A DNA stretch of 45,034 nt from NCBI GenBank assembly GCA_023958085.1, contig JAMLGI010000015.1, positions 1 through 45,034 on the forward strand, in the 5' to 3' direction. Position numbers and translations under genes: made by a program. Below the pieces are notes generated by a model. The model was not told the DNA's origin. It ran no database searches and worked only from the letters and a program-made list of their open reading frames with translations. The stretch comes from Solirubrobacterales bacterium (GTDB lineage: Bacteria; Actinomycetota; Thermoleophilia; Solirubrobacterales; 70-9). Positions 1-45,034 of the stretch are shown piece by piece. How positions within the stretch are numbered: position 1 is the stretch's first letter; the number at the start of each line of letters is the position of its first letter.

Positions 1-1200
1 CGGTCGGGTCTCGGCGAACAGCGCGGTCAGCTCATCCTCGCTCAGCCGGGCCCCTTCTCGCCCCTTGGCGATCGCCTCACCGGCGAGCCCCGGGTCGATC
101 TCCTCACTGCTCCGGCGCCCGGAGCCGAGCCGGGGTATGAAGCTCCAGTACTTGAGCTTGATCACGTCGAGCACGCCCTGCTCCATCCACTCCGCGTTCA
201 TGTACTGCGGGTAGACGCAGAGCCGCTCGGTCAGCGCGTAGCCACGCGGGCGCAGCTCCTTGCGGACCTGATGGGGGCTCGGGAAGGGATGCTCGGGCGA
301 GATGTGATCGCCGTTGGCGGAGAGGCCGCCGAGATCGGTCGCTCCCGCTTCGACGAGGTCGATCCACCAGTCGGAGAGGTTGGGCGGGATCTGGACACCG
401 ACGTCGGGCATCAGCCGCCGCGCCTCGGCGACGAGCCGCCTCATGTCGTCGAGCGAGACCGGCGACGCCCATGCGGGGAACTCCGGTTCCGTCCCCCCGT
501 CGGCGCCGGCACCCTCGGCATCACTCCAGCGCCGCTCGCTCGCCTCGGCGGCGATATCGGCGACCTCGGCGCCGTAGTAGCGGGGGTGCGGGACGAAGTT
601 CTGGAGGATCACCTCCTGGATGTGGCCGTGGCGCTCGTGCGCCGCGGCGAGAGCCTCGAGCGAGGCGACTCGCTCCTCCTCGGTCTCGCCGATCCCGACG
701 AGGATCCCGCTCGTGAACGGGATCTGAAGCTCGCCGGCCGTCTCGATCGTCTCGAGCCGAACGGCCGGGTGCTTGGTCGGCGAACCCGCGTGGACGGTTT
801 GCATCAGCCGCTTGCTCGCCGACTCGAGCATCAGGCCCTGCGAGGCGGTCACCTCCCGCAGCCGGGTGAGATCCCGCTCATCCAGGACACCGAGGTTGGT
901 GTGCGGCAGGATGCCTCGCTCCAGGGCCCGCTCGCAGGCCCAGACGACGTACCCGGTGAAGTCTTCGTGGCCCCAGTCCGCCAGCCGGGACCGGACGATC
1001 GGATTCACCTCCGGCTTCTCGCCGGTCAGGAAGAGGAGCTCCTTGACGTTGCGTCTGGCGGCCTCGTCGAGGCGATTCTCCACCTCTTCCGGCGGGTGGA
1101 TGTGAGCCTGGTGAGTCGCGAAGGCGCAGTACTTGCAGTAGCACTGGCAGGTTCGTGAAAGCGAGATCGTGTAGTTCCGCGAGAAGGTGATCCGGCGCAT
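1..1200 (-). CDS. fbiC: FO synthase, CofG/FbiC N-terminal part (partial, runs off left edge)
   Basis: Radical-SAM enzyme that makes the 7,8-didemethyl-8-hydroxy-5-deazariboflavin (FO) chromophore of coenzyme F420. Reading the minus strand from the ATG at 1200 gives 400 open codons with no stop before the window edge. The protein begins MRRITFSRNYTISLSRTCQC and carries the radical-SAM cluster motif C-x3-C-x2-C (CQCYCKYC) near residue 18-25. It is followed by CofG-type segments such as LFLTGEKPE and a TSGILVGIGET glycine-rich strand. The last residues (GLAGEAIAKGREGARLSEDE) resemble the linker into the CofH half of actinobacterial FbiC, so I favour the bifunctional form; a stand-alone CofG cannot be excluded because the 3' part is missing. 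It is divergent from the cupredoxin gene, sharing a 188-bp intergenic region. Confidence 0.85.
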   Translation of the reverse strand, partial: MRRITFSRNYTISLSRTCQCYCKYCAFATHQAHIHPPEEVENRLDEAARRNVKELLFLTGEKPEVNPIVRSRLADWGHEDFTGYVVWACERALERGILPHTNLGVLDERDLTRLREVTASQGLMLESASKRLMQTVHAGSPTKHPAVRLETIETAGELQIPFTSGILVGIGETEEERVASLEALAAAHERHGHIQEVILQNFVPHPRYYGAEVADIAAEASERRWSDAEGAGADGGTEPEFPAWASPVSLDDMRRLVAEARRLMPDVGVQIPPNLSDWWIDLVEAGATDLGGLSANGDHISPEHPFPSPHQVRKELRPRGYALTERLCVYPQYMNAEWMEQGVLDVIKLKYWSFIPRLGSGRRSSEEIDPGLAGEAIAKGREGARLSEDELTALFAETRP

Positions 1201-1388
1201 CAACCGGAACCTATAGGAGAACCGGGATCGGTTCGGTTGATCCCGGTCCCGGGCCGCCACTGTTTCGCTCCGTTTGATCGCGGTATGGTCAGGGAAGCCG
1301 GAATTCCGGCAAGGCGGGGCTGTGAGTAGCCCTTCCGGGGCGGGACCATTCGATCCCGCGCAAACCCTGACAACCGGAGGTAAAAAGT

Positions 1389-1850
1389 ATGCAGGTATCC
1401 CTCAGACTCCTGGCGGTGCCGTTGGCCGTGGGAGCTTTGGCATTCGCCGGCTGCGGCAGCAGCAGCGACGACTCGTCCAGCAGCACCGAGAGCGCCAGTA
1501 CCGGCACCACGACCGAGCAGCCGGCCGAGACCGGCGGGGCCGCCACCGGTCAGGAAAGCGCCAAGGGCGTACTTGACATCGCCGCTGATCCGGGTGGTCA
1601 GCTCGCCTACGAGCCGGACAAGCTCGACGGCAAGTCCGGCAAGGTCACGGTGGACTTCACCAACGACTCGCCGCTCCCGCACGACATCGTGTTCGACTCG
1701 CCTGACGGCAAGGAAGTGGCGAAGACCTCGGTCTTCACCGGCGGCAGCGAGAAGGCCACGTTCGACGCCAAGCCGGGCGCGTACACCTTCTACTGCTCGG
1801 TACCGGGCCACCGCGAAGGCGGCATGGAAGGAACGCTCACCGTCAAGTAG
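1389..1850 (+). CDS. Cupredoxin (plastocyanin/azurin-like) lipoprotein
   Basis: Probable membrane-anchored blue-copper electron carrier. The 153-residue product has a lipoprotein signal ending AFAGC (lipidated Cys22), then a low-complexity Ser/Thr/Gly/Glu linker to about residue 58, then a single cupredoxin domain. The four type-1 copper ligands are all visible: His98 in PLPHDI, Cys136 in FYCSV, His141 in VPGH and Met146 in EGGMEG. An AACCGGAGG ribosome-binding site lies just upstream of the ATG. It stands alone, divergent from the FO synthase gene, and ends in a hairpin terminator. The redox partner is not evident from the neighbours. Confidence 0.88.
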   Translation: MQVSLRLLAVPLAVGALAFAGCGSSSDDSSSSTESASTGTTTEQPAETGGAATGQESAKGVLDIAADPGGQLAYEPDKLDGKSGKVTVDFTNDSPLPHDIVFDSPDGKEVAKTSVFTGGSEKATFDAKPGAYTFYCSVPGHREGGMEGTLTVK

Positions 1851-1889
1851 CGACATTCATCTCCCGCATGAGGCGGGACCAACCGGAAG

Positions 1890-1911
1890 AGGCGCCCCGG
1901 AGGCGCCTTTT
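1890..1911 (+). terminator. Rho-independent terminator of the cupredoxin gene
   Basis: Stem AGGCGCC/GGCGCCT with a five-base loop, followed by TTTT, 40 bases after the cupredoxin stop codon. Confidence 0.75.
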
Positions 1912-1927
1912 CTGTGTCCCACAACGA

Positions 1928-1953
1928 CGAAGGGCCCCTTTCGGGGCCCTTCG
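1928..1953. terminator. Strong hairpin between convergent genes
   Basis: Perfect 11-bp stem CGAAGGGCCCC/GGGGCCCTTCG with a TTTC loop, lying between the cupredoxin gene and the convergent aquaporin gene. It lacks a clear T-tract on either strand, so it may act as the aquaporin transcript end or as a bidirectional block. Confidence 0.5.
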
Positions 1954-1976
1954 CAGTTGCTAACGGATGGCTTGAA

Positions 1977-2717
1977 TCAGGCCTCGGGCGACGGGATCGT
2001 CGAGGGCTTGGCCGACTCCGCGTCCCCGGAACCCGGGGCAATCAGGAATCGGTACACCACGAAGGCGAGTACCGCGCCGACCACCGGACCGACGATGTAG
2101 GCCCAAGCATCGGCGAACTCGCCGGAAACCAGCGCCGGACCGAACCAGCGGGCCGGGTTGACCGAACCGCCGGTGAGCGGCACCAGGATCAGGCCGACCA
2201 GGCCGAGCGCCAGACCGATCGCCAGCGGAGCCCATTCCCGGATCTTCTCGACGCCGAGAGCGACCACCAGAACGGTCAGCACGAGCAGGAAGGTGCCGAG
2301 CGCCTCGACCACGGCTCCGGCGAAAGCACCGCCGAGCAGCGGACTGATCGTCGCTGCGCCGTAATTGGCGGCGCGACCCTCGTCTACCAGGAGTGCCTTG
2401 GTCAGCAGCGCTCCGAGAACACCGCCGGAGAGCTGAGCCAGGATGTAGATCACCGCATCGACCGCTGCGATCTTCTTCATCAGGGCTGCACCGATCGTGA
2501 TCGCCGGATTGAAGTGACCACCGCTGGCCCCGCCGAGTGTGAAGACCAGGACTGTGAGGACGAAGGCGTAGGTCAGGCCGACTACCGCGTAGTCGGATCC
2601 GAACTGGGCCGAATCGCCGACCGAGATGAACAGCACCCCGACCAGAGTGATCGCGAACACCAGGAAAAACGTCCCGAGCAGTTCGGCGATATATGCGGCG
2701 AGACCGCGATCTTGCAT
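1977..2717 (-). CDS. Aquaporin / MIP-family channel
   Basis: Six-helix membrane channel for water or small neutral solutes. The 246-residue protein has both half-helix signatures: GGHFNPAITIG in the first half and GGSVNPARWFGPAL in the second, with hydrophobic segments around them. The ATG at 2717 is preferred over one 33 codons upstream because a GGGAGG site sits about ten bases before it and the upstream residues are not membrane-like. The bulky residue after the second NPAR and the overall form suggest an AqpZ/plant-like water channel rather than GlpF, but specificity is not certain. The C-terminus is a short soluble tail. No glycerol-metabolism genes are adjacent. Confidence 0.88.
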   Translation of the reverse strand: MQDRGLAAYIAELLGTFFLVFAITLVGVLFISVGDSAQFGSDYAVVGLTYAFVLTVLVFTLGGASGGHFNPAITIGAALMKKIAAVDAVIYILAQLSGGVLGALLTKALLVDEGRAANYGAATISPLLGGAFAGAVVEALGTFLLVLTVLVVALGVEKIREWAPLAIGLALGLVGLILVPLTGGSVNPARWFGPALVSGEFADAWAYIVGPVVGAVLAFVVYRFLIAPGSGDAESAKPSTIPSPEA

Positions 2718-2876
2718 GGAATTCAAACCTCCCGTGGCTTTTTTCGATTGCGTCCCGCCGGCATTGGCAGGCTGGATCAGTCTAAACATCTGGTCCGGAC
2801 CCGCGGCGAATGCCACGGGCCGAACACCGGCGCGAGTCTATACGCCCTCGATCTTTCAGACCGGGATCCCCGCTGG

Positions 2877-3206
2877 TCAGTCGAGCAGACGTTCGACCAG
2901 GAGCGGAAGCTCCCGCGCCATCCGGGACCTGGGAATCACCAGGTCCAGTCCGGCACGACGGCCCCGATCACCGGTCTCGGGATCGAGATGGGCGTAGAAC
3001 CCGATCGTCGGCAGGCCCGAGGCCGCAACCGCATCCGGATCGGCCACATCGAGGTCGGCCACCACAAGTTCCGCCTTTCCGATCTCGCCGATCCCGCCGT
3101 CGGCGACCGGGGCCCGGACCTCGACGTCGTGGCCGGCCGCCCGCAGCGGCTCGGCCACCCGGCTGGACAGCATCAGGTCGCTCACCGCGACCAGGACCCG
3201 GGCCAC
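2877..3206 (-). CDS. Small receiver-like alpha/beta protein
   Basis: A 109-residue product starting at GTG 3206, five bases after the stop of the upstream gene, so the two form an operon. It alternates short hydrophobic strands (VARVLVAVSD, AELVVADLD, LPTIGFYAHLD, LDLVIPRSR) with helices, in the manner of a CheY-like or flavodoxin-like fold. The pattern acidic residue-strand end-GFYAHLD-LDLVIPRS resembles a degenerate receiver domain. A fully canonical phosphoacceptor site and the usual conserved Lys are not obvious. I do not recognise a specific family. It probably works with the upstream unknown gene. Confidence 0.65.
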   Translation of the reverse strand: MARVLVAVSDLMLSSRVAEPLRAAGHDVEVRAPVADGGIGEIGKAELVVADLDVADPDAVAASGLPTIGFYAHLDPETGDRGRRAGLDLVIPRSRMARELPLLVERLLD

Positions 3207-3211
3207 CGGGA

Positions 3212-3574
3212 TCAGATCGCCCGGCGCTGGCGGAACTCCCGGCGGACACTCTCCGGGCGGCCCCACATCTGAACCACCTCGGAGCGACCCTCGCGCAACT
3301 GGCGTACCTGAAGCGACCCGACGAAACCCTGCTCGTCGAGCCGGGCGAGCACTCCCTTCACGGTCTGCGGAGCGGCCGCCTTGCCGAAACCCCGGGCCAC
3401 CGAAACCCGCCAGTGCCAGTCCGCCCTCGAGTAGGGCTGCGCGTTGATCTGGCTGAGGATCACGGCGGCGTCGATGTATCTGCTTTCGTCCTCGATCCGG
3501 AGGTCGAACTCGAGATCGGTCCAGTCGGAGGGGAGCGAGTCGAGTACTTCCTGGAACTCCGGAGCGAGAGACAT
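3212..3574 (-). CDS. Conserved hypothetical protein (about 120 aa)
   Basis: A soluble 120-residue protein beginning MSLAPEFQEVLDSLPSDWTD and ending in an Arg-rich tail. It contains no signal peptide, membrane segment or catalytic motif I can name. It is the first gene of a two-gene minus-strand operon with the receiver-like gene and is divergent from ygfZ, with 62 bases between the starts. I do not recognise the family; a housekeeping role would fit its position but is only a guess. Confidence 0.65.
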   Translation of the reverse strand: MSLAPEFQEVLDSLPSDWTDLEFDLRIEDESRYIDAAVILSQINAQPYSRADWHWRVSVARGFGKAAAPQTVKGVLARLDEQGFVGSLQVRQLREGRSEVVQMWGRPESVRREFRQRRAI

Positions 3575-3636
3575 GGGCCAAGCCTACCGCCCGCGGCCGA
3601 GACCGGTGAACTCCGGCGAGCGTAGTATTGGAACCG

Positions 3637-4641
3637 ATGGCCACAGTCTCAATCCCTCCGCCGGAAGGACCCGGCCCCACGTCCGGACCGGCTCCCGGCC
3701 TTGATGCCGAGTACCGGCAGGTTCGCGAGGAGTGCGCGGTCTACCGTCCTGACCATCGGGCCTGGATCACGGTCACCGGAGCGGACGCGGCCGAGTACCT
3801 CCAGAGTCAGGTGACCAACGAGATCGAGTCCCTGACCCCCGGGTCCGGCTGCTACGCGTTGCTGCTGAACCGGAAGGGACACATCCAGGCCGAGATGCGG
3901 ATCCTGCGGCTGGCCGATGACGAGTTTCTGCTGGAAACCGATGAAGCCCAGCAACCGGGGCTCTTCGGGCACCTCGCCATGTACCGGATCGGGAGAAAGG
4001 TCGAGGTGGCCGAGGTTGAGCGTGCGATCCTGACCCTGCTCGGCCCCGGTACCCCGGAAGTGGCCGGGCTCGCCCCGGGCTCCGAGCATTCGTTCGTGAG
4101 CACCGTGTTCGCCGGCGCCGACTGTCTCGCGGTCGCGACCCGGTTCGGCCTCGACCTGCTCTGCGATCCCGCCGACCGGGATGCAGTCGGAGAGGAACTC
4201 GAGCGCCGCCGCGCGGTCCCGGTCTCGGAAACGGCCACAGAGATCCTGCGAGTGGAGGCGGGGCGACCCCGCTTCGGCCGGGACATAAGCGAGGCCTCGA
4301 TGCCGGCCGAGGCGGGACTGGTCGAGCGGGCGGTCAACTTCGAGAAGGGCTGCTACATCGGCCAGGAACCGGTCGCCCGGCTGCACTACCGGGGTCGTCC
4401 GAACCGTCACCTGCGCGGTCTCCGGTTCGAAGGCCCGGTCGACCCCGGGGACCTGGTGCTGCTCGAAGAGCGGGAGCTCGGGACGGTCGGCAGTGCCGTG
4501 ATCTCCCCCGCGCTCGGTCGGATCGGCCTGGCGGTCCTGAGGCGGGAGGCCGAGCCGGGGATGAAAGTCACCGTGGTCTCCGACGGAATCGAGCTCGAGG
4601 CCGAGGTGGTTGAACTTCCGTTCCGGGAGACGGGACCGTGA
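3637..4641 (+). CDS. ygfZ: YgfZ/GcvT-type folate-binding iron-sulfur maintenance protein
   Basis: Tetrahydrofolate-binding protein that supports repair or assembly of certain Fe-S enzymes. The 334-residue product has the GcvT-like folate-binding fold and the family signature KGCYIGQEPVAR near residue 237, including the conserved Cys. An N-terminal segment with YLQSQVTNEI and GCYALLLNRKGHIQAEMRI is also typical. I use the ATG at 3637; a TTG three codons upstream is in frame but less likely. The stop overlaps the GTG of the acyltransferase gene by four bases, so the two are translationally coupled. The acyltransferase and following lipoprotein do not by themselves suggest an Fe-S function. Confidence 0.85.
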   Translation: MATVSIPPPEGPGPTSGPAPGLDAEYRQVREECAVYRPDHRAWITVTGADAAEYLQSQVTNEIESLTPGSGCYALLLNRKGHIQAEMRILRLADDEFLLETDEAQQPGLFGHLAMYRIGRKVEVAEVERAILTLLGPGTPEVAGLAPGSEHSFVSTVFAGADCLAVATRFGLDLLCDPADRDAVGEELERRRAVPVSETATEILRVEAGRPRFGRDISEASMPAEAGLVERAVNFEKGCYIGQEPVARLHYRGRPNRHLRGLRFEGPVDPGDLVLLEERELGTVGSAVISPALGRIGLAVLRREAEPGMKVTVVSDGIELEAEVVELPFRETGP

Positions 4642-5699
4642 GCGACGGACCCGGCCCCCACCGGCGCCAGGGACTCGGTGGCCGGACCCTCGATTCCGAC
4701 AGCCCGCTTTTCGGTGGCCGGGATGAAGTGACCGGGACGGGGCCGGCCCCTCCGGCGGCCGGGGAGTCCACCCCGAATGATGGGAACAGTGCCCTGAAGG
4801 CCGCCGCGGCAGTAGCGGAAAGTGCGATCGCCAACGGCGAGAATCCGGCGACCGGATCACGGGACCTGACCGCCCTCGCGGAACTTCGGGAGCTGCTGCC
4901 GGCCGCGGAACCGGACCGCTCGCTGGATGACTGGGGACGCTCCGAAACGGTCATCTCCCTGATGGAACCGCTGCTCAATTTCTACTACCGGTACTGGTTC
5001 CGGGTGGAGACCGAGGGCCTGGAGAACGTGCCGGACAGTGGCGGTGCCCTGCTGGTTTCCAACCACTCGGGTGCGTTGCCGCCCGACGCGCCGATGATCA
5101 TGCAGGCGATCCGCAACGAGCACTCGAATCCGCGGCCGCTCTACATGCTTGGCGAACACTGGTTCAAGGGGTATCCGGGGGTCTCGATGCTGGTCAACAA
5201 GATCGGGATGGTCCCCGCCCACCGGGAGAACGCCCAGCGACTGCTCCGCGACGAGGGCCAGCTCGCCGTGGTCTTCCCCGAGGGCCAGAAGGGGACCCGC
5301 AAGATGTACTGGCAGCGCTACCGGCTGCGGCGTTTCGGGCGCGGCGGCTTTGTCCGCACGGCGATCCGGGCCCGGGTGCCGATCGTCCCGATCGCCCTGA
5401 TCGGGGCCGAGGAAGCCATGCCGATCTTCGCCCACTTCCGCCTGCTCCAGCGGCTCACCGGCCTGATCTACTTTCCGCTGACCCCTTCCTTCCCCCACTT
5501 CGGCCTGGCCGGCCCGCTGATGTACCTTCCGGCCAAGTTCAGGATCCGGTTCCTCGAACCGATCGACATGAGCGAGTACCCGGTCGAGACGATCGATGAT
5601 CCGGCCGAGATCCAGGCGATCAGCGAACGGATCCGCGGACGGATCCAGCACGAACTGGACGACATGGTCGAGGCCCGCGAGTCGGTCTGGCTGGGTTGA
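4638..5699 (+). CDS. PlsC-like lysophospholipid acyltransferase
   Basis: Membrane-associated acyltransferase of the glycerolipid family, probably transferring an acyl chain to lysophosphatidate or a related acceptor. The 353-residue protein has a poorly conserved N-terminal extension of about 90 residues. The catalytic block follows: NHSGALPPD near residue 140 (a longer spacing than the classical H-x4-D), the acceptor-binding EGQKGTRK near residue 214, and VPIVPIALIGAEEAMP. The GTG start overlaps the ygfZ stop (GTGA). The N-terminal extension and the NHSGALPxD form are seen in actinobacterial members. The exact substrate cannot be read from sequence. Confidence 0.82.
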   Translation: MSDGPGPHRRQGLGGRTLDSDSPLFGGRDEVTGTGPAPPAAGESTPNDGNSALKAAAAVAESAIANGENPATGSRDLTALAELRELLPAAEPDRSLDDWGRSETVISLMEPLLNFYYRYWFRVETEGLENVPDSGGALLVSNHSGALPPDAPMIMQAIRNEHSNPRPLYMLGEHWFKGYPGVSMLVNKIGMVPAHRENAQRLLRDEGQLAVVFPEGQKGTRKMYWQRYRLRRFGRGGFVRTAIRARVPIVPIALIGAEEAMPIFAHFRLLQRLTGLIYFPLTPSFPHFGLAGPLMYLPAKFRIRFLEPIDMSEYPVETIDDPAEIQAISERIRGRIQHELDDMVEARESVWLG

Positions 5700-5743
5700 C
5701 GCCAGCCGGTCGGATACATTCCCGGCGTGAGGGAAACTCGATC

Positions 5744-6208
5744 GTGAGGGGATTCCGGCTCTTCCTGTCGGCGCTTGCCGGTCTGGCCCTGCTCGCCACC
5801 GGCTGTGGGAAGGTTCACGAGAACCAGCCCCGGCCGCCGATCCCGGCGGTGATAAGCGTGAGCGTCGGCCACCGGCAGATCGACGTTTCCCCCGAGGTGT
5901 CCGGGGCCCCGGGCGAGACCGGCCCGGAGCTGAATCAGAACTGGAACGCTCCACGAAATCAAGCGGATCGTGACGCCCCGCTCGTGGTCCGGGTGGCCGT
6001 GGCCAACCTGACCAGGGAAGACACGAGGCTCACGGTGGAGGGTCCGGCCGGCCGCACGATCCCGCTCACCGGGTCCGGCTCGGCCAGCTTCACGATGGCG
6101 ATGCCGACCGGGATCTACCGGCTGAGTTCCCCGGTCAGCGCCGGAACCCGGCGGTTTGCGGTTGAGGGCAGCCGGATCTCCTCGGGCGGCGACGTACTCA
6201 TCCCCTGA
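5744..6208 (+). CDS. Secreted or lipid-anchored hypothetical protein
   Basis: A 154-residue product with a hydrophobic N-terminus ending LALLATGCGK, a probable lipobox with Ala rather than Leu at -3, so lipidation at the Cys is likely but not certain. The mature part contains a beta-rich segment (APLVVRVAVANLTREDTRLTVEG) like a small Ig/CARDB-type sandwich. The GTG at 5744 is chosen because a GAGGGA site lies nine bases before it; an in-frame ATG further upstream overlaps plsC. It is likely the last gene of the ygfZ-plsC operon. Confidence 0.65.
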   Translation: MRGFRLFLSALAGLALLATGCGKVHENQPRPPIPAVISVSVGHRQIDVSPEVSGAPGETGPELNQNWNAPRNQADRDAPLVVRVAVANLTREDTRLTVEGPAGRTIPLTGSGSASFTMAMPTGIYRLSSPVSAGTRRFAVEGSRISSGGDVLIP

Positions 6209-6280
6209 GATGTGCCGCCGCCTGATGGCGCGCCATTTGTAGGATGGCCCAACCTTTTCCGAACCCTTGAGAGGAGCGAA

Positions 6281-7537
6281 GTGTCCCTGGACCTCGCAGA
6301 AGTAAGCAAGCTTGACGTTGAGCCGGGCGAGCTGCCCGAAACGATGGCCGCCTGGGTCATCCGCCCCGAAACCGAGGGCGAACCGAAGGATGCCTTCCAG
6401 CTGGAAGAGATCGAGACCCCCGAACCCGGTGCCTTCGAGGTGATCGTCCGGGTGATGGCTGCCGGGGTCAACTTCAACAACGTGTGGGCGGCGCTGGGCA
6501 AGCCGGTTCCGGTGTGGCGCTACGGCGATCACCCCGAGTTCGGTCACCACATCGGCGGCTCGGATGCATCCGGCGTGGTCTGGAAGGTAGGCGAGGGTGT
6601 CACCCAGTGGAAGCCCGGCGACGAGGTCGTGGTCCACTGCAACCAGGCCTCCTACGAGGACGTCGAGGTTCACGGACTCGACCCTCTTGCCGCCCCGAGC
6701 CAGCGGATCTGGGGGTACGAGACCACCTGGGGCTCGTTCGCCCAGTTCACCAAGGTCCAGGCCCAGCAGCTGCTGCCGCGGCCGAAGAACCTGTCCTGGG
6801 CCGAGGCTTCCTCCTACGGTCTCACCTACTTCACCGCCTACCGCATGCTGATGGACCAGGCGAAGCTCCAGGCCGGCCACAACGTGCTGATCTGGGGCGC
6901 TGCCGGCGGGCTCGGGGTGTTTGCCACCCAGCTCTGCAAGGCGGCCGGCGCAAATGCGGTCGGTGTGGTCTCCTCGGACGAGAAGGGTGAACTGGTCAAG
7001 AAGCTCGGCGCGGTCGGCTACATCAACCGCAACGAGTTCTCCGGCATGATGCGGACCGGCAACGAGACCGCGGAAGAGGAGAAGGAGCGCTTCAAGGTGT
7101 CGCGTGCCTTCGGCAAGCGGGTCAAGGAGATTCTCGGTGACGCGCCGGACATCGTGTTCGAGCACGTCGGCCAGGCCACCTTCCCGACCTCGGTCTTCGT
7201 GGTCAAGCCGTTCGGCAAGGTCGTCATCTGTGGTGCCACCTCGGGCCACAACCTCGATTTCGACGTGCGTTATCTCTGGATGCGCCAGAAGCAGATCATC
7301 GGATCGCACTTCGCCAACGCCTACGAGTCGATGCGGGCAAATCAGCTGATGAGCGAGGGGAAGATCCGTCCGGTGCTCTGGAAGACGATGGGATTCGAGG
7401 ACATCCCCGGCGCCCACCAGATGATGCGCGAGAATCAGCATCTCGGCAAGATCGCCTGCCTGATCGGCGCGACCAGCGAAGATGAGGGTCGTGAAGAGGA
7501 AGGGCCCGGCGCAATTCACGCCGAGGTCGGCGGCTGA
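6281..7537 (+). CDS. ccr: Crotonyl-CoA carboxylase/reductase
   Basis: Key enzyme of the ethylmalonyl-CoA pathway: NADPH-dependent reductive carboxylation of crotonyl-CoA to ethylmalonyl-CoA. The 418-residue protein is an MDR-type reductase with the Rossmann segment WGAAGGLGVFATQ and the Ccr-type N-terminus (ETMAAWVIRPETEG). Positions known in Kitasatospora Ccr to hold CO2 can be matched: Asn in VNFNNVWAALGKP (about residue 66), Glu in WGYETTWGSF, and His in IGSHFAN near the C-terminus. The residue before that Glu is Tyr here, where I recall Phe in the studied enzyme. The GTG at 6281 has a GAGGAG site five bases upstream. It is followed by a small alpha/beta-barrel gene; other pathway genes lie within 11 kb. 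Confidence 0.92.
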   Translation: MSLDLAEVSKLDVEPGELPETMAAWVIRPETEGEPKDAFQLEEIETPEPGAFEVIVRVMAAGVNFNNVWAALGKPVPVWRYGDHPEFGHHIGGSDASGVVWKVGEGVTQWKPGDEVVVHCNQASYEDVEVHGLDPLAAPSQRIWGYETTWGSFAQFTKVQAQQLLPRPKNLSWAEASSYGLTYFTAYRMLMDQAKLQAGHNVLIWGAAGGLGVFATQLCKAAGANAVGVVSSDEKGELVKKLGAVGYINRNEFSGMMRTGNETAEEEKERFKVSRAFGKRVKEILGDAPDIVFEHVGQATFPTSVFVVKPFGKVVICGATSGHNLDFDVRYLWMRQKQIIGSHFANAYESMRANQLMSEGKIRPVLWKTMGFEDIPGAHQMMRENQHLGKIACLIGATSEDEGREEEGPGAIHAEVGG

Positions 7538-7571
7538 GAACCGGAACCACCCGAAACGGAGACGAAACCAG

Positions 7572-7865
7572 ATGGCACATGTATCCGAGATTTCCTGGCA
7601 CGTGACCCCCTTCCGGGCGCAGCGCTGGATCGACCGGTGGGAGCCGGCTGCCGCGAAGGCAACCGAGTACGGTGCCACCGACTGGGCGATCTACCGTTCC
7701 GAGGAGGACCCGCTGCTGTTCCGGCAGGTCAGCACCTGGGAGAACAAGAGTGACTTCGAGGCCTGGTGGTTCTCGGAGGAGGTCTCCGAGACCCGCGAGG
7801 CGGTGATCGACCTGTTCGACAAGCCGCTGCTGCCGAAATGGCTGGCCCCGGTGATCTCCGGCTAA
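7572..7865 (+). CDS. Small dimeric alpha-beta barrel-like protein
   Basis: A 97-residue soluble protein starting at ATG 7572, 34 bases after ccr and probably co-transcribed with it. The run of beta strands and helices (EISWHVTPFRAQRWIDRWEP, TDWAIYRSEEDPLLFRQVST, SDFEAWWFSEEVS) resembles ABM/EthD-type ferredoxin-like barrel proteins. No catalytic residue can be identified. Its position suggests an accessory role near the ethylmalonyl-CoA pathway but nothing in the sequence proves that. It ends just before a long perfect hairpin shared with another convergent gene junction in this window. Confidence 0.7.
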   Translation: MAHVSEISWHVTPFRAQRWIDRWEPAAAKATEYGATDWAIYRSEEDPLLFRQVSTWENKSDFEAWWFSEEVSETREAVIDLFDKPLLPKWLAPVISG

Positions 7866-7881
7866 CCCACCCAACACGCGC

Positions 7882-7926
7882 CGAGGTGTCGTTTTTCCGG
7901 CATAGTGCCGGAAAAACGACATCTCG
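7882..7926. repeat. Palindromic element, copy 1 (CCGGCATAGTGCCGG family)
   Basis: Two 21-base arms with one mismatch around a TAG centre. The left arm starts CGAGGTGTCG and continues through TTTTTCCGGCA. It lies between the convergent stops at 7865 and 7942. A nearly identical palindrome occurs at 17466-17512 in the same context. The T-run is in the 5' half of the arm, so it is not a textbook terminator. Confidence 0.85.
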
Positions 7927-7941
7927 ATGGCCTGTTGTGGG

Positions 7942-8682
7942 TCAGAAGGGGTCGGGCATCTTCACATCGGCACTGACAAAGCTGCCCCGGGCACCGCGGG
8001 CACCGTCCTTGGAACCGATCGAGATCGTCGTGTCGCGGCCTTCGAGCTTGTAGCCGTGGTGATCGTCGAACACCGCGAGCCGCTTCCCGTTGACGATTCC
8101 GACCAGTCTTGCCGTGCTCGGCTTGAGCCGGTCGACACCGTTGTAGGCCCGGAAGGTGATCCGGTTGGCCTCACCCATCTTCCGGACAACCGACCGGTTC
8201 TTGCCGAACTTCAGGTACTTGATCTTGCCGTCGACGAGTTTCTTCCTGAGGGAGTACTGGCCGGTCCAGGGCAGCACTGCAAACTGGTAGCGGCTGCCGT
8301 CGGCGGCCTGGCGCAGGTTCACGGCGACCCAGGTGCGGCGGGCCACCTTCTTCGGGGTCTGGACAAAGAGCCGGGCGGTGATCGCAGCCTGAAGGTCACG
8401 GCCGACCACGGGGATGTTGTAAAAGCACTCCCGGGTACGCTTGCCGACCTCGACCCGCAGCGACTTGGTCGATCCCTTCCGTGAGCAGTTGGCCTTGCTG
8501 CCGAACTGGCGGATCTTGTCAACGGCATCGGGGGACCGCATGCTGTTGCTGTAGAGGGGGAGGCTGGTGACCGCACCGGCATCCCGGACGGCGAGGCCGA
8601 GTCCGGCGAGGGACAGGGCGCAGAGGGCCAGAAGGATCAGGAGAACGGGCCGAATGGCCGCTTGAGGGGTAGTGGAGCTCAT
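7942..8682 (-). CDS. Secreted or membrane-anchored hypothetical protein
   Basis: A 246-residue protein with an N-terminal hydrophobic segment (VLLILLALCALSLAGLGLAV) that is either a signal peptide or an anchor. The rest is a basic, beta-rich extracytoplasmic domain with two cysteines (NCSRKG and ECFYNIP) that could form a disulfide. I chose the ATG at 8682, directly before this segment, rather than an in-frame codon 25 residues upstream. The later part (AVNLRQAADGSRYQFAVLPW, RITFRAYNGVDRLKPS) resembles a lectin-like jelly roll, but I cannot name a family. It converges with ccr's small partner gene and is divergent from the mutase gene. Confidence 0.65.
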   Translation of the reverse strand: MSSTTPQAAIRPVLLILLALCALSLAGLGLAVRDAGAVTSLPLYSNSMRSPDAVDKIRQFGSKANCSRKGSTKSLRVEVGKRTRECFYNIPVVGRDLQAAITARLFVQTPKKVARRTWVAVNLRQAADGSRYQFAVLPWTGQYSLRKKLVDGKIKYLKFGKNRSVVRKMGEANRITFRAYNGVDRLKPSTARLVGIVNGKRLAVFDDHHGYKLEGRDTTISIGSKDGARGARGSFVSADVKMPDPF

Positions 8683-8822
8683 ATGTAGAAGCCTAAACAC
8701 CGTTTCCGGCCAAAGGGTGCGGACCGGGAAGGCGGACCGGATTGTGCGTCTGCTCACGGAAAGCTCCCGCAGGATTCCGCACCCGGCGCCGGATCATGTG
8801 GCCGACAGTTATCGTTTCCGTA

Positions 8823-10817
8823 ATGAGCGACCACCGTCTTGAGCAGCGCGATCGACCCTGGGTCATGCGTACCTACGCGGGCCACTCCGATGCCCGCCGG
8901 TCAAACGAGCTTTACCGGAGCAATCTGGCCAAGGGCCAGACGGGGCTTTCGATCGCCTTCGATCTCCCGACCCAGACCGGCTACGACCCGGATGACGTGA
9001 TGGCACGAGGCGAGGTCGGCAAGGTCGGGGTTTCGGTCGCCCATCTCGGTGACATGGAAACCCTGCTGGACCAGATCCCGCTGGACAACATGAACACCTC
9101 GATGACGATCAACGCGGTCGCCGCCTGGATGCTCGGGCTGTACGTTGCCGCCGCCGAGAACACCGGGGTGGATCGCTCCCAGCTCAACGGCACCACCCAG
9201 AACGACATCATCAAGGAGTACCTCTCCCGCGGCACCTACGCCTTCCCGCCGGAGCCGTCGATGCGGTTGATCGCCGACATGGTCTCCTTCACCGTGAACG
9301 AGGTTCCGAGCTGGAACCCGATCAACATCTGCAGCTACCACCTGCAGGAGGCCGGGGCCACTCCGGTACAGGAGATCGCCTACGCCCTTTCGACCGCGGT
9401 CGCGGTACTGGATGAGGTCAAGGCACGCGGCCAGGTTTCCGACGCGGACTTCCCCAAGGTGTTCGGCCGAATCTCCTTCTTCGTCAACGCCGGCATCCGC
9501 TTCATCGAGGAGATCGCCAAACTGAAGACGATGGGCCGGCTCTGGACCGAGATCGGCCGGGAGCGTTACGGCGTCACCGACGAGAAGATGCTGCGTTTTC
9601 GTTACGGGGTGCAGGTCAACTCGCTCGGGCTGACCGAGGCTCAGCCGGAAAACAACGTTCAGCGAATCGTGATCGAGGCGCTGGCGGTCACCCTGGCCCG
9701 GGATGCCCGGGCCCGCGCCCTTCAGCTCCCCGCCTGGAACGAGGCGATGGGCCTCCCCCGCCCCTGGGATCAGCAGTGGAGCCTTCGGATCCAGCAGGTT
9801 CTGGCCTTCGAGACCGACCTGCTCGACTACCCGGACATCTTCGCCGGGTCCGAGGTGATGGAGGGGCTGGTCGGCGAGTTCACCCGTGGCGCCAAGGACG
9901 AGATGGCTGTGGTCGCCGAGAAGGGCGGTGCGGTTGCCGCGGTGCCTTACATGAAGGCCCGGCTGGTTGAATCCCACCGGGAACGCTTCAACCGGATCGA
10001 GAACGGGGAGCAGAAGGTGGTCGGGCTCAACTGCTACGAGACCACCGAGGACTCGCCGCTCACCGCCTCGGCCGATGGCGGCATCATGAAACCCGACCCC
10101 GAGGTGGAGCGGGAACGGATCGAGGCGCTTGAGGCCTGGCGCTCCGGACGGGATCAGGCGGCCGTGGATGCCGCCTTGGCCGAGGTCGCCCGGGTTGCCG
10201 GCACTGACGAGAACATCATGCCTTCGACGATCGCGGCAGCCAAGGCCGGGGCGACCACCGGCGAGTGGGCCTCCACCCTGCGCGAGGCCTTCGGGGCCTA
10301 CCGCGGCCCGACCGGGGTCGGCGGAGCCGCCCCCGCGGGGGACCGGGATGCGCTGGCCGAGACCCGGAGCCGGGTCGAGGAGGTTTCCGAACGGATTGGC
10401 CACCGGATCCGGCTGCTGGTCGGCAAGCCGGGACTCGACGGACACTCGAACGGCTCCGAACAGATCGCGCTCCGGGCCCGCGATGTCGGCATGGAAGTGA
10501 TCTACCAGGGCATCCGGCTCACCCCCGAACAGATCGCCGAATCAGCGGTCCAGGAGGATGTGGACCTGGTCGGTCTCTCGATCCTTTCCGGCTCCCACCT
10601 GGAGCTGATTCCCGAGGTGGTCCGGCTGCTCCGCGAGCAGGGAGTTGACGTTCCCGTGGTCGCCGGAGGCATCATCCCGCCGGCAGATGCCGAGCAGTTG
10701 CGGGAGATCGGTGTAGCCGGGGTCTTCACCCCGAAGGATTTCGACATGAACGAGATCATGGACGAGTTCGTGACCCTGATCGCGAAGCACAACGAGAGCC
10801 AGGCCCAGCCGGCCTGA
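8823..10817 (+). CDS. ecm: Ethylmalonyl-CoA mutase (single-chain, B12-dependent)
   Basis: Adenosylcobalamin enzyme converting ethylmalonyl-CoA to methylsuccinyl-CoA. The 664-residue product combines the acyl-CoA mutase barrel (TGLSIAFDLPTQTGYDPDD near the start, then NTSMTINAVAAWMLGLYVAA) with a C-terminal cobalamin domain. That domain carries the base-off motif D-x-H-x2-G as LDGHSNG around residue 539, followed by the expected SILSGSH and VVAGGIIPP. Length and the fused B12 domain match MeaA/Ecm proteins. Methylmalonyl-CoA mutase is the main alternative, but the nearby ccr, hydratase, dehydrogenase and lyase genes favour Ecm. The ATG at 8823 has no strong ribosome-binding site; an in-frame ATG lies nine codons upstream. 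Confidence 0.88.
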   Translation: MSDHRLEQRDRPWVMRTYAGHSDARRSNELYRSNLAKGQTGLSIAFDLPTQTGYDPDDVMARGEVGKVGVSVAHLGDMETLLDQIPLDNMNTSMTINAVAAWMLGLYVAAAENTGVDRSQLNGTTQNDIIKEYLSRGTYAFPPEPSMRLIADMVSFTVNEVPSWNPINICSYHLQEAGATPVQEIAYALSTAVAVLDEVKARGQVSDADFPKVFGRISFFVNAGIRFIEEIAKLKTMGRLWTEIGRERYGVTDEKMLRFRYGVQVNSLGLTEAQPENNVQRIVIEALAVTLARDARARALQLPAWNEAMGLPRPWDQQWSLRIQQVLAFETDLLDYPDIFAGSEVMEGLVGEFTRGAKDEMAVVAEKGGAVAAVPYMKARLVESHRERFNRIENGEQKVVGLNCYETTEDSPLTASADGGIMKPDPEVERERIEALEAWRSGRDQAAVDAALAEVARVAGTDENIMPSTIAAAKAGATTGEWASTLREAFGAYRGPTGVGGAAPAGDRDALAETRSRVEEVSERIGHRIRLLVGKPGLDGHSNGSEQIALRARDVGMEVIYQGIRLTPEQIAESAVQEDVDLVGLSILSGSHLELIPEVVRLLREQGVDVPVVAGGIIPPADAEQLREIGVAGVFTPKDFDMNEIMDEFVTLIAKHNESQAQPA

Positions 10818-10856
10818 GCCGCAGGTCGACTTCAGGACCAGGAACGGGAGACGGCG

Positions 10857-11411
10857 ATGTCAGACAAGATCGATCTGCTGAGAAACGGCATTCCGGCCGA
10901 GGTTGCCGTGGTGATCCTGGCGATCGTGATCCTGCCGGTGATCGCCCTGGTCGTGTCCGGTCGTCGCGAGGGCGACGCCGGGGAGAACGTCCTGCGGCTC
11001 ACCGGATTCCTGCTCTGCGCCGCCGGCCTGGTCGTCGCCGGATACGTCTTCTACACCGCTGTCATCCTGAACGAGATCCCGCAGTGCGTCGGCGGGGGAG
11101 GTGGCTGCTCGGTGGTCGAGAAGAGCAAGTACTCCCACCTGCTCGGGATCCACGTTTCCGTTTTCGGCCTGATTGGCTATCTGCTGATCCTCGGCTGTTT
11201 CGTCTGGCGGGGCGATCGGGCCCGGATCGCGGGTCTCGCCCTCTCCCTGTTCGGCTTCGCCTTCAGCCTCTACCTCACCTACCTGGAACTCTGGGAGATC
11301 CTGGCGATCTGCCAATGGTGCGTGACCAGCGCGGTCCTCATGACCATGCTGTTCGTGATCTCGGCCGTCCGGCTCTGGCGCCACTACGGCCTGGACGAAA
11401 CCAACCCCTGA
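10857..11411 (+). CDS. Vitamin K epoxide reductase (VKOR) family membrane protein
   Basis: Integral membrane thiol oxidase that reoxidises a DsbA-like partner using quinone. The 184-residue protein has several hydrophobic segments and the VKOR cysteine set: a loop pair Cys77 and Cys84 in PQCVGGGGGCS, and the active-site C-x2-C as CQWC (Cys152/Cys155), with Ser101 in the HVSVFGLIGY helix. A GGGAG site precedes the ATG. It lies 29 bases upstream of a thioredoxin-fold gene with a CPAC centre. The two form the typical actinobacterial VKOR-DsbA system for making disulfides outside the cytoplasm. Confidence 0.88.
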   Translation: MSDKIDLLRNGIPAEVAVVILAIVILPVIALVVSGRREGDAGENVLRLTGFLLCAAGLVVAGYVFYTAVILNEIPQCVGGGGGCSVVEKSKYSHLLGIHVSVFGLIGYLLILGCFVWRGDRARIAGLALSLFGFAFSLYLTYLELWEILAICQWCVTSAVLMTMLFVISAVRLWRHYGLDETNP

Positions 11412-11440
11412 TCCGCCCGGTTGGGTAGGATTCCCGCTTC

Positions 11441-12226
11441 ATGGCTACCGGACCGCAGCAGAAGAGGAAAGAACTCCGCGAGAAGCGCCTGAAGGCGGAA
11501 GCGGAGGCAAAGCGCGCCGACAAGCGCCAGGACATGGGCAAGATCGTCGGTGCGATCGCCGGGGTGGTCGTCCTTGCCGTGGTCGTGGTCGTGGTGCTGA
11601 GCATCACCGGCAGTGACGACAAGAAGAGTGGCGGCAGCGAAAGCTCGGCCAGCGTGGAGAAGCTGCTCAAGGGCATCCCTCAGTCCGGCACCCTGCTCGG
11701 CGACCCCAAGGCCAAGGTGACTCTGGTCGAGTTCGCCGATCTCCAGTGCCCCGCCTGCCAGCAGTACGCCGAACAGGTCCTGCCCGACATCATTTCCGGG
11801 CCGGTCAAGGATGGCACCGCGAACTTCGATCTGCACCAGTGGACGATCCTCGGACCGGACTCGACCACCGCGGCCTACGCCGCCTACGCGGCAGCAGAGC
11901 AGAATCGGTACTGGCAGTTCATCGAAAACTTCTACGCCAACCAGGGCCAGGAGAATGCGGGCTACGTGACCGACGAGTTCCTGACCGACATTGCCGAGAA
12001 GGCCGGCGTTCCCGACCTCGACAAGTGGAATGAGGACCGGGCCGACGAGTCGAGGTGGGAGAAGCAGCTCACCGAAACCGACAACAAGGCATCCGATCTC
12101 GGCCTGACCGGCACCCCGGGCTTCGCGATCCAGGTCGATGGTGGCGAACTCCAGCAGCTGGAGGACACCGGTTCCGCCGAGGCGATCAACAAGGCCCTCG
12201 AGAAAGCCGCCAAACAGGCCGGCTGA
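11441..12226 (+). CDS. Membrane-anchored DsbA-like thioredoxin-fold protein
   Basis: Disulfide oxidoreductase with an N-terminal charged cytoplasmic stretch (residues 1-34), one transmembrane helix (about 36-56) and an extracytoplasmic DsbA/DSBA-like domain. The active site is FADLQCPACQQ (Cys103/Cys106) and the cis-proline loop is GLTGTPGFAIQV near residue 228. The 261-residue length is usual for actinobacterial DsbA-like proteins. The upstream VKOR gene is its probable electron acceptor, so the pair would oxidise exported proteins. Confidence 0.85.
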   Translation: MATGPQQKRKELREKRLKAEAEAKRADKRQDMGKIVGAIAGVVVLAVVVVVVLSITGSDDKKSGGSESSASVEKLLKGIPQSGTLLGDPKAKVTLVEFADLQCPACQQYAEQVLPDIISGPVKDGTANFDLHQWTILGPDSTTAAYAAYAAAEQNRYWQFIENFYANQGQENAGYVTDEFLTDIAEKAGVPDLDKWNEDRADESRWEKQLTETDNKASDLGLTGTPGFAIQVDGGELQQLEDTGSAEAINKALEKAAKQAG

Positions 12227-12307
12227 GTCTGACTCCGAACACCGGTCCTACCCGTTTTCCGGCTTCGCCGGAGAGCGCCGAGGTCGGGGTCGCGCAAAGA
12301 TAGCCGT

Positions 12308-12871
12308 ATGGAAATGGACGCACCGATCACCTCCTGGCTGCGCTGCTACCGCTGCTGGTCACGGAACCTGGAGGTCCAGGTCCACTACGACGCGATCCGC
12401 CGGGTCGATCCGGAGACCGGGATCCCGCAGGAAGGTGAGGACGAGATCCAGGAGTCGGTGGTTCAGTGTCTCGACTGCATGCACGACCAGCCCCATCTCA
12501 CGTTCGAACGCGACCGGGTGGTGCCGATCCTGGACCGCTGGGAGCGGCTGGTCACCGGGACGCCCTGGGTGGCCTCGTGCACCGTAAACGTCGATGCCGA
12601 ACAGGTTGAGGCCTGCGCCGGACCGGAGGCGATCGAGTCGCTCACCTACGCCGCCTTCGGTGACGCCGGAACCCGTGAGTTCTTCGCCCACGTCCGTTTC
12701 CACAAGCACCTCGAGGACGAGATCGCGATCCACCTGCTGGTCGAGTTCTATGCCCGCTCCGTGGAGGAGGCAACCGAGGTGCTGACCGACTCGGCCCGCG
12801 GGGCGATCGAGATCACCTCGCTGGCGGAGGAGTCCCGGCCTCCGGCGCACGCCTCCGGCGACGCCCACTAG
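12308..12871 (+). CDS. Hypothetical protein with zinc-ribbon-like cysteines
   Basis: A 187-residue soluble protein. Near the N-terminus two C-x2-C pairs (CYRC around residue 13 and CLDC around residue 54) are spaced like a zinc ribbon. The remainder is acidic and rich in predicted helix with no motif I recognise. It begins 82 bases after the DsbA-like gene and is followed by a 545-base gene-free stretch. The role is unknown; zinc binding is an inference from cysteine spacing. Confidence 0.6.
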   Translation: MEMDAPITSWLRCYRCWSRNLEVQVHYDAIRRVDPETGIPQEGEDEIQESVVQCLDCMHDQPHLTFERDRVVPILDRWERLVTGTPWVASCTVNVDAEQVEACAGPEAIESLTYAAFGDAGTREFFAHVRFHKHLEDEIAIHLLVEFYARSVEEATEVLTDSARGAIEITSLAEESRPPAHASGDAH

Positions 12872-12884
12872 CGGGCGGCCCGGC

Positions 12885-13415
12885 GGGACCACCAGCGTCC
12901 CGCTGGCGGCGTCATTCGCTTGACGATTTGGGAACGTACAAAAGTACGCCCCCTGCACCGTCTGCGCTCAAGTCCTTGCCAGCGAACCGCTGGAGGCCCC
13001 GGCGGACCACCCGCCTCCGGCTCTAATCCTCGGCAGCCGCCCCCTGAGTCTCCGCAGGACACCACCCGCTGGACTTAACGGGAAGCTGACCGACCGGGGA
13101 TGGTGGCTTCGTTACCCACGCCTGTGCGGTATTCGGCCCCACCTTCGATCGATTCCTTGCATCCACGCCCCAGGACAGCACCCGCTAGACAATCGAGGAG
13201 CCGGTCAGCGGGCAGCGCCCAGGGTGCTCCTCCTGGGGGTGGCCAGGAGTGAGCTCAAGGCCCCAGCGGGTCGTGCCCAGGGGCCTCCAGCCGCGCGCTG
13301 CCAAGGAGGCAAGCGAAGTGGGTGAAGGGGGCGTACTGAAAGTACGTTCCCGAGCCCACGAGCGTCCGACGAAGGCAGCGCGTGGCTGGTGGTTCCTGGG
13401 CGCGTTGCCCGAACC
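12885..13415. repeat. Gene-free stretch with two degenerate inverted repeat elements
   Basis: No credible gene lies between 12872 and 13417. The stretch holds two related elements in opposite orientation, roughly 12885-13030 and 13240-13415. The best conserved part is GGGAACGTAC...AGTACGCCCCCT..CACC at 12930-12959 and its reverse complement at 13321-13351. Flanking similarity includes ACCACCAGC on one side and GGCTGGAGGCCCC-like sequence on the other. Between them are two direct imperfect 20-mers (GGACACCACCCGCTGGAC and GGACAGCACCCGCTAGAC type). It may be the remains of a short non-autonomous element. Confidence 0.6.
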
Positions 13416-13417
13416 AC

Positions 13418-13954
13418 TCAGTCGACGTTGCCTTCTTCGTGGGTCCCCGGGGTCTTCTTCGGGATCAGCGCGGTGCGCTTGAAGTCGGCGACCAGCAGGC
13501 CGTCCTGGTTGTAGACGCGGGTGTGAACCTTGACGATGCCGCGGTCCGGCTTCGACTTCGACTCGCGGACATCCAGCACCTCGGACTCGCAGAACAGCGT
13601 GTCGCCGTGGAAAACCGGGTTCGGGTGGTTGAGCTCATCGGTGGCGAGGTTGGCGATCGCCTTGCCGGTGAAGTCCGAGACCGTCATGCCGACCGCCAGC
13701 GAGTAGACCAGCGGACCGACCACCACGTTCCTGCCCTGCTGGGAGGCCTTGGCGTGCACATCGTTGATGTGCAGCGGGTGGTGGTTCATGGTCATCAGGC
13801 AGAACATGTGGTCGTCAAACTCGGTGACCGTCTTGGCCGGCATGTGCTTGTAGACCGCGCCAACCTCGAACTCCTCGAGGTAGCGGCCATACTGGTGCGA
13901 GCCGGAGGCTTCACGCTCGGCCGCGTCGGTGGTGAACTCGTTTGCTTCGCTCAT
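13418..13954 (-). CDS. MaoC-family hydratase, probable mesaconyl-CoA hydratase
   Basis: Single hotdog-fold MaoC/R-hydratase domain, 178 residues, with TVTEFDDHMFCLMTMNHHPL (catalytic Asp/His region), NVVVGPLVYSLAVGM and NHPNPVFHGDTLFCESEVLD. In the ethylmalonyl-CoA pathway mesaconyl-CoA hydratase makes beta-methylmalyl-CoA, the substrate of the lyase at 16.4 kb. The gene's place among mcd, mcl, ccr and ecm supports this role. It is half the length of the Rhodobacter enzyme, as for short actinobacterial members. Another (R)-specific enoyl-CoA hydratase function remains possible. An AAAGGAA site precedes the ATG at 13954. Confidence 0.78.
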   Translation of the reverse strand: MSEANEFTTDAAEREASGSHQYGRYLEEFEVGAVYKHMPAKTVTEFDDHMFCLMTMNHHPLHINDVHAKASQQGRNVVVGPLVYSLAVGMTVSDFTGKAIANLATDELNHPNPVFHGDTLFCESEVLDVRESKSKPDRGIVKVHTRVYNQDGLLVADFKRTALIPKKTPGTHEEGNVD

Positions 13955-14026
13955 CTGTTGTCGCGTTTCCTTTGTTGGTGGGGCCGATCCGGCGCGGGCG
14001 ACCGAAGCCGCCCGGGGACGGCTTGG

Positions 14027-14392
14027 TCAGTGGACCTTCTTGAGCTTTGCCCGCTGTTCGTGGGTCTCGATGACCCGGACGATCAGTTTGGCCACGTTCG
14101 TGTCTCCCTCGAACCGGATGTGGCCGGTTTCGGCCGCCCTCCGGAAAGAGGAGATCGTGCTCTTCGGGTCTGCCAGCTGGTTGAACTGTGCCCGGTCGAT
14201 CTCGACCCGGCAGCGTTCATCCTCTCCTCTGCCCTTGCTCACCTTCGGCCCGGGGACTTCGACCCTGTAGGTCTGCATGTCTCCCTTGGCACGGATATCG
14301 AGCCCGAAGACCAGCTTCAGTTTCTTCAGGGCCGGAACCTGTTCCTCCAGGTTATTCGCGACCAGCTCGATCATCTCTGCGGTTGAGGCCAT
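14027..14392 (-). CDS. SCP2-like lipid-binding domain protein (tentative)
   Basis: A 121-residue protein whose arrangement (VFGLDIRAKGDMQTYRVEV, then CRVEIDRAQFNQLAD and ISSFRRAAETGHIRFEGD) matches the general SCP2/sterol-transfer pattern of a five-stranded sheet with helices. No catalytic residues are expected. It sits between the MaoC gene and the acyl-CoA dehydrogenase on the same strand and may be in their operon. A role in binding acyl-CoA or lipids is inferred from the fold only. Confidence 0.55.
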   Translation of the reverse strand: MASTAEMIELVANNLEEQVPALKKLKLVFGLDIRAKGDMQTYRVEVPGPKVSKGRGEDERCRVEIDRAQFNQLADPKSTISSFRRAAETGHIRFEGDTNVAKLIVRVIETHEQRAKLKKVH

Positions 14393-14469
14393 AGTGAGTG
14401 TGTATCAGTCGCGACGGATCTCGGGGTCGGGGATCACTTGATCCCGACCCCGGACCCGCCGTCTGCCTT

Positions 14470-15675
14470 TCAGATCCTGTGTCGCTGGAGCAGCTTCTTG
14501 CCGATCACCATGCGCTGGATCTCGGAGGTGCCCTCCCCGATCAGCAGCAGTGGAGCGTCCCGGTAGAGCCGTTCGATCTCGTACTCCTTCGAGTAGCCGT
14601 AGCCACCGTGGATGCGGAAGCACTCCTCGACGCACTCCTTGCCGGTCTCGGAAGCCAGGAGCTTGGCCATCCCGGCCTCGAGGTCGGAGCGGATCCCGGC
14701 GTCCTTCATCCTGGCGGCCTTGCGAGTGACCAGACGGGCCGCTTCGAGCTTGGTCGCCATGTCGGCCAGCTTGAACTGGATCGCCTGGTGGGCAGCGATC
14801 GGCTTGCCGAAAGTCTTCCGCTCCTGGCTGTACTGGAGGGCGAGCTCCAGGGCACGGGTGGCGATCCCGACGCCCCGGGCGGCGACGTTCACACGGCCAA
14901 CCTCAAGTGCGTCCATCATCTGCGGGAAGCCCTTGTTGAGGCCGACTTCCTCGCCGCCGAGAATGTTCTCCGAGGGGCAGCGGTAGCCGTTGTAGACGAG
15001 CTCGGTCGACTCGACGCCCTTGTAGCCCATCTTCTTGATCTTGGGTGGCACGTTCAGGCCGGCGTAAGGGCCGGTGTTCTCCTCGACCCAGGGCTCCTTC
15101 TCGGTGATGAAGCAGGTCATTCCCTGGTGGGCCTTTTCCGCGTCGGGATCGGTCTTGACCAGCAGGAAGACGAGGCTGGAGCCGAGACCGTTGGTGACCC
15201 ACATCTTCTGGCCGTCGATCACCCAGTCGTCACCGTCCTTCTTGGCGCCGGTCTTGATGCCCTGGACGTCGGAACCGACCTCCGGTTCGGAAAGCGAAAA
15301 GGCGGCCCGCATCTCGCCGGTGGCCATCTTCGGCAGGTACTTCTGCTTCTGCTCCTCGCTGCCGAACTGCTGCAGCAGGTAGATCCCGATGAAGTGGGTG
15401 TTGACCACGCCGGAGATCGAGATCCAGCCGCGGGAGAGCTCCTCGACGATCAGCTCGTAGGTGGAGAGGTCGAGGCCCATGCCGCCGTACTCCTCGGCTA
15501 CGGTCACTCCGAACAGGCCGAGCTCCTTCATCTGCTCGACGATCGGCTCGGGATAACTGTCCTCGTGATCGTACTTTTCGGCGTTGGGGATGATCTGATC
15601 GTCGACGAACTGGCGGACCATCTCGACGATGGCTTCCTGGTCCTCGGTCAGCTCCTGATAGGTCGCTTCGGACAT
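14470..15675 (-). CDS. Acyl-CoA dehydrogenase, probable methylsuccinyl-CoA dehydrogenase
   Basis: FAD-dependent acyl-CoA dehydrogenase of 401 residues. Family blocks are present: AAFSLSEPEVGSDVQGIKT, QKMWVTNGLGSS, ERKTFGKPIAAHQAIQFKLADM and RIHGGYGYSKEYEIERLYRD, ending with LIGEGTSEIQRMVIGK, which holds the usual catalytic Glu site. The ATG at 15675 with AGAGGAG directly upstream is chosen over an ATG 44 codons earlier that lacks family sequence. Being between the MaoC hydratase and malyl-CoA lyase genes, it most likely oxidises methylsuccinyl-CoA to mesaconyl-CoA. Butyryl- or isovaleryl-CoA activity cannot be excluded from sequence. Confidence 0.82.
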   Translation of the reverse strand: MSEATYQELTEDQEAIVEMVRQFVDDQIIPNAEKYDHEDSYPEPIVEQMKELGLFGVTVAEEYGGMGLDLSTYELIVEELSRGWISISGVVNTHFIGIYLLQQFGSEEQKQKYLPKMATGEMRAAFSLSEPEVGSDVQGIKTGAKKDGDDWVIDGQKMWVTNGLGSSLVFLLVKTDPDAEKAHQGMTCFITEKEPWVEENTGPYAGLNVPPKIKKMGYKGVESTELVYNGYRCPSENILGGEEVGLNKGFPQMMDALEVGRVNVAARGVGIATRALELALQYSQERKTFGKPIAAHQAIQFKLADMATKLEAARLVTRKAARMKDAGIRSDLEAGMAKLLASETGKECVEECFRIHGGYGYSKEYEIERLYRDAPLLLIGEGTSEIQRMVIGKKLLQRHRI

Positions 15676-15819
15676 GGCTCCTCTTGGGGTTGATGGCGCT
15701 GAAGTTTCAAAGCGCGGCGTGGCGCGAAAAGAGGCCCGCGAAAGGCGCGGGCGACGGGAGCCACAGGATACAGCGGAAGGGGCTCTCGATGCCGCGTGAA
15801 TCGGCATCCGGTCAGGTGA

Positions 15820-16272
15820 TCAGAGGCGCCAGCCGTAGGCGCGGGTTTCGGCGTCCGGTTTGAGCCGTTCGTAGAAGCGCCGGGCATCCACTCGTGCAGT
15901 GCCGGTGTCCAGCTCAAGGTGGGTGGCCCCCTGCTCCCCGGCCCACTCGAACGCCCGGGTCAGCAGCAGTTCACCGACCCCGCGGGAACGCTCCCTGGGA
16001 TCGACGGCAAGATCCTCGACCCAGCAGCGAAGTCCGTAGCGAACCGACCGGAGATCGAGGTAGGCGGAGCAGAACCCGGCCACGCTCTGATCTGCTCGAG
16101 TCGCGACCAGGACCACGCTCTGCCCAGACTCGACCGCCTCGGCCAGGGCCCGTTCCGCGGTCGCTTCGTCCCAGGTCGGGGGTCGACTGCCCGGCGGGGC
16201 GAACAGCCACTCGTAGCAGGGAAGGATCGCCGGAATGTCGTCGGCGCCCGCTTCCCGGATCAGTTCGCTCAT
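15820..16272 (-). CDS. GNAT-family N-acetyltransferase
   Basis: A 150-residue acetyltransferase with the acetyl-CoA pyrophosphate-binding motif R-x2-G-x-G/A as RSRGVGELLL, preceded by the beta4 strand WVEDLAVDPRE and followed by LELDTGTARVDARRFYERL. The start is placed at ATG 16272 (MSELIREAG), since the six residues before it are not conserved-looking. The substrate is unknown. It is divergent from the malyl-CoA lyase gene. Confidence 0.8.
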   Translation of the reverse strand: MSELIREAGADDIPAILPCYEWLFAPPGSRPPTWDEATAERALAEAVESGQSVVLVATRADQSVAGFCSAYLDLRSVRYGLRCWVEDLAVDPRERSRGVGELLLTRAFEWAGEQGATHLELDTGTARVDARRFYERLKPDAETRAYGWRL

Positions 16273-16403
16273 CCGGGAAGCCTTCCACACCGGTCGGACC
16301 GGGCGGAAGGCGGCGCAGGAGAGCCGATTCCGGATACGCTCCCCGTTGGCGCTGAACCCTCTTTTCGCGCCCAGACAGAGATTCCCTCAACCCAAGGAGC
16401 ACC

Positions 16404-17453
16404 TTGCGTAACCCCAGGAACTTCTTCAAGCCGATGGCGATCGGCGCCCCCGATCCGGTCACCGAGATTCCGTTCGGCCCCTCCCGGATGATCCACTTCT
16501 TCGATCCCTCGAACGAGAAGATGGCGGCCAAGGTGCCGGACATGGCCAAGCAGGCCGACATCCTGCTGGGCAACCTCGAGGACGCGGTCCCGGTCGACGC
16601 CAAGGAAGCCGCCCGGGCCGGTCTGGTCAAGGTTGCCAGGGAGGCCGACATGGGCGACACCCCGCTCTGGACCCGGATCAACTCGCTGGAGAGTCCCTGG
16701 GTCCTCGACGACCTGACCACCCTGGTCACCGAGGTCGGCAACCGGATCGACGTCGTGATGGTCCCCAAGGTCGAAGGCCCGTGGGACATCCACTACGTCG
16801 ACCAGCTCCTGGCCCAGCTCGAGGCCAAGGGAAAGGTGACCCGGCCGATCCTGATCCACGCTCTGCTGGAGACCGCCCAGGGTGTGATCAACGTCGAGGA
16901 GATCGCCGCCGCCAGCCCCCGAATGCAGGGGATGAGCTTCGGTCCGGCCGACCTCGCCGCCTCCCGCCGGATGAAGACCACCCGTGTCGGCGGTGGGCAC
17001 CCCGGTTACCGGACCATGGCCGATCCGGATGCGGACGACCCGGAGGCCCCGCGGGCGACCTTCCAGCAGGATCCGTGGCATTACTCGATCGCCCGCATGG
17101 TCGACGCCTGCACCTCGAACGACATCCTGCCGTTCTACGGACCGTACGGCGACATCAAGGATCTGGCCGGCTGTGAAACCCAGTTCCGAGCCACCTTCCT
17201 GCTCGGCTGTGTCGGCGCCTGGTCGCTCCACCCCGCCCAGATCGCGGTCGCCAAGAAGGTGTACTCACCGCCGGTGGACGAGGTGATCTTCGCCAAGAAG
17301 GTGATCGAGTCGATCCCGGATGGCCGCGGAGTCCACATGATCGACGGCAAGATGCAGGACGACGCCACCTGGAAGCAGGCCAAGGTGATGGTCGAACTGG
17401 CCGAGATGCTGGCCGCCAAGGATCCGGAGCTCAAGGAGCAGTACGGCTTCTAG
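16404..17453 (+). CDS. mcl: Malyl-CoA / beta-methylmalyl-CoA lyase (HpcH/HpaI family)
   Basis: Cleaves beta-methylmalyl-CoA to glyoxylate and propionyl-CoA, and probably condenses or cleaves malyl-CoA, in the ethylmalonyl-CoA pathway. The 349-residue protein is a CitE-like TIM barrel with [17 protein letters not shown] (metal-binding acidic cluster), [45 protein letters not shown] and [17 protein letters not shown] start at 16404 is supported by an AAGGAG four bases upstream; the next in-frame ATG is ten codons later. It stands alone, converging on trpB2 through the second copy of the palindromic element. Confidence 0.88.
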
Positions 17454-17465
17454 CCCCATCCAGAA

Positions 17466-17512
17466 CCGAGGTGTCGATTTTCCGGCATAGTGCCGGAAAA
17501 TCGACACCTCGG
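17466..17512. repeat. Palindromic element, copy 2 (CCGGCATAGTGCCGG family)
   Basis: Perfect 22-base arms around a TAG centre, the left arm beginning CCGAGGTGTCGATTTTCC. It lies between the convergent stops at 17453 and 17528 and matches copy 1 at 7882-7926 in all but a few positions. Where copy 2 differs from copy 1 at the AT-rich step, both arms change together. Confidence 0.88.
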
Positions 17513-17527
17513 CGGTCTTTTGGGGGG

Positions 17528-18892
17528 TTATGCGATCGAGGGGGCCTCGGGGAGATGCGCCAGCGCGTCTTCGAGCTCGTCCTCGGGGAGTTCGAGGTCG
17601 GTGAGCTCACCGGCCAGGAAGGCCTGGTAGGCGGACATGTCGAAGTGGCCGTGACCGGAGAGTCCGAGCAGGATCACCCGCTCCTCGCCGGCCTGCTTCG
17701 CGGCTTCGGCTTCCTCGACCACCGCGCGGATCGCGTGTGACGGCTCCGGGCCGGGGATGATCCCCTCGGTCCGGGCGAACAGCAGCGCCGCCTCGAAGGC
17801 CTGGCTCTGGAGCACGGCGGTGGCCTCGACCATGCCCTCCTTGACGAAGGCACAGAGGCTCGGGGCGTCACCGTGGTAGCGCAGCCCGCCGGAGTGAACC
17901 GGGGGCGGCACGAAGTTGTGGCCGAGCGTGTACATCGGCATCAGCGGGGTCATTCCGACCGTGTCGCCGAAGTCGTAGGCGTACCGGCCCTGGGTCAGGG
18001 TCGGGCAGGCGGCCGGCTCCGCCCCGAGGAACCGGGTGGTCCTGCCGTTGCGGATGTTCTCCCTGAGGAACGGGTTGATCAGCCCGGCGAAGTTGGAGCC
18101 ACCGCCGACACAGCCGACCACCACATCCGGGTACTCCCCGGCCATCTCCATCGCGGCGATCGCCTCTTGGCCGATCACCGTCTGGTGCAGACAGACGTGG
18201 TTCAGCACCGAGCCGAGGGCGTAGTTGGCGTTCTCGGCTCCGGCGGCAACTTCGACCGCTTCCGAGATCGCGATTCCGAGCGAGCCGCTTTCGTGGTCGG
18301 CCTGGGAGCGGCCGGCTTCGGTCAGGTTCGAGGGGCTGCGGTGGACGGTGCCACCCCAGGTCTCGATCATCGAGCGGCGGTACGGCTTCTGGTCGTAGGA
18401 GACGCCGACCATGAACACCTCGCACTCGATCCCGAACATCTGGCAGGCCATCGAGAGGGCCGAGCCCCACTGGCCGGCTCCGGTCTCGGTAACCAGCTTC
18501 TCGATTCCGGCCTCACGGTTGTAGTAGGCCTGCGCGACCGCCGAGTTCGGCTTGTGCGAGCCGGCCGGTGAGGTGCCCTCGTACTTGTAGTAGATGTGGG
18601 CGGGAGTGCCGAGCGCCTGCTCGAATCGGGTTGCACGAATCAACGGGGTCGGGCGCCAGAGTTTGTAGATCTCCCGGACCTCTTCCGGAATCTCGATCGT
18701 CGGCTCCGGCGACATCTCCTGCTCGATCAGGCTCATCGGGAAGATCGCGGAGAGATCGTCGGGGCCGGCCGGCTCACCGGTGGCCGGGCTCAGCGGCGGC
18801 AGCGGCTCACTCGGTGCGTCGGCCATGATGTTGATCCAGCTCGTCGGGATCGCGGACTCCGGCAGAAGGAACTTCTTGGTCTCCTCACTCAT
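17528..18892 (-). CDS. TrpB2-type tryptophan synthase beta-like protein
   Basis: PLP-dependent beta-replacement enzyme converting indole and serine (or a phosphoserine-like donor) to tryptophan. The 454-residue protein is longer than TrpB1 at the N-terminus and has the TrpB2 signature: [15 protein letters not shown], the PLP lysine in GSHKPNS (Lys114), [16 protein letters not shown], and the phosphate-binding [11 protein letters not shown]. The C-terminus carries the [14 protein letters not shown] block. No trpA or other trp genes adjoin it, as is common for stand-alone TrpB2, which may salvage indole. It is near the EMC genes only by position. Confidence 0.88.
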
Positions 18893-18945
18893 GGAGCGCA
18901 GTCTAGACCCGACGCGCGGGGTGTGTCTGCCGACTGAAGCCGGGT

Positions 18946-19686
18946 TCAGGCCAGCCCGGGCAGGGCGGCGATGACAGCGGGCAGGGCTCGGCGGGCGACC
19001 GTGATCACCTCGTCCAAGTCGAGGCGGGCCGGGTCGAGTCCGGCCGCGACGTTTCCGACCGGGCAGACCGCGGCGTATTCGAGACCGGCCTCGCGGGCGA
19101 GCACCGCCTCCGGCATCGAGGTCATGCCGACGATCGTGCAGCCGTCCCGCTTCAGCCGCTGTACCTCGGCCGCGGTCTCGAACCGGGGTCCGTCGGTCAC
19201 TCCGTAGATCCCCCCGGTGACCAGCGGAACGTCACTGCCCGCCTGTTCCCCGAGCGCAGCAGTCACCCTCTTTCGCCAGCCGGGCGAGTAGGGCTCGGTG
19301 AAATCGAGGTGTACCGGGGGATCCTCCGGTCCGGAAAAGGTCCGCTCCCGCCCCGAGGTGTAATCGATCAGCTGGTCGGGAACGACCAGGACCCCGGGCA
19401 CACAGTCGGGATCGATCCCGCCCACGGTCCCGACGGCGAGGATCCGGCTGACGCCGGCCAGACGCAGCGCCTCGATGTTCGCCCGGAAGTTGACCCGGTG
19501 AGGTGCGACCGAATGCCTCTCCCCGTGGCGGGCAAGAAAGGCGACCGGGGTCCCGCCCACCGCACCGAGCCTCACCGGCCCGGAGGCGGTGCCCCAGCCG
19601 GTTTCGGCCGTCCGGGATCCGGTCGGCCGGTAGCCGGGCGTCCCCTCCAGCGTGTAGAGGCCGCTTCCCCCGATCACTCCGAGCAA
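18946..19686 (-). CDS. 5'-methylthioadenosine/S-methyl-5'-thioinosine phosphorylase
   Basis: Purine nucleoside phosphorylase family enzyme in methionine salvage. The 246-residue protein starts [11 protein letters not shown] and has [20 protein letters not shown] (phosphate and ribose contacts), [29 protein letters not shown] and [19 protein letters not shown]. The base-contact region with GMTSMPEA rather than the NMT form of typical MTA phosphorylases suggests methylthioinosine preference, but this is not decisive. It is followed by 25 bases and the start of the PEP carboxykinase 3' end region on the same strand. No other methionine salvage genes are in view. Confidence 0.85.
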
Positions 19687-19711
19687 AGCGGCCTCCGGTC
19701 AGGCTTTCCGA

Positions 19712-21520
19712 TCAGGCACCGAGGCGTTCCTTGAGCGCCTCGAACTGCCGGTGGATCTCGTCGGGCAGATCGTCCCCGAACCGGGCGAGATGCTCCTCGA
19801 CCTGGGGCAGCTGGTCACGCAGCGCATCCTCGTCGACCGAGAGCAGCTCACTCAGGGCCTCCCCGGTCAGGTCGAGACCGTCCACGTTCAGTCCGTCGAT
19901 ACTCGGCAGCAGACCAAACGAGGTCTCGACCGTCTCGCCCTCGCCGTTGCAGCGGTTGAAGACCCACTCGAGCACCCGGCTGTTTTCGCCGAAGCCAGGC
20001 CAGATGAACTTGCCGGCTTCGTCCTTGCGGAACCAGTTGACGTAGAACACCTTCGGCAGGACCGCCCCTTCGCGCTCCCCGATCTTCAGCCAGTGATCGA
20101 AGTAGTCGGCCATGTTGTAGCCGCAGAAGGGCAGCATCGCCATCGGATCGAATCGCAGCGCTCCGACCGCACCGGCGGCGGCGGCCGTGGTTTCGGAAGA
20201 CATGGTCGCACCGAGGTAGACCCCGTGATTCCAGTCACGGGCCTCGGTCACCAGAGGCACCACCGAGGCCCGGCGTCCACCGAAGAGGAAGGCATCGATC
20301 GGCACTCCGGCCGGATCCTCCCACTCGGGTGCGATCGTCGGGCACTGGGCGGCAGGGACCGCGAAACGGGCGTTCGGGTGGGCCGCCTTCTCGCCGGATT
20401 CCGGGGTCCAGTCGTTGCCGTGCCAGTCGATCAGGTGATCCGGGGTGGTGCCCATGTCTTCCCACCACACGTCACCGTCATCGGTTTTCGCACAGTTGGT
20501 GAAGATCGTGTTCTCCCCGATCGAGGCCATCGCGTTCGGGTTGCTCTGCTCCGACGTGCCGGGGGCGACTCCGAAGAAGCCGGCTTCCGGGTTGACTGCC
20601 CGCAGACGGCCTTCATCGTCGAACTTCATCCAGGCGATGTCGTCACCGACCGTCTCGACCTTCCAGCCGGGAATCGTCGGGATGAGCATCGCCAGGTTGG
20701 TCTTGCCGCAGGCCGAGGGGAAGGCCCCGGTCACGTACTTGACCTCGCCGGCCGGGTTGGTCAGTTTCAGGATCAGCATGTGTTCGGCCATCCAGCCCTC
20801 GTCCCGGGCCATCGCCGAGGCGATCCGCAGCGCGAAGCACTTCTTGCCGAGCAGCGCGTTGCCGCCGTAGCCGGAGCCGTAAGACCAGATCTCGCGGGTC
20901 TCCGGGTAGTGGACGATGTACTTGTTCTCGGCGTTGCAGGGCCAGGTGACGTCCTCCTCGCCCTCCGCAAGCGGCGCTCCGACCGAGTGGATGCAGGGCA
21001 CGAAATCCCCGTCGTCGCCGAGCACATCCAGGGCCCCCCTGCCCATCCGGGTCATGATCCGCATCGAGGTGACCACGTAGGGAGAGTCGGTCAGTTCAAC
21101 CCCGATGTGGGCGATGTCGGAACCGAGTGGGCCCATCGAGAACGGGACCACGTACATGGTGCGGCCCTTCATGCATCCCCGGAACAGGGGTTCGAGAGTG
21201 GCCCGCATCTCTGCCGGGTCGCGCCAGTGGTTTGTCGGCCCGGCATCGGCCTCGTCTTCGGAGCAGATGAAGGTCCGGTCCTCGACCCGGGCGACGTCTC
21301 CGGGATCGGAGAGTGCCAGATACGAGTTGGGCCGCTTGGCTTCCGACAGCTTCTCGAAGGTACCCGCCTCGACCAGCTCGGCGGCCAGACGGTCGTACTC
21401 TTCGGCCGAACCGTCGCACCAGTAGACACGGTCGGGCTGGGTCAGTTCTGCGATCCGATCAACCCATTCCAGCAGCTTGGTGTTCTTGGTCGGCACGGTT
21501 ACCTCGGTGGCTTCACTCAC
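19712..21520 (-). CDS. pckG: Phosphoenolpyruvate carboxykinase (GTP)
   Basis: Interconverts oxaloacetate and PEP using GTP; links C4 acids from acetate or C2 assimilation to gluconeogenesis. The 602-residue protein, counted from GTG 21520, has the GTP-PEPCK blocks [20 protein letters not shown], the P-loop [12 protein letters not shown] with the reactive Cys271, and [14 protein letters not shown]. An AAGGAG lies 13 bases upstream of that GTG; a start 29 codons earlier would add a non-conserved extension. The length and the absence of ATP-type motifs rule out the ATP-dependent class. Its place beside the ethylmalonyl-CoA and succinyl-CoA genes fits growth on C2 compounds or fatty acids. Confidence 0.93.
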
Positions 21521-21678
21521 AGGCGCTCTGTAACTCCTTGGTTCGCGCCCCGTCAGGGGTTGGGCGGGGCGGTGTGTGGCCTTGGCAGGGGTCTCCAGTG
21601 GACCCACGGGCGGATTGTTGCGCAGAATCGTCCGGGAAGGCTGTCTCCCGGCGACCCTCCGTTCCGCAGGGGCTTCGC

Positions 21679-21981
21679 TCAGGGCTTGCGCAAGCGGATC
21701 AAACGCAGGTCAGCCCGGTCGTTCAGGACCACCAGCTCGGCCAGCGCCCGGTCACCGTTCCCGGTCCGCACGCGGCAGGCGAAACGGTTATTCGCCCGAA
21801 CCTCGATGCCGGCGGGACAGTCCACCGCGGCGACCTTCACCCCGGTCGCCGCCTCGACGTCGTACCGGACCGCGATCTCGGTCTTGACCGGGTCGACCAC
21901 CGCGCCACCACAGCCGGCCAGAGCGACCATGGGCACAAGCAGCGTTCCGACGAGGGTGATCTTTCGAATCGGCGACTTCAC
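21679..21981 (-). CDS. DUF4333-like lipoprotein
   Basis: A 100-residue product starting at GTG 21981. It has a lipoprotein signal with lipobox ALAGC, then a small domain containing [22 protein letters not shown], the two-cysteine pattern of DUF4333 proteins of actinobacteria. It is single-copy and lies alone between pckG and the sucCD-like operon. The function of the family is unknown. Confidence 0.72.
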
Positions 21982-22115
21982 GGCCCGGAACCTACCGCTA
22001 CCGGACCGCCCCCGGATCGGTGCCGTGAACCCGGACCGGACCATCGGCCGCCGATTCCGACCCTTCATATCGGAATACCGGGCTGCTCTCCGGTGGACTA
22101 GATTTCCGGATTCCT

Positions 22116-23333
22116 ATGCGCTTCTACGAATACGAGGCCAGAAAGATCGTCGAGCGTGCCGGCATCCCGGTCACCAAGTACGGCTTCTGCCAGTCTGCTG
22201 AAGAGGCACGAAAGGCCGCCGAGGAGATCGGTGGGCCGGTCGTGATCAAATCCCAGGTTCTTTCCGGTGGCCGGATGAAGGCCGGCGGGGTCCAGTTCGC
22301 CGACACACCGGACGAGGCCGCCGCCCACGCCGAGAAGATCCTCGAGCTCGAGATCAACGGGTTGATGCCGGTCGGGGTCCTGGTCGACCCCAAGGCCGAG
22401 GTCAAGCAGGAGTACTACGCCGGGGTGGTCTGGGACGGCACCGCCAAGAAGCCGCTGATGCTGTTCAGCGACATGGGCGGGATCGATATCGAACAGGTCG
22501 CCGAGGAGCATCCCGACCACGTCGGCCGCGGCCATGTATCCAATCTCTTCCCGGTCGGTGATTACGAAGCCAAGCAGGTGATCGCCGCCACCGGGGTCAC
22601 CGGCAGCCAGCTCAACCGGGCCACTCCGATCCTCGCCCGGCTCGCCCGGCTCTTCCTCGAGAACGACATGACTCTGGCCGAGATCAACCCGGTGGCCGAA
22701 CTGACCGACGGCCGTTTCGTCGCGCTCGATGCCCACATGGAGATGGAGGACGAAGCGGTCGGCCGCCAGAAGCAGCTGCTGCGGAAGGACCTCGGGATCG
22801 CCGAGGACGACACCCGCGACCATTACGAACCGAGCGAGTTCGAACGCAACGTGAAGGCGATCGATTCCGCCGACCACCGTGGGGTGATCCAGGGCAAGGA
22901 CCACGGCTTCCACGGGAACCTCGGACTGGTGATCGGGGCCGGTGGCGGTTCGCTCACCCTGACCGACGCGGTTCGCAGCCAGGGCGGCAAGCCGGCCAAC
23001 TACTCGGAGATCGGCGGCAACCCGTCGGTGGCCAAGGCCTGCGGCCTGGCCAAGGAGGTCCTGATGAAGGACGGGGTCGAGAAGATCGCGGTGATGATGT
23101 CGATCGTTTCCAACACCCGGGTCGACATCGTCGCCCGCGGCGTGATCAAGGCCTGTCTCGAGCTGGACCGGGATCCCGCCGAGACGATCGCGATCTTCCG
23201 CATCCCGGGCGCCTGGGAGGACGAGGGCTTCAAGATCCTCGACCGATACGGCGTCGAGTACTGCGACCGCAGCGTCTCGCTCTGGGACGCCGCCGGCCGT
23301 GCCGTCGCCAAGATCCAGGGAGCCGCAGCATGA
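22116..23333 (+). CDS. sucC: Succinyl-CoA/malate-CoA ligase beta subunit
   Basis: ATP-grasp subunit of a nucleotide-forming acyl-CoA synthetase, 405 residues. Family features are the start MRFYEYEARKIVERAGIPV, PVVIKSQVLSGGRMKAGGV (nucleotide-binding grasp), LAEINPVAEL, and the C-terminal ligase domain with LVIGAGGGSLTLTDAV and NYSEIGGNPS. The gene overlaps the alpha-subunit gene by four bases (ATGA). Succinate-CoA ligase of the TCA cycle is the default call. Malate-CoA ligase is a plausible alternative given the malyl-CoA lyase in the window; sequence alone does not separate them. Confidence 0.85.
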   Translation: MRFYEYEARKIVERAGIPVTKYGFCQSAEEARKAAEEIGGPVVIKSQVLSGGRMKAGGVQFADTPDEAAAHAEKILELEINGLMPVGVLVDPKAEVKQEYYAGVVWDGTAKKPLMLFSDMGGIDIEQVAEEHPDHVGRGHVSNLFPVGDYEAKQVIAATGVTGSQLNRATPILARLARLFLENDMTLAEINPVAELTDGRFVALDAHMEMEDEAVGRQKQLLRKDLGIAEDDTRDHYEPSEFERNVKAIDSADHRGVIQGKDHGFHGNLGLVIGAGGGSLTLTDAVRSQGGKPANYSEIGGNPSVAKACGLAKEVLMKDGVEKIAVMMSIVSNTRVDIVARGVIKACLELDRDPAETIAIFRIPGAWEDEGFKILDRYGVEYCDRSVSLWDAAGRAVAKIQGAAA

Positions 23334-24241
23334 GCATCCTTCTCGACAAGGACACCACCTTCATCGTCCAGGGAATCACCGGCCGTGAGGCGGTCAACTT
23401 GGCCCGCGAGTGCCTCGATTACGGCTCGAAGATCGTCGGCGGGGTCACCCCCGGCCGCAAGGGCCGCGTGGTCCACGGCGTGCCGGTGTTCGACACCGTC
23501 GCTCAGGCGATCGAGAACCACGGCAGCCAGATCGACGGCTCGGTCGTCACCGTCCCCCCCGGGTTCACCAAGGACGCGGTGGTCGAGGCGCTGGCCAACG
23601 GGATCAAGCTGATCGTGGTCGTCACCGAACGGATCCCGCGAGGCGACGTCGCCGAGATGGTCGAGCTGGCCGATCTCAAGGGCGCCCGGATCATCGGTCC
23701 GAACTGCCTCGGCCTGATCGTCCCGGAGGTCTGCAAGATGGGCGGAATCGGCGGTCCCGCCAAGGATGCCGCCAAGTCCTACAAGCCGGGCTCGGTCGGT
23801 GTGATGTCCCGCTCCGGCGGCATGACCACCGAGATCTCCTCCTCCCTCACCCAGGCCGGGCTCGGGGTGTCGACCGCGATCTCGATCGGCGGGGACGCGA
23901 TCATCGGGTCCACCTACGCCGAGCTGATGCCGTACTTCGAGGCCGATGAACAGACCGAGGCGATCGTGATCTACTCGGAGCCGGGCGGCCGCATGGAGGC
24001 CCAGCTTTCCGAGTGGAAGACCGTCAACAACTCGCGCCTGCCGATCATCGCGTTCATGGCCGGAAAGTTCATGGACGACGAGGAGATGCAGGGCATGAGC
24101 TTCGGCCACGCCGGTACCATCGTCGAAGGCAAGGAAGACTCAGCCAACGAGAAGATCAAACGACTCGAGGCCGCCGGCATCACCGTGGTCGAACGGATCG
24201 ACGAGATTCCCGACGCAGTCAAGGAGAGGATCGGAAAATGA
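23330..24241 (+). CDS. sucD: Succinyl-CoA/malate-CoA ligase alpha subunit
   Basis: CoA-binding and phospho-histidine subunit, 303 residues. It begins MSILLDKDTTFIVQGITGRE (CoA-binding Rossmann fold), continues with VTERIPRGDVAEM and IIGPNCLGLIVPE, and has the active-site His in SFGHAGTIVEGKEDS near residue 263. The start codon overlaps sucC's stop and its own stop overlaps the start of a ferredoxin-like gene, so three products are made in coupled fashion. The trailing ferredoxin gene is unusual for a plain TCA-cycle ligase. Confidence 0.87.
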   Translation: MSILLDKDTTFIVQGITGREAVNLARECLDYGSKIVGGVTPGRKGRVVHGVPVFDTVAQAIENHGSQIDGSVVTVPPGFTKDAVVEALANGIKLIVVVTERIPRGDVAEMVELADLKGARIIGPNCLGLIVPEVCKMGGIGGPAKDAAKSYKPGSVGVMSRSGGMTTEISSSLTQAGLGVSTAISIGGDAIIGSTYAELMPYFEADEQTEAIVIYSEPGGRMEAQLSEWKTVNNSRLPIIAFMAGKFMDDEEMQGMSFGHAGTIVEGKEDSANEKIKRLEAAGITVVERIDEIPDAVKERIGK

Positions 24242-24465
24242 GCACCCTTCACGGAGTCTTCATCGACGTCGTAGTCGACGAACCGGCCCGCTCGGACGTC
24301 GAACTGGCGAAGAAGCTGGAGGAGGTCTGCCCGGTCTCGATCTTCAAGGCCACCGACGCCGGGACCACGATCGTCGAGGAAAACCTGGACGAGTGCGTCC
24401 TCTGCAACCTCTGTGTGGACGCCGCCCCTGAGGGCACGGTCCACATCATCAAGAAGTACGAGTAG
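24238..24465 (+). CDS. Small single-cluster ferredoxin-like protein
   Basis: A 75-residue protein, translationally coupled to sucD by an ATGA overlap. It has four cysteines arranged as Cys31-Pro and Cys53-x2-Cys56-x2-Cys59. That is the cysteine set of one [4Fe-4S] cluster, resembling FixX-type or half-ferredoxin folds (EVCPVSIFKATD, then ENLDECVLCNLCVDAAPEG). Unlike two-cluster ferredoxins, no second cluster motif is present. The likely role is electron transfer or structural cluster binding with the neighbouring CoA ligase, an inference from gene order alone. Confidence 0.72.
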   Translation: MSTLHGVFIDVVVDEPARSDVELAKKLEEVCPVSIFKATDAGTTIVEENLDECVLCNLCVDAAPEGTVHIIKKYE

Positions 24466-24521
24466 GGCGGGCACCGCCCTGGGCGGCCCCTGCGGGCCCC
24501 GGCGTGGTCATCACGCCGCGC

Positions 24522-24615
24522 GGTCCGGCATCCGTTCCCGCGGCCGGCTATCAATGGGGTTGCCGTCCGGCAACCCCATTCTCACCGGGAGTTCCGCGGG
24601 AACGGCTGCCGGACC
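24522..24615. repeat. GGCCGGC/GAGTT structured repeat, copy A
   Basis: Outer arms of 22 bases (24522-24543 and 24594-24615) pair with one mismatch. Inside are CCGG pairing with CCGG, a one-sided GAGTT bulge, a TATC/TCA internal loop and a 12-bp hairpin AATGGGGTTGCC/GGCAACCCCATT. It has the same core as the copies near the tRNA-Leu at 37-38.5 kb. Confidence 0.85.
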
Positions 24616-24807
24616 CCACGGCTACCCGAAGGTCAAGTAGCAACACTTCAGGTCACCCCCCTGGGGTGGAGACCTCTACCGTCACATGTAGCGGTACAGG
24701 TGCCACCCCCGACCCAGCCTTCAAGGTGGAGGCGCCTCCGATCTATTCCCAGGGCGGTCTGTTTTCACGTTCACTGAGTTGCCGGTACCACGATCCCTGT
24801 CGAAGGT

Positions 24808-24866
24808 CGGGTGTTGGGGGTTTTGGCGGTGTGGATGGGGAAGGGCAACAAAACCCCCAACACCCG
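24808..24866. repeat. Long hairpin upstream of the acyl-CoA synthetase
   Basis: Perfect 18-bp inverted repeat CGGGTGTTGGGGGTTTTG and its complement, separated by 23 bases. The right arm lies about 94 bases before the GTG of the acyl-CoA synthetase. No T-tract follows. It does not share the GAGTT core with the other repeats. Confidence 0.75.
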
Positions 24867-24960
24867 GCCTAACCACAAGACTCAGAAGTGGGGCAGGACC
24901 CGCAGGCCGAACCGGTCGGTTTCTGACCGTCAACCGTGGGCACCGGGTTAGGATCGGCGG

Positions 24961-26427
24961 GTGAACTTCATCGATGATGTGATCCAGCGGTTTCGCTTTT
25001 CGCAGGAGGCTGTGGTCGCGGTCGATGCGGAAGGAAATCGGGAGACCTTCTACTTCAGCCAGCTTTTCGCCCGCAGCCTGGGGCTCTCCGGGGCGATGCT
25101 CTCCAGGGGCGTCTACCGGGGTGATGTAGTACTGATCCTGGTCGGCAGCCGGATCGAGTGGGTGGTTGCGATGCTCGCCTGCTTCCGGATGGGGGCGATC
25201 GCCCTGCCCTGCAACCCGCAGCTCACCCGGGAAGACCTGGCGGAACGGATCGCCGCCGCCAATCCGGTGCTGGCGATCGGCGAGGAGCGATATCTCTCCG
25301 CCCTGCCGGATGGCCTTCCGTACCTGGATCTGGGCGACCTGGAGCGAATCTTCGACGAGGACCTGCGGCAGGATATTCCGACCGAGGCAGTTGATCTCGA
25401 CCCGGGTGATCCGGCCCTGATCGTCTTCACCTCCGGCTCCACCGGCAAGCCGAAGGGTGTGATCTACCCTCAGCGCTACCTCACCGGCCAGCACCTCCAG
25501 ACCCGGTACTGGCTTGGTGCACGGCCCGGCGATCTCTGCTGGTGCACCGCTGCTCCAGGCTGGTCCAAGTCGGCCCGCAACGGATTCATCGCTCCCTGGC
25601 TGGCGGGGGCCAGGGCCCTGCTGGTCGATCAGCGGTTCGACCCGGAAACCCGGCTCGACATTGTGCGCCGAGAGGGCGTGAATGTACTCTGCCAGGCCCC
25701 TACCGAGTACCGGATCCTGGCCCGCAGGACCGAACTCTCGCCGGTCCCTTCGATCCGCCGCATGGTCTCGGCCGGGGAGGCCCTCAACCCGGAGGTGATC
25801 GCGGCTTTCCGTGAGCTGACCGGCCTCGAGATCGCGGACGGATACGGCCAGTCCGAGACCGGAGCGGTCACCGGGCTGCGACCCGGAGAGAGTCGCCCCG
25901 GGTCGATGGGGCGGCCCCTCCCCGGGATCGAAACCCGCATCGTCGACGGCGAGCTCCAGGTCAAGGCAGAGACCTCCCCCACCTTCTTCTCCCGCTACCT
26001 TGACGGCCACCGGTTCGAGGGCGAGTGGTGGGGCACCGGCGACCTGGTCACCGCGGACCGGGACGGGTTCCTGTTCCACGAAGGTCGAAACGACGACGTG
26101 ATCTCTTCGGCCGGCTACCGGATCGGACCGGTCGAGGTGGAGTCCGCCCTGGTCTCCCATCCCGCCGTGGCCGAGGCGGCAGCGGTCGCCGCTCCTGATC
26201 CCGACCGCGGTTCGGTGGTCAAGGCGGTCGTGGTCCTCCGTGACGAGGTCTGCGACGGCGACGGCAACCCGAAGAACCCGGAAGAACTCACCGCCGAGAT
26301 CCAGCAGCACTGCCGTGAGGTGACCGCGCCGTACAAGTATCCGCGACGGATCGAGTTCGTGCCCGAGCTGCCGAAGACTGCCTCCGGCAAGATCAAGCGG
26401 GCGGAGCTGCGGGCCCGTCAGGAGTAA
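24961..26427 (+). CDS. AMP-dependent acyl-CoA synthetase
   Basis: Adenylate-forming enzyme that activates a carboxylic acid to its CoA thioester; 488 residues. The P-loop-like motif is IVFTSGSTGKPKGVIYP, followed by GYGQSETG (A5 motif), WWGTGDL (A7), ISSAGYRIGPVEVE (A8), and the catalytic lysine of the C-terminal domain in KTASGKIKRAELR. Overall it resembles the medium-chain/benzoate-type group more than acetyl-CoA synthetase. The start is GTG 24961, with an unclear ribosome-binding site. The next gene, a class III aminotransferase, follows after 93 bases on the same strand. Confidence 0.85.
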   Translation: MNFIDDVIQRFRFSQEAVVAVDAEGNRETFYFSQLFARSLGLSGAMLSRGVYRGDVVLILVGSRIEWVVAMLACFRMGAIALPCNPQLTREDLAERIAAANPVLAIGEERYLSALPDGLPYLDLGDLERIFDEDLRQDIPTEAVDLDPGDPALIVFTSGSTGKPKGVIYPQRYLTGQHLQTRYWLGARPGDLCWCTAAPGWSKSARNGFIAPWLAGARALLVDQRFDPETRLDIVRREGVNVLCQAPTEYRILARRTELSPVPSIRRMVSAGEALNPEVIAAFRELTGLEIADGYGQSETGAVTGLRPGESRPGSMGRPLPGIETRIVDGELQVKAETSPTFFSRYLDGHRFEGEWWGTGDLVTADRDGFLFHEGRNDDVISSAGYRIGPVEVESALVSHPAVAEAAAVAAPDPDRGSVVKAVVVLRDEVCDGDGNPKNPEELTAEIQQHCREVTAPYKYPRRIEFVPELPKTASGKIKRAELRARQE

Positions 26428-26520
26428 TCTGGGACCTGCCGCATCCCAGTCGCGGCGCACCCGCCGTCGTCAAGGAGCCTGCGACGGCGGAACCAGCGAG
26501 ATCCAACCCTGGAGGTAACC

Positions 26521-27909
26521 GTGGTAGAGACCAGCACCGGTGGCACAAGCGAGTTCGATCCCAAACGGATCGCCGCCCTGACCGAAGCCGAACAGGAGAC
26601 CTTCCGCAACCGGACCGGCAGATCGGCCGAGACCTTCGCCCGGGCCGAAAAGGTGATGCCCGGTGGTGTTCCCTCCTCCTTCCAGACCAACGACCCCTGG
26701 CCGGTCTACCTGGAGCGAGGTGAAGGCTCCCAGGTGTGGGATGTCGACGGCAACCGGTACACCGATTTCCACAACGGATTCGGGGTCATGGCGATCGGCC
26801 ACGCCAACCCGGTCGTCGGCGAGGCGGTCAAGAGGCGGATCGACCTCGGCACCCACTTCGCTGCGCCGACCGAGGGTTCGATCGTCGTTGCCGAGGAACT
26901 GAAACGCCGCTTCAAACTCCCCCACTGGCGTTTCACCAACTCCGGGACCGAGTCGACGATGGACGCGGTCCACCTCGCGCGCGGAGCCACCGGGCGGGAC
27001 ATTCTGCTGAAGATCGAGGGGTCCTACCACGGCCACCACGATGCTGTGATGGTCTCCTGCTACCCGTCTCTGGAGGAACTCGGCGAGCCGGAAGACGCAA
27101 ACTCGATTCCGTACGGCGGGGGCACCCCGCGGGCGCTGACCGAGTTGACCCGGGCGATCCCGTTCAACAACGCCGACGTGCTTGAGCGGGTGCTGGAGCA
27201 GCTCGATGGCCAGGTGGCCGGGCTGATCATGGAGCCCTCGATGATGAACATCAACATCATCCCGCCCCGCGAAGGCTATCTGGAACGGGTCCGGGAACTG
27301 ACCGAAAAGCACGGGGTCAAGCTGATCTTCGACGAGGTCAAGACCGGGGCGACGATCTCGGCGGGCGGGGCAACCGCCTACTTCGGGGTGACCCCGGATC
27401 TGGTCACCCTGGCCAAGGCGACCTGCGGTGGCTACCCGGGTGGCGCGATCGGGATGTCGGACGAGATGGCGGAACTGGTCGAGTCGGATGCGGTCAAGCA
27501 GTACGGCACCTTCAACGGCAACCCGCTGGTGATGGCAGCGGCCGAGGCGACCCTGACCGAAGTCCTGACCGACGCGGCCTACACCGAGCTGAACCGCAAG
27601 AACGAGTACCTGCTCAAGGGCTGCCAGGGCGTGATCGACCGTTACGGTCTGCCGGCCTACACCGAGGGACTCGGGGCGAAGGGCTGCGTGATCTTCTCGC
27701 CGGAGCGGATCTACGAGTACCGGGACTACCTGACCAAGGTGAACGAGGAACTCTCCACCCTGGCCTGGCTCTACCACATGAACCACGGGATCTTCATGAC
27801 CCCCGGGGTCGAGGAGGAGTGGACCCTCTCGATCGCCCACACCGATCAGGATCTCGACAACTACATCGCGGCCTTCGAGGCCTTCGCCTCCGACGTCAGT
27901 TCGGGCTGA
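26521..27909 (+). CDS. Class III aminotransferase, glutamate-1-semialdehyde aminotransferase-like
   Basis: PLP-dependent aminotransferase of 462 residues. It has FTNSGTESTMDAVHLARGAT, GSYHGHHDAVMVS, LIFDEVKTGATISAGG and the PLP lysine in TLAKATCGGYPGGAIG. These are features of the HemL-like subgroup. The N-terminal extension, a TFNGNPLVMAAAEAT end region and the acyl-CoA synthetase neighbour argue against it being the housekeeping hemL. A GGAGGT site lies five bases before the GTG start. It may transaminate an omega-amino acid or act on a carrier-bound substrate; that is inference. A hairpin (TGGGA...TCCCA) sits in the gap before it. Confidence 0.78.
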   Translation: MVETSTGGTSEFDPKRIAALTEAEQETFRNRTGRSAETFARAEKVMPGGVPSSFQTNDPWPVYLERGEGSQVWDVDGNRYTDFHNGFGVMAIGHANPVVGEAVKRRIDLGTHFAAPTEGSIVVAEELKRRFKLPHWRFTNSGTESTMDAVHLARGATGRDILLKIEGSYHGHHDAVMVSCYPSLEELGEPEDANSIPYGGGTPRALTELTRAIPFNNADVLERVLEQLDGQVAGLIMEPSMMNINIIPPREGYLERVRELTEKHGVKLIFDEVKTGATISAGGATAYFGVTPDLVTLAKATCGGYPGGAIGMSDEMAELVESDAVKQYGTFNGNPLVMAAAEATLTEVLTDAAYTELNRKNEYLLKGCQGVIDRYGLPAYTEGLGAKGCVIFSPERIYEYRDYLTKVNEELSTLAWLYHMNHGIFMTPGVEEEWTLSIAHTDQDLDNYIAAFEAFASDVSSG

Positions 27910-27978
27910 TCCCGGACAGAACAGGGTCGGGGGACGGTCGGCCGGCCGACCTCGCGTCGGCTGCTTCCCCGGGACGCG

Positions 27979-28986
27979 TCACAGCAGAGTGAGGCCGCTC
28001 GGGGATTCGTCCCCGGTGCGACCCCCACCGGAAGCCTCGTCCGCCTTGGCCTGCTTTTCCCGATAGAGGATCCGGTCGGCGCGGGCGATGCAGTCCCCCA
28101 GTGGTTCGTCCGGCCCGGCGATCACCAGGCCCCCCGACCACGACGTCGGTGATCGGCGACGGAGCCGGTCGACCAGATTCCTGGCGGCCTCCTCCCCGAC
28201 CTCGGGAAAGACGACCACAAACTCATCCCCACCGATTCGGGCGACGAGATCCCCCACCCGGACATCGGCGCGCCAGGCCTTGGCGAACTCCCGCAGCATC
28301 TTGTCACCTGCCTTGTGACCCTGCCGGTCATTCACCAGCTTCAGCCCGTCCAGGTCGGCAACCAGAACCGCGATCCGGTCATCCCGACGAAAGTTTCTCA
28401 CCCGTCTCACCTCCCGCTCGAGGCCGGTCCGGTTCAGCAGTCCGGTCAAGGGGTCGGTGGTCGCCTCGTGACGAAGCTGGTTGGTAGTCCGGCTCATGAT
28501 TTCCATGATCACCACGAAGCTGCCGGCGAAGGCCAGCCCGATCGCCCCTCCGTCCGGGACCGCGCCGATTCGCATGCACACGAGAATCCCCAGGCAGAAT
28601 CCGGCCGCGTAGACCCTGGTCACCGCCGGACGGAAACAGGCGCCGATGAATACCCCGAACCAGAGCAGGACGATCAGGGTGAGCGAAGCCACCATCGGTG
28701 AGTCGGTACGGGCAAGGATGGTCAGGGTCCAGACCGCTCCGCCGACCACCAGAAGATGAACCATCCAGATCCGGATCACCGGGCCCAGGAATCGACAAGC
28801 TGCGCCAGCGGCAAGCGCAGCCATGGTTTCCACGGCACGTCGGGTGCGGTCCAGGTCGTCGACCAGCGGAAATACCATCGTGTAAGCCAGCATCGCCGCC
28901 GCGGCCAGAAAGATCGCGGTCAGCCACCGCGGCTGCCAAGGCGGAGCGGTCCTGAACAGGTCGGTTCGGGTCCTCAGCAGGGTCAT
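27979..28986 (-). CDS. Membrane GGDEF diguanylate cyclase 1
   Basis: Probable cyclic-di-GMP synthase of 335 residues: six or so hydrophobic segments in the first 180 residues (a MASE-like sensor region), then a complete GGDEF domain. The active site is [14 protein letters not shown], and the autoinhibitory I-site R-x2-D is RVGD five residues before it. The metal-binding helix begins TTDPLTGLLNRTGLERE. I favour the ATG at 28986, with GGGAGG nearby; another ATG lies 16 codons upstream. It is the last of four minus-strand genes (29065-31834). Confidence 0.82.
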   Translation of the reverse strand: MTLLRTRTDLFRTAPPWQPRWLTAIFLAAAAMLAYTMVFPLVDDLDRTRRAVETMAALAAGAACRFLGPVIRIWMVHLLVVGGAVWTLTILARTDSPMVASLTLIVLLWFGVFIGACFRPAVTRVYAAGFCLGILVCMRIGAVPDGGAIGLAFAGSFVVIMEIMSRTTNQLRHEATTDPLTGLLNRTGLEREVRRVRNFRRDDRIAVLVADLDGLKLVNDRQGHKAGDKMLREFAKAWRADVRVGDLVARIGGDEFVVVFPEVGEEAARNLVDRLRRRSPTSWSGGLVIAGPDEPLGDCIARADRILYREKQAKADEASGGGRTGDESPSGLTLL

Positions 28987-29064
28987 GTCCTCCCTGAACC
29001 CATCGGTTCGACGTACGATGAGCCAAAGGCGCATCTCAAGTCAGGGACGAAGTCCAGCCGCAGG

Positions 29065-29838
29065 TCAGCGGTCGGCATCCGAAAGCCCGCCCCCGACCAG
29101 ATCCCGGAACCACTCCTTGAAACGGTCGGTGCGACGTCCCGGCCGGAATCGCTTCTCGGCCCGGGCCTGCTTTCCGGGGTTGCGTTCGCCGTAGCGTTTC
29201 TTGGCCCAACGTGAGTTCGGTTTGGCCAGCCGGGCGGCTCCGTAGGCACCGAACGGCCAGATGAAGAAGCCGAGCAGGGCGTGGAGGATCCGGTCCTTCA
29301 GCACACAGATCACCGCCCACCAGATGACCATCCCGGCCAGAAGGAGCGAGGCCACGAGCGCCTCCGGTGAATCCGAGACCACCTCGAACGGCCGCACCCC
29401 GAGCAGGACCATGCCGAGGAATACCGCGATGATCACGGTTGCGTCAATCGAACGACGCCCCTCCTCGCTCCAGTAGACGTCATCCAGATGGAGCCAGAGG
29501 GCGAACTCGTCGATCGTGAGCCCGATCCCGACCCCGAACCCGAACGCCGCGAAAAGCGAAAGGGCGGACTCCCCCTGGTCGGCGAATCCGAGCGCCCCGC
29601 TCAGCATCATGGTGATGATCCCGAAAACCAGGTGATGAACGTGAAGCCCGGAATCGCTGACGATGCTTCCCGGCCACCACGGGACCTTGGGACTCCGCAT
29701 CAGCCTGGTGCTCGCCCGGATTGCGATGAAAGACACCAGAAAGCCGACCAGCACCAGGAAGACCAGCTCACGCTGATGCTCGACCAGCTGGTCGTTCCAG
29801 AACTGGCTGGCCGCCGAACCGAGACTGGCCACCTTCAT
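29065..29838 (-). CDS. Integral membrane protein of unknown function
   Basis: A 257-residue protein with about six hydrophobic segments, including ELVFLVLVGFLVSFIAIRAS, HHLVFGIITMMLSGALGFAD and ATVIIAVFLGMVLLGV. A very basic cytoplasmic tail (KPNSRWAKKRYGERNPGKQA) follows. The motif SDSGLHVHHLVFGI and TIDEFALWLHLDDVYW contain several His/Asp residues that could bind metal. Its ATG overlaps the stop of the second GGDEF gene by four bases, so the two are translationally coupled. I do not recognise the family. Confidence 0.72.
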   Translation of the reverse strand: MKVASLGSAASQFWNDQLVEHQRELVFLVLVGFLVSFIAIRASTRLMRSPKVPWWPGSIVSDSGLHVHHLVFGIITMMLSGALGFADQGESALSLFAAFGFGVGIGLTIDEFALWLHLDDVYWSEEGRRSIDATVIIAVFLGMVLLGVRPFEVVSDSPEALVASLLLAGMVIWWAVICVLKDRILHALLGFFIWPFGAYGAARLAKPNSRWAKKRYGERNPGKQARAEKRFRPGRRTDRFKEWFRDLVGGGLSDADR

Positions 29839-30821
29839 CTGACACCCCCGCTGTGGATTTCAGGACGATCCCGGTCTTTCTTTCTTGCCTTCTCCGCGTA
29901 GAGCAGCCGGTCGGCACGGCCGTACATCGCGTCCAACGACTCGCCCGGCTCGGAAACCACAACGTCACCCGACCACTCCACCGGAGAGATCTCCCGAAGC
30001 CGACTGACCAGCGCCTCGACCGCTTCGAGGTCGGTTTCCGGAAAAACCACCACGAACTCGTCGCCACCGATCCGGCCGATCAGGTCTCCCGCTCGCACGT
30101 TCTCCTGCCAGACCCGGGCGAAGTCCCGCAACGCCCGATCTCCTTCGAGGTGTCCCAGACGGTCGTTGAGCCCCTTGAAGTCGTCCAGATCGACCATCAA
30201 CAGCGAAACCTGCCGGCCGCGGCCGAACCCCCGCACCCGCTCGAGTTCACGTTCGAGACCGCCCCGGTTGAGCACTCCGGTGAGCGGATCGGTCGATGCC
30301 GCGACGCGCAGGCGAGTCGAGATGCGGGTGAGGATTTCCATGGTCACCACCAGGGAGGCAGCGAAGAGAATGGTGAGTCCGCCCTCGCCTTCGACCGGAT
30401 TCACGTAGGTCGCAACCGCAAGACCAACGCAGATGTAGGCAGCGAAGGCCCGGGTGATGCCGGGCCGGAAAGCAAGCCCGGTCAGAACACAGGTCCAGAG
30501 CAGCGTGATCAGCATCAGCATCAAGGCGTTCTGATTGCTGACCTCGCCCACCCCGACCATTCCCGACCCGAGGCCGACCGCCACCACCAGGTACATGGTC
30601 CAGACCCGGAAGCGGCGAGCCAGCATCCAGCAGATCACCCCGCTCCCGGCCGTGACCACCACCGAGGCCGGGCTGGCCATGCCGTCCATCTCGAACTCCA
30701 TCGAGCCGAGCTGGACCAGGGCCGATGCGAAGCAGATCCCGGCCATCGTCCGGGGCTGCCAGATCGGCACGGTGCGTCTGAGCGAAACCGATATTTCGTC
30801 CCACCCGGGCATCGCCAGCAT
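29835..30821 (-). CDS. Membrane GGDEF diguanylate cyclase 2
   Basis: A 328-residue paralogue of the neighbouring cyclases: membrane region to about residue 165, then a GGDEF domain with [38 protein letters not shown], an I-site RAGD and active site [16 protein letters not shown]. The stop overlaps the start of the membrane protein gene. The Gly-Gly-Asp-Glu-Phe motif and metal-binding Asp residues are intact, so it should be active. Confidence 0.84.
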
Positions 30822-30847
30822 TGTCTATCAATCCGGCCCGGCCAGGG

Positions 30848-31834
30848 TCACCCCGCCGGATCTGGCCCGGCTCGCTCCCCGGACGCCTGCTTCGCCGATT
30901 TCTCCGCGTAGAGCAGCCGGTCGGCCCGGCCGATGATCGACTCGAGCGACTCTCCCGGCTCGGAAACCACAACGCCGCCCGACCACTCAACGTCCGAGAC
31001 CTCCCGCAACCGGGCAACCAGCGGCCGGGCCGCCTCGAGATCGGTCTGCGGGAACACGACCACGAACTCGTCACCTCCGATCCTTCCGATCAGGTCCCCG
31101 GACCGGACGTTGTCCCGCCACGCCCCGGCGAGCCGCTGCAGCTCGCGGTCCCCCTCGAGATGCCCGTCCCGATCGTTGATTGCCTTGAAACCGTCGAGAT
31201 CGACCATCAGCAGCGACACCCGGTCGTCACGGCGAAAGCTGCGGACGCGAAGGACCGCCCGCTCGAGTCCGTTTCGGTTCAGGAATCCGGTCAGCGAATC
31301 GGTGGTTGCCGCAAGTCGAAGACGAGTGGTCATTCGAGAAAGGATCTCCATCGTCACGAAAAAGGAGACCGCGAACAGAAGGCCGATCGCGGCACCGTAC
31401 TCGACTTCGTCCAGACCGATTCCGATCACCAGACCGAGTCCGATCAGCACCGCGTAGGTGCGGGTCACTCGTGGCGGGAAGGCCAGTCCGATCAGGATGC
31501 AGACCCAGAGCGTGGTACTCAGGTTGAGCAGCAGCGAAAGCTGGCTGCCGGCGAACACGGCGCCGGCGAATCCGGAGAGCAGGGCGATCGCGATCGCGAG
31601 GTGGACCGACCATGTCCGAAAGCGCCGGGCGAGGAGCCAGCAGGCGAGCCCGGCCCCCCACAGCAAGCCGATCACGGCGAGACGGAGAGCAAGGTCCACC
31701 TGGTCACGAACCGGAAAAATGGTGGCCAGGGCCAGCAGGCCACCGGTGGCGAAACAGATGGCCGCCACGGTCCGGGGCTGCCACAGGGGAACGATCCGGG
31801 TGCTGCCTCTCGCGGTTTGCGGGGCGTCTGTCAT
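30848..31834 (-). CDS. Membrane GGDEF diguanylate cyclase 3
   Basis: A 328-residue cyclase, closely parallel in layout to the two following genes: hydrophobic N-terminal half, then [39 protein letters not shown]-site RSGD and [16 protein letters not shown]. It is the first gene of this minus-strand set and is divergent from the DUF255 gene. The three copies probably arose by tandem duplication; the differing membrane regions suggest different inputs. Confidence 0.84.
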
Positions 31835-31927
31835 CGGTCGATTCTCTCAGGCCGAGACGGGCCGGGCATCATGCCTCCTGACCCGATTCGGACCGTACCG
31901 AACCGGCCGGCATGGAAGGATGGATCG

Positions 31928-33940
31928 ATGCCGAACCTTCTGGCCGGATCCTCCAGTCCGTACCTGCTTCAACACCAGGACAATCCGGTCGCGTGGCATC
32001 CCTGGGGGTCGGAGGCGCTGGCCCTGGCCCGGGAACTGGATCGTCCGGTCCTGCTCTCGATCGGCTACGCAGCCTGCCACTGGTGCCACGTGATGGAACG
32101 GGAGTCCTTCGAGGATGCTGCAACCGCCCGCTACATGAACGAGCACTTCGTTCCGGTCAAGGTGGACCGCGAGGAACGGCCCGACCTCGATGCGATCTAC
32201 ATCGAGGCGGTCCAGATGATCACCGGCCAGGGTGGCTGGCCGCTCACCGTCTTTCTCGACCCGGACGGGGTGCCGTTTCACGGCGGCACCTACTTCCCGC
32301 CGGAACCGGCACCGGGAATGCCGAGCTTCCGCCAGGTGATGGAGGCGGTGATCCGGGCCTGGAACGACAAGCGGGAAGAGATCCGTGGCCAGGCCGGGAA
32401 CGTCAGGGCCCGGCTCGGGGCGATCTCGCTGATCAGTCCCCGGGAAGGGGATCTCGACCCCGCCGAGGTCGATGCGCGGACGGTGAGCCTGCTCGAGCTG
32501 ATCGACCCGGAGAACGGCGGTTTCGGGGCCGCCCCCAAGTTCCCGCCGGCGTCGGCCCTTGACTTCCTGCTGGCCCGGGGAGAGAGCGACCCGGTTGAGC
32601 GCACCCTCGACCGGATGGCAGCCGGCGGCATCAACGACCAGATCGGCGGCGGTTTCGCCCGCTACGCGGTGGACGCGGAGTGGCTGGTTCCCCATTTCGA
32701 AAAGATGCTGAGCGACAACGCGCTCCTCGCCCGGACCTACCTTCACGGTTTCCAGAACCTCGGACACCAACGCTACCGGCGGATCTGTGAACAGACGATC
32801 GAGTGGGCACTCCGCGAGATGCGCGATCCGGCCGGGGGCTTCTACAGCTCGCTCGATGCGGACTCCGATGGTGAGGAGGGGCGCTTCTACACCTGGACCC
32901 CGACCGAACTGGCAGAGGTTCTGGGCGACCGGGCGGAGGCTGCTGCGGTCGCCTTCGGTGTGTCCGCGGAAGGTAACTTCGAGGGCCGTAGCGTCCTGCA
33001 TGTGCCGTCCGGGACTCCGCGGGGCGAGCTCGGCGACCTGGAGGCGATCGGCAGGGACCTGCTCGCAGCCCGGAACCGGCGGGTCCGGCCCGGGCTTGAC
33101 GACAAGGTGCTCTGCGCATGGAACGCGCTGATGATCTCGGCCCTCGCCGAAGCGGGAGCCGTACTCGAACGGGACGATCTGGTCGAGGCGGCAGCCGACT
33201 GCGCCTCATTCATCTGGGAGGAGATGCGGGGACCGCAGGGCGCCCTGTTTCGAAGCTGGCGCCAGGGGCGAGCAACCCTGAACGGATACCTCGAGGACTA
33301 CGCCTTCCTGGTGGAGGCGCTGCTGGAGCTCTACCAGGCGAGCCTCGAACCGATCTGGTTCGAGCGGGCCCGGGCTCTGGCCGAGAGCATGATCGACCGG
33401 TTCGCCGATCCCGACCGGGGCGGTTTCTTCACCACCTCCCATGACCATGAGGATCTGATCGCCAGACGCAAGGATGTGGGTGACCATCCGATTCCCTCCG
33501 GGAACGCCTCGGCCGCGCTCGGGCTGTTGAAGCTGTATGCCCTGTCCGGGGAGCGGAAATACCTGCGCTACGCCGAGGGGGTGCTGAAGCTGCTGGCCCC
33601 GGCCAGCGCCCGCCAGCCGGACGCCTTCGGTCATCTGCTCCAGGCGCTGGCGCTGTACCACGCCGGACCGACCGAACTCGCGGTGGTTGTTCCCCGGAGG
33701 GAGGCCGACGACCGGCCCGTCCGGGAAGCCGACGTGGCGGCGCTGCTCGGGGTCGCCCGCGAGTCCTATCGTCCGGGCCTCGTTCTGGCCGGCGGACCGG
33801 CCGGGAGCGAGTCACCGGAGTTGCTGGCCGGACGGGATGCGATCGGTGATCGCCCCACCGGCTATCTCTGTCGGCAGTTCGCCTGCCAGGCACCGGTGAC
33901 CGACCCGTCCGATCTCCGGATTCAACTCGATTCGCCCTGA
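31928..33940 (+). CDS. YyaL/DUF255 thioredoxin-domain protein
   Basis: A 670-residue protein of the DUF255/spermatogenesis-associated-20 family. It starts with an atypical thioredoxin domain ([20 protein letters not shown], then [18 protein letters not shown] with C-x2-C, and [12 protein letters not shown]), followed by an (alpha/alpha)6 barrel like an N-acylglucosamine epimerase. The long open frame continues upstream of 31928 but the family N-terminus begins exactly at this ATG, with AAGGA just before it. The biochemical role of the family is not settled. Confidence 0.88.
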
Positions 33941-33969
33941 TCCCTTGCATCCATCCGCGGAAGCCGCTA

Positions 33970-33990
33970 TAACTTACTCAGAGTAAGTTA
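33970..33990. promoter_or_regulatory. 21-bp palindromic operator candidate
   Basis: A perfect palindrome with 10-base arms TAACTTACTC and its complement around a central A, in a locally AT-rich patch about 70 bases before the AhpD-like gene. It is followed by a second related half site: AGTAAGTTACTGGC is repeated 18 bases later as AGTAAAGTAACTGGC. The form suits a dimeric repressor of TetR or similar type. No regulator gene is adjacent. Confidence 0.65.
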
Positions 33991-34060
33991 CTGGCTAAAA
34001 GTAAAGTAACTGGCCGCTAAGCACCAGCTAAACGGGGAACAGCGGTTACAAATCCGGAAA

Positions 34061-34645
34061 ATGGGAAGCGTGAGTACCGTGACCGTCAAGACCGAAGTCA
34101 GCCGATTTCACATCCACGACGAACTGACCGCGCCGGACGAGAGCGCGCCGATCCTGAAGAGCATCCAGCTCGGCGGCCGTCAGGTGAACAAGCTGGTCGG
34201 GGTCCTGGCCGGCTCTCCCGCTGTGCTTCGCGCCTACACCCGGATGCGGGCCGAGCTCGCCCAGGGTTCGCTTCCCCGCGACACCAGGATGAGGATCGCG
34301 CTGGCGGTGGCCGAGCACCGCGGCGACAGCTACAGCGTGGTGCTGTACGCCAAACAGGCCCGATCCGCCGGAATGGGTCTCGACGAGGTGTCGAGAGCCC
34401 GCAGCTTCGCCTCATCGGATGAACGGGAGCAGGCCCTGCTCACCTACCTGAAGGCCGCCCTCGAAGCCGAGGGTGACCCACCCATCTACCTGCACGAGGA
34501 GGCCCGGGAGGCCGGCTGGGACGATGAGCAGATCCTCGAGGCCCTGGCCCACGTGGCCCTGGGTGAGTTTCAGAGTGTGATGGCCGCTGCGGCGGCTCTC
34601 CCAAAGGATCAGGCGACCCCAAGGGTGCTGCCCAACGCCGCCTGA
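34061..34645 (+). CDS. AhpD/carboxymuconolactone-decarboxylase-like protein without active-site cysteines
   Basis: A 194-residue all-helical protein of the CMD/AhpD superfamily, seen in TRMRIALAVAEHRGDSYSVVLY, ARSFASSDEREQALLTYLKA and ILEALAHVALGEFQSVMAAA. The place where AhpD proteins carry C-x2-C reads DSYSVVLYA here, so the peroxidatic cysteines are missing. It is therefore either a non-redox family member or uses another residue. The start is taken as ATG 34061; a GTG a few codons later is possible. The palindromic site at 33970-33990 probably controls it. A hairpin terminator follows. Confidence 0.72.
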   Translation: MGSVSTVTVKTEVSRFHIHDELTAPDESAPILKSIQLGGRQVNKLVGVLAGSPAVLRAYTRMRAELAQGSLPRDTRMRIALAVAEHRGDSYSVVLYAKQARSAGMGLDEVSRARSFASSDEREQALLTYLKAALEAEGDPPIYLHEEAREAGWDDEQILEALAHVALGEFQSVMAAAAALPKDQATPRVLPNAA

Positions 34646-34699
34646 TCAACCCCCCGAGTGGGCCGGATCCTCCCCCTCCGGCCCCCTCTCTCCCCAGCG

Positions 34700-34727
34700 A
34701 AAGGGGCGGCCTTCGGGTCGCCCCTTC
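34700..34727. terminator. Bidirectional terminator hairpin
   Basis: Stem AAGGGGCG/CGCCCCTT extended by GCC/GGT-type pairs around TTCG, between the convergent AhpD-like and RlpA-like genes. It is flanked by A-rich sequence on the left and CTGCTT on the right. Confidence 0.65.
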
Positions 34728-34755
34728 TGCTTGGCGGAAGCGGCCGGGTCGGGAA

Positions 34756-35430
34756 CTACTTGCCGCGACGAACGACTGCGGTGCGGACTCGCCCGACTCC
34801 GGTTGAGGTCATCCTGATCGCGTCGCTGGCAGCAAGAGTGAGATCCCAGGACCGACCGTAGCCGTACGGACCACGGTCGATCACGGTGGTCATGACGTAC
34901 CGGCCCCGGTAGCCGATCAGGACCTTCGATCCACAGGGAAGCGTCTTGTGGGCAACTCCCATCATTCCCGGACGCAGCACCTTGCCGCAAGCGGTGCGGT
35001 TGCCCCAGAAACCCGGTCCGTACCAGGTGGCCACGGACACCGGCATGCTGCGAACCATCTTCCGGGCTGTACCCCGGGTCACCACTCCGCTGGTCTCGAT
35101 GTTGCTGTTGCGCTGAAACCGGCGGACGGCATGAGTCGTGGGACGGTCGAAGCTCTCGCTGAGGGAGCTTCGACGCAGCAGGGACTTGGAACGGACGATG
35201 CTCTTCAGCACCCTCACGTCGGGACCGACCATTCCTTCCTTCAGGACCCGGTTGCCGAAGCGGGCGGCGGCGGTCGGGTCGGACGGCTTGACCGGCTCCG
35301 GGCGTTCAAGGGTGAGCCCGCCACCGGCAGCGGCAGGGTCGGCACCCGGCAGGGAGAGGCCGAACGCGGCCAGGGCCAGGGCCGCGAGCAGAGCAGTCTT
35401 CGATTGGCGCAGCGAGAAGCGGAAAAGCAT
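34756..35430 (-). CDS. Secreted RlpA-like double-psi beta-barrel protein with peptidoglycan-binding domain
   Basis: A 224-residue exported protein with a signal peptide (about residues 1-35, LLAALALAAFGLSLPGADPA). A peptidoglycan-binding-1-like region follows (LKEGMVGPDVRVLKSIV to about residue 125, with THAVRRFQRNSN), and then an RlpA-like double-psi barrel (ATWYGPGFWGNRTACGKVL, VAHKTLPCGSKVLIGY, VIDRGPYGYGRSWDLT). In proteins of this type the barrel may bind or cleave peptidoglycan glycan strands; the conserved Asp-Arg-Gly-Pro loop is intact. It may remodel cell wall in the periplasm-like space. A rpf-type role is an alternative. Confidence 0.82.
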   Translation of the reverse strand: MLFRFSLRQSKTALLAALALAAFGLSLPGADPAAAGGGLTLERPEPVKPSDPTAAARFGNRVLKEGMVGPDVRVLKSIVRSKSLLRRSSLSESFDRPTTHAVRRFQRNSNIETSGVVTRGTARKMVRSMPVSVATWYGPGFWGNRTACGKVLRPGMMGVAHKTLPCGSKVLIGYRGRYVMTTVIDRGPYGYGRSWDLTLAASDAIRMTSTGVGRVRTAVVRRGK

Positions 35431-35675
35431 TCCTTCGTCTCTCTTTCGGTCGCTTGCGGGGTTAGCTGTCGGGCTCGCACTGAAAGAGCAGCGCTACCTG
35501 GCGGGTGCCAGTGATTCGCCCCAGGGACCTTGGGTCTCAATGGGTCCCCCGCTCTCCGCGATCTTGTGGCGGAGATTCAGCAGAAGGTGTCCGGAACATT
35601 AGCAGTTGTTTACAAACTGTGTGTTTTCAGTGCCGTCTAGCGCGGAGACGAAAGCGCCCCGGTACCATCCCGGTT

Positions 35676-36043
35676 GCGGGCCGGACGGCTGCGGAGGGAG
35701 AGAAACCCCTTCGAGGAAAGTCCGGACACCGCAGGGCAGGACGGTGGATAACTCCCACTCGGGGAAACCCGCAGGAAAGTGCCACAGAAACACACGGCCG
35801 ATGACGTAGAGCCACACGTGAGCTCGCGAACAGGCAAAGGTGAAAGGGTGCGGTAAGAGCGCACCGGCGTCGTGGTGACACGGCGGCCAGGTAAACCCCG
35901 TCCGGTGCAAGGCCAAACAGGATCGTCGACCCGGCCCGGCGAGATCCAGGTAGGTCGCAGGACAGCCGCAAAGGCTGCCCGCCGGTCAGATCAACCGGTG
36001 AGACAGATGGTCGTCCCCGACAGGATCCGGCTTACAGGCCCGC
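35676..36043 (+). ncRNA. rnpB: RNase P RNA, class A
   Basis: Catalytic RNA that matures tRNA 5' ends. The 5' strand GCGGGCC at 35676 pairs with GGCCCGC at 36037-36043 (helix P1). Conserved landmarks are in order: GAGGAAAGTCCGGAC, GGGCAGG, GGATAACTCCCACTCGGG-like CR regions, GTGCAAGGCCAAACAGGA, and near the 3' end GACAGGATCCGGCTTACAG. A strong terminator follows eight bases after the end. The 245 bases upstream (35431-35675) hold no gene and must carry the promoter. Confidence 0.93.
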
Positions 36044-36050
36044 TAAGGAG

Positions 36051-36080
36051 AAGGCCCCGCAGAGATGCGGGGCCTTTTCT
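36051..36080 (+). terminator. Terminator of rnpB
   Basis: Perfect 10-bp stem AAGGCCCCGC/GCGGGGCCTT with loop AGAGAT and a following TTCT, directly after the RNase P RNA and before the convergent lexA stop. Confidence 0.85.
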
Positions 36081-36086
36081 ACTGCC

Positions 36087-36779
36087 TCAAGCGGTGGCAA
36101 TAGTGCGAAAGACACCGATTACCTTGCCGATCACCTGGGCGTCTGTGCTGCGAATCGGCTCCATGCTCTCGTTCTCGGGTTGCAGCCGGATGTGATCGGC
36201 CTCCCGGAAGAAGCGTTTGACGGTGGCGTCCTCCTCGTCCAGCATTGCGACCACGATCTCGCCGTCACGGGCCTCGGGCGCCGGGCGCACCACCACGAAG
36301 TCACCATCGACGATCCCGGCGTTCTTCATGCTTTCGCCGTTCACCTCGAGGATGTAGTCGCCGTCCCGGCCACCGATCATCGCCGGCACATCCACGTAAT
36401 CCTCGATGTTCTCATCGGCCAGCATGCCGGAACCGGCTGAAACCCGGCCGAGCAGCGGCAGCCCGGACGGGGCAGCAGCGGAGGCGACCGCGCCAACGGC
36501 ACCGCGCGCGGCCTCCCCCGCCCCCCGGGCAGTCTCCTTTGCGGCCTCGCCGGCACCCCTGGCCTTCTCGACCAACATCTCGATCGCCCTCGGCTTGGAC
36601 GGATCGCGGCGCAGAACCCCGGCCTTCTCCAGGTTGGCCAGATGGACGTGCACGGTTGACGAGGAATGAAGCCCGACCGCCTTGCCGATCTCCCGCACGG
36701 TCGGGGGGTAGCCCGTCTTGTCGGCGTACTTGCCGATGAAGTCGAAGATTTCTCGCTGCCTTTTGGTCAGGTCAACCAT
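36087..36779 (-). CDS. lexA: LexA repressor with unusually long alanine-rich linker
   Basis: SOS-response repressor and autoprotease of 230 residues. The N-terminal winged helix (LTKRQREIFDFI, PTVREIGKAVGLHSSSTVH) is followed by an Ala/Gly/Glu-rich linker, residues about 70-106, containing two ARGAGEAA units. The protease domain has the cleavage site Ala115-Gly116 in RVSAGSGM, the nucleophile Ser150 in NGESMKNAG and Lys188 in DATVKRFF. The ATG at 36779 has AAGGAG seven bases upstream. A perfect SOS box lies 66-79 bases before the start, so it should be autoregulated. Confidence 0.93.
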   Translation of the reverse strand: MVDLTKRQREIFDFIGKYADKTGYPPTVREIGKAVGLHSSSTVHVHLANLEKAGVLRRDPSKPRAIEMLVEKARGAGEAAKETARGAGEAARGAVGAVASAAAPSGLPLLGRVSAGSGMLADENIEDYVDVPAMIGGRDGDYILEVNGESMKNAGIVDGDFVVVRPAPEARDGEIVVAMLDEEDATVKRFFREADHIRLQPENESMEPIRSTDAQVIGKVIGVFRTIATA

Positions 36780-36844
36780 GTGGCTCCTTTGATGGACGCT
36801 GCCGCCCTTGTTCGCCAATCCGGCCGGTCGCCCTGCCGGGCACC

Positions 36845-36858
36845 CGAACCTGTGTTCG
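36845..36858. promoter_or_regulatory. LexA binding site (SOS box)
   Basis: CGAACCTGTGTTCG, an exact match to the actinobacterial SOS box CGAAC-N4-GTTCG, upstream of lexA on the minus strand. It also faces the tRNA-Leu promoter region but is 170 bases from it. Confidence 0.88.
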
Positions 36859-37026
36859 TACTGTAACCGCCCGCACGGACAGATGTTCGCCCCGCGCCAT
36901 GACCGCAGGATTCCCGCCAGACTCCCCGCGTTCCCGCCTCCGTCCAGCCGCCGGTCGAGACCTGAAACCGGACCGGGGGATCACCGCACCGGCCCTGACC
37001 TTTCCGTAGAATCAGCGAACCCTCGT

Positions 37027-37110
37027 GCGGCTGTGGCGGAATTGGTAGACGCGCAAGCTTGAGGGGCTTGTGTCCGCAAGGACGTGGAGGTTCGACTCCT
37101 CTCAGCCGCA
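37027..37110 (+). tRNA. tRNA-Leu (anticodon GAG)
   Basis: An 84-base class II tRNA. The acceptor stem is GCGGCTG/CAGCCGC with discriminator A; no CCA is encoded. The anticodon stem-loop CAAGC-TTGAGGG-GCTTG gives anticodon GAG, and a long variable arm (TCC/GGA) marks it as leucine-type. The T-arm is GAGG-TTCGACT-CCTC. A TAGAAT at 37007-37012 is a plausible -10 element. A 47-base near-copy of its 3' end plus flank occurs at 38210, so it looks like an integration site. Confidence 0.93.
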
Positions 37111-37131
37111 CTCCGCTGTACCTTTCGGCGC

Positions 37132-37190
37132 GATTCTGGGGTGTCCCAGCGGCCGGCAAGCCGGGAGTTCCGCTGGGACACCCCACAATC
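37132..37190. repeat. GGCCGGC/GAGTT structured repeat, copy B
   Basis: Outer arms of 21 bases (20 matching), beginning GATTCTGGGGTGTCCC, enclose CCGGC-AA-GCCGG with a one-sided GAGTT bulge. It starts 22 bases after the tRNA. This is the most compact and best-paired copy. Confidence 0.88.
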
Positions 37191-37217
37191 ACGCCAATCC
37201 ACAGCTCCGTTTCAGTA

Positions 37218-37240
37218 GGCCGGCTTCGCCGGGAGTTCCG
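37218..37240. repeat. GGCCGGC/GAGTT structured repeat, copy C (core only)
   Basis: The core GGCCGGC-TTC-GCCGG-GAGTT-CCG is intact, but the outer arms pair poorly. It is preceded by CCACAGCTCCGT, a leader shared with copies D and F. Confidence 0.75.
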
Positions 37241-37284
37241 CCGGGACCCACCACACCACCCGTCCTCACAGCTCCGTGTTGACA

Positions 37285-37307
37285 GGCCGGCTTCGCCGGG
37301 AGTTCCG
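37285..37307. repeat. GGCCGGC/GAGTT structured repeat, copy D (core, short arms)
   Basis: Core identical to copy C, with short outer arms TGAC/GTCA. Leader is CACAGCTCCGTGTT. It is the last repeat before the antitoxin gene. Confidence 0.75.
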
Positions 37308-37430
37308 TCAGGACCTCGCCCGGCCCGGCTCCACAGCCAGGTCTTTCAACGAGGCCCGTTCTCGGACCAGCAGTTCAGGTTGCCTCTCGGAAACCACAGG
37401 ACCCGGGATCACCCATGATAAAATCGGCCG

Positions 37431-37607
37431 ATGCCGGAGCAATCCGACAAGCGCCGCAACACCGTCCGGCAGGCGATCGCCAACGAGCGTCTCGAGGGCC
37501 TGAAAGTGTCCGGCGAGTCGCGGAAGATCGCCGAGAACTACATCGTCGGCAAGGCCGACGCCAAACAGACCGCAAAACAGATTCGGGCACGATACGGGGT
37601 CGAGTAG
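37431..37607 (+). CDS. VbhA-like antitoxin of a Fic toxin
   Basis: A 58-residue helical protein (MPEQSDKRRNTVRQAIANER, then LEGLKVSGESRK) that should neutralise the Fic protein encoded directly after it. Class I Fic antitoxins carry the inhibitory motif S/T-x3-E-G/N; here the matching segment is NERLEG, so the glutamate that blocks the Fic active site is present but the first Ser/Thr is Asn. The stop (TAG 37605-37607) is immediately followed by the TTG start of fic with no gap. An AT-rich patch (CATGATAAAATCGG) lies just upstream. Confidence 0.78.
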   Translation: MPEQSDKRRNTVRQAIANERLEGLKVSGESRKIAENYIVGKADAKQTAKQIRARYGVE

Positions 37608-38198
37608 TTGGGGATCGTTGATCCCTACATCGACGAAGAAACCGGCGAGCTACGAAACCTGCTTGGCACGAAGACCGCCACCGAGTTCAGGCTGCTCGAA
37701 CCACAACTTGTTTTCGCCAACGAGCTTGAGCTCGACGCCGCGGACATACCTCGGAGCAACGATCTGATCGAGGTCCGCGCCATCCATCAACACCTGTTTC
37801 GCAACGTGTACGACTGGGCTGGAGAAATCCGAGTGGTCGATATCAAGAAGAACGATGAGAAATCCGAGTTCTTCCTGCCCTCCACCCGGATAACCGAGGC
37901 ATCAGACTTCGTGTTTTCCCGACTCGCAAACGAAAATTTCCTGAAGGGTCTGCCACCCGACCTCTGGGTCAAACGGCTGGCCTACTTCTACGACCAGCTG
38001 AACTACATCCACCCCTTCCGGGAAGGCAATGGCCGTACCCAGAGAGTCTTCTGGTCTCGGGTCGCAGCGGACGCCGACCACGCCATCGACTGGGCCGACG
38101 CCACCGGCGACGAGAATGATCGAGCCTCGCGGATCGCTGCCGAGCAACTCGACCTGACTGCCCTGGAAGCGATGTTCACTCGCATCGTGCGGCCCTGA
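37608..38198 (+). CDS. fic: Fic-domain toxin (AMP transferase)
   Basis: A 196-residue Fic protein that would transfer AMP (or a related group) to a target protein. The signature HPFREGNGRTQR at residues 135-146 contains the catalytic His135 and the phosphate- and metal-binding Glu/Asn/Arg residues complete. The flap region (DIKKNDEKSEFFLPSTRI) is also recognisable. Like VbhT, it is paired with a small upstream antitoxin, so it is class I. The start is TTG at 37608, directly abutting the antitoxin stop. The gene pair has lower GC than its surroundings and lies between a tRNA-Leu and a near-copy of that tRNA's 3' end, which suggests arrival by integration. Confidence 0.87.
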   Translation: MGIVDPYIDEETGELRNLLGTKTATEFRLLEPQLVFANELELDAADIPRSNDLIEVRAIHQHLFRNVYDWAGEIRVVDIKKNDEKSEFFLPSTRITEASDFVFSRLANENFLKGLPPDLWVKRLAYFYDQLNYIHPFREGNGRTQRVFWSRVAADADHAIDWADATGDENDRASRIAAEQLDLTALEAMFTRIVRP

Positions 38199-38209
38199 CC
38201 ACAAAACGA

Positions 38210-38256
38210 TGTCCGCGAGGACGAGGAGGTTCGACTCCTCTCGGCCGCACTCCGCT
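38210..38256 (+). repeat. Near-copy of tRNA-Leu 3' end (attachment-site-like)
   Basis: 47 bases matching 37071-37117 at 44 positions, covering the variable arm, T-arm, acceptor 3' strand and seven bases of downstream flank (CTCCGCT). The two copies bracket the first repeat array and the fic module (1.09 kb between them). This is the pattern left by site-specific integration into a tRNA gene, though no integrase gene is inside. Confidence 0.85.
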
Positions 38257-38266
38257 TGGGCCTCGT

Positions 38267-38364
38267 GGTGGGGTGTGGGGATCCCTCGCGGCCGGCTATC
38301 AATGAGGTTGCTCCCGCAACCTCATTTTCACCGGGAGTTCCGCGAGGAACCCCCACACCCCACC
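38267..38364. repeat. GGCCGGC/GAGTT structured repeat, copy E
   Basis: Outer arms of 25 bases with 23 pairing, the left arm beginning GGTGGGGTGTGGGG. Inside are CCGG/CCGG with a GAGTT bulge, the TATC/TTCA internal loop and an 11-bp hairpin AATGAGGTTGC/GCAACCTCATT. It follows the tRNA near-copy by ten bases, as copy B follows the real tRNA by 21. Confidence 0.88.
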
Positions 38365-38389
38365 TGGCCACAGCTCCGTGTTAAGGAGC

Positions 38390-38440
38390 GGCCGGCTATC
38401 GAAACAGTTGCTCGGCAACTGTCTCTCACCGGGAGTTCCG
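38390..38440. repeat. GGCCGGC/GAGTT structured repeat, copy F
   Basis: GGCCGGCTATC core, an inner hairpin ACAGTTGC/GCAACTGT, then CTCACCGGGAGTTCCG. Outer arms do not pair well. Leader CCACAGCTCCGTGTTAA is shared with copies C and D. Confidence 0.8.
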
Positions 38441-38486
38441 CCGGCATCCCCACCCGGCCCGACTCCACAGCTTCGTGACTGACAGC

Positions 38487-38545
38487 GGCCGGCCATCGAG
38501 GGGAGACCTTTCGGACTATGTAGCTGACAGGTCTCCCCTCGATGG
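38487..38545. repeat. GGCCGGC repeat relative, copy G (diverged)
   Basis: Starts GGCCGGCCATC like the others but contains a 17-bp perfect hairpin CCATCGAGGGGAGACCT with its complement around a 19-base loop, and lacks the GAGTT bulge. Leader is CCACAGCTTCGTGACTGACA. It is a diverged or truncated member. Confidence 0.6.
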
Positions 38546-38701
38546 GTGGCGGATGGTTTGGCTCTCCTGGTTGCTTTGGCAGGGCATCCACGCTGGATCG
38601 CCGCCCGGACGAGTGTCCTGTTAGGTTTCCGGTCTACCCGACGGCAATCGAAGCATCGGTCTTCGTCCCGTCCCAACGGCTTTCCGGCAAAGGAGCAACG
38701 A

Positions 38702-39073
38702 GTGTCCCGTCTTTCCTCACGTTTTTCGGTCGTTCTCGGCACCACCCTCTGTCTCGGGGCCCTGGCCGTCGTCGGATGCGGCGGCAGCTCCAGTCCGGCT
38801 GCTTCCGCCGATGCGACCTGCGCCGACTTCGGCAAGATGTCGGATGAAGATCAGAGGTCCACGGCGCAGCTGGTCCTCGAAGCCAACAACGTCCCGACCG
38901 ATGGCCTCGGCGCCGGGGTCAAGATCGACGGAGCCGTGCTCACGCTCAAGGCGTACTGCAAGGTCAGCGGTGACACCGCCACGGTGAACAACGTCACCGA
39001 CATCGGTGACGCCGCCAGAAGCTTTCAGCAGGGCGTCGAGAACTCCTCCGGCAACGGCAGTTCCGCCAAGTAG
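38702..39073 (+). CDS. Small lipoprotein of unknown function
   Basis: A 123-residue product with a lipoprotein signal ending in lipobox AVVGC, then an acidic mature domain with two cysteines (DATCADFGKM and KAYCKVSG) that may pair. The GTG at 38702 is supported by AAAGGAG nine bases upstream; an in-frame ATG far upstream overlaps the repeat region. The pattern ATCADF-(helix)-D..R resembles small actinobacterial secreted helical proteins, but I cannot name a family. A hairpin follows near 39107-39130. Confidence 0.7.
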   Translation: MSRLSSRFSVVLGTTLCLGALAVVGCGGSSSPAASADATCADFGKMSDEDQRSTAQLVLEANNVPTDGLGAGVKIDGAVLTLKAYCKVSGDTATVNNVTDIGDAARSFQQGVENSSGNGSSAK

Positions 39074-39106
39074 CCGCCACTCCCTCTCGCTCCGGTCCCG
39101 ACCCCT

Positions 39107-39130
39107 CCGTTCCCGCCCCGGGCGGAACGG
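39107..39130 (+). terminator. Possible terminator hairpin
   Basis: CCGTTC..CGCC pairs with GGCGGAACGG (one unpaired base) 33 bases after the lipoprotein stop. There is no T-tract, so support is modest. Confidence 0.4.
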
Positions 39131-39166
39131 TGGGGACGTCCCGCGCCTGAGCCCGGATCAAGTGCC

Positions 39167-40024
39167 GTGAAGATCTACTCCTGGAACGTGAACGGGATCC
39201 GGGCGGTGGTCCGCAAGGGTGAGTTCGGCCCCTTCGTGGATACTCACTCGCCGGATGTGATCTGCCTGCAGGAAACGAAGGCCACCCGCGGCCAGGCCGA
39301 GCTGGATCTGCCCGAGTACGAGGAGTTCTGGAACTCGGCCGAGCGCAAGGGTTACTCGGGCACCGCGATCTTCAGTCGGGAGAAGCCGATCTCGACCATG
39401 AACGACTTCGCCGACGGGATCTCGGCCGAGTTCGGCCTGACCGCCGATGAGTACGGCGATCCGATGCGCGAAGGCCGGGTACTGACCGCCGAGTACGCGC
39501 AGTTCTTCCTGGTCACCGCCTACGTCCCGAATGCGAAACGGGACCTGACCCGACTCAAGCTACGGGAGAAGCAGTGGGATCCGGCGATGCTGGCCCACCT
39601 TCAGGAGCTGGAGAGGACCAAGCCGGTCGCCTTCTGCGGGGATCTCAACGTAGCCCACACCGAGGACGACCTGGCCAACCCCAAAGCGAACCGGGGAGAG
39701 CACGGCTTCACCGACGAGGAGCGATCCGGCTTTCAGCGGTTCATCGACGCCGGGTTCATCGACACCTACCGCGAGTTCAACAAGGGCAACGGCCACTACA
39801 GCTGGTGGTCGTACATGTCGAAAGCGAGGGAGCGAAACGCGGGCTGGCGGATCGACTACTTCCTGATCTCGGAAGGCCTCCGCCCCGCCCTGACCGGTGC
39901 CGCGATCCACACCGACGTGATGGGTTCCGACCACTGCCCGGTCTCGATGGATGGCCCGATCGTTTTGTTGGTCATCGTTTCTCCTTTCGATCACGCACAA
40001 ATGCGGTTGCCCCAATCTCTTTAA
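39167..40024 (+). CDS. xthA: Exodeoxyribonuclease III (AP endonuclease) with altered C-terminal tail
   Basis: Mg-dependent DNA repair nuclease acting at abasic sites and 3' ends; 285 residues from GTG 39167. Catalytic blocks are visible: KIYSWNVNGIRA, ICLQETKA (metal-binding Glu), AYVPNAKRD, FCGDLNVAH, WRIDYFLIS and GSDHCPVS. Family members normally end within a few residues of SDHCPV. Here about 20 extra residues (MDGPIVLLVIVSPFDHAQMR...) follow. They come from sequence that is antisense to the end of the decayed ImmA gene, so the natural 3' end has been replaced by the edge of the mobile element. The catalytic domain is complete, so activity may be retained. Confidence 0.88.
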   Translation: MKIYSWNVNGIRAVVRKGEFGPFVDTHSPDVICLQETKATRGQAELDLPEYEEFWNSAERKGYSGTAIFSREKPISTMNDFADGISAEFGLTADEYGDPMREGRVLTAEYAQFFLVTAYVPNAKRDLTRLKLREKQWDPAMLAHLQELERTKPVAFCGDLNVAHTEDDLANPKANRGEHGFTDEERSGFQRFIDAGFIDTYREFNKGNGHYSWWSYMSKARERNAGWRIDYFLISEGLRPALTGAAIHTDVMGSDHCPVSMDGPIVLLVIVSPFDHAQMRLPQSL

Positions 40025-40455
40025 GCTGGGCACCCATGGCCGCTTTCGAAACCTGGTAGCGGCCAGCCAACGCCGACCGATCGGTGATCCCCGCCGCCAA
40101 GGTCATACTTCAGCCACGGCTTCGGGATGAGTACCTGAGCGGCGAAGTAGTCGGCTACCTTCTCGCGGCGTTTGAGTCCCCGGTAGATCGCTTTGTCTGC
40201 CGGATCGTCGATGACGTGCTTGAGTTCGTGAAAGAGCGTCATGCGACGCCTCTCCGGCGACTCATCGCTTGAAAGCTCAAGCGTCCACCTCATCCGTCCC
40301 AGGTGACCTTGCCCGAGTGATCCATCCCCGCACGGTGAATGACCGTGATGTCCGGAAAAAGGCCGACAACCTCAGCTGGCACGGGTGGCTGTTCGATGCC
40401 ACCTCAGCTAGCAACACCCAAGCTGGGTCTCCGCCAGCCTCTTGGCGTCCCTCAT
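39972..40455 (-). pseudogene. ImmA/IrrE-type metallopeptidase, frameshifted
   Basis: Remains of a phage/ICE-type zinc peptidase that normally cleaves a partner repressor. The metal site HELKHVIDDP (H-E-x2-H) and ADYFAAQVLIPKPWL are intact in one frame (40021-40293). The upstream part (RDAKRLAETQ, then LLAEV, then GIEQPPVPAEVVGLFPDITV) lies in other frames, as does the downstream part (AGITDRSALAGRYQVSKAAM, ending KEKR). At least three single-base shifts are needed to rebuild it: near 40,395-40,425, near 40,293-40,300 and near 40,110. It follows the XRE regulator as in typical regulator-peptidase pairs. Its end carries an AAGGAG and an ATG for another gene that is cut off at the xthA junction. 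Confidence 0.8.
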
Positions 40456-40550
40456 CGAGGTTCGCCATTCCGGGACGAGCGCCCTGAGCTTCCCATGAAA
40501 CGAGAGTTAGAGGCAGTGGCATGTGATGATCCCACCTCCCCGCACAGCAT

Positions 40551-40894
40551 CTAGTCTTCGGGTTGCCTCTGATTCGGCTCGTTGATCAGCTTTCGTTCGG
40601 TCGATCTTGTCGTACCCGGTGCCATGCTTGGCCCGAAATAGGTTCGTACCTCTGGAAGCCGTGCCGCCAAGTATCCGCCCGTGGTCCGGTTTATCTCCTC
40701 CGGGTCGATGTCGAGTAGTGAAGCGATCTCGATCAGCTTGTCGACACTTGGGCGCATGTACACCCCCGCTCCAACCTCAACTGTCGGGCCGGGTTGATGT
40801 GAACCCGAAACGCGAACTCGCGCAGCGAAGACCCCTTCAAAATTCTCTGTTTTGTGATCAGGCAAACCAGATCCTTCGCCTGTGATTCGTTCAT
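40551..40894 (-). pseudogene. XRE-family regulator, frameshifted
   Basis: Small helix-turn-helix regulator paired with the ImmA-like gene. The N-terminal half (MNESQAKDLVCLITKQRI, GSSLREFAFRVHINPARQLR) starts at ATG 40894 in one frame; the C-terminal half (VYMRPSVDKLIEIASLLDID, EEINRTTGGYLAARLPEVRT) is in the next, so a shift lies near 40,765. A further shift near 40,635 would restore a longer acidic tail that overlaps the ImmA start. The PSVDKLIEIASLLDID segment is typical of XRE C-terminal helices. An AT-rich promoter region with GTTTAC/GTAAAC half-sites lies upstream. Confidence 0.7.
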
Positions 40895-41056
40895 GCATCT
40901 TCCTTGTTTACACCTCCATCATATAATGCACTATTGTTTTAAGTAAACGGTCACATTCCGATACATAGCTGCCATCGGTATGGCGATCCCTTACTCGTAT
41001 ATTTGGGATCTTGACGTTACCGTTGTGGCAGCCGATATGCAGCCTGTGAAAGGCTG
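40895..41056. promoter_or_regulatory. AT-rich control region upstream of the XRE gene
   Basis: The most AT-rich stretch in the window (for example ATATAATGCACTATTGTTTT). On the minus strand it offers GTTTAC and GTAAAC inverted half-sites about 33 bases apart and TATAAT-like sequence, suitable for an autoregulated divergent-type promoter. A GATCCC...GGGATC inverted repeat lies near 40,986-41,012. No open reading frame is convincing here. Confidence 0.5.
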
Positions 41057-41094
41057 ACCACCAGCCCAAAGCGGTCGCCTCGGGCTGGTGGTTT
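41057..41094. terminator. Hairpin terminator candidate
   Basis: Perfect 11-bp stem ACCACCAGCCC/GGGCTGGTGGT with a 14-base loop and TTT on the plus strand, just beyond the stop of the minus-strand coiled-coil gene at 41101. Confidence 0.6.
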
Positions 41095-41100
41095 CGCCAT

Positions 41101-41492
41101 CTACTTGTCGTCGGTCAGGACCTTGATCTTTTCTTCGATCAAGGATTTCTTCTCGTCGGCGGAACCTTTGAGCGCCTCGTGTTCCCGGGCGGCCTCTTCG
41201 GCCCGCCCCGGGCAGCCTCGATCTCCTTGTCGATCGAATCGATCGAGGCCTGAAGGGTCTTTACGGCCGACTCGACCGCGTCGGCGGGGGAGTCGTTTCG
41301 CGCTTCCGGGTGCGACGCCTTGCACGCCGCCACCTTCGGTTTTGCGTTTGTGGCCGTAATAGGTTCCACGGGTGGGTCCACCGGCTGCTGAAACTGCTCT
41401 GCCAGCTGCCGAAACGCGTCGGCCTTGGTCGAGCCCTGCTCGACCAACCGATTGACGGACTCGTACACCTGCTGCGCCTTCGATATTGACAT
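41101..41492 (-). pseudogene. Coiled-coil accessory protein, frameshifted once
   Basis: Starts at ATG 41492 (MSISKAQQVYESVNRLVEQG) with AAGGAG nine bases upstream. A helical, Gln/Glu-rich region and a proline-rich linker follow, then a coiled coil. The frame changes near 41,203-41,212: the first frame reads SIDKEIEAARGG and the second continues EEAAREHEALKGSADEKKSL to the stop at 41101. A KfrA-like or other plasmid/ICE accessory role is possible but not shown. Confidence 0.6.
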
Positions 41493-41566
41493 CGAAAACA
41501 TCTCCTTCTTGGTAGATGACTTTGACGCCACCCGCGAAAACCATGGCCTTCACGAGCAGCGGACAG

Positions 41567-42659
41567 TCATCCAAAGCCAAACGCCCTAACGTAAGGGCGT
41601 GGGGTCTCGCAGCGATCGAAGCTGCGAAGCCCCTCCTGAGCGGTTTCACTTTCCCGCCTTGGTTGGCCCCAGTGGCGGAGGCGGTGGTGGGCAGTCCGCA
41701 CGTACTCGAGTTCGCGTTCAACCCCGAGAAACTGGCGGCCCTCCAAAACGGCGGCGATCCAGTGGACGATCCAGTGAACGGGTCAAGCACCAACCCGCGA
41801 GGAGGAGCGACCAGGCGGGTAAGCCAACGCATCAGGGAGATCGGTTTGACGGTCTGGTGGGTATTTTGCCCTTGGTCGAACGTTGCCGGTCGGACGCATG
41901 ATCGACATTTTTCTGGTCGGTAACCGTTCCAGCCCGGCCTCGCGTTCTGCCCGCCCCGCCTTGGTGGAGAAGAAGATGCGACCGGCCGGTGTGTTCGCTG
42001 CTTTGCCGGTTGATGCGCGCCGGGACATCCCGCAACACAGCCCCGGATTCGCACTCGTGATGGTGGGTGAACGTGACGTTCGCCGGCCAACGTCCCGACC
42101 CGTCCTTGCTTTCGGGATCAAAGATCTCGGTGAGCGCAATGTTGAGCAATCCCGGTGCCGTGCCTTGCGTGGTTTTCAGACAGCGTGCCTTCCGGAGCCT
42201 TTCGGGCCAAAAGGATCGGTTCGTAGGCTGGTTTCAATCCGGATCCCATGCGTCCGGGTAACGACAGGTTCGGCATCCCCGACGAGTAGAGCCACATCAG
42301 CACGTCGCGGATCTCGAGCCGGTGTCTTCGATCGCGCTGGTGAGCCGGTGGAAGGTGCGAGCCGCCCCGAAACTCACCAGATGCCCGCCAGGCTTCAACA
42401 CGCGAAACGCTTCGACACCCCACAGATGCGAGAAATACTCGAACGCCTCCGGACCACTGGCCTTTGGGTGAGCGCTCGCAGCGACGTCGCGCATCTGCTT
42501 GCCATCCCACGCCATCCCGTTGAACGAGATGCCGTAGGGCGGATCGGTGATCACCGCATCCACCGAGCTTTCCGGCAGCTTCGTAAGTAGCTCAAGGGTG
42601 TCGGCTTGGATCACACCCCACCGGGCAAGGTCGCTGTAAAGCCGTGGCAGCCGACTCAT
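41567..42659 (-). pseudogene. DNA methyltransferase (N4/N6, DPPY type), multiply frameshifted
   Basis: Remains of a solitary or element-borne methylase. Reading across frames gives VIQADTLELLTKLPESSVDA, then VITDPPYGISFNG (catalytic DPPY), KPGGHLVSFGAARTFHRLTS, EIRDVLMWLYSSGMPNLSLP, NTHQTVKPISLMRW, GLVLDPFTGSST (SAM site) and the end LEGRQFLGVERELEYVRTAH. At least five shifts are needed, near 42,320, 42,150, 41,990, 41,865 and 41,755. The start ATG 42659 has AAGGAG upstream and overlaps the preceding gene's stop (ATGA), so these were one operon. The protein cannot be made as sequenced. Confidence 0.85.
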
Positions 42660-43477
42660 GATTTCTCCTTCCCGGTGAATACCTCAGGTCCAGGGTTTCG
42701 ATGACCGTGAAGAGCCTCCGGGGCACCAGCTTTGGACGATTCTTCCAGGAACTGCCTGCGGGCCCGATCTGGCACCAGCCAGATCACCCGCGAAGGAAAA
42801 ACATCGGTCACAGCCTGCTCTTTGCCGGAGCGAAAGTAGGCGAGATAGACGGCAAGCTTCGTTTCGAGGGCACCCCGGCGTTCGGTTGAGAGATCCACCT
42901 CGACGAACCACAGGTCCTCCACCCCCACCGAAGGCTCGGTGACCACATAGGCGTCAGGCTTCAGACAGGCCCGGCCCCGGCCGCGCTGATGTAGTTGCGC
43001 CAACACCGTGGCTCGCCGTGAAACTCTTTGACGGTTAGGAACCGGTGGCGTTCGGCTTCCCGAAGGCGAACCAGCGTCTCACTGACCGCCAGCGTGTGCT
43101 CAATAAACGGGCCACCGGGTTCACGGTAGGTGCGCTGCCTTGAAGATTCGTGCCCCGCCATTGCCTGGGTGACACGGCGACCCAGCCCACCGAGCCCGTA
43201 GACGGTGGAGCAGCCACCCGGCCGGTAACCCGCCCGATGCTTCAAACGAACCACCGCACCCTTCTCGCTGAGCCGAGCGAGGTCGCGCCGGGCCATCCGA
43301 GCCGCCGACGATTCGGTGACCTCAACAGCCGCATAATGAAAGGCGCATCACCTGACTTGTCGACAGGTAGCGAACCTCAGCAAGGTCAACCAAGATCGCC
43401 AGCTGCCGCTCGGTCGCGCAAGCGATGAAGCGGAGCCACCTCTTCCCCTTTTTCTTGGATAGTTTCACAGCGCTCAT
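42656..43477 (-). pseudogene. Replication-relaxation-like protein, frameshifted
   Basis: Related to the Replic_Relax family found on actinobacterial plasmids and integrative elements, with an N-terminal winged helix. The start is ATG 43477 (MSAVKLSKKKGKRWLRFIAC). The frame ERQLAILVDLAEVRYLSTSQ is cut by a stop near 43,340; the message resumes as ARRDLARLSEKGAVVRLKHR, then REPGGPFIEHTLAVSETLVR. A second shift near 42,970-42,995 leads into LKPDAYVVTEPSVGVEDLWF and FPSRVIWLVPD. It is the first recognisable gene of the decayed operon. Upstream, 43478-43739 holds no gene I can identify. Confidence 0.72.
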
Positions 43478-43807
43478 AGACACCCCCTCCCACCAATGGC
43501 CGGCCGGTGAGCTGCCCCGAGTAGGTCAGTCCCGCGCAGATGACCATCGTTTTCCGCTTCATAGCGCCGAACCCCCGAACCCAGTTTTTTGTGTGGCGGA
43601 CAGCCACCGGACACCTTGAAAGCCACCTCGCAGGAAGCCTCCTTCGACCATCGGGACGCCCCATCCGGGGTAGCGTGCTGGTGAGGTCGTGACGTAGTGC
43701 CGCGGATCGAGATCCCCGGGACGGCCGATCTCACCGACTGGAATTCCCCCGGATAATTGGACACTGGAAGGCTTTCGTGTGAAAGCCTGGAAAGAAGGAG
43801 TCAAGTC

Positions 43808-44098
43808 ATGCCAAGAACCCGCCCTGCATATCCGGAGGAGTTCCGCAGAGAGGCCGTTGAGATGGTCAGGGGCGGCCGTTCGGCCGCCGATGTTGCCGAG
43901 GCGCTCGGTTGTTCGCCTCAGTCGATCACTAACTGGCTGAGGCGATCGGACCTCGATCAGGGCATCCGCAAGGATGGCCTGAACACCGAGGAGCGCGAGG
44001 AACTCAAAAGGCTGCGAAGAGAGAACACCCGGCTCCGTCAGGAGAGGGATTTACTCAAACGAGCCGCGGCCTTCTTCGCGACCGATCAGTCAAGGTGA
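43808..44098 (+). CDS. IS3-family transposase OrfA
   Basis: A 96-residue DNA-binding protein: helix-turn-helix (YPEEFRREAVEMVRGGRSAA, LGCSPQSITNWLRR) then a leucine-zipper-like helix (EREELKRLRRENTRLRQERD). AAGGAG lies eight bases before the ATG. The last codon overlaps the first of orfB (GTGA at 44095-44098). In IS3 elements a full transposase can also be made by -1 frameshifting; no obvious slippery run is present here, so coupling by overlap may be used. Confidence 0.9.
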   Translation: MPRTRPAYPEEFRREAVEMVRGGRSAADVAEALGCSPQSITNWLRRSDLDQGIRKDGLNTEEREELKRLRRENTRLRQERDLLKRAAAFFATDQSR

Positions 44099-44976
44099 AG
44101 TACCGGCTGATCAAGGCGGAGAAGGCCATCACCCCGCTGAAGGTCAGCTGCGAGGTTCTCGGGGTCTCTCGGTCCGGCTATTACGCCTGGGAGGGCCGGG
44201 GGCCCTCGGAGAGGCAGAGATCCGACGAGAAGCTACTTGAGCAGATCCGGGAGATCTACGCCGCCAACGAGCTGGTCTACGGCTCACCGCGGATCCACGC
44301 GGAGCTCAGGATGGAGTACGGAGTGAGGGTCGGCAGGAAGCGGGTTGAGCGTTTGATGCGGGTAAACGGGATCAGTGGCCTGATCGAGAAAAAGCGGGGA
44401 AATACCACGGTGCGGGTGCCCGGGGTGAAGGTCGCCTCCGACAAGGTCCTCCGCGATTTCACCGCGAAGAAACCGAACCAGCTTTGGGTTGCCGACATCA
44501 CCTACCTTCGGACCTGGGAGGGCTGGGTTTACCTGGCAGCGGTCCAGGATGCGTATTCCCGCAGGATCGTCGGCTGGTCAATGGCTGAACATATGCGCAC
44601 CGATCTGGTCGTTGACGCGCTGAAGATGGCGGTCAAGAGACGAAGACCCGACCCCGGGGTGATTCATCACAGCGACCGGGGAAGCCAGTACGTATCACTG
44701 GCGTTCGGCAAGGTAGCCAAGAAGAACGGGATCGCCCAATCGATGGGCCAGGTCGGGTCGGCCTACGACAACTCGCTGGCCGAGAGTTTCTTCGCGACCT
44801 TGAAGAAGGAGAAGGTCTACCGCCGCTCCTGGCCGGACAAGCAGGAACTGAAGACCCACGTCTTCGAGTACATCGAATCGTTCTACAACCGTCGCCGGCG
44901 CCACTCGTATCTCGGGTATCTTGCGCCGGCAGAGTTTGAGGGGGAGGCGCGCCTCCCCCTCAAGAAAGCAGCCTGA
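44095..44976 (+). CDS. IS3-family transposase OrfB (DDE)
   Basis: A 293-residue integrase-like catalytic subunit that cuts and joins the IS ends. The catalytic triad is Asp134 (WVADITYL), Asp194 (HHSDRGSQY) and Glu230 (NSLAESFFATLKKE), with 35 residues between the second Asp and Glu as expected. The N-terminal HTH_21 region (YGSPRIHAEL, GRKRVERLMR) and the C-terminal YNRRRRHSYLGYLAP are typical. All motifs are intact, unlike the neighbouring element genes, so this IS may be active and recent. Confidence 0.93.
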   Translation: MKYRLIKAEKAITPLKVSCEVLGVSRSGYYAWEGRGPSERQRSDEKLLEQIREIYAANELVYGSPRIHAELRMEYGVRVGRKRVERLMRVNGISGLIEKKRGNTTVRVPGVKVASDKVLRDFTAKKPNQLWVADITYLRTWEGWVYLAAVQDAYSRRIVGWSMAEHMRTDLVVDALKMAVKRRRPDPGVIHHSDRGSQYVSLAFGKVAKKNGIAQSMGQVGSAYDNSLAESFFATLKKEKVYRRSWPDKQELKTHVFEYIESFYNRRRRHSYLGYLAPAEFEGEARLPLKKAA

Positions 44977-45034
44977 ACTCTATGCTCAGGTTTCAACCCC
45001 AAGGTGTGTCCGCGAAACCGGGGGAGTTCCCGTG

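What the first reader, a model, noticed from the sequence alone, without database searches (positions are those of the whole stretch)
7882..7926. Near-identical long palindrome at two convergent gene ends (copy 1; copy 2 at 17466-17512)
Both copies have 21-22 bp arms around TAG with the core TTTTCCGGCA, lie 13-17 bases after a plus-strand stop and 15-16 bases before a minus-strand stop, and change compensatorily at the AT step. The T-run lies 5' of the GC stem in both directions, the opposite of a usual terminator, so the element may be a special bidirectional transcript end, a protein binding site, or a mobile palindrome that inserts at gene ends.
Basis: seen in the sequence. Interest (0 to 1): 0.52.

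Follow-up and report, generated by a model that had tools for sequence, protein, structure and literature searches.

The report
Mobile-looking palindromes paired with a nuclease
The two near-identical palindromes are scattered copies of a small repeat that also brackets a DNA-cutting-enzyme gene elsewhere in the same bacterium, and many such enzyme genes in related bacteria carry their own private palindrome in the same way, which looks like a new kind of minimal selfish DNA rather than a special transcription stop.

Summary
In detail: two near-perfect palindromes (45 and 47 bp) at two convergent gene ends. They are not two isolated terminators. The genome (a Solirubrobacterales MAG) holds 15 copies of the family, most near a stop codon, one in frame inside an error-prone DNA polymerase gene and absent there in 15 of 15 sister genes. 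Two copies bracket a DUF559 gene (Vsr-like nuclease) in direct orientation on contig C7. This recurs: 20 of 46 testable DUF559 genes of the genus are bracketed by a direct pair of ~36-51 bp, mostly palindromic repeats, against 2 of 298 other genes, with a different sequence for each gene lineage. 12 of 27 long palindromes in sampled stretches match a DUF559-bracketing palindrome, 11 of the 12 best in the same genome. One convergent junction holds unrelated palindromes in different species and none in others. I read the finding as solitary copies of a REP-like mobile palindrome whose cognate enzyme is a homing-endonuclease-like DUF559 nuclease instead of the known RAYT transposase. The association is shown; cutting and movement by the nuclease are inferred.

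The parts
7882..7926 (.). Palindrome copy 1 (solitary copy of own family 1; consensus CCRCCGAGGTGTCG-N5-CCGGCATAGTGCCGG-N5-CGACACCTCGGYGG)
   Evidence: (E 2.7e-15 with model R1, of which it is a member)
17466..17512 (.). Palindrome copy 2 (solitary copy of own family 1)
   Evidence: (E 6.3e-16 with model R1, of which it is a member)
7482..7865 (+). Gene ending 16 nt before copy 1; weak antibiotic biosynthesis monooxygenase match
   Evidence: (ABM E 1.8e-4, just below cut-off)
7942..8757 (-). Convergent gene ending 15 nt after copy 1; no family match
16404..17453 (+). HpcH/HpaI aldolase, CitE-like lyase gene ending 12 nt before copy 2
17528..18892 (-). TrpB-like pyridoxal-phosphate enzyme gene ending 15 nt after copy 2
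   Evidence: (NF009057 above cut-off)

Best explanation
The two palindromes are solitary copies of a small, mobile-looking palindromic repeat whose cognate gene is a DUF559 nuclease. Shown: the same repeat brackets, as a direct pair, a DUF559 gene in the same genome (G000 contig C7, ORF about 87897-88967, repeats at 87838-87893 and 88939-88994, the second supplying the stop codon); many DUF559 genes of the genus are bracketed by a direct pair of ~36-51 bp, mostly palindromic repeats private to that gene lineage; solitary palindromes, where they match any DUF559-bracketing palindrome, match one of the same genome; palindromes at gene ends differ between species. Inferred: the N-terminal AbiEi-like part binds the palindrome as a dimer, the C-terminal Vsr/I-Bth0305I-like nuclease nicks or cuts there (or at a hairpin or cruciform formed by it), and repair from another copy spreads the palindrome, sometimes with the gene; recombination between the two direct repeats would drop the gene and leave a solitary palindrome. 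Gene ends are tolerated landing places because the stop codon has already been passed; an open frame through the palindrome allows rare in-frame insertions.
For: 15 copies in the own genome. Own bracketed DUF559 gene: repeats 48 of 51 identical, direct. 20 of 46 DUF559 genes against 2 of 298 control genes with a direct flanking repeat of score 20 or more (Fisher p 8.8e-18); direct beats inverted in 20 of 20. 5 of 23 testable DUF559 loci from 60 genomes drawn across the phylum. 12 of 27 long palindromes in about 1.16 Mb of stretches from six genomes match a DUF559-bracketing palindrome, 11 of the 12 best in the same genome. No long palindrome in 305 kb from three genomes with no PF04480 hit. 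Different palindromes at one junction in G010, G001, G004 and (imperfect) the own genome, none in nine others. In-frame copy in the own DnaE2-like gene, absent in 15 of 15 sisters. Arms kept while loop and flanks drift between orthologous copies. Active-site residues kept in most of 58 proteins; the nuclease part matches I-Bth0305I by profile (E 0.0016) and by fold (Foldseek probability 1.00, E 2.2e-3). Proteins above 60% identity share more similar palindromes (mean 0.53 against 0.16-0.18 below).
Against: 26 of 46 DUF559 genes show no such pair at that threshold. No target-site duplication and no empty site with base-level boundaries were found. The Mantel correlation of protein and palindrome is weak (rho 0.15, 8 of 2000 permutations) and rests on the closest pairs. 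15 of 27 long palindromes match no DUF559-bracketing palindrome at that threshold. G004, without a PF04480 hit, still has a long palindrome at the junction (92% complete). G013, rich in DUF559, gave no palindrome in 104 kb sampled. One non-DUF559 gene (TetR-like, own stretch L192) is bracketed by a 60-bp direct repeat. Binding, cutting and movement were not tested. Arm conservation across species could mean host function rather than mobility.
Confidence: 0.62

Rival explanations
1. A bidirectional transcription terminator shared by convergent genes. The hairpin stops RNA polymerase in both directions and is copied because it works.
For: At least 5 of 12 strong own copies lie between convergent genes although convergent intergenic DNA is 10.1% of intergenic bases; copies often lie between C-rich and G-rich flanks (by eye).
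Against: Only 4 of 30 ends carry a T-run of 4 or more; copies lie in frame inside a polymerase gene and, for the sister family, inside a methylase-like gene, and between divergent genes; nine sister species have no palindrome at a junction filled in G010; a terminator needs no private match to a nuclease gene.
Confidence: 0.13
2. DNA sites kept by the host for a DNA-binding protein (chromosome organisation or regulation), with the DUF559/AbiEi-like protein acting as a regulator that binds its own flanks.
For: Arms identical between orthologous copies whose loops and flanks drift (34 of 34 arm bases in three comparisons); an AbiEi antitoxin is reported to bind inverted repeats for autoregulation (PMC7319586, start of abstract seen); within the family the middle 5 bp do not covary.
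Against: The second repeat lies at or after the stop codon; conserved nuclease active site; species at one junction carry unrelated palindromes or none; in-frame copy in a coding gene.
Confidence: 0.15
3. A classical REP element moved by a RAYT (Y1 tyrosine) transposase, the DUF559 gene being a chance neighbour.
For: Palindromic, dispersed, mostly outside genes; doublets with 26-31 bp spacers in the GTGGGTCGG family recall REPINs.
Against: No Y1_Tnp (PF01797) in the own genome and in only 1 of 18 genomes of the genus, G004, which had no match to model R1; no GTAG tag; DUF559 bracketing at 20 of 46 is far above control.
Confidence: 0.04

Closest known systems
REP elements and RAYTs (REP-associated tyrosine transposases), REPINs
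   Same: Short palindromes dispersed between genes, a cognate nuclease-type gene bracketed by two copies, several families per genome, palindrome sequence that changes with the enzyme lineage, doublets in one family (for RAYTs the passages of PMC2817692 seen).
   Different: Enzyme is a DUF559/Vsr-like nuclease, not a Y1 HUH transposase; bracketing copies are direct, not inverted (20 of 20); no GTAG or CGTC tag; 15 copies, where PMC2817692 gives REPs as usually over 100 per genome (abstract start); 42-52 bp instead of 20-40 bp (PMC3733652 abstract).
Rickettsia palindromic elements (RPE) and CGTC-tagged REPs
   Same: Palindromes that can sit in frame inside protein genes; PMC3733652 (passages seen) says CGTC repeats, which include some RPEs, lack a dedicated transposase and that many REPs inside genes lie in replication and repair genes.
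   Different: Shorter (RPEs about 150 bp by PMC10969869, passage seen); no CGTC tag; here a candidate dedicated enzyme exists.
EDxHD homing endonucleases (I-Bth0305I)
   Same: Closest solved homing enzyme to the nuclease part by profile and first by fold; PMC3943268 (passages) says it dimerises on a target of nearly 60 bp, a length like these palindromes.
   Different: Not in an intron or intein as far as seen; N-terminal AbiEi-like part (weak); palindromic repeats at both ends and many solitary copies.
MITEs / solo-LTR-like remnants
   Same: Non-coding copies of the ends of a gene-bearing element.
   Different: The end itself is a complete palindrome; ends are direct repeats; no target-site duplication seen.

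Membership tests
REP/RAYT | Y1 (HUH) tyrosine transposase encoded in the genome | tested here: not met
   PF01797: 0 in G000, 1 of 18 genus genomes; the MAG is 95% complete
REP/RAYT | Cognate gene bracketed by two repeats | tested here: met
   own DUF559 gene bracketed by two family-1 palindromes; 20 of 46 in the genus
REP/RAYT | Bracketing repeats in inverted orientation | tested here: not met
   direct score above inverted score in 20 of 20
REP/RAYT | Unpaired GTAG (or CGTC) tag at one end | tested here: not met
   flanking columns of the 11-copy alignment show neither, read by eye
Rickettsia palindromic element | In-frame insertion into protein-coding genes | tested here: met
   1 of 15 own copies, in the DnaE2-like gene; one orthologous group of the sister family in a methylase-like gene
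Rickettsia palindromic element | Length of about 150 bp | tested here: not met
   45-52 bp
MITE | Target-site duplication on insertion | tested here: inconclusive
   junction alignments too diverged to place boundaries
Intrinsic terminator | GC-rich hairpin followed by a T-run | tested here: not met
   T-run of 4 or more at 4 of 30 ends
EDxHD / Vsr-like homing endonuclease | Vsr-type nuclease fold with conserved acidic and histidine residues | tested here: met
   DUF559/MTES_1575 matches; D, E-x-D, H and D kept in 56-57 of 58; 3r3p by profile and fold. Fold model weak: mean pLDDT 43.9, nuclease blocks mostly 56-82
EDxHD / Vsr-like homing endonuclease | Site-specific cleavage that drives its own spread | not testable with these tools
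   needs biochemistry
AbiE type IV toxin-antitoxin | Partner toxin (AbiEii nucleotidyltransferase) next door | not tested
   no systematic look at neighbours; the AbiEi_4 match itself is weak

The most novel reading that the evidence does not exclude
Actinomycetota carry a class of minimal selfish elements, each made of one AbiEi-DUF559 nuclease gene between two direct copies of a private 40-60 bp palindrome. The nuclease recognises and cuts its own palindrome and so spreads solitary palindromes to gene ends and, rarely, in frame into genes. It is a second, independently evolved solution to the REP-RAYT way of life, with a homing-endonuclease-type enzyme and direct repeats, and suggests what to look for in palindromic families that lack a known transposase.
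Probability: 0.45. Interest if true: 0.85.

Novelty: new variant of a known kind. Interest (0 to 1): 0.68.

Why it matters
DUF559 is a protein family still named 'of unknown function' in Pfam, found here in 29 of 60 genomes sampled across the phylum. A private palindrome next to many of these genes gives them an immediate, testable substrate. It also offers a candidate enzyme class for palindromic repeats that lack a dedicated transposase, an open point stated in PMC3733652 (passages), and shows a palindrome written into a repair polymerase.

Tried and rejected
Special terminator: rejected as the main reason (T-runs at 4 of 30 ends, in-gene copies, empty junctions). RNA element: no Rfam match at the copies, and no excess covariation within the family. 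RAYT-driven REP: no Y1_Tnp in the genome. Phage origin: 14 viral contigs with an exact half-site match, none followed by the second arm by eye. Plasmid carriage: no tblastn match of two DUF559 proteins. Uptake-sequence idea: no solitary half-sites apart from one two-mismatch hit at C14. Mycobacterial TRIT terminators were my first thought, from memory; the organism is not a mycobacterium. The ortholog of the copy-2 junction could not be compared: in the relatives I printed (27 of 80 loci) no matching palindrome stands there and the next gene does not look like the TrpB-like one (by length and distance only).

Weak points of my methods: a home-made gene caller, which misses short genes and misplaces starts; one ORF (G167) was read in a frame that does not look like a DUF559 protein; one of the 5 hits there (G181) is a long 155-bp repeat and not clearly a palindrome. 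Four of 54 DUF559 hits were not fetched and two had no ORF, so 48 were examined and 46 had enough flank. Some of the 46 are orthologs of each other, so the Fisher test overstates independence. Of the three control genes above threshold, one is the own DUF559 gene and was removed; the second is a tandem repeat of two GGDEF-like paralogs in the window (domain named by eye); the third is a TetR-like gene (by eye) with a real 60-bp repeat. Eight of 20 own stretches were chosen because they hold copies.

Full report
What was checked. They lie 16/15 and 12/15 nt from the stops of convergent genes. The window is contig C15 of a 2.44 Mb, 31-contig genome, 95% complete. A CitE-like protein of the window finds its best named relatives, at 85-91% identity, among MAGs labelled Solirubrobacterales, Thermoleophilia or Actinomycetota, so the organism is most likely an uncultured Solirubrobacterales bacterium.

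A family, not a pair. A half-site search with up to 3 mismatches gave 15 hits in the own genome, all at palindromes of the family, with none for the reversed control pattern. A covariance model from 11 copies finds 15 places: 12 strong and 3 weak. The consensus has two conserved stems, an outer CCGAGGTGTCG and an inner CCGGCAT, around a variable A/T-rich middle of 5 bp that is often unpaired; covariation is no more than in shuffles, so what is conserved is the sequence of both arms. The 11 model members are found by construction.

Where the copies are. By my gene calls: five strong copies between convergent genes (both window copies, C7:100950, C12:16986 where the second gene has a low coding score, and C1:266122 with the stop of a MetE-like gene inside the palindrome); C10:17870, 22 nt after a stop with the other side unclear; C17 and C20 between tandem genes; C2 between divergent genes; two bracketing one gene (C7:87838 and 88939); C19 inside a gene. 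Of the weak ones, C1:424648 lies directly after a stop, C6 58 nt after one, and C16 between tandem genes. Convergent DNA is 10.1% of intergenic bases in the 445 kb looked at.

In-frame copy. The C19 copy lies in frame inside a DnaE2-like error-prone polymerase (NF004225, E 1.9e-221, score below its cut-off over the truncated ORF). 15 of 15 sister genes found in the genus (16 of 18 genomes matched, own included) have a variable linker there and no such palindrome.

The gene between two copies. The palindromes at C7:87838 and C7:88939 bracket one ORF, whose stop codon is the loop TAG of the second. It is a DUF559 protein (E 7e-10). PF04480 hits number 54 in 15 of 18 genomes of the genus. I examined 48 and could test 46 for a direct repeat between upstream and downstream flanks: 20 score 20 or more, against 3 of 299 control genes, one of which is the own DUF559 gene itself; Fisher p 8.8e-18 for 20/46 against 2/298. 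The repeats are 36-51 nt, mostly palindromic and different from gene to gene; the upstream one mostly lies 78-215 nt before the called start (8 and 328 nt at the extremes), the downstream one from 53 nt before to 114 nt after the stop codon's end. All 20 are direct rather than inverted. In 60 genomes drawn across the phylum, 29 have the domain, and 5 of 23 testable loci show such a repeat, with the caveats in Tried and rejected.

Solitary copies match the bracketing copies. In stretches of the own genome, G010 and G003 (845 kb; own stretches partly chosen for copies, and the two window copies are among the hits) 24 long palindromes were found; 10 match a DUF559-bracketing palindrome with score 20 or more. 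In G013, G015 and G007 (315 kb) 3 more were found, 2 matching. In 11 of these 12 the best match is in the same genome; for the other (L323:16728 in G010) the best is in G013 (24) and the named G010 one scores 21. Three genomes without a PF04480 hit (G016, G008, G004) gave 0 in 305 kb, although G004 does have one at the junction below. G013 gave 0 in 104 kb.

Sister families. Four sister species carry GTGGGTCGG-N4-CCGG-N8-CCGG-N4-CCGACCCAC palindromes, exact in 4 of 121 genomes of the order. A G010 DUF559-like gene (found by similarity to the own one; only a weak MTES_1575 match) has doublets of this palindrome, about 30 bp apart, on both sides. Orthologous copies keep the arms (34 of 34 bases in three comparisons; 32 of 34 in two more, with one compensatory pair in G011) while loops keep 3-6 of 8 bases and flanks about 72-88%. 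One orthologous group lies in frame in a methylase-like gene.

Gain and loss. At one convergent junction found in most of the genus, G010 has a palindrome matching its own DUF559 gene L287, G001 and G004 have other palindromes, the own genome has an imperfect one seen by eye and not by the finder, and G011, G007, G014, G005, G002, G017, G003, G008 and G016 have none by the finder. For G015, G006, G009 and the G013 piece the left anchor failed and they were left out. Boundaries and target duplications cannot be read at this divergence.

The protein. Conserved D, E-x-D, H and a following D stand in 56-57 of 58 aligned proteins. N-terminal AbiEi_4 matches are weak (E 1e-4 to 3e-4 in 2 of 8, AbiEi_1 at 0.005 in one). 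A profile of 12 proteins hits 3hrl (6.8e-11) and 3r3p, 'Mobile intron protein' (0.0016), over the nuclease part. A model of a named relative (L142) is poor overall (pLDDT 43.9), with the nuclease part mostly at 56-82; Foldseek puts 3r3p, I-Bth0305I, first (E 2.2e-3, probability 1.00; no match at E 0.001 or better).

Mechanism. Shown: family, association, same-genome matching, differences between species at one junction, in-frame copy, intact active-site residues. Inferred: the protein binds its palindrome as a dimer and cuts it, and repair spreads it. I-Bth0305I dimerises on nearly 60 bp (PMC3943268, passages), and an AbiEi antitoxin binds inverted repeats (PMC7319586, start of abstract). How a palindrome enters a site without one is not explained; hairpin or single-strand routes are possible.

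What is known. Searches for DUF559 with palindromes, Vsr, AbiEi, REP and REPIN terms listed no paper that links DUF559 to palindromic repeats, judged from titles and abstract starts; 14 papers hold the word DUF559, of which I saw passages of one (PMC12907096, a Caulobacter Vsr-like protein, with no 'palindrom' in its text). The library lacks most subscription papers. RAYTs are bracketed by two inverted REPs (PMC2817692, passages). Filing: REP-like in organisation, not a REP/RAYT member.

Noticed in passing
window 38493-38545: Another long palindrome (CCATCGAGGGGAGACC...GGTCTCCCCTCGATGG) that matches no DUF559-bracketing palindrome; by eye it resembles a 60-bp imperfect palindrome repeated directly around a TetR-like gene in own stretch L192.
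   Followed up: partly
L068:1501-1556 (G000:C19:6467-6522): Family-1 palindrome in frame inside a DnaE2-like error-prone polymerase, encoding STEMRLIRHSAGFPSSRCE; absent in 15 of 15 sister genes.
   Followed up: yes
G000:C29:7476-7751 and C7:49172-49462 (L319, L294): Two more own DUF559 genes, 94% identical in protein, with a different palindrome (CTGGAGCCGATTGTGG...) upstream; solitary copies at L183:3076 and L202:9614.
   Followed up: partly
L323:16728 region (G010:C11, about 616700): A repeat of about 200-230 bp that includes a GTGGGTCGG palindrome recurs at several G010 places at 77-84% identity, MITE-like.
   Followed up: no
window 35436-35592 (-), 35673-36050 (+), 37027-37110 (+): c-di-AMP riboswitch, RNase P RNA and a tRNA close together.
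   Followed up: no
window 29834-31834: Direct repeat around the gene at 29835-30821 is explained by two tandem GGDEF-like paralogs (domain by eye).
   Followed up: yes
own and sister convergent junctions, e.g. around window 7866-7881 and 17513-17527: Gene ends are often followed by C-rich tracts on both strands, so palindromes often sit between a C-rich and a G-rich arm; possibly Rho sites or older hairpins (by eye).
   Followed up: no
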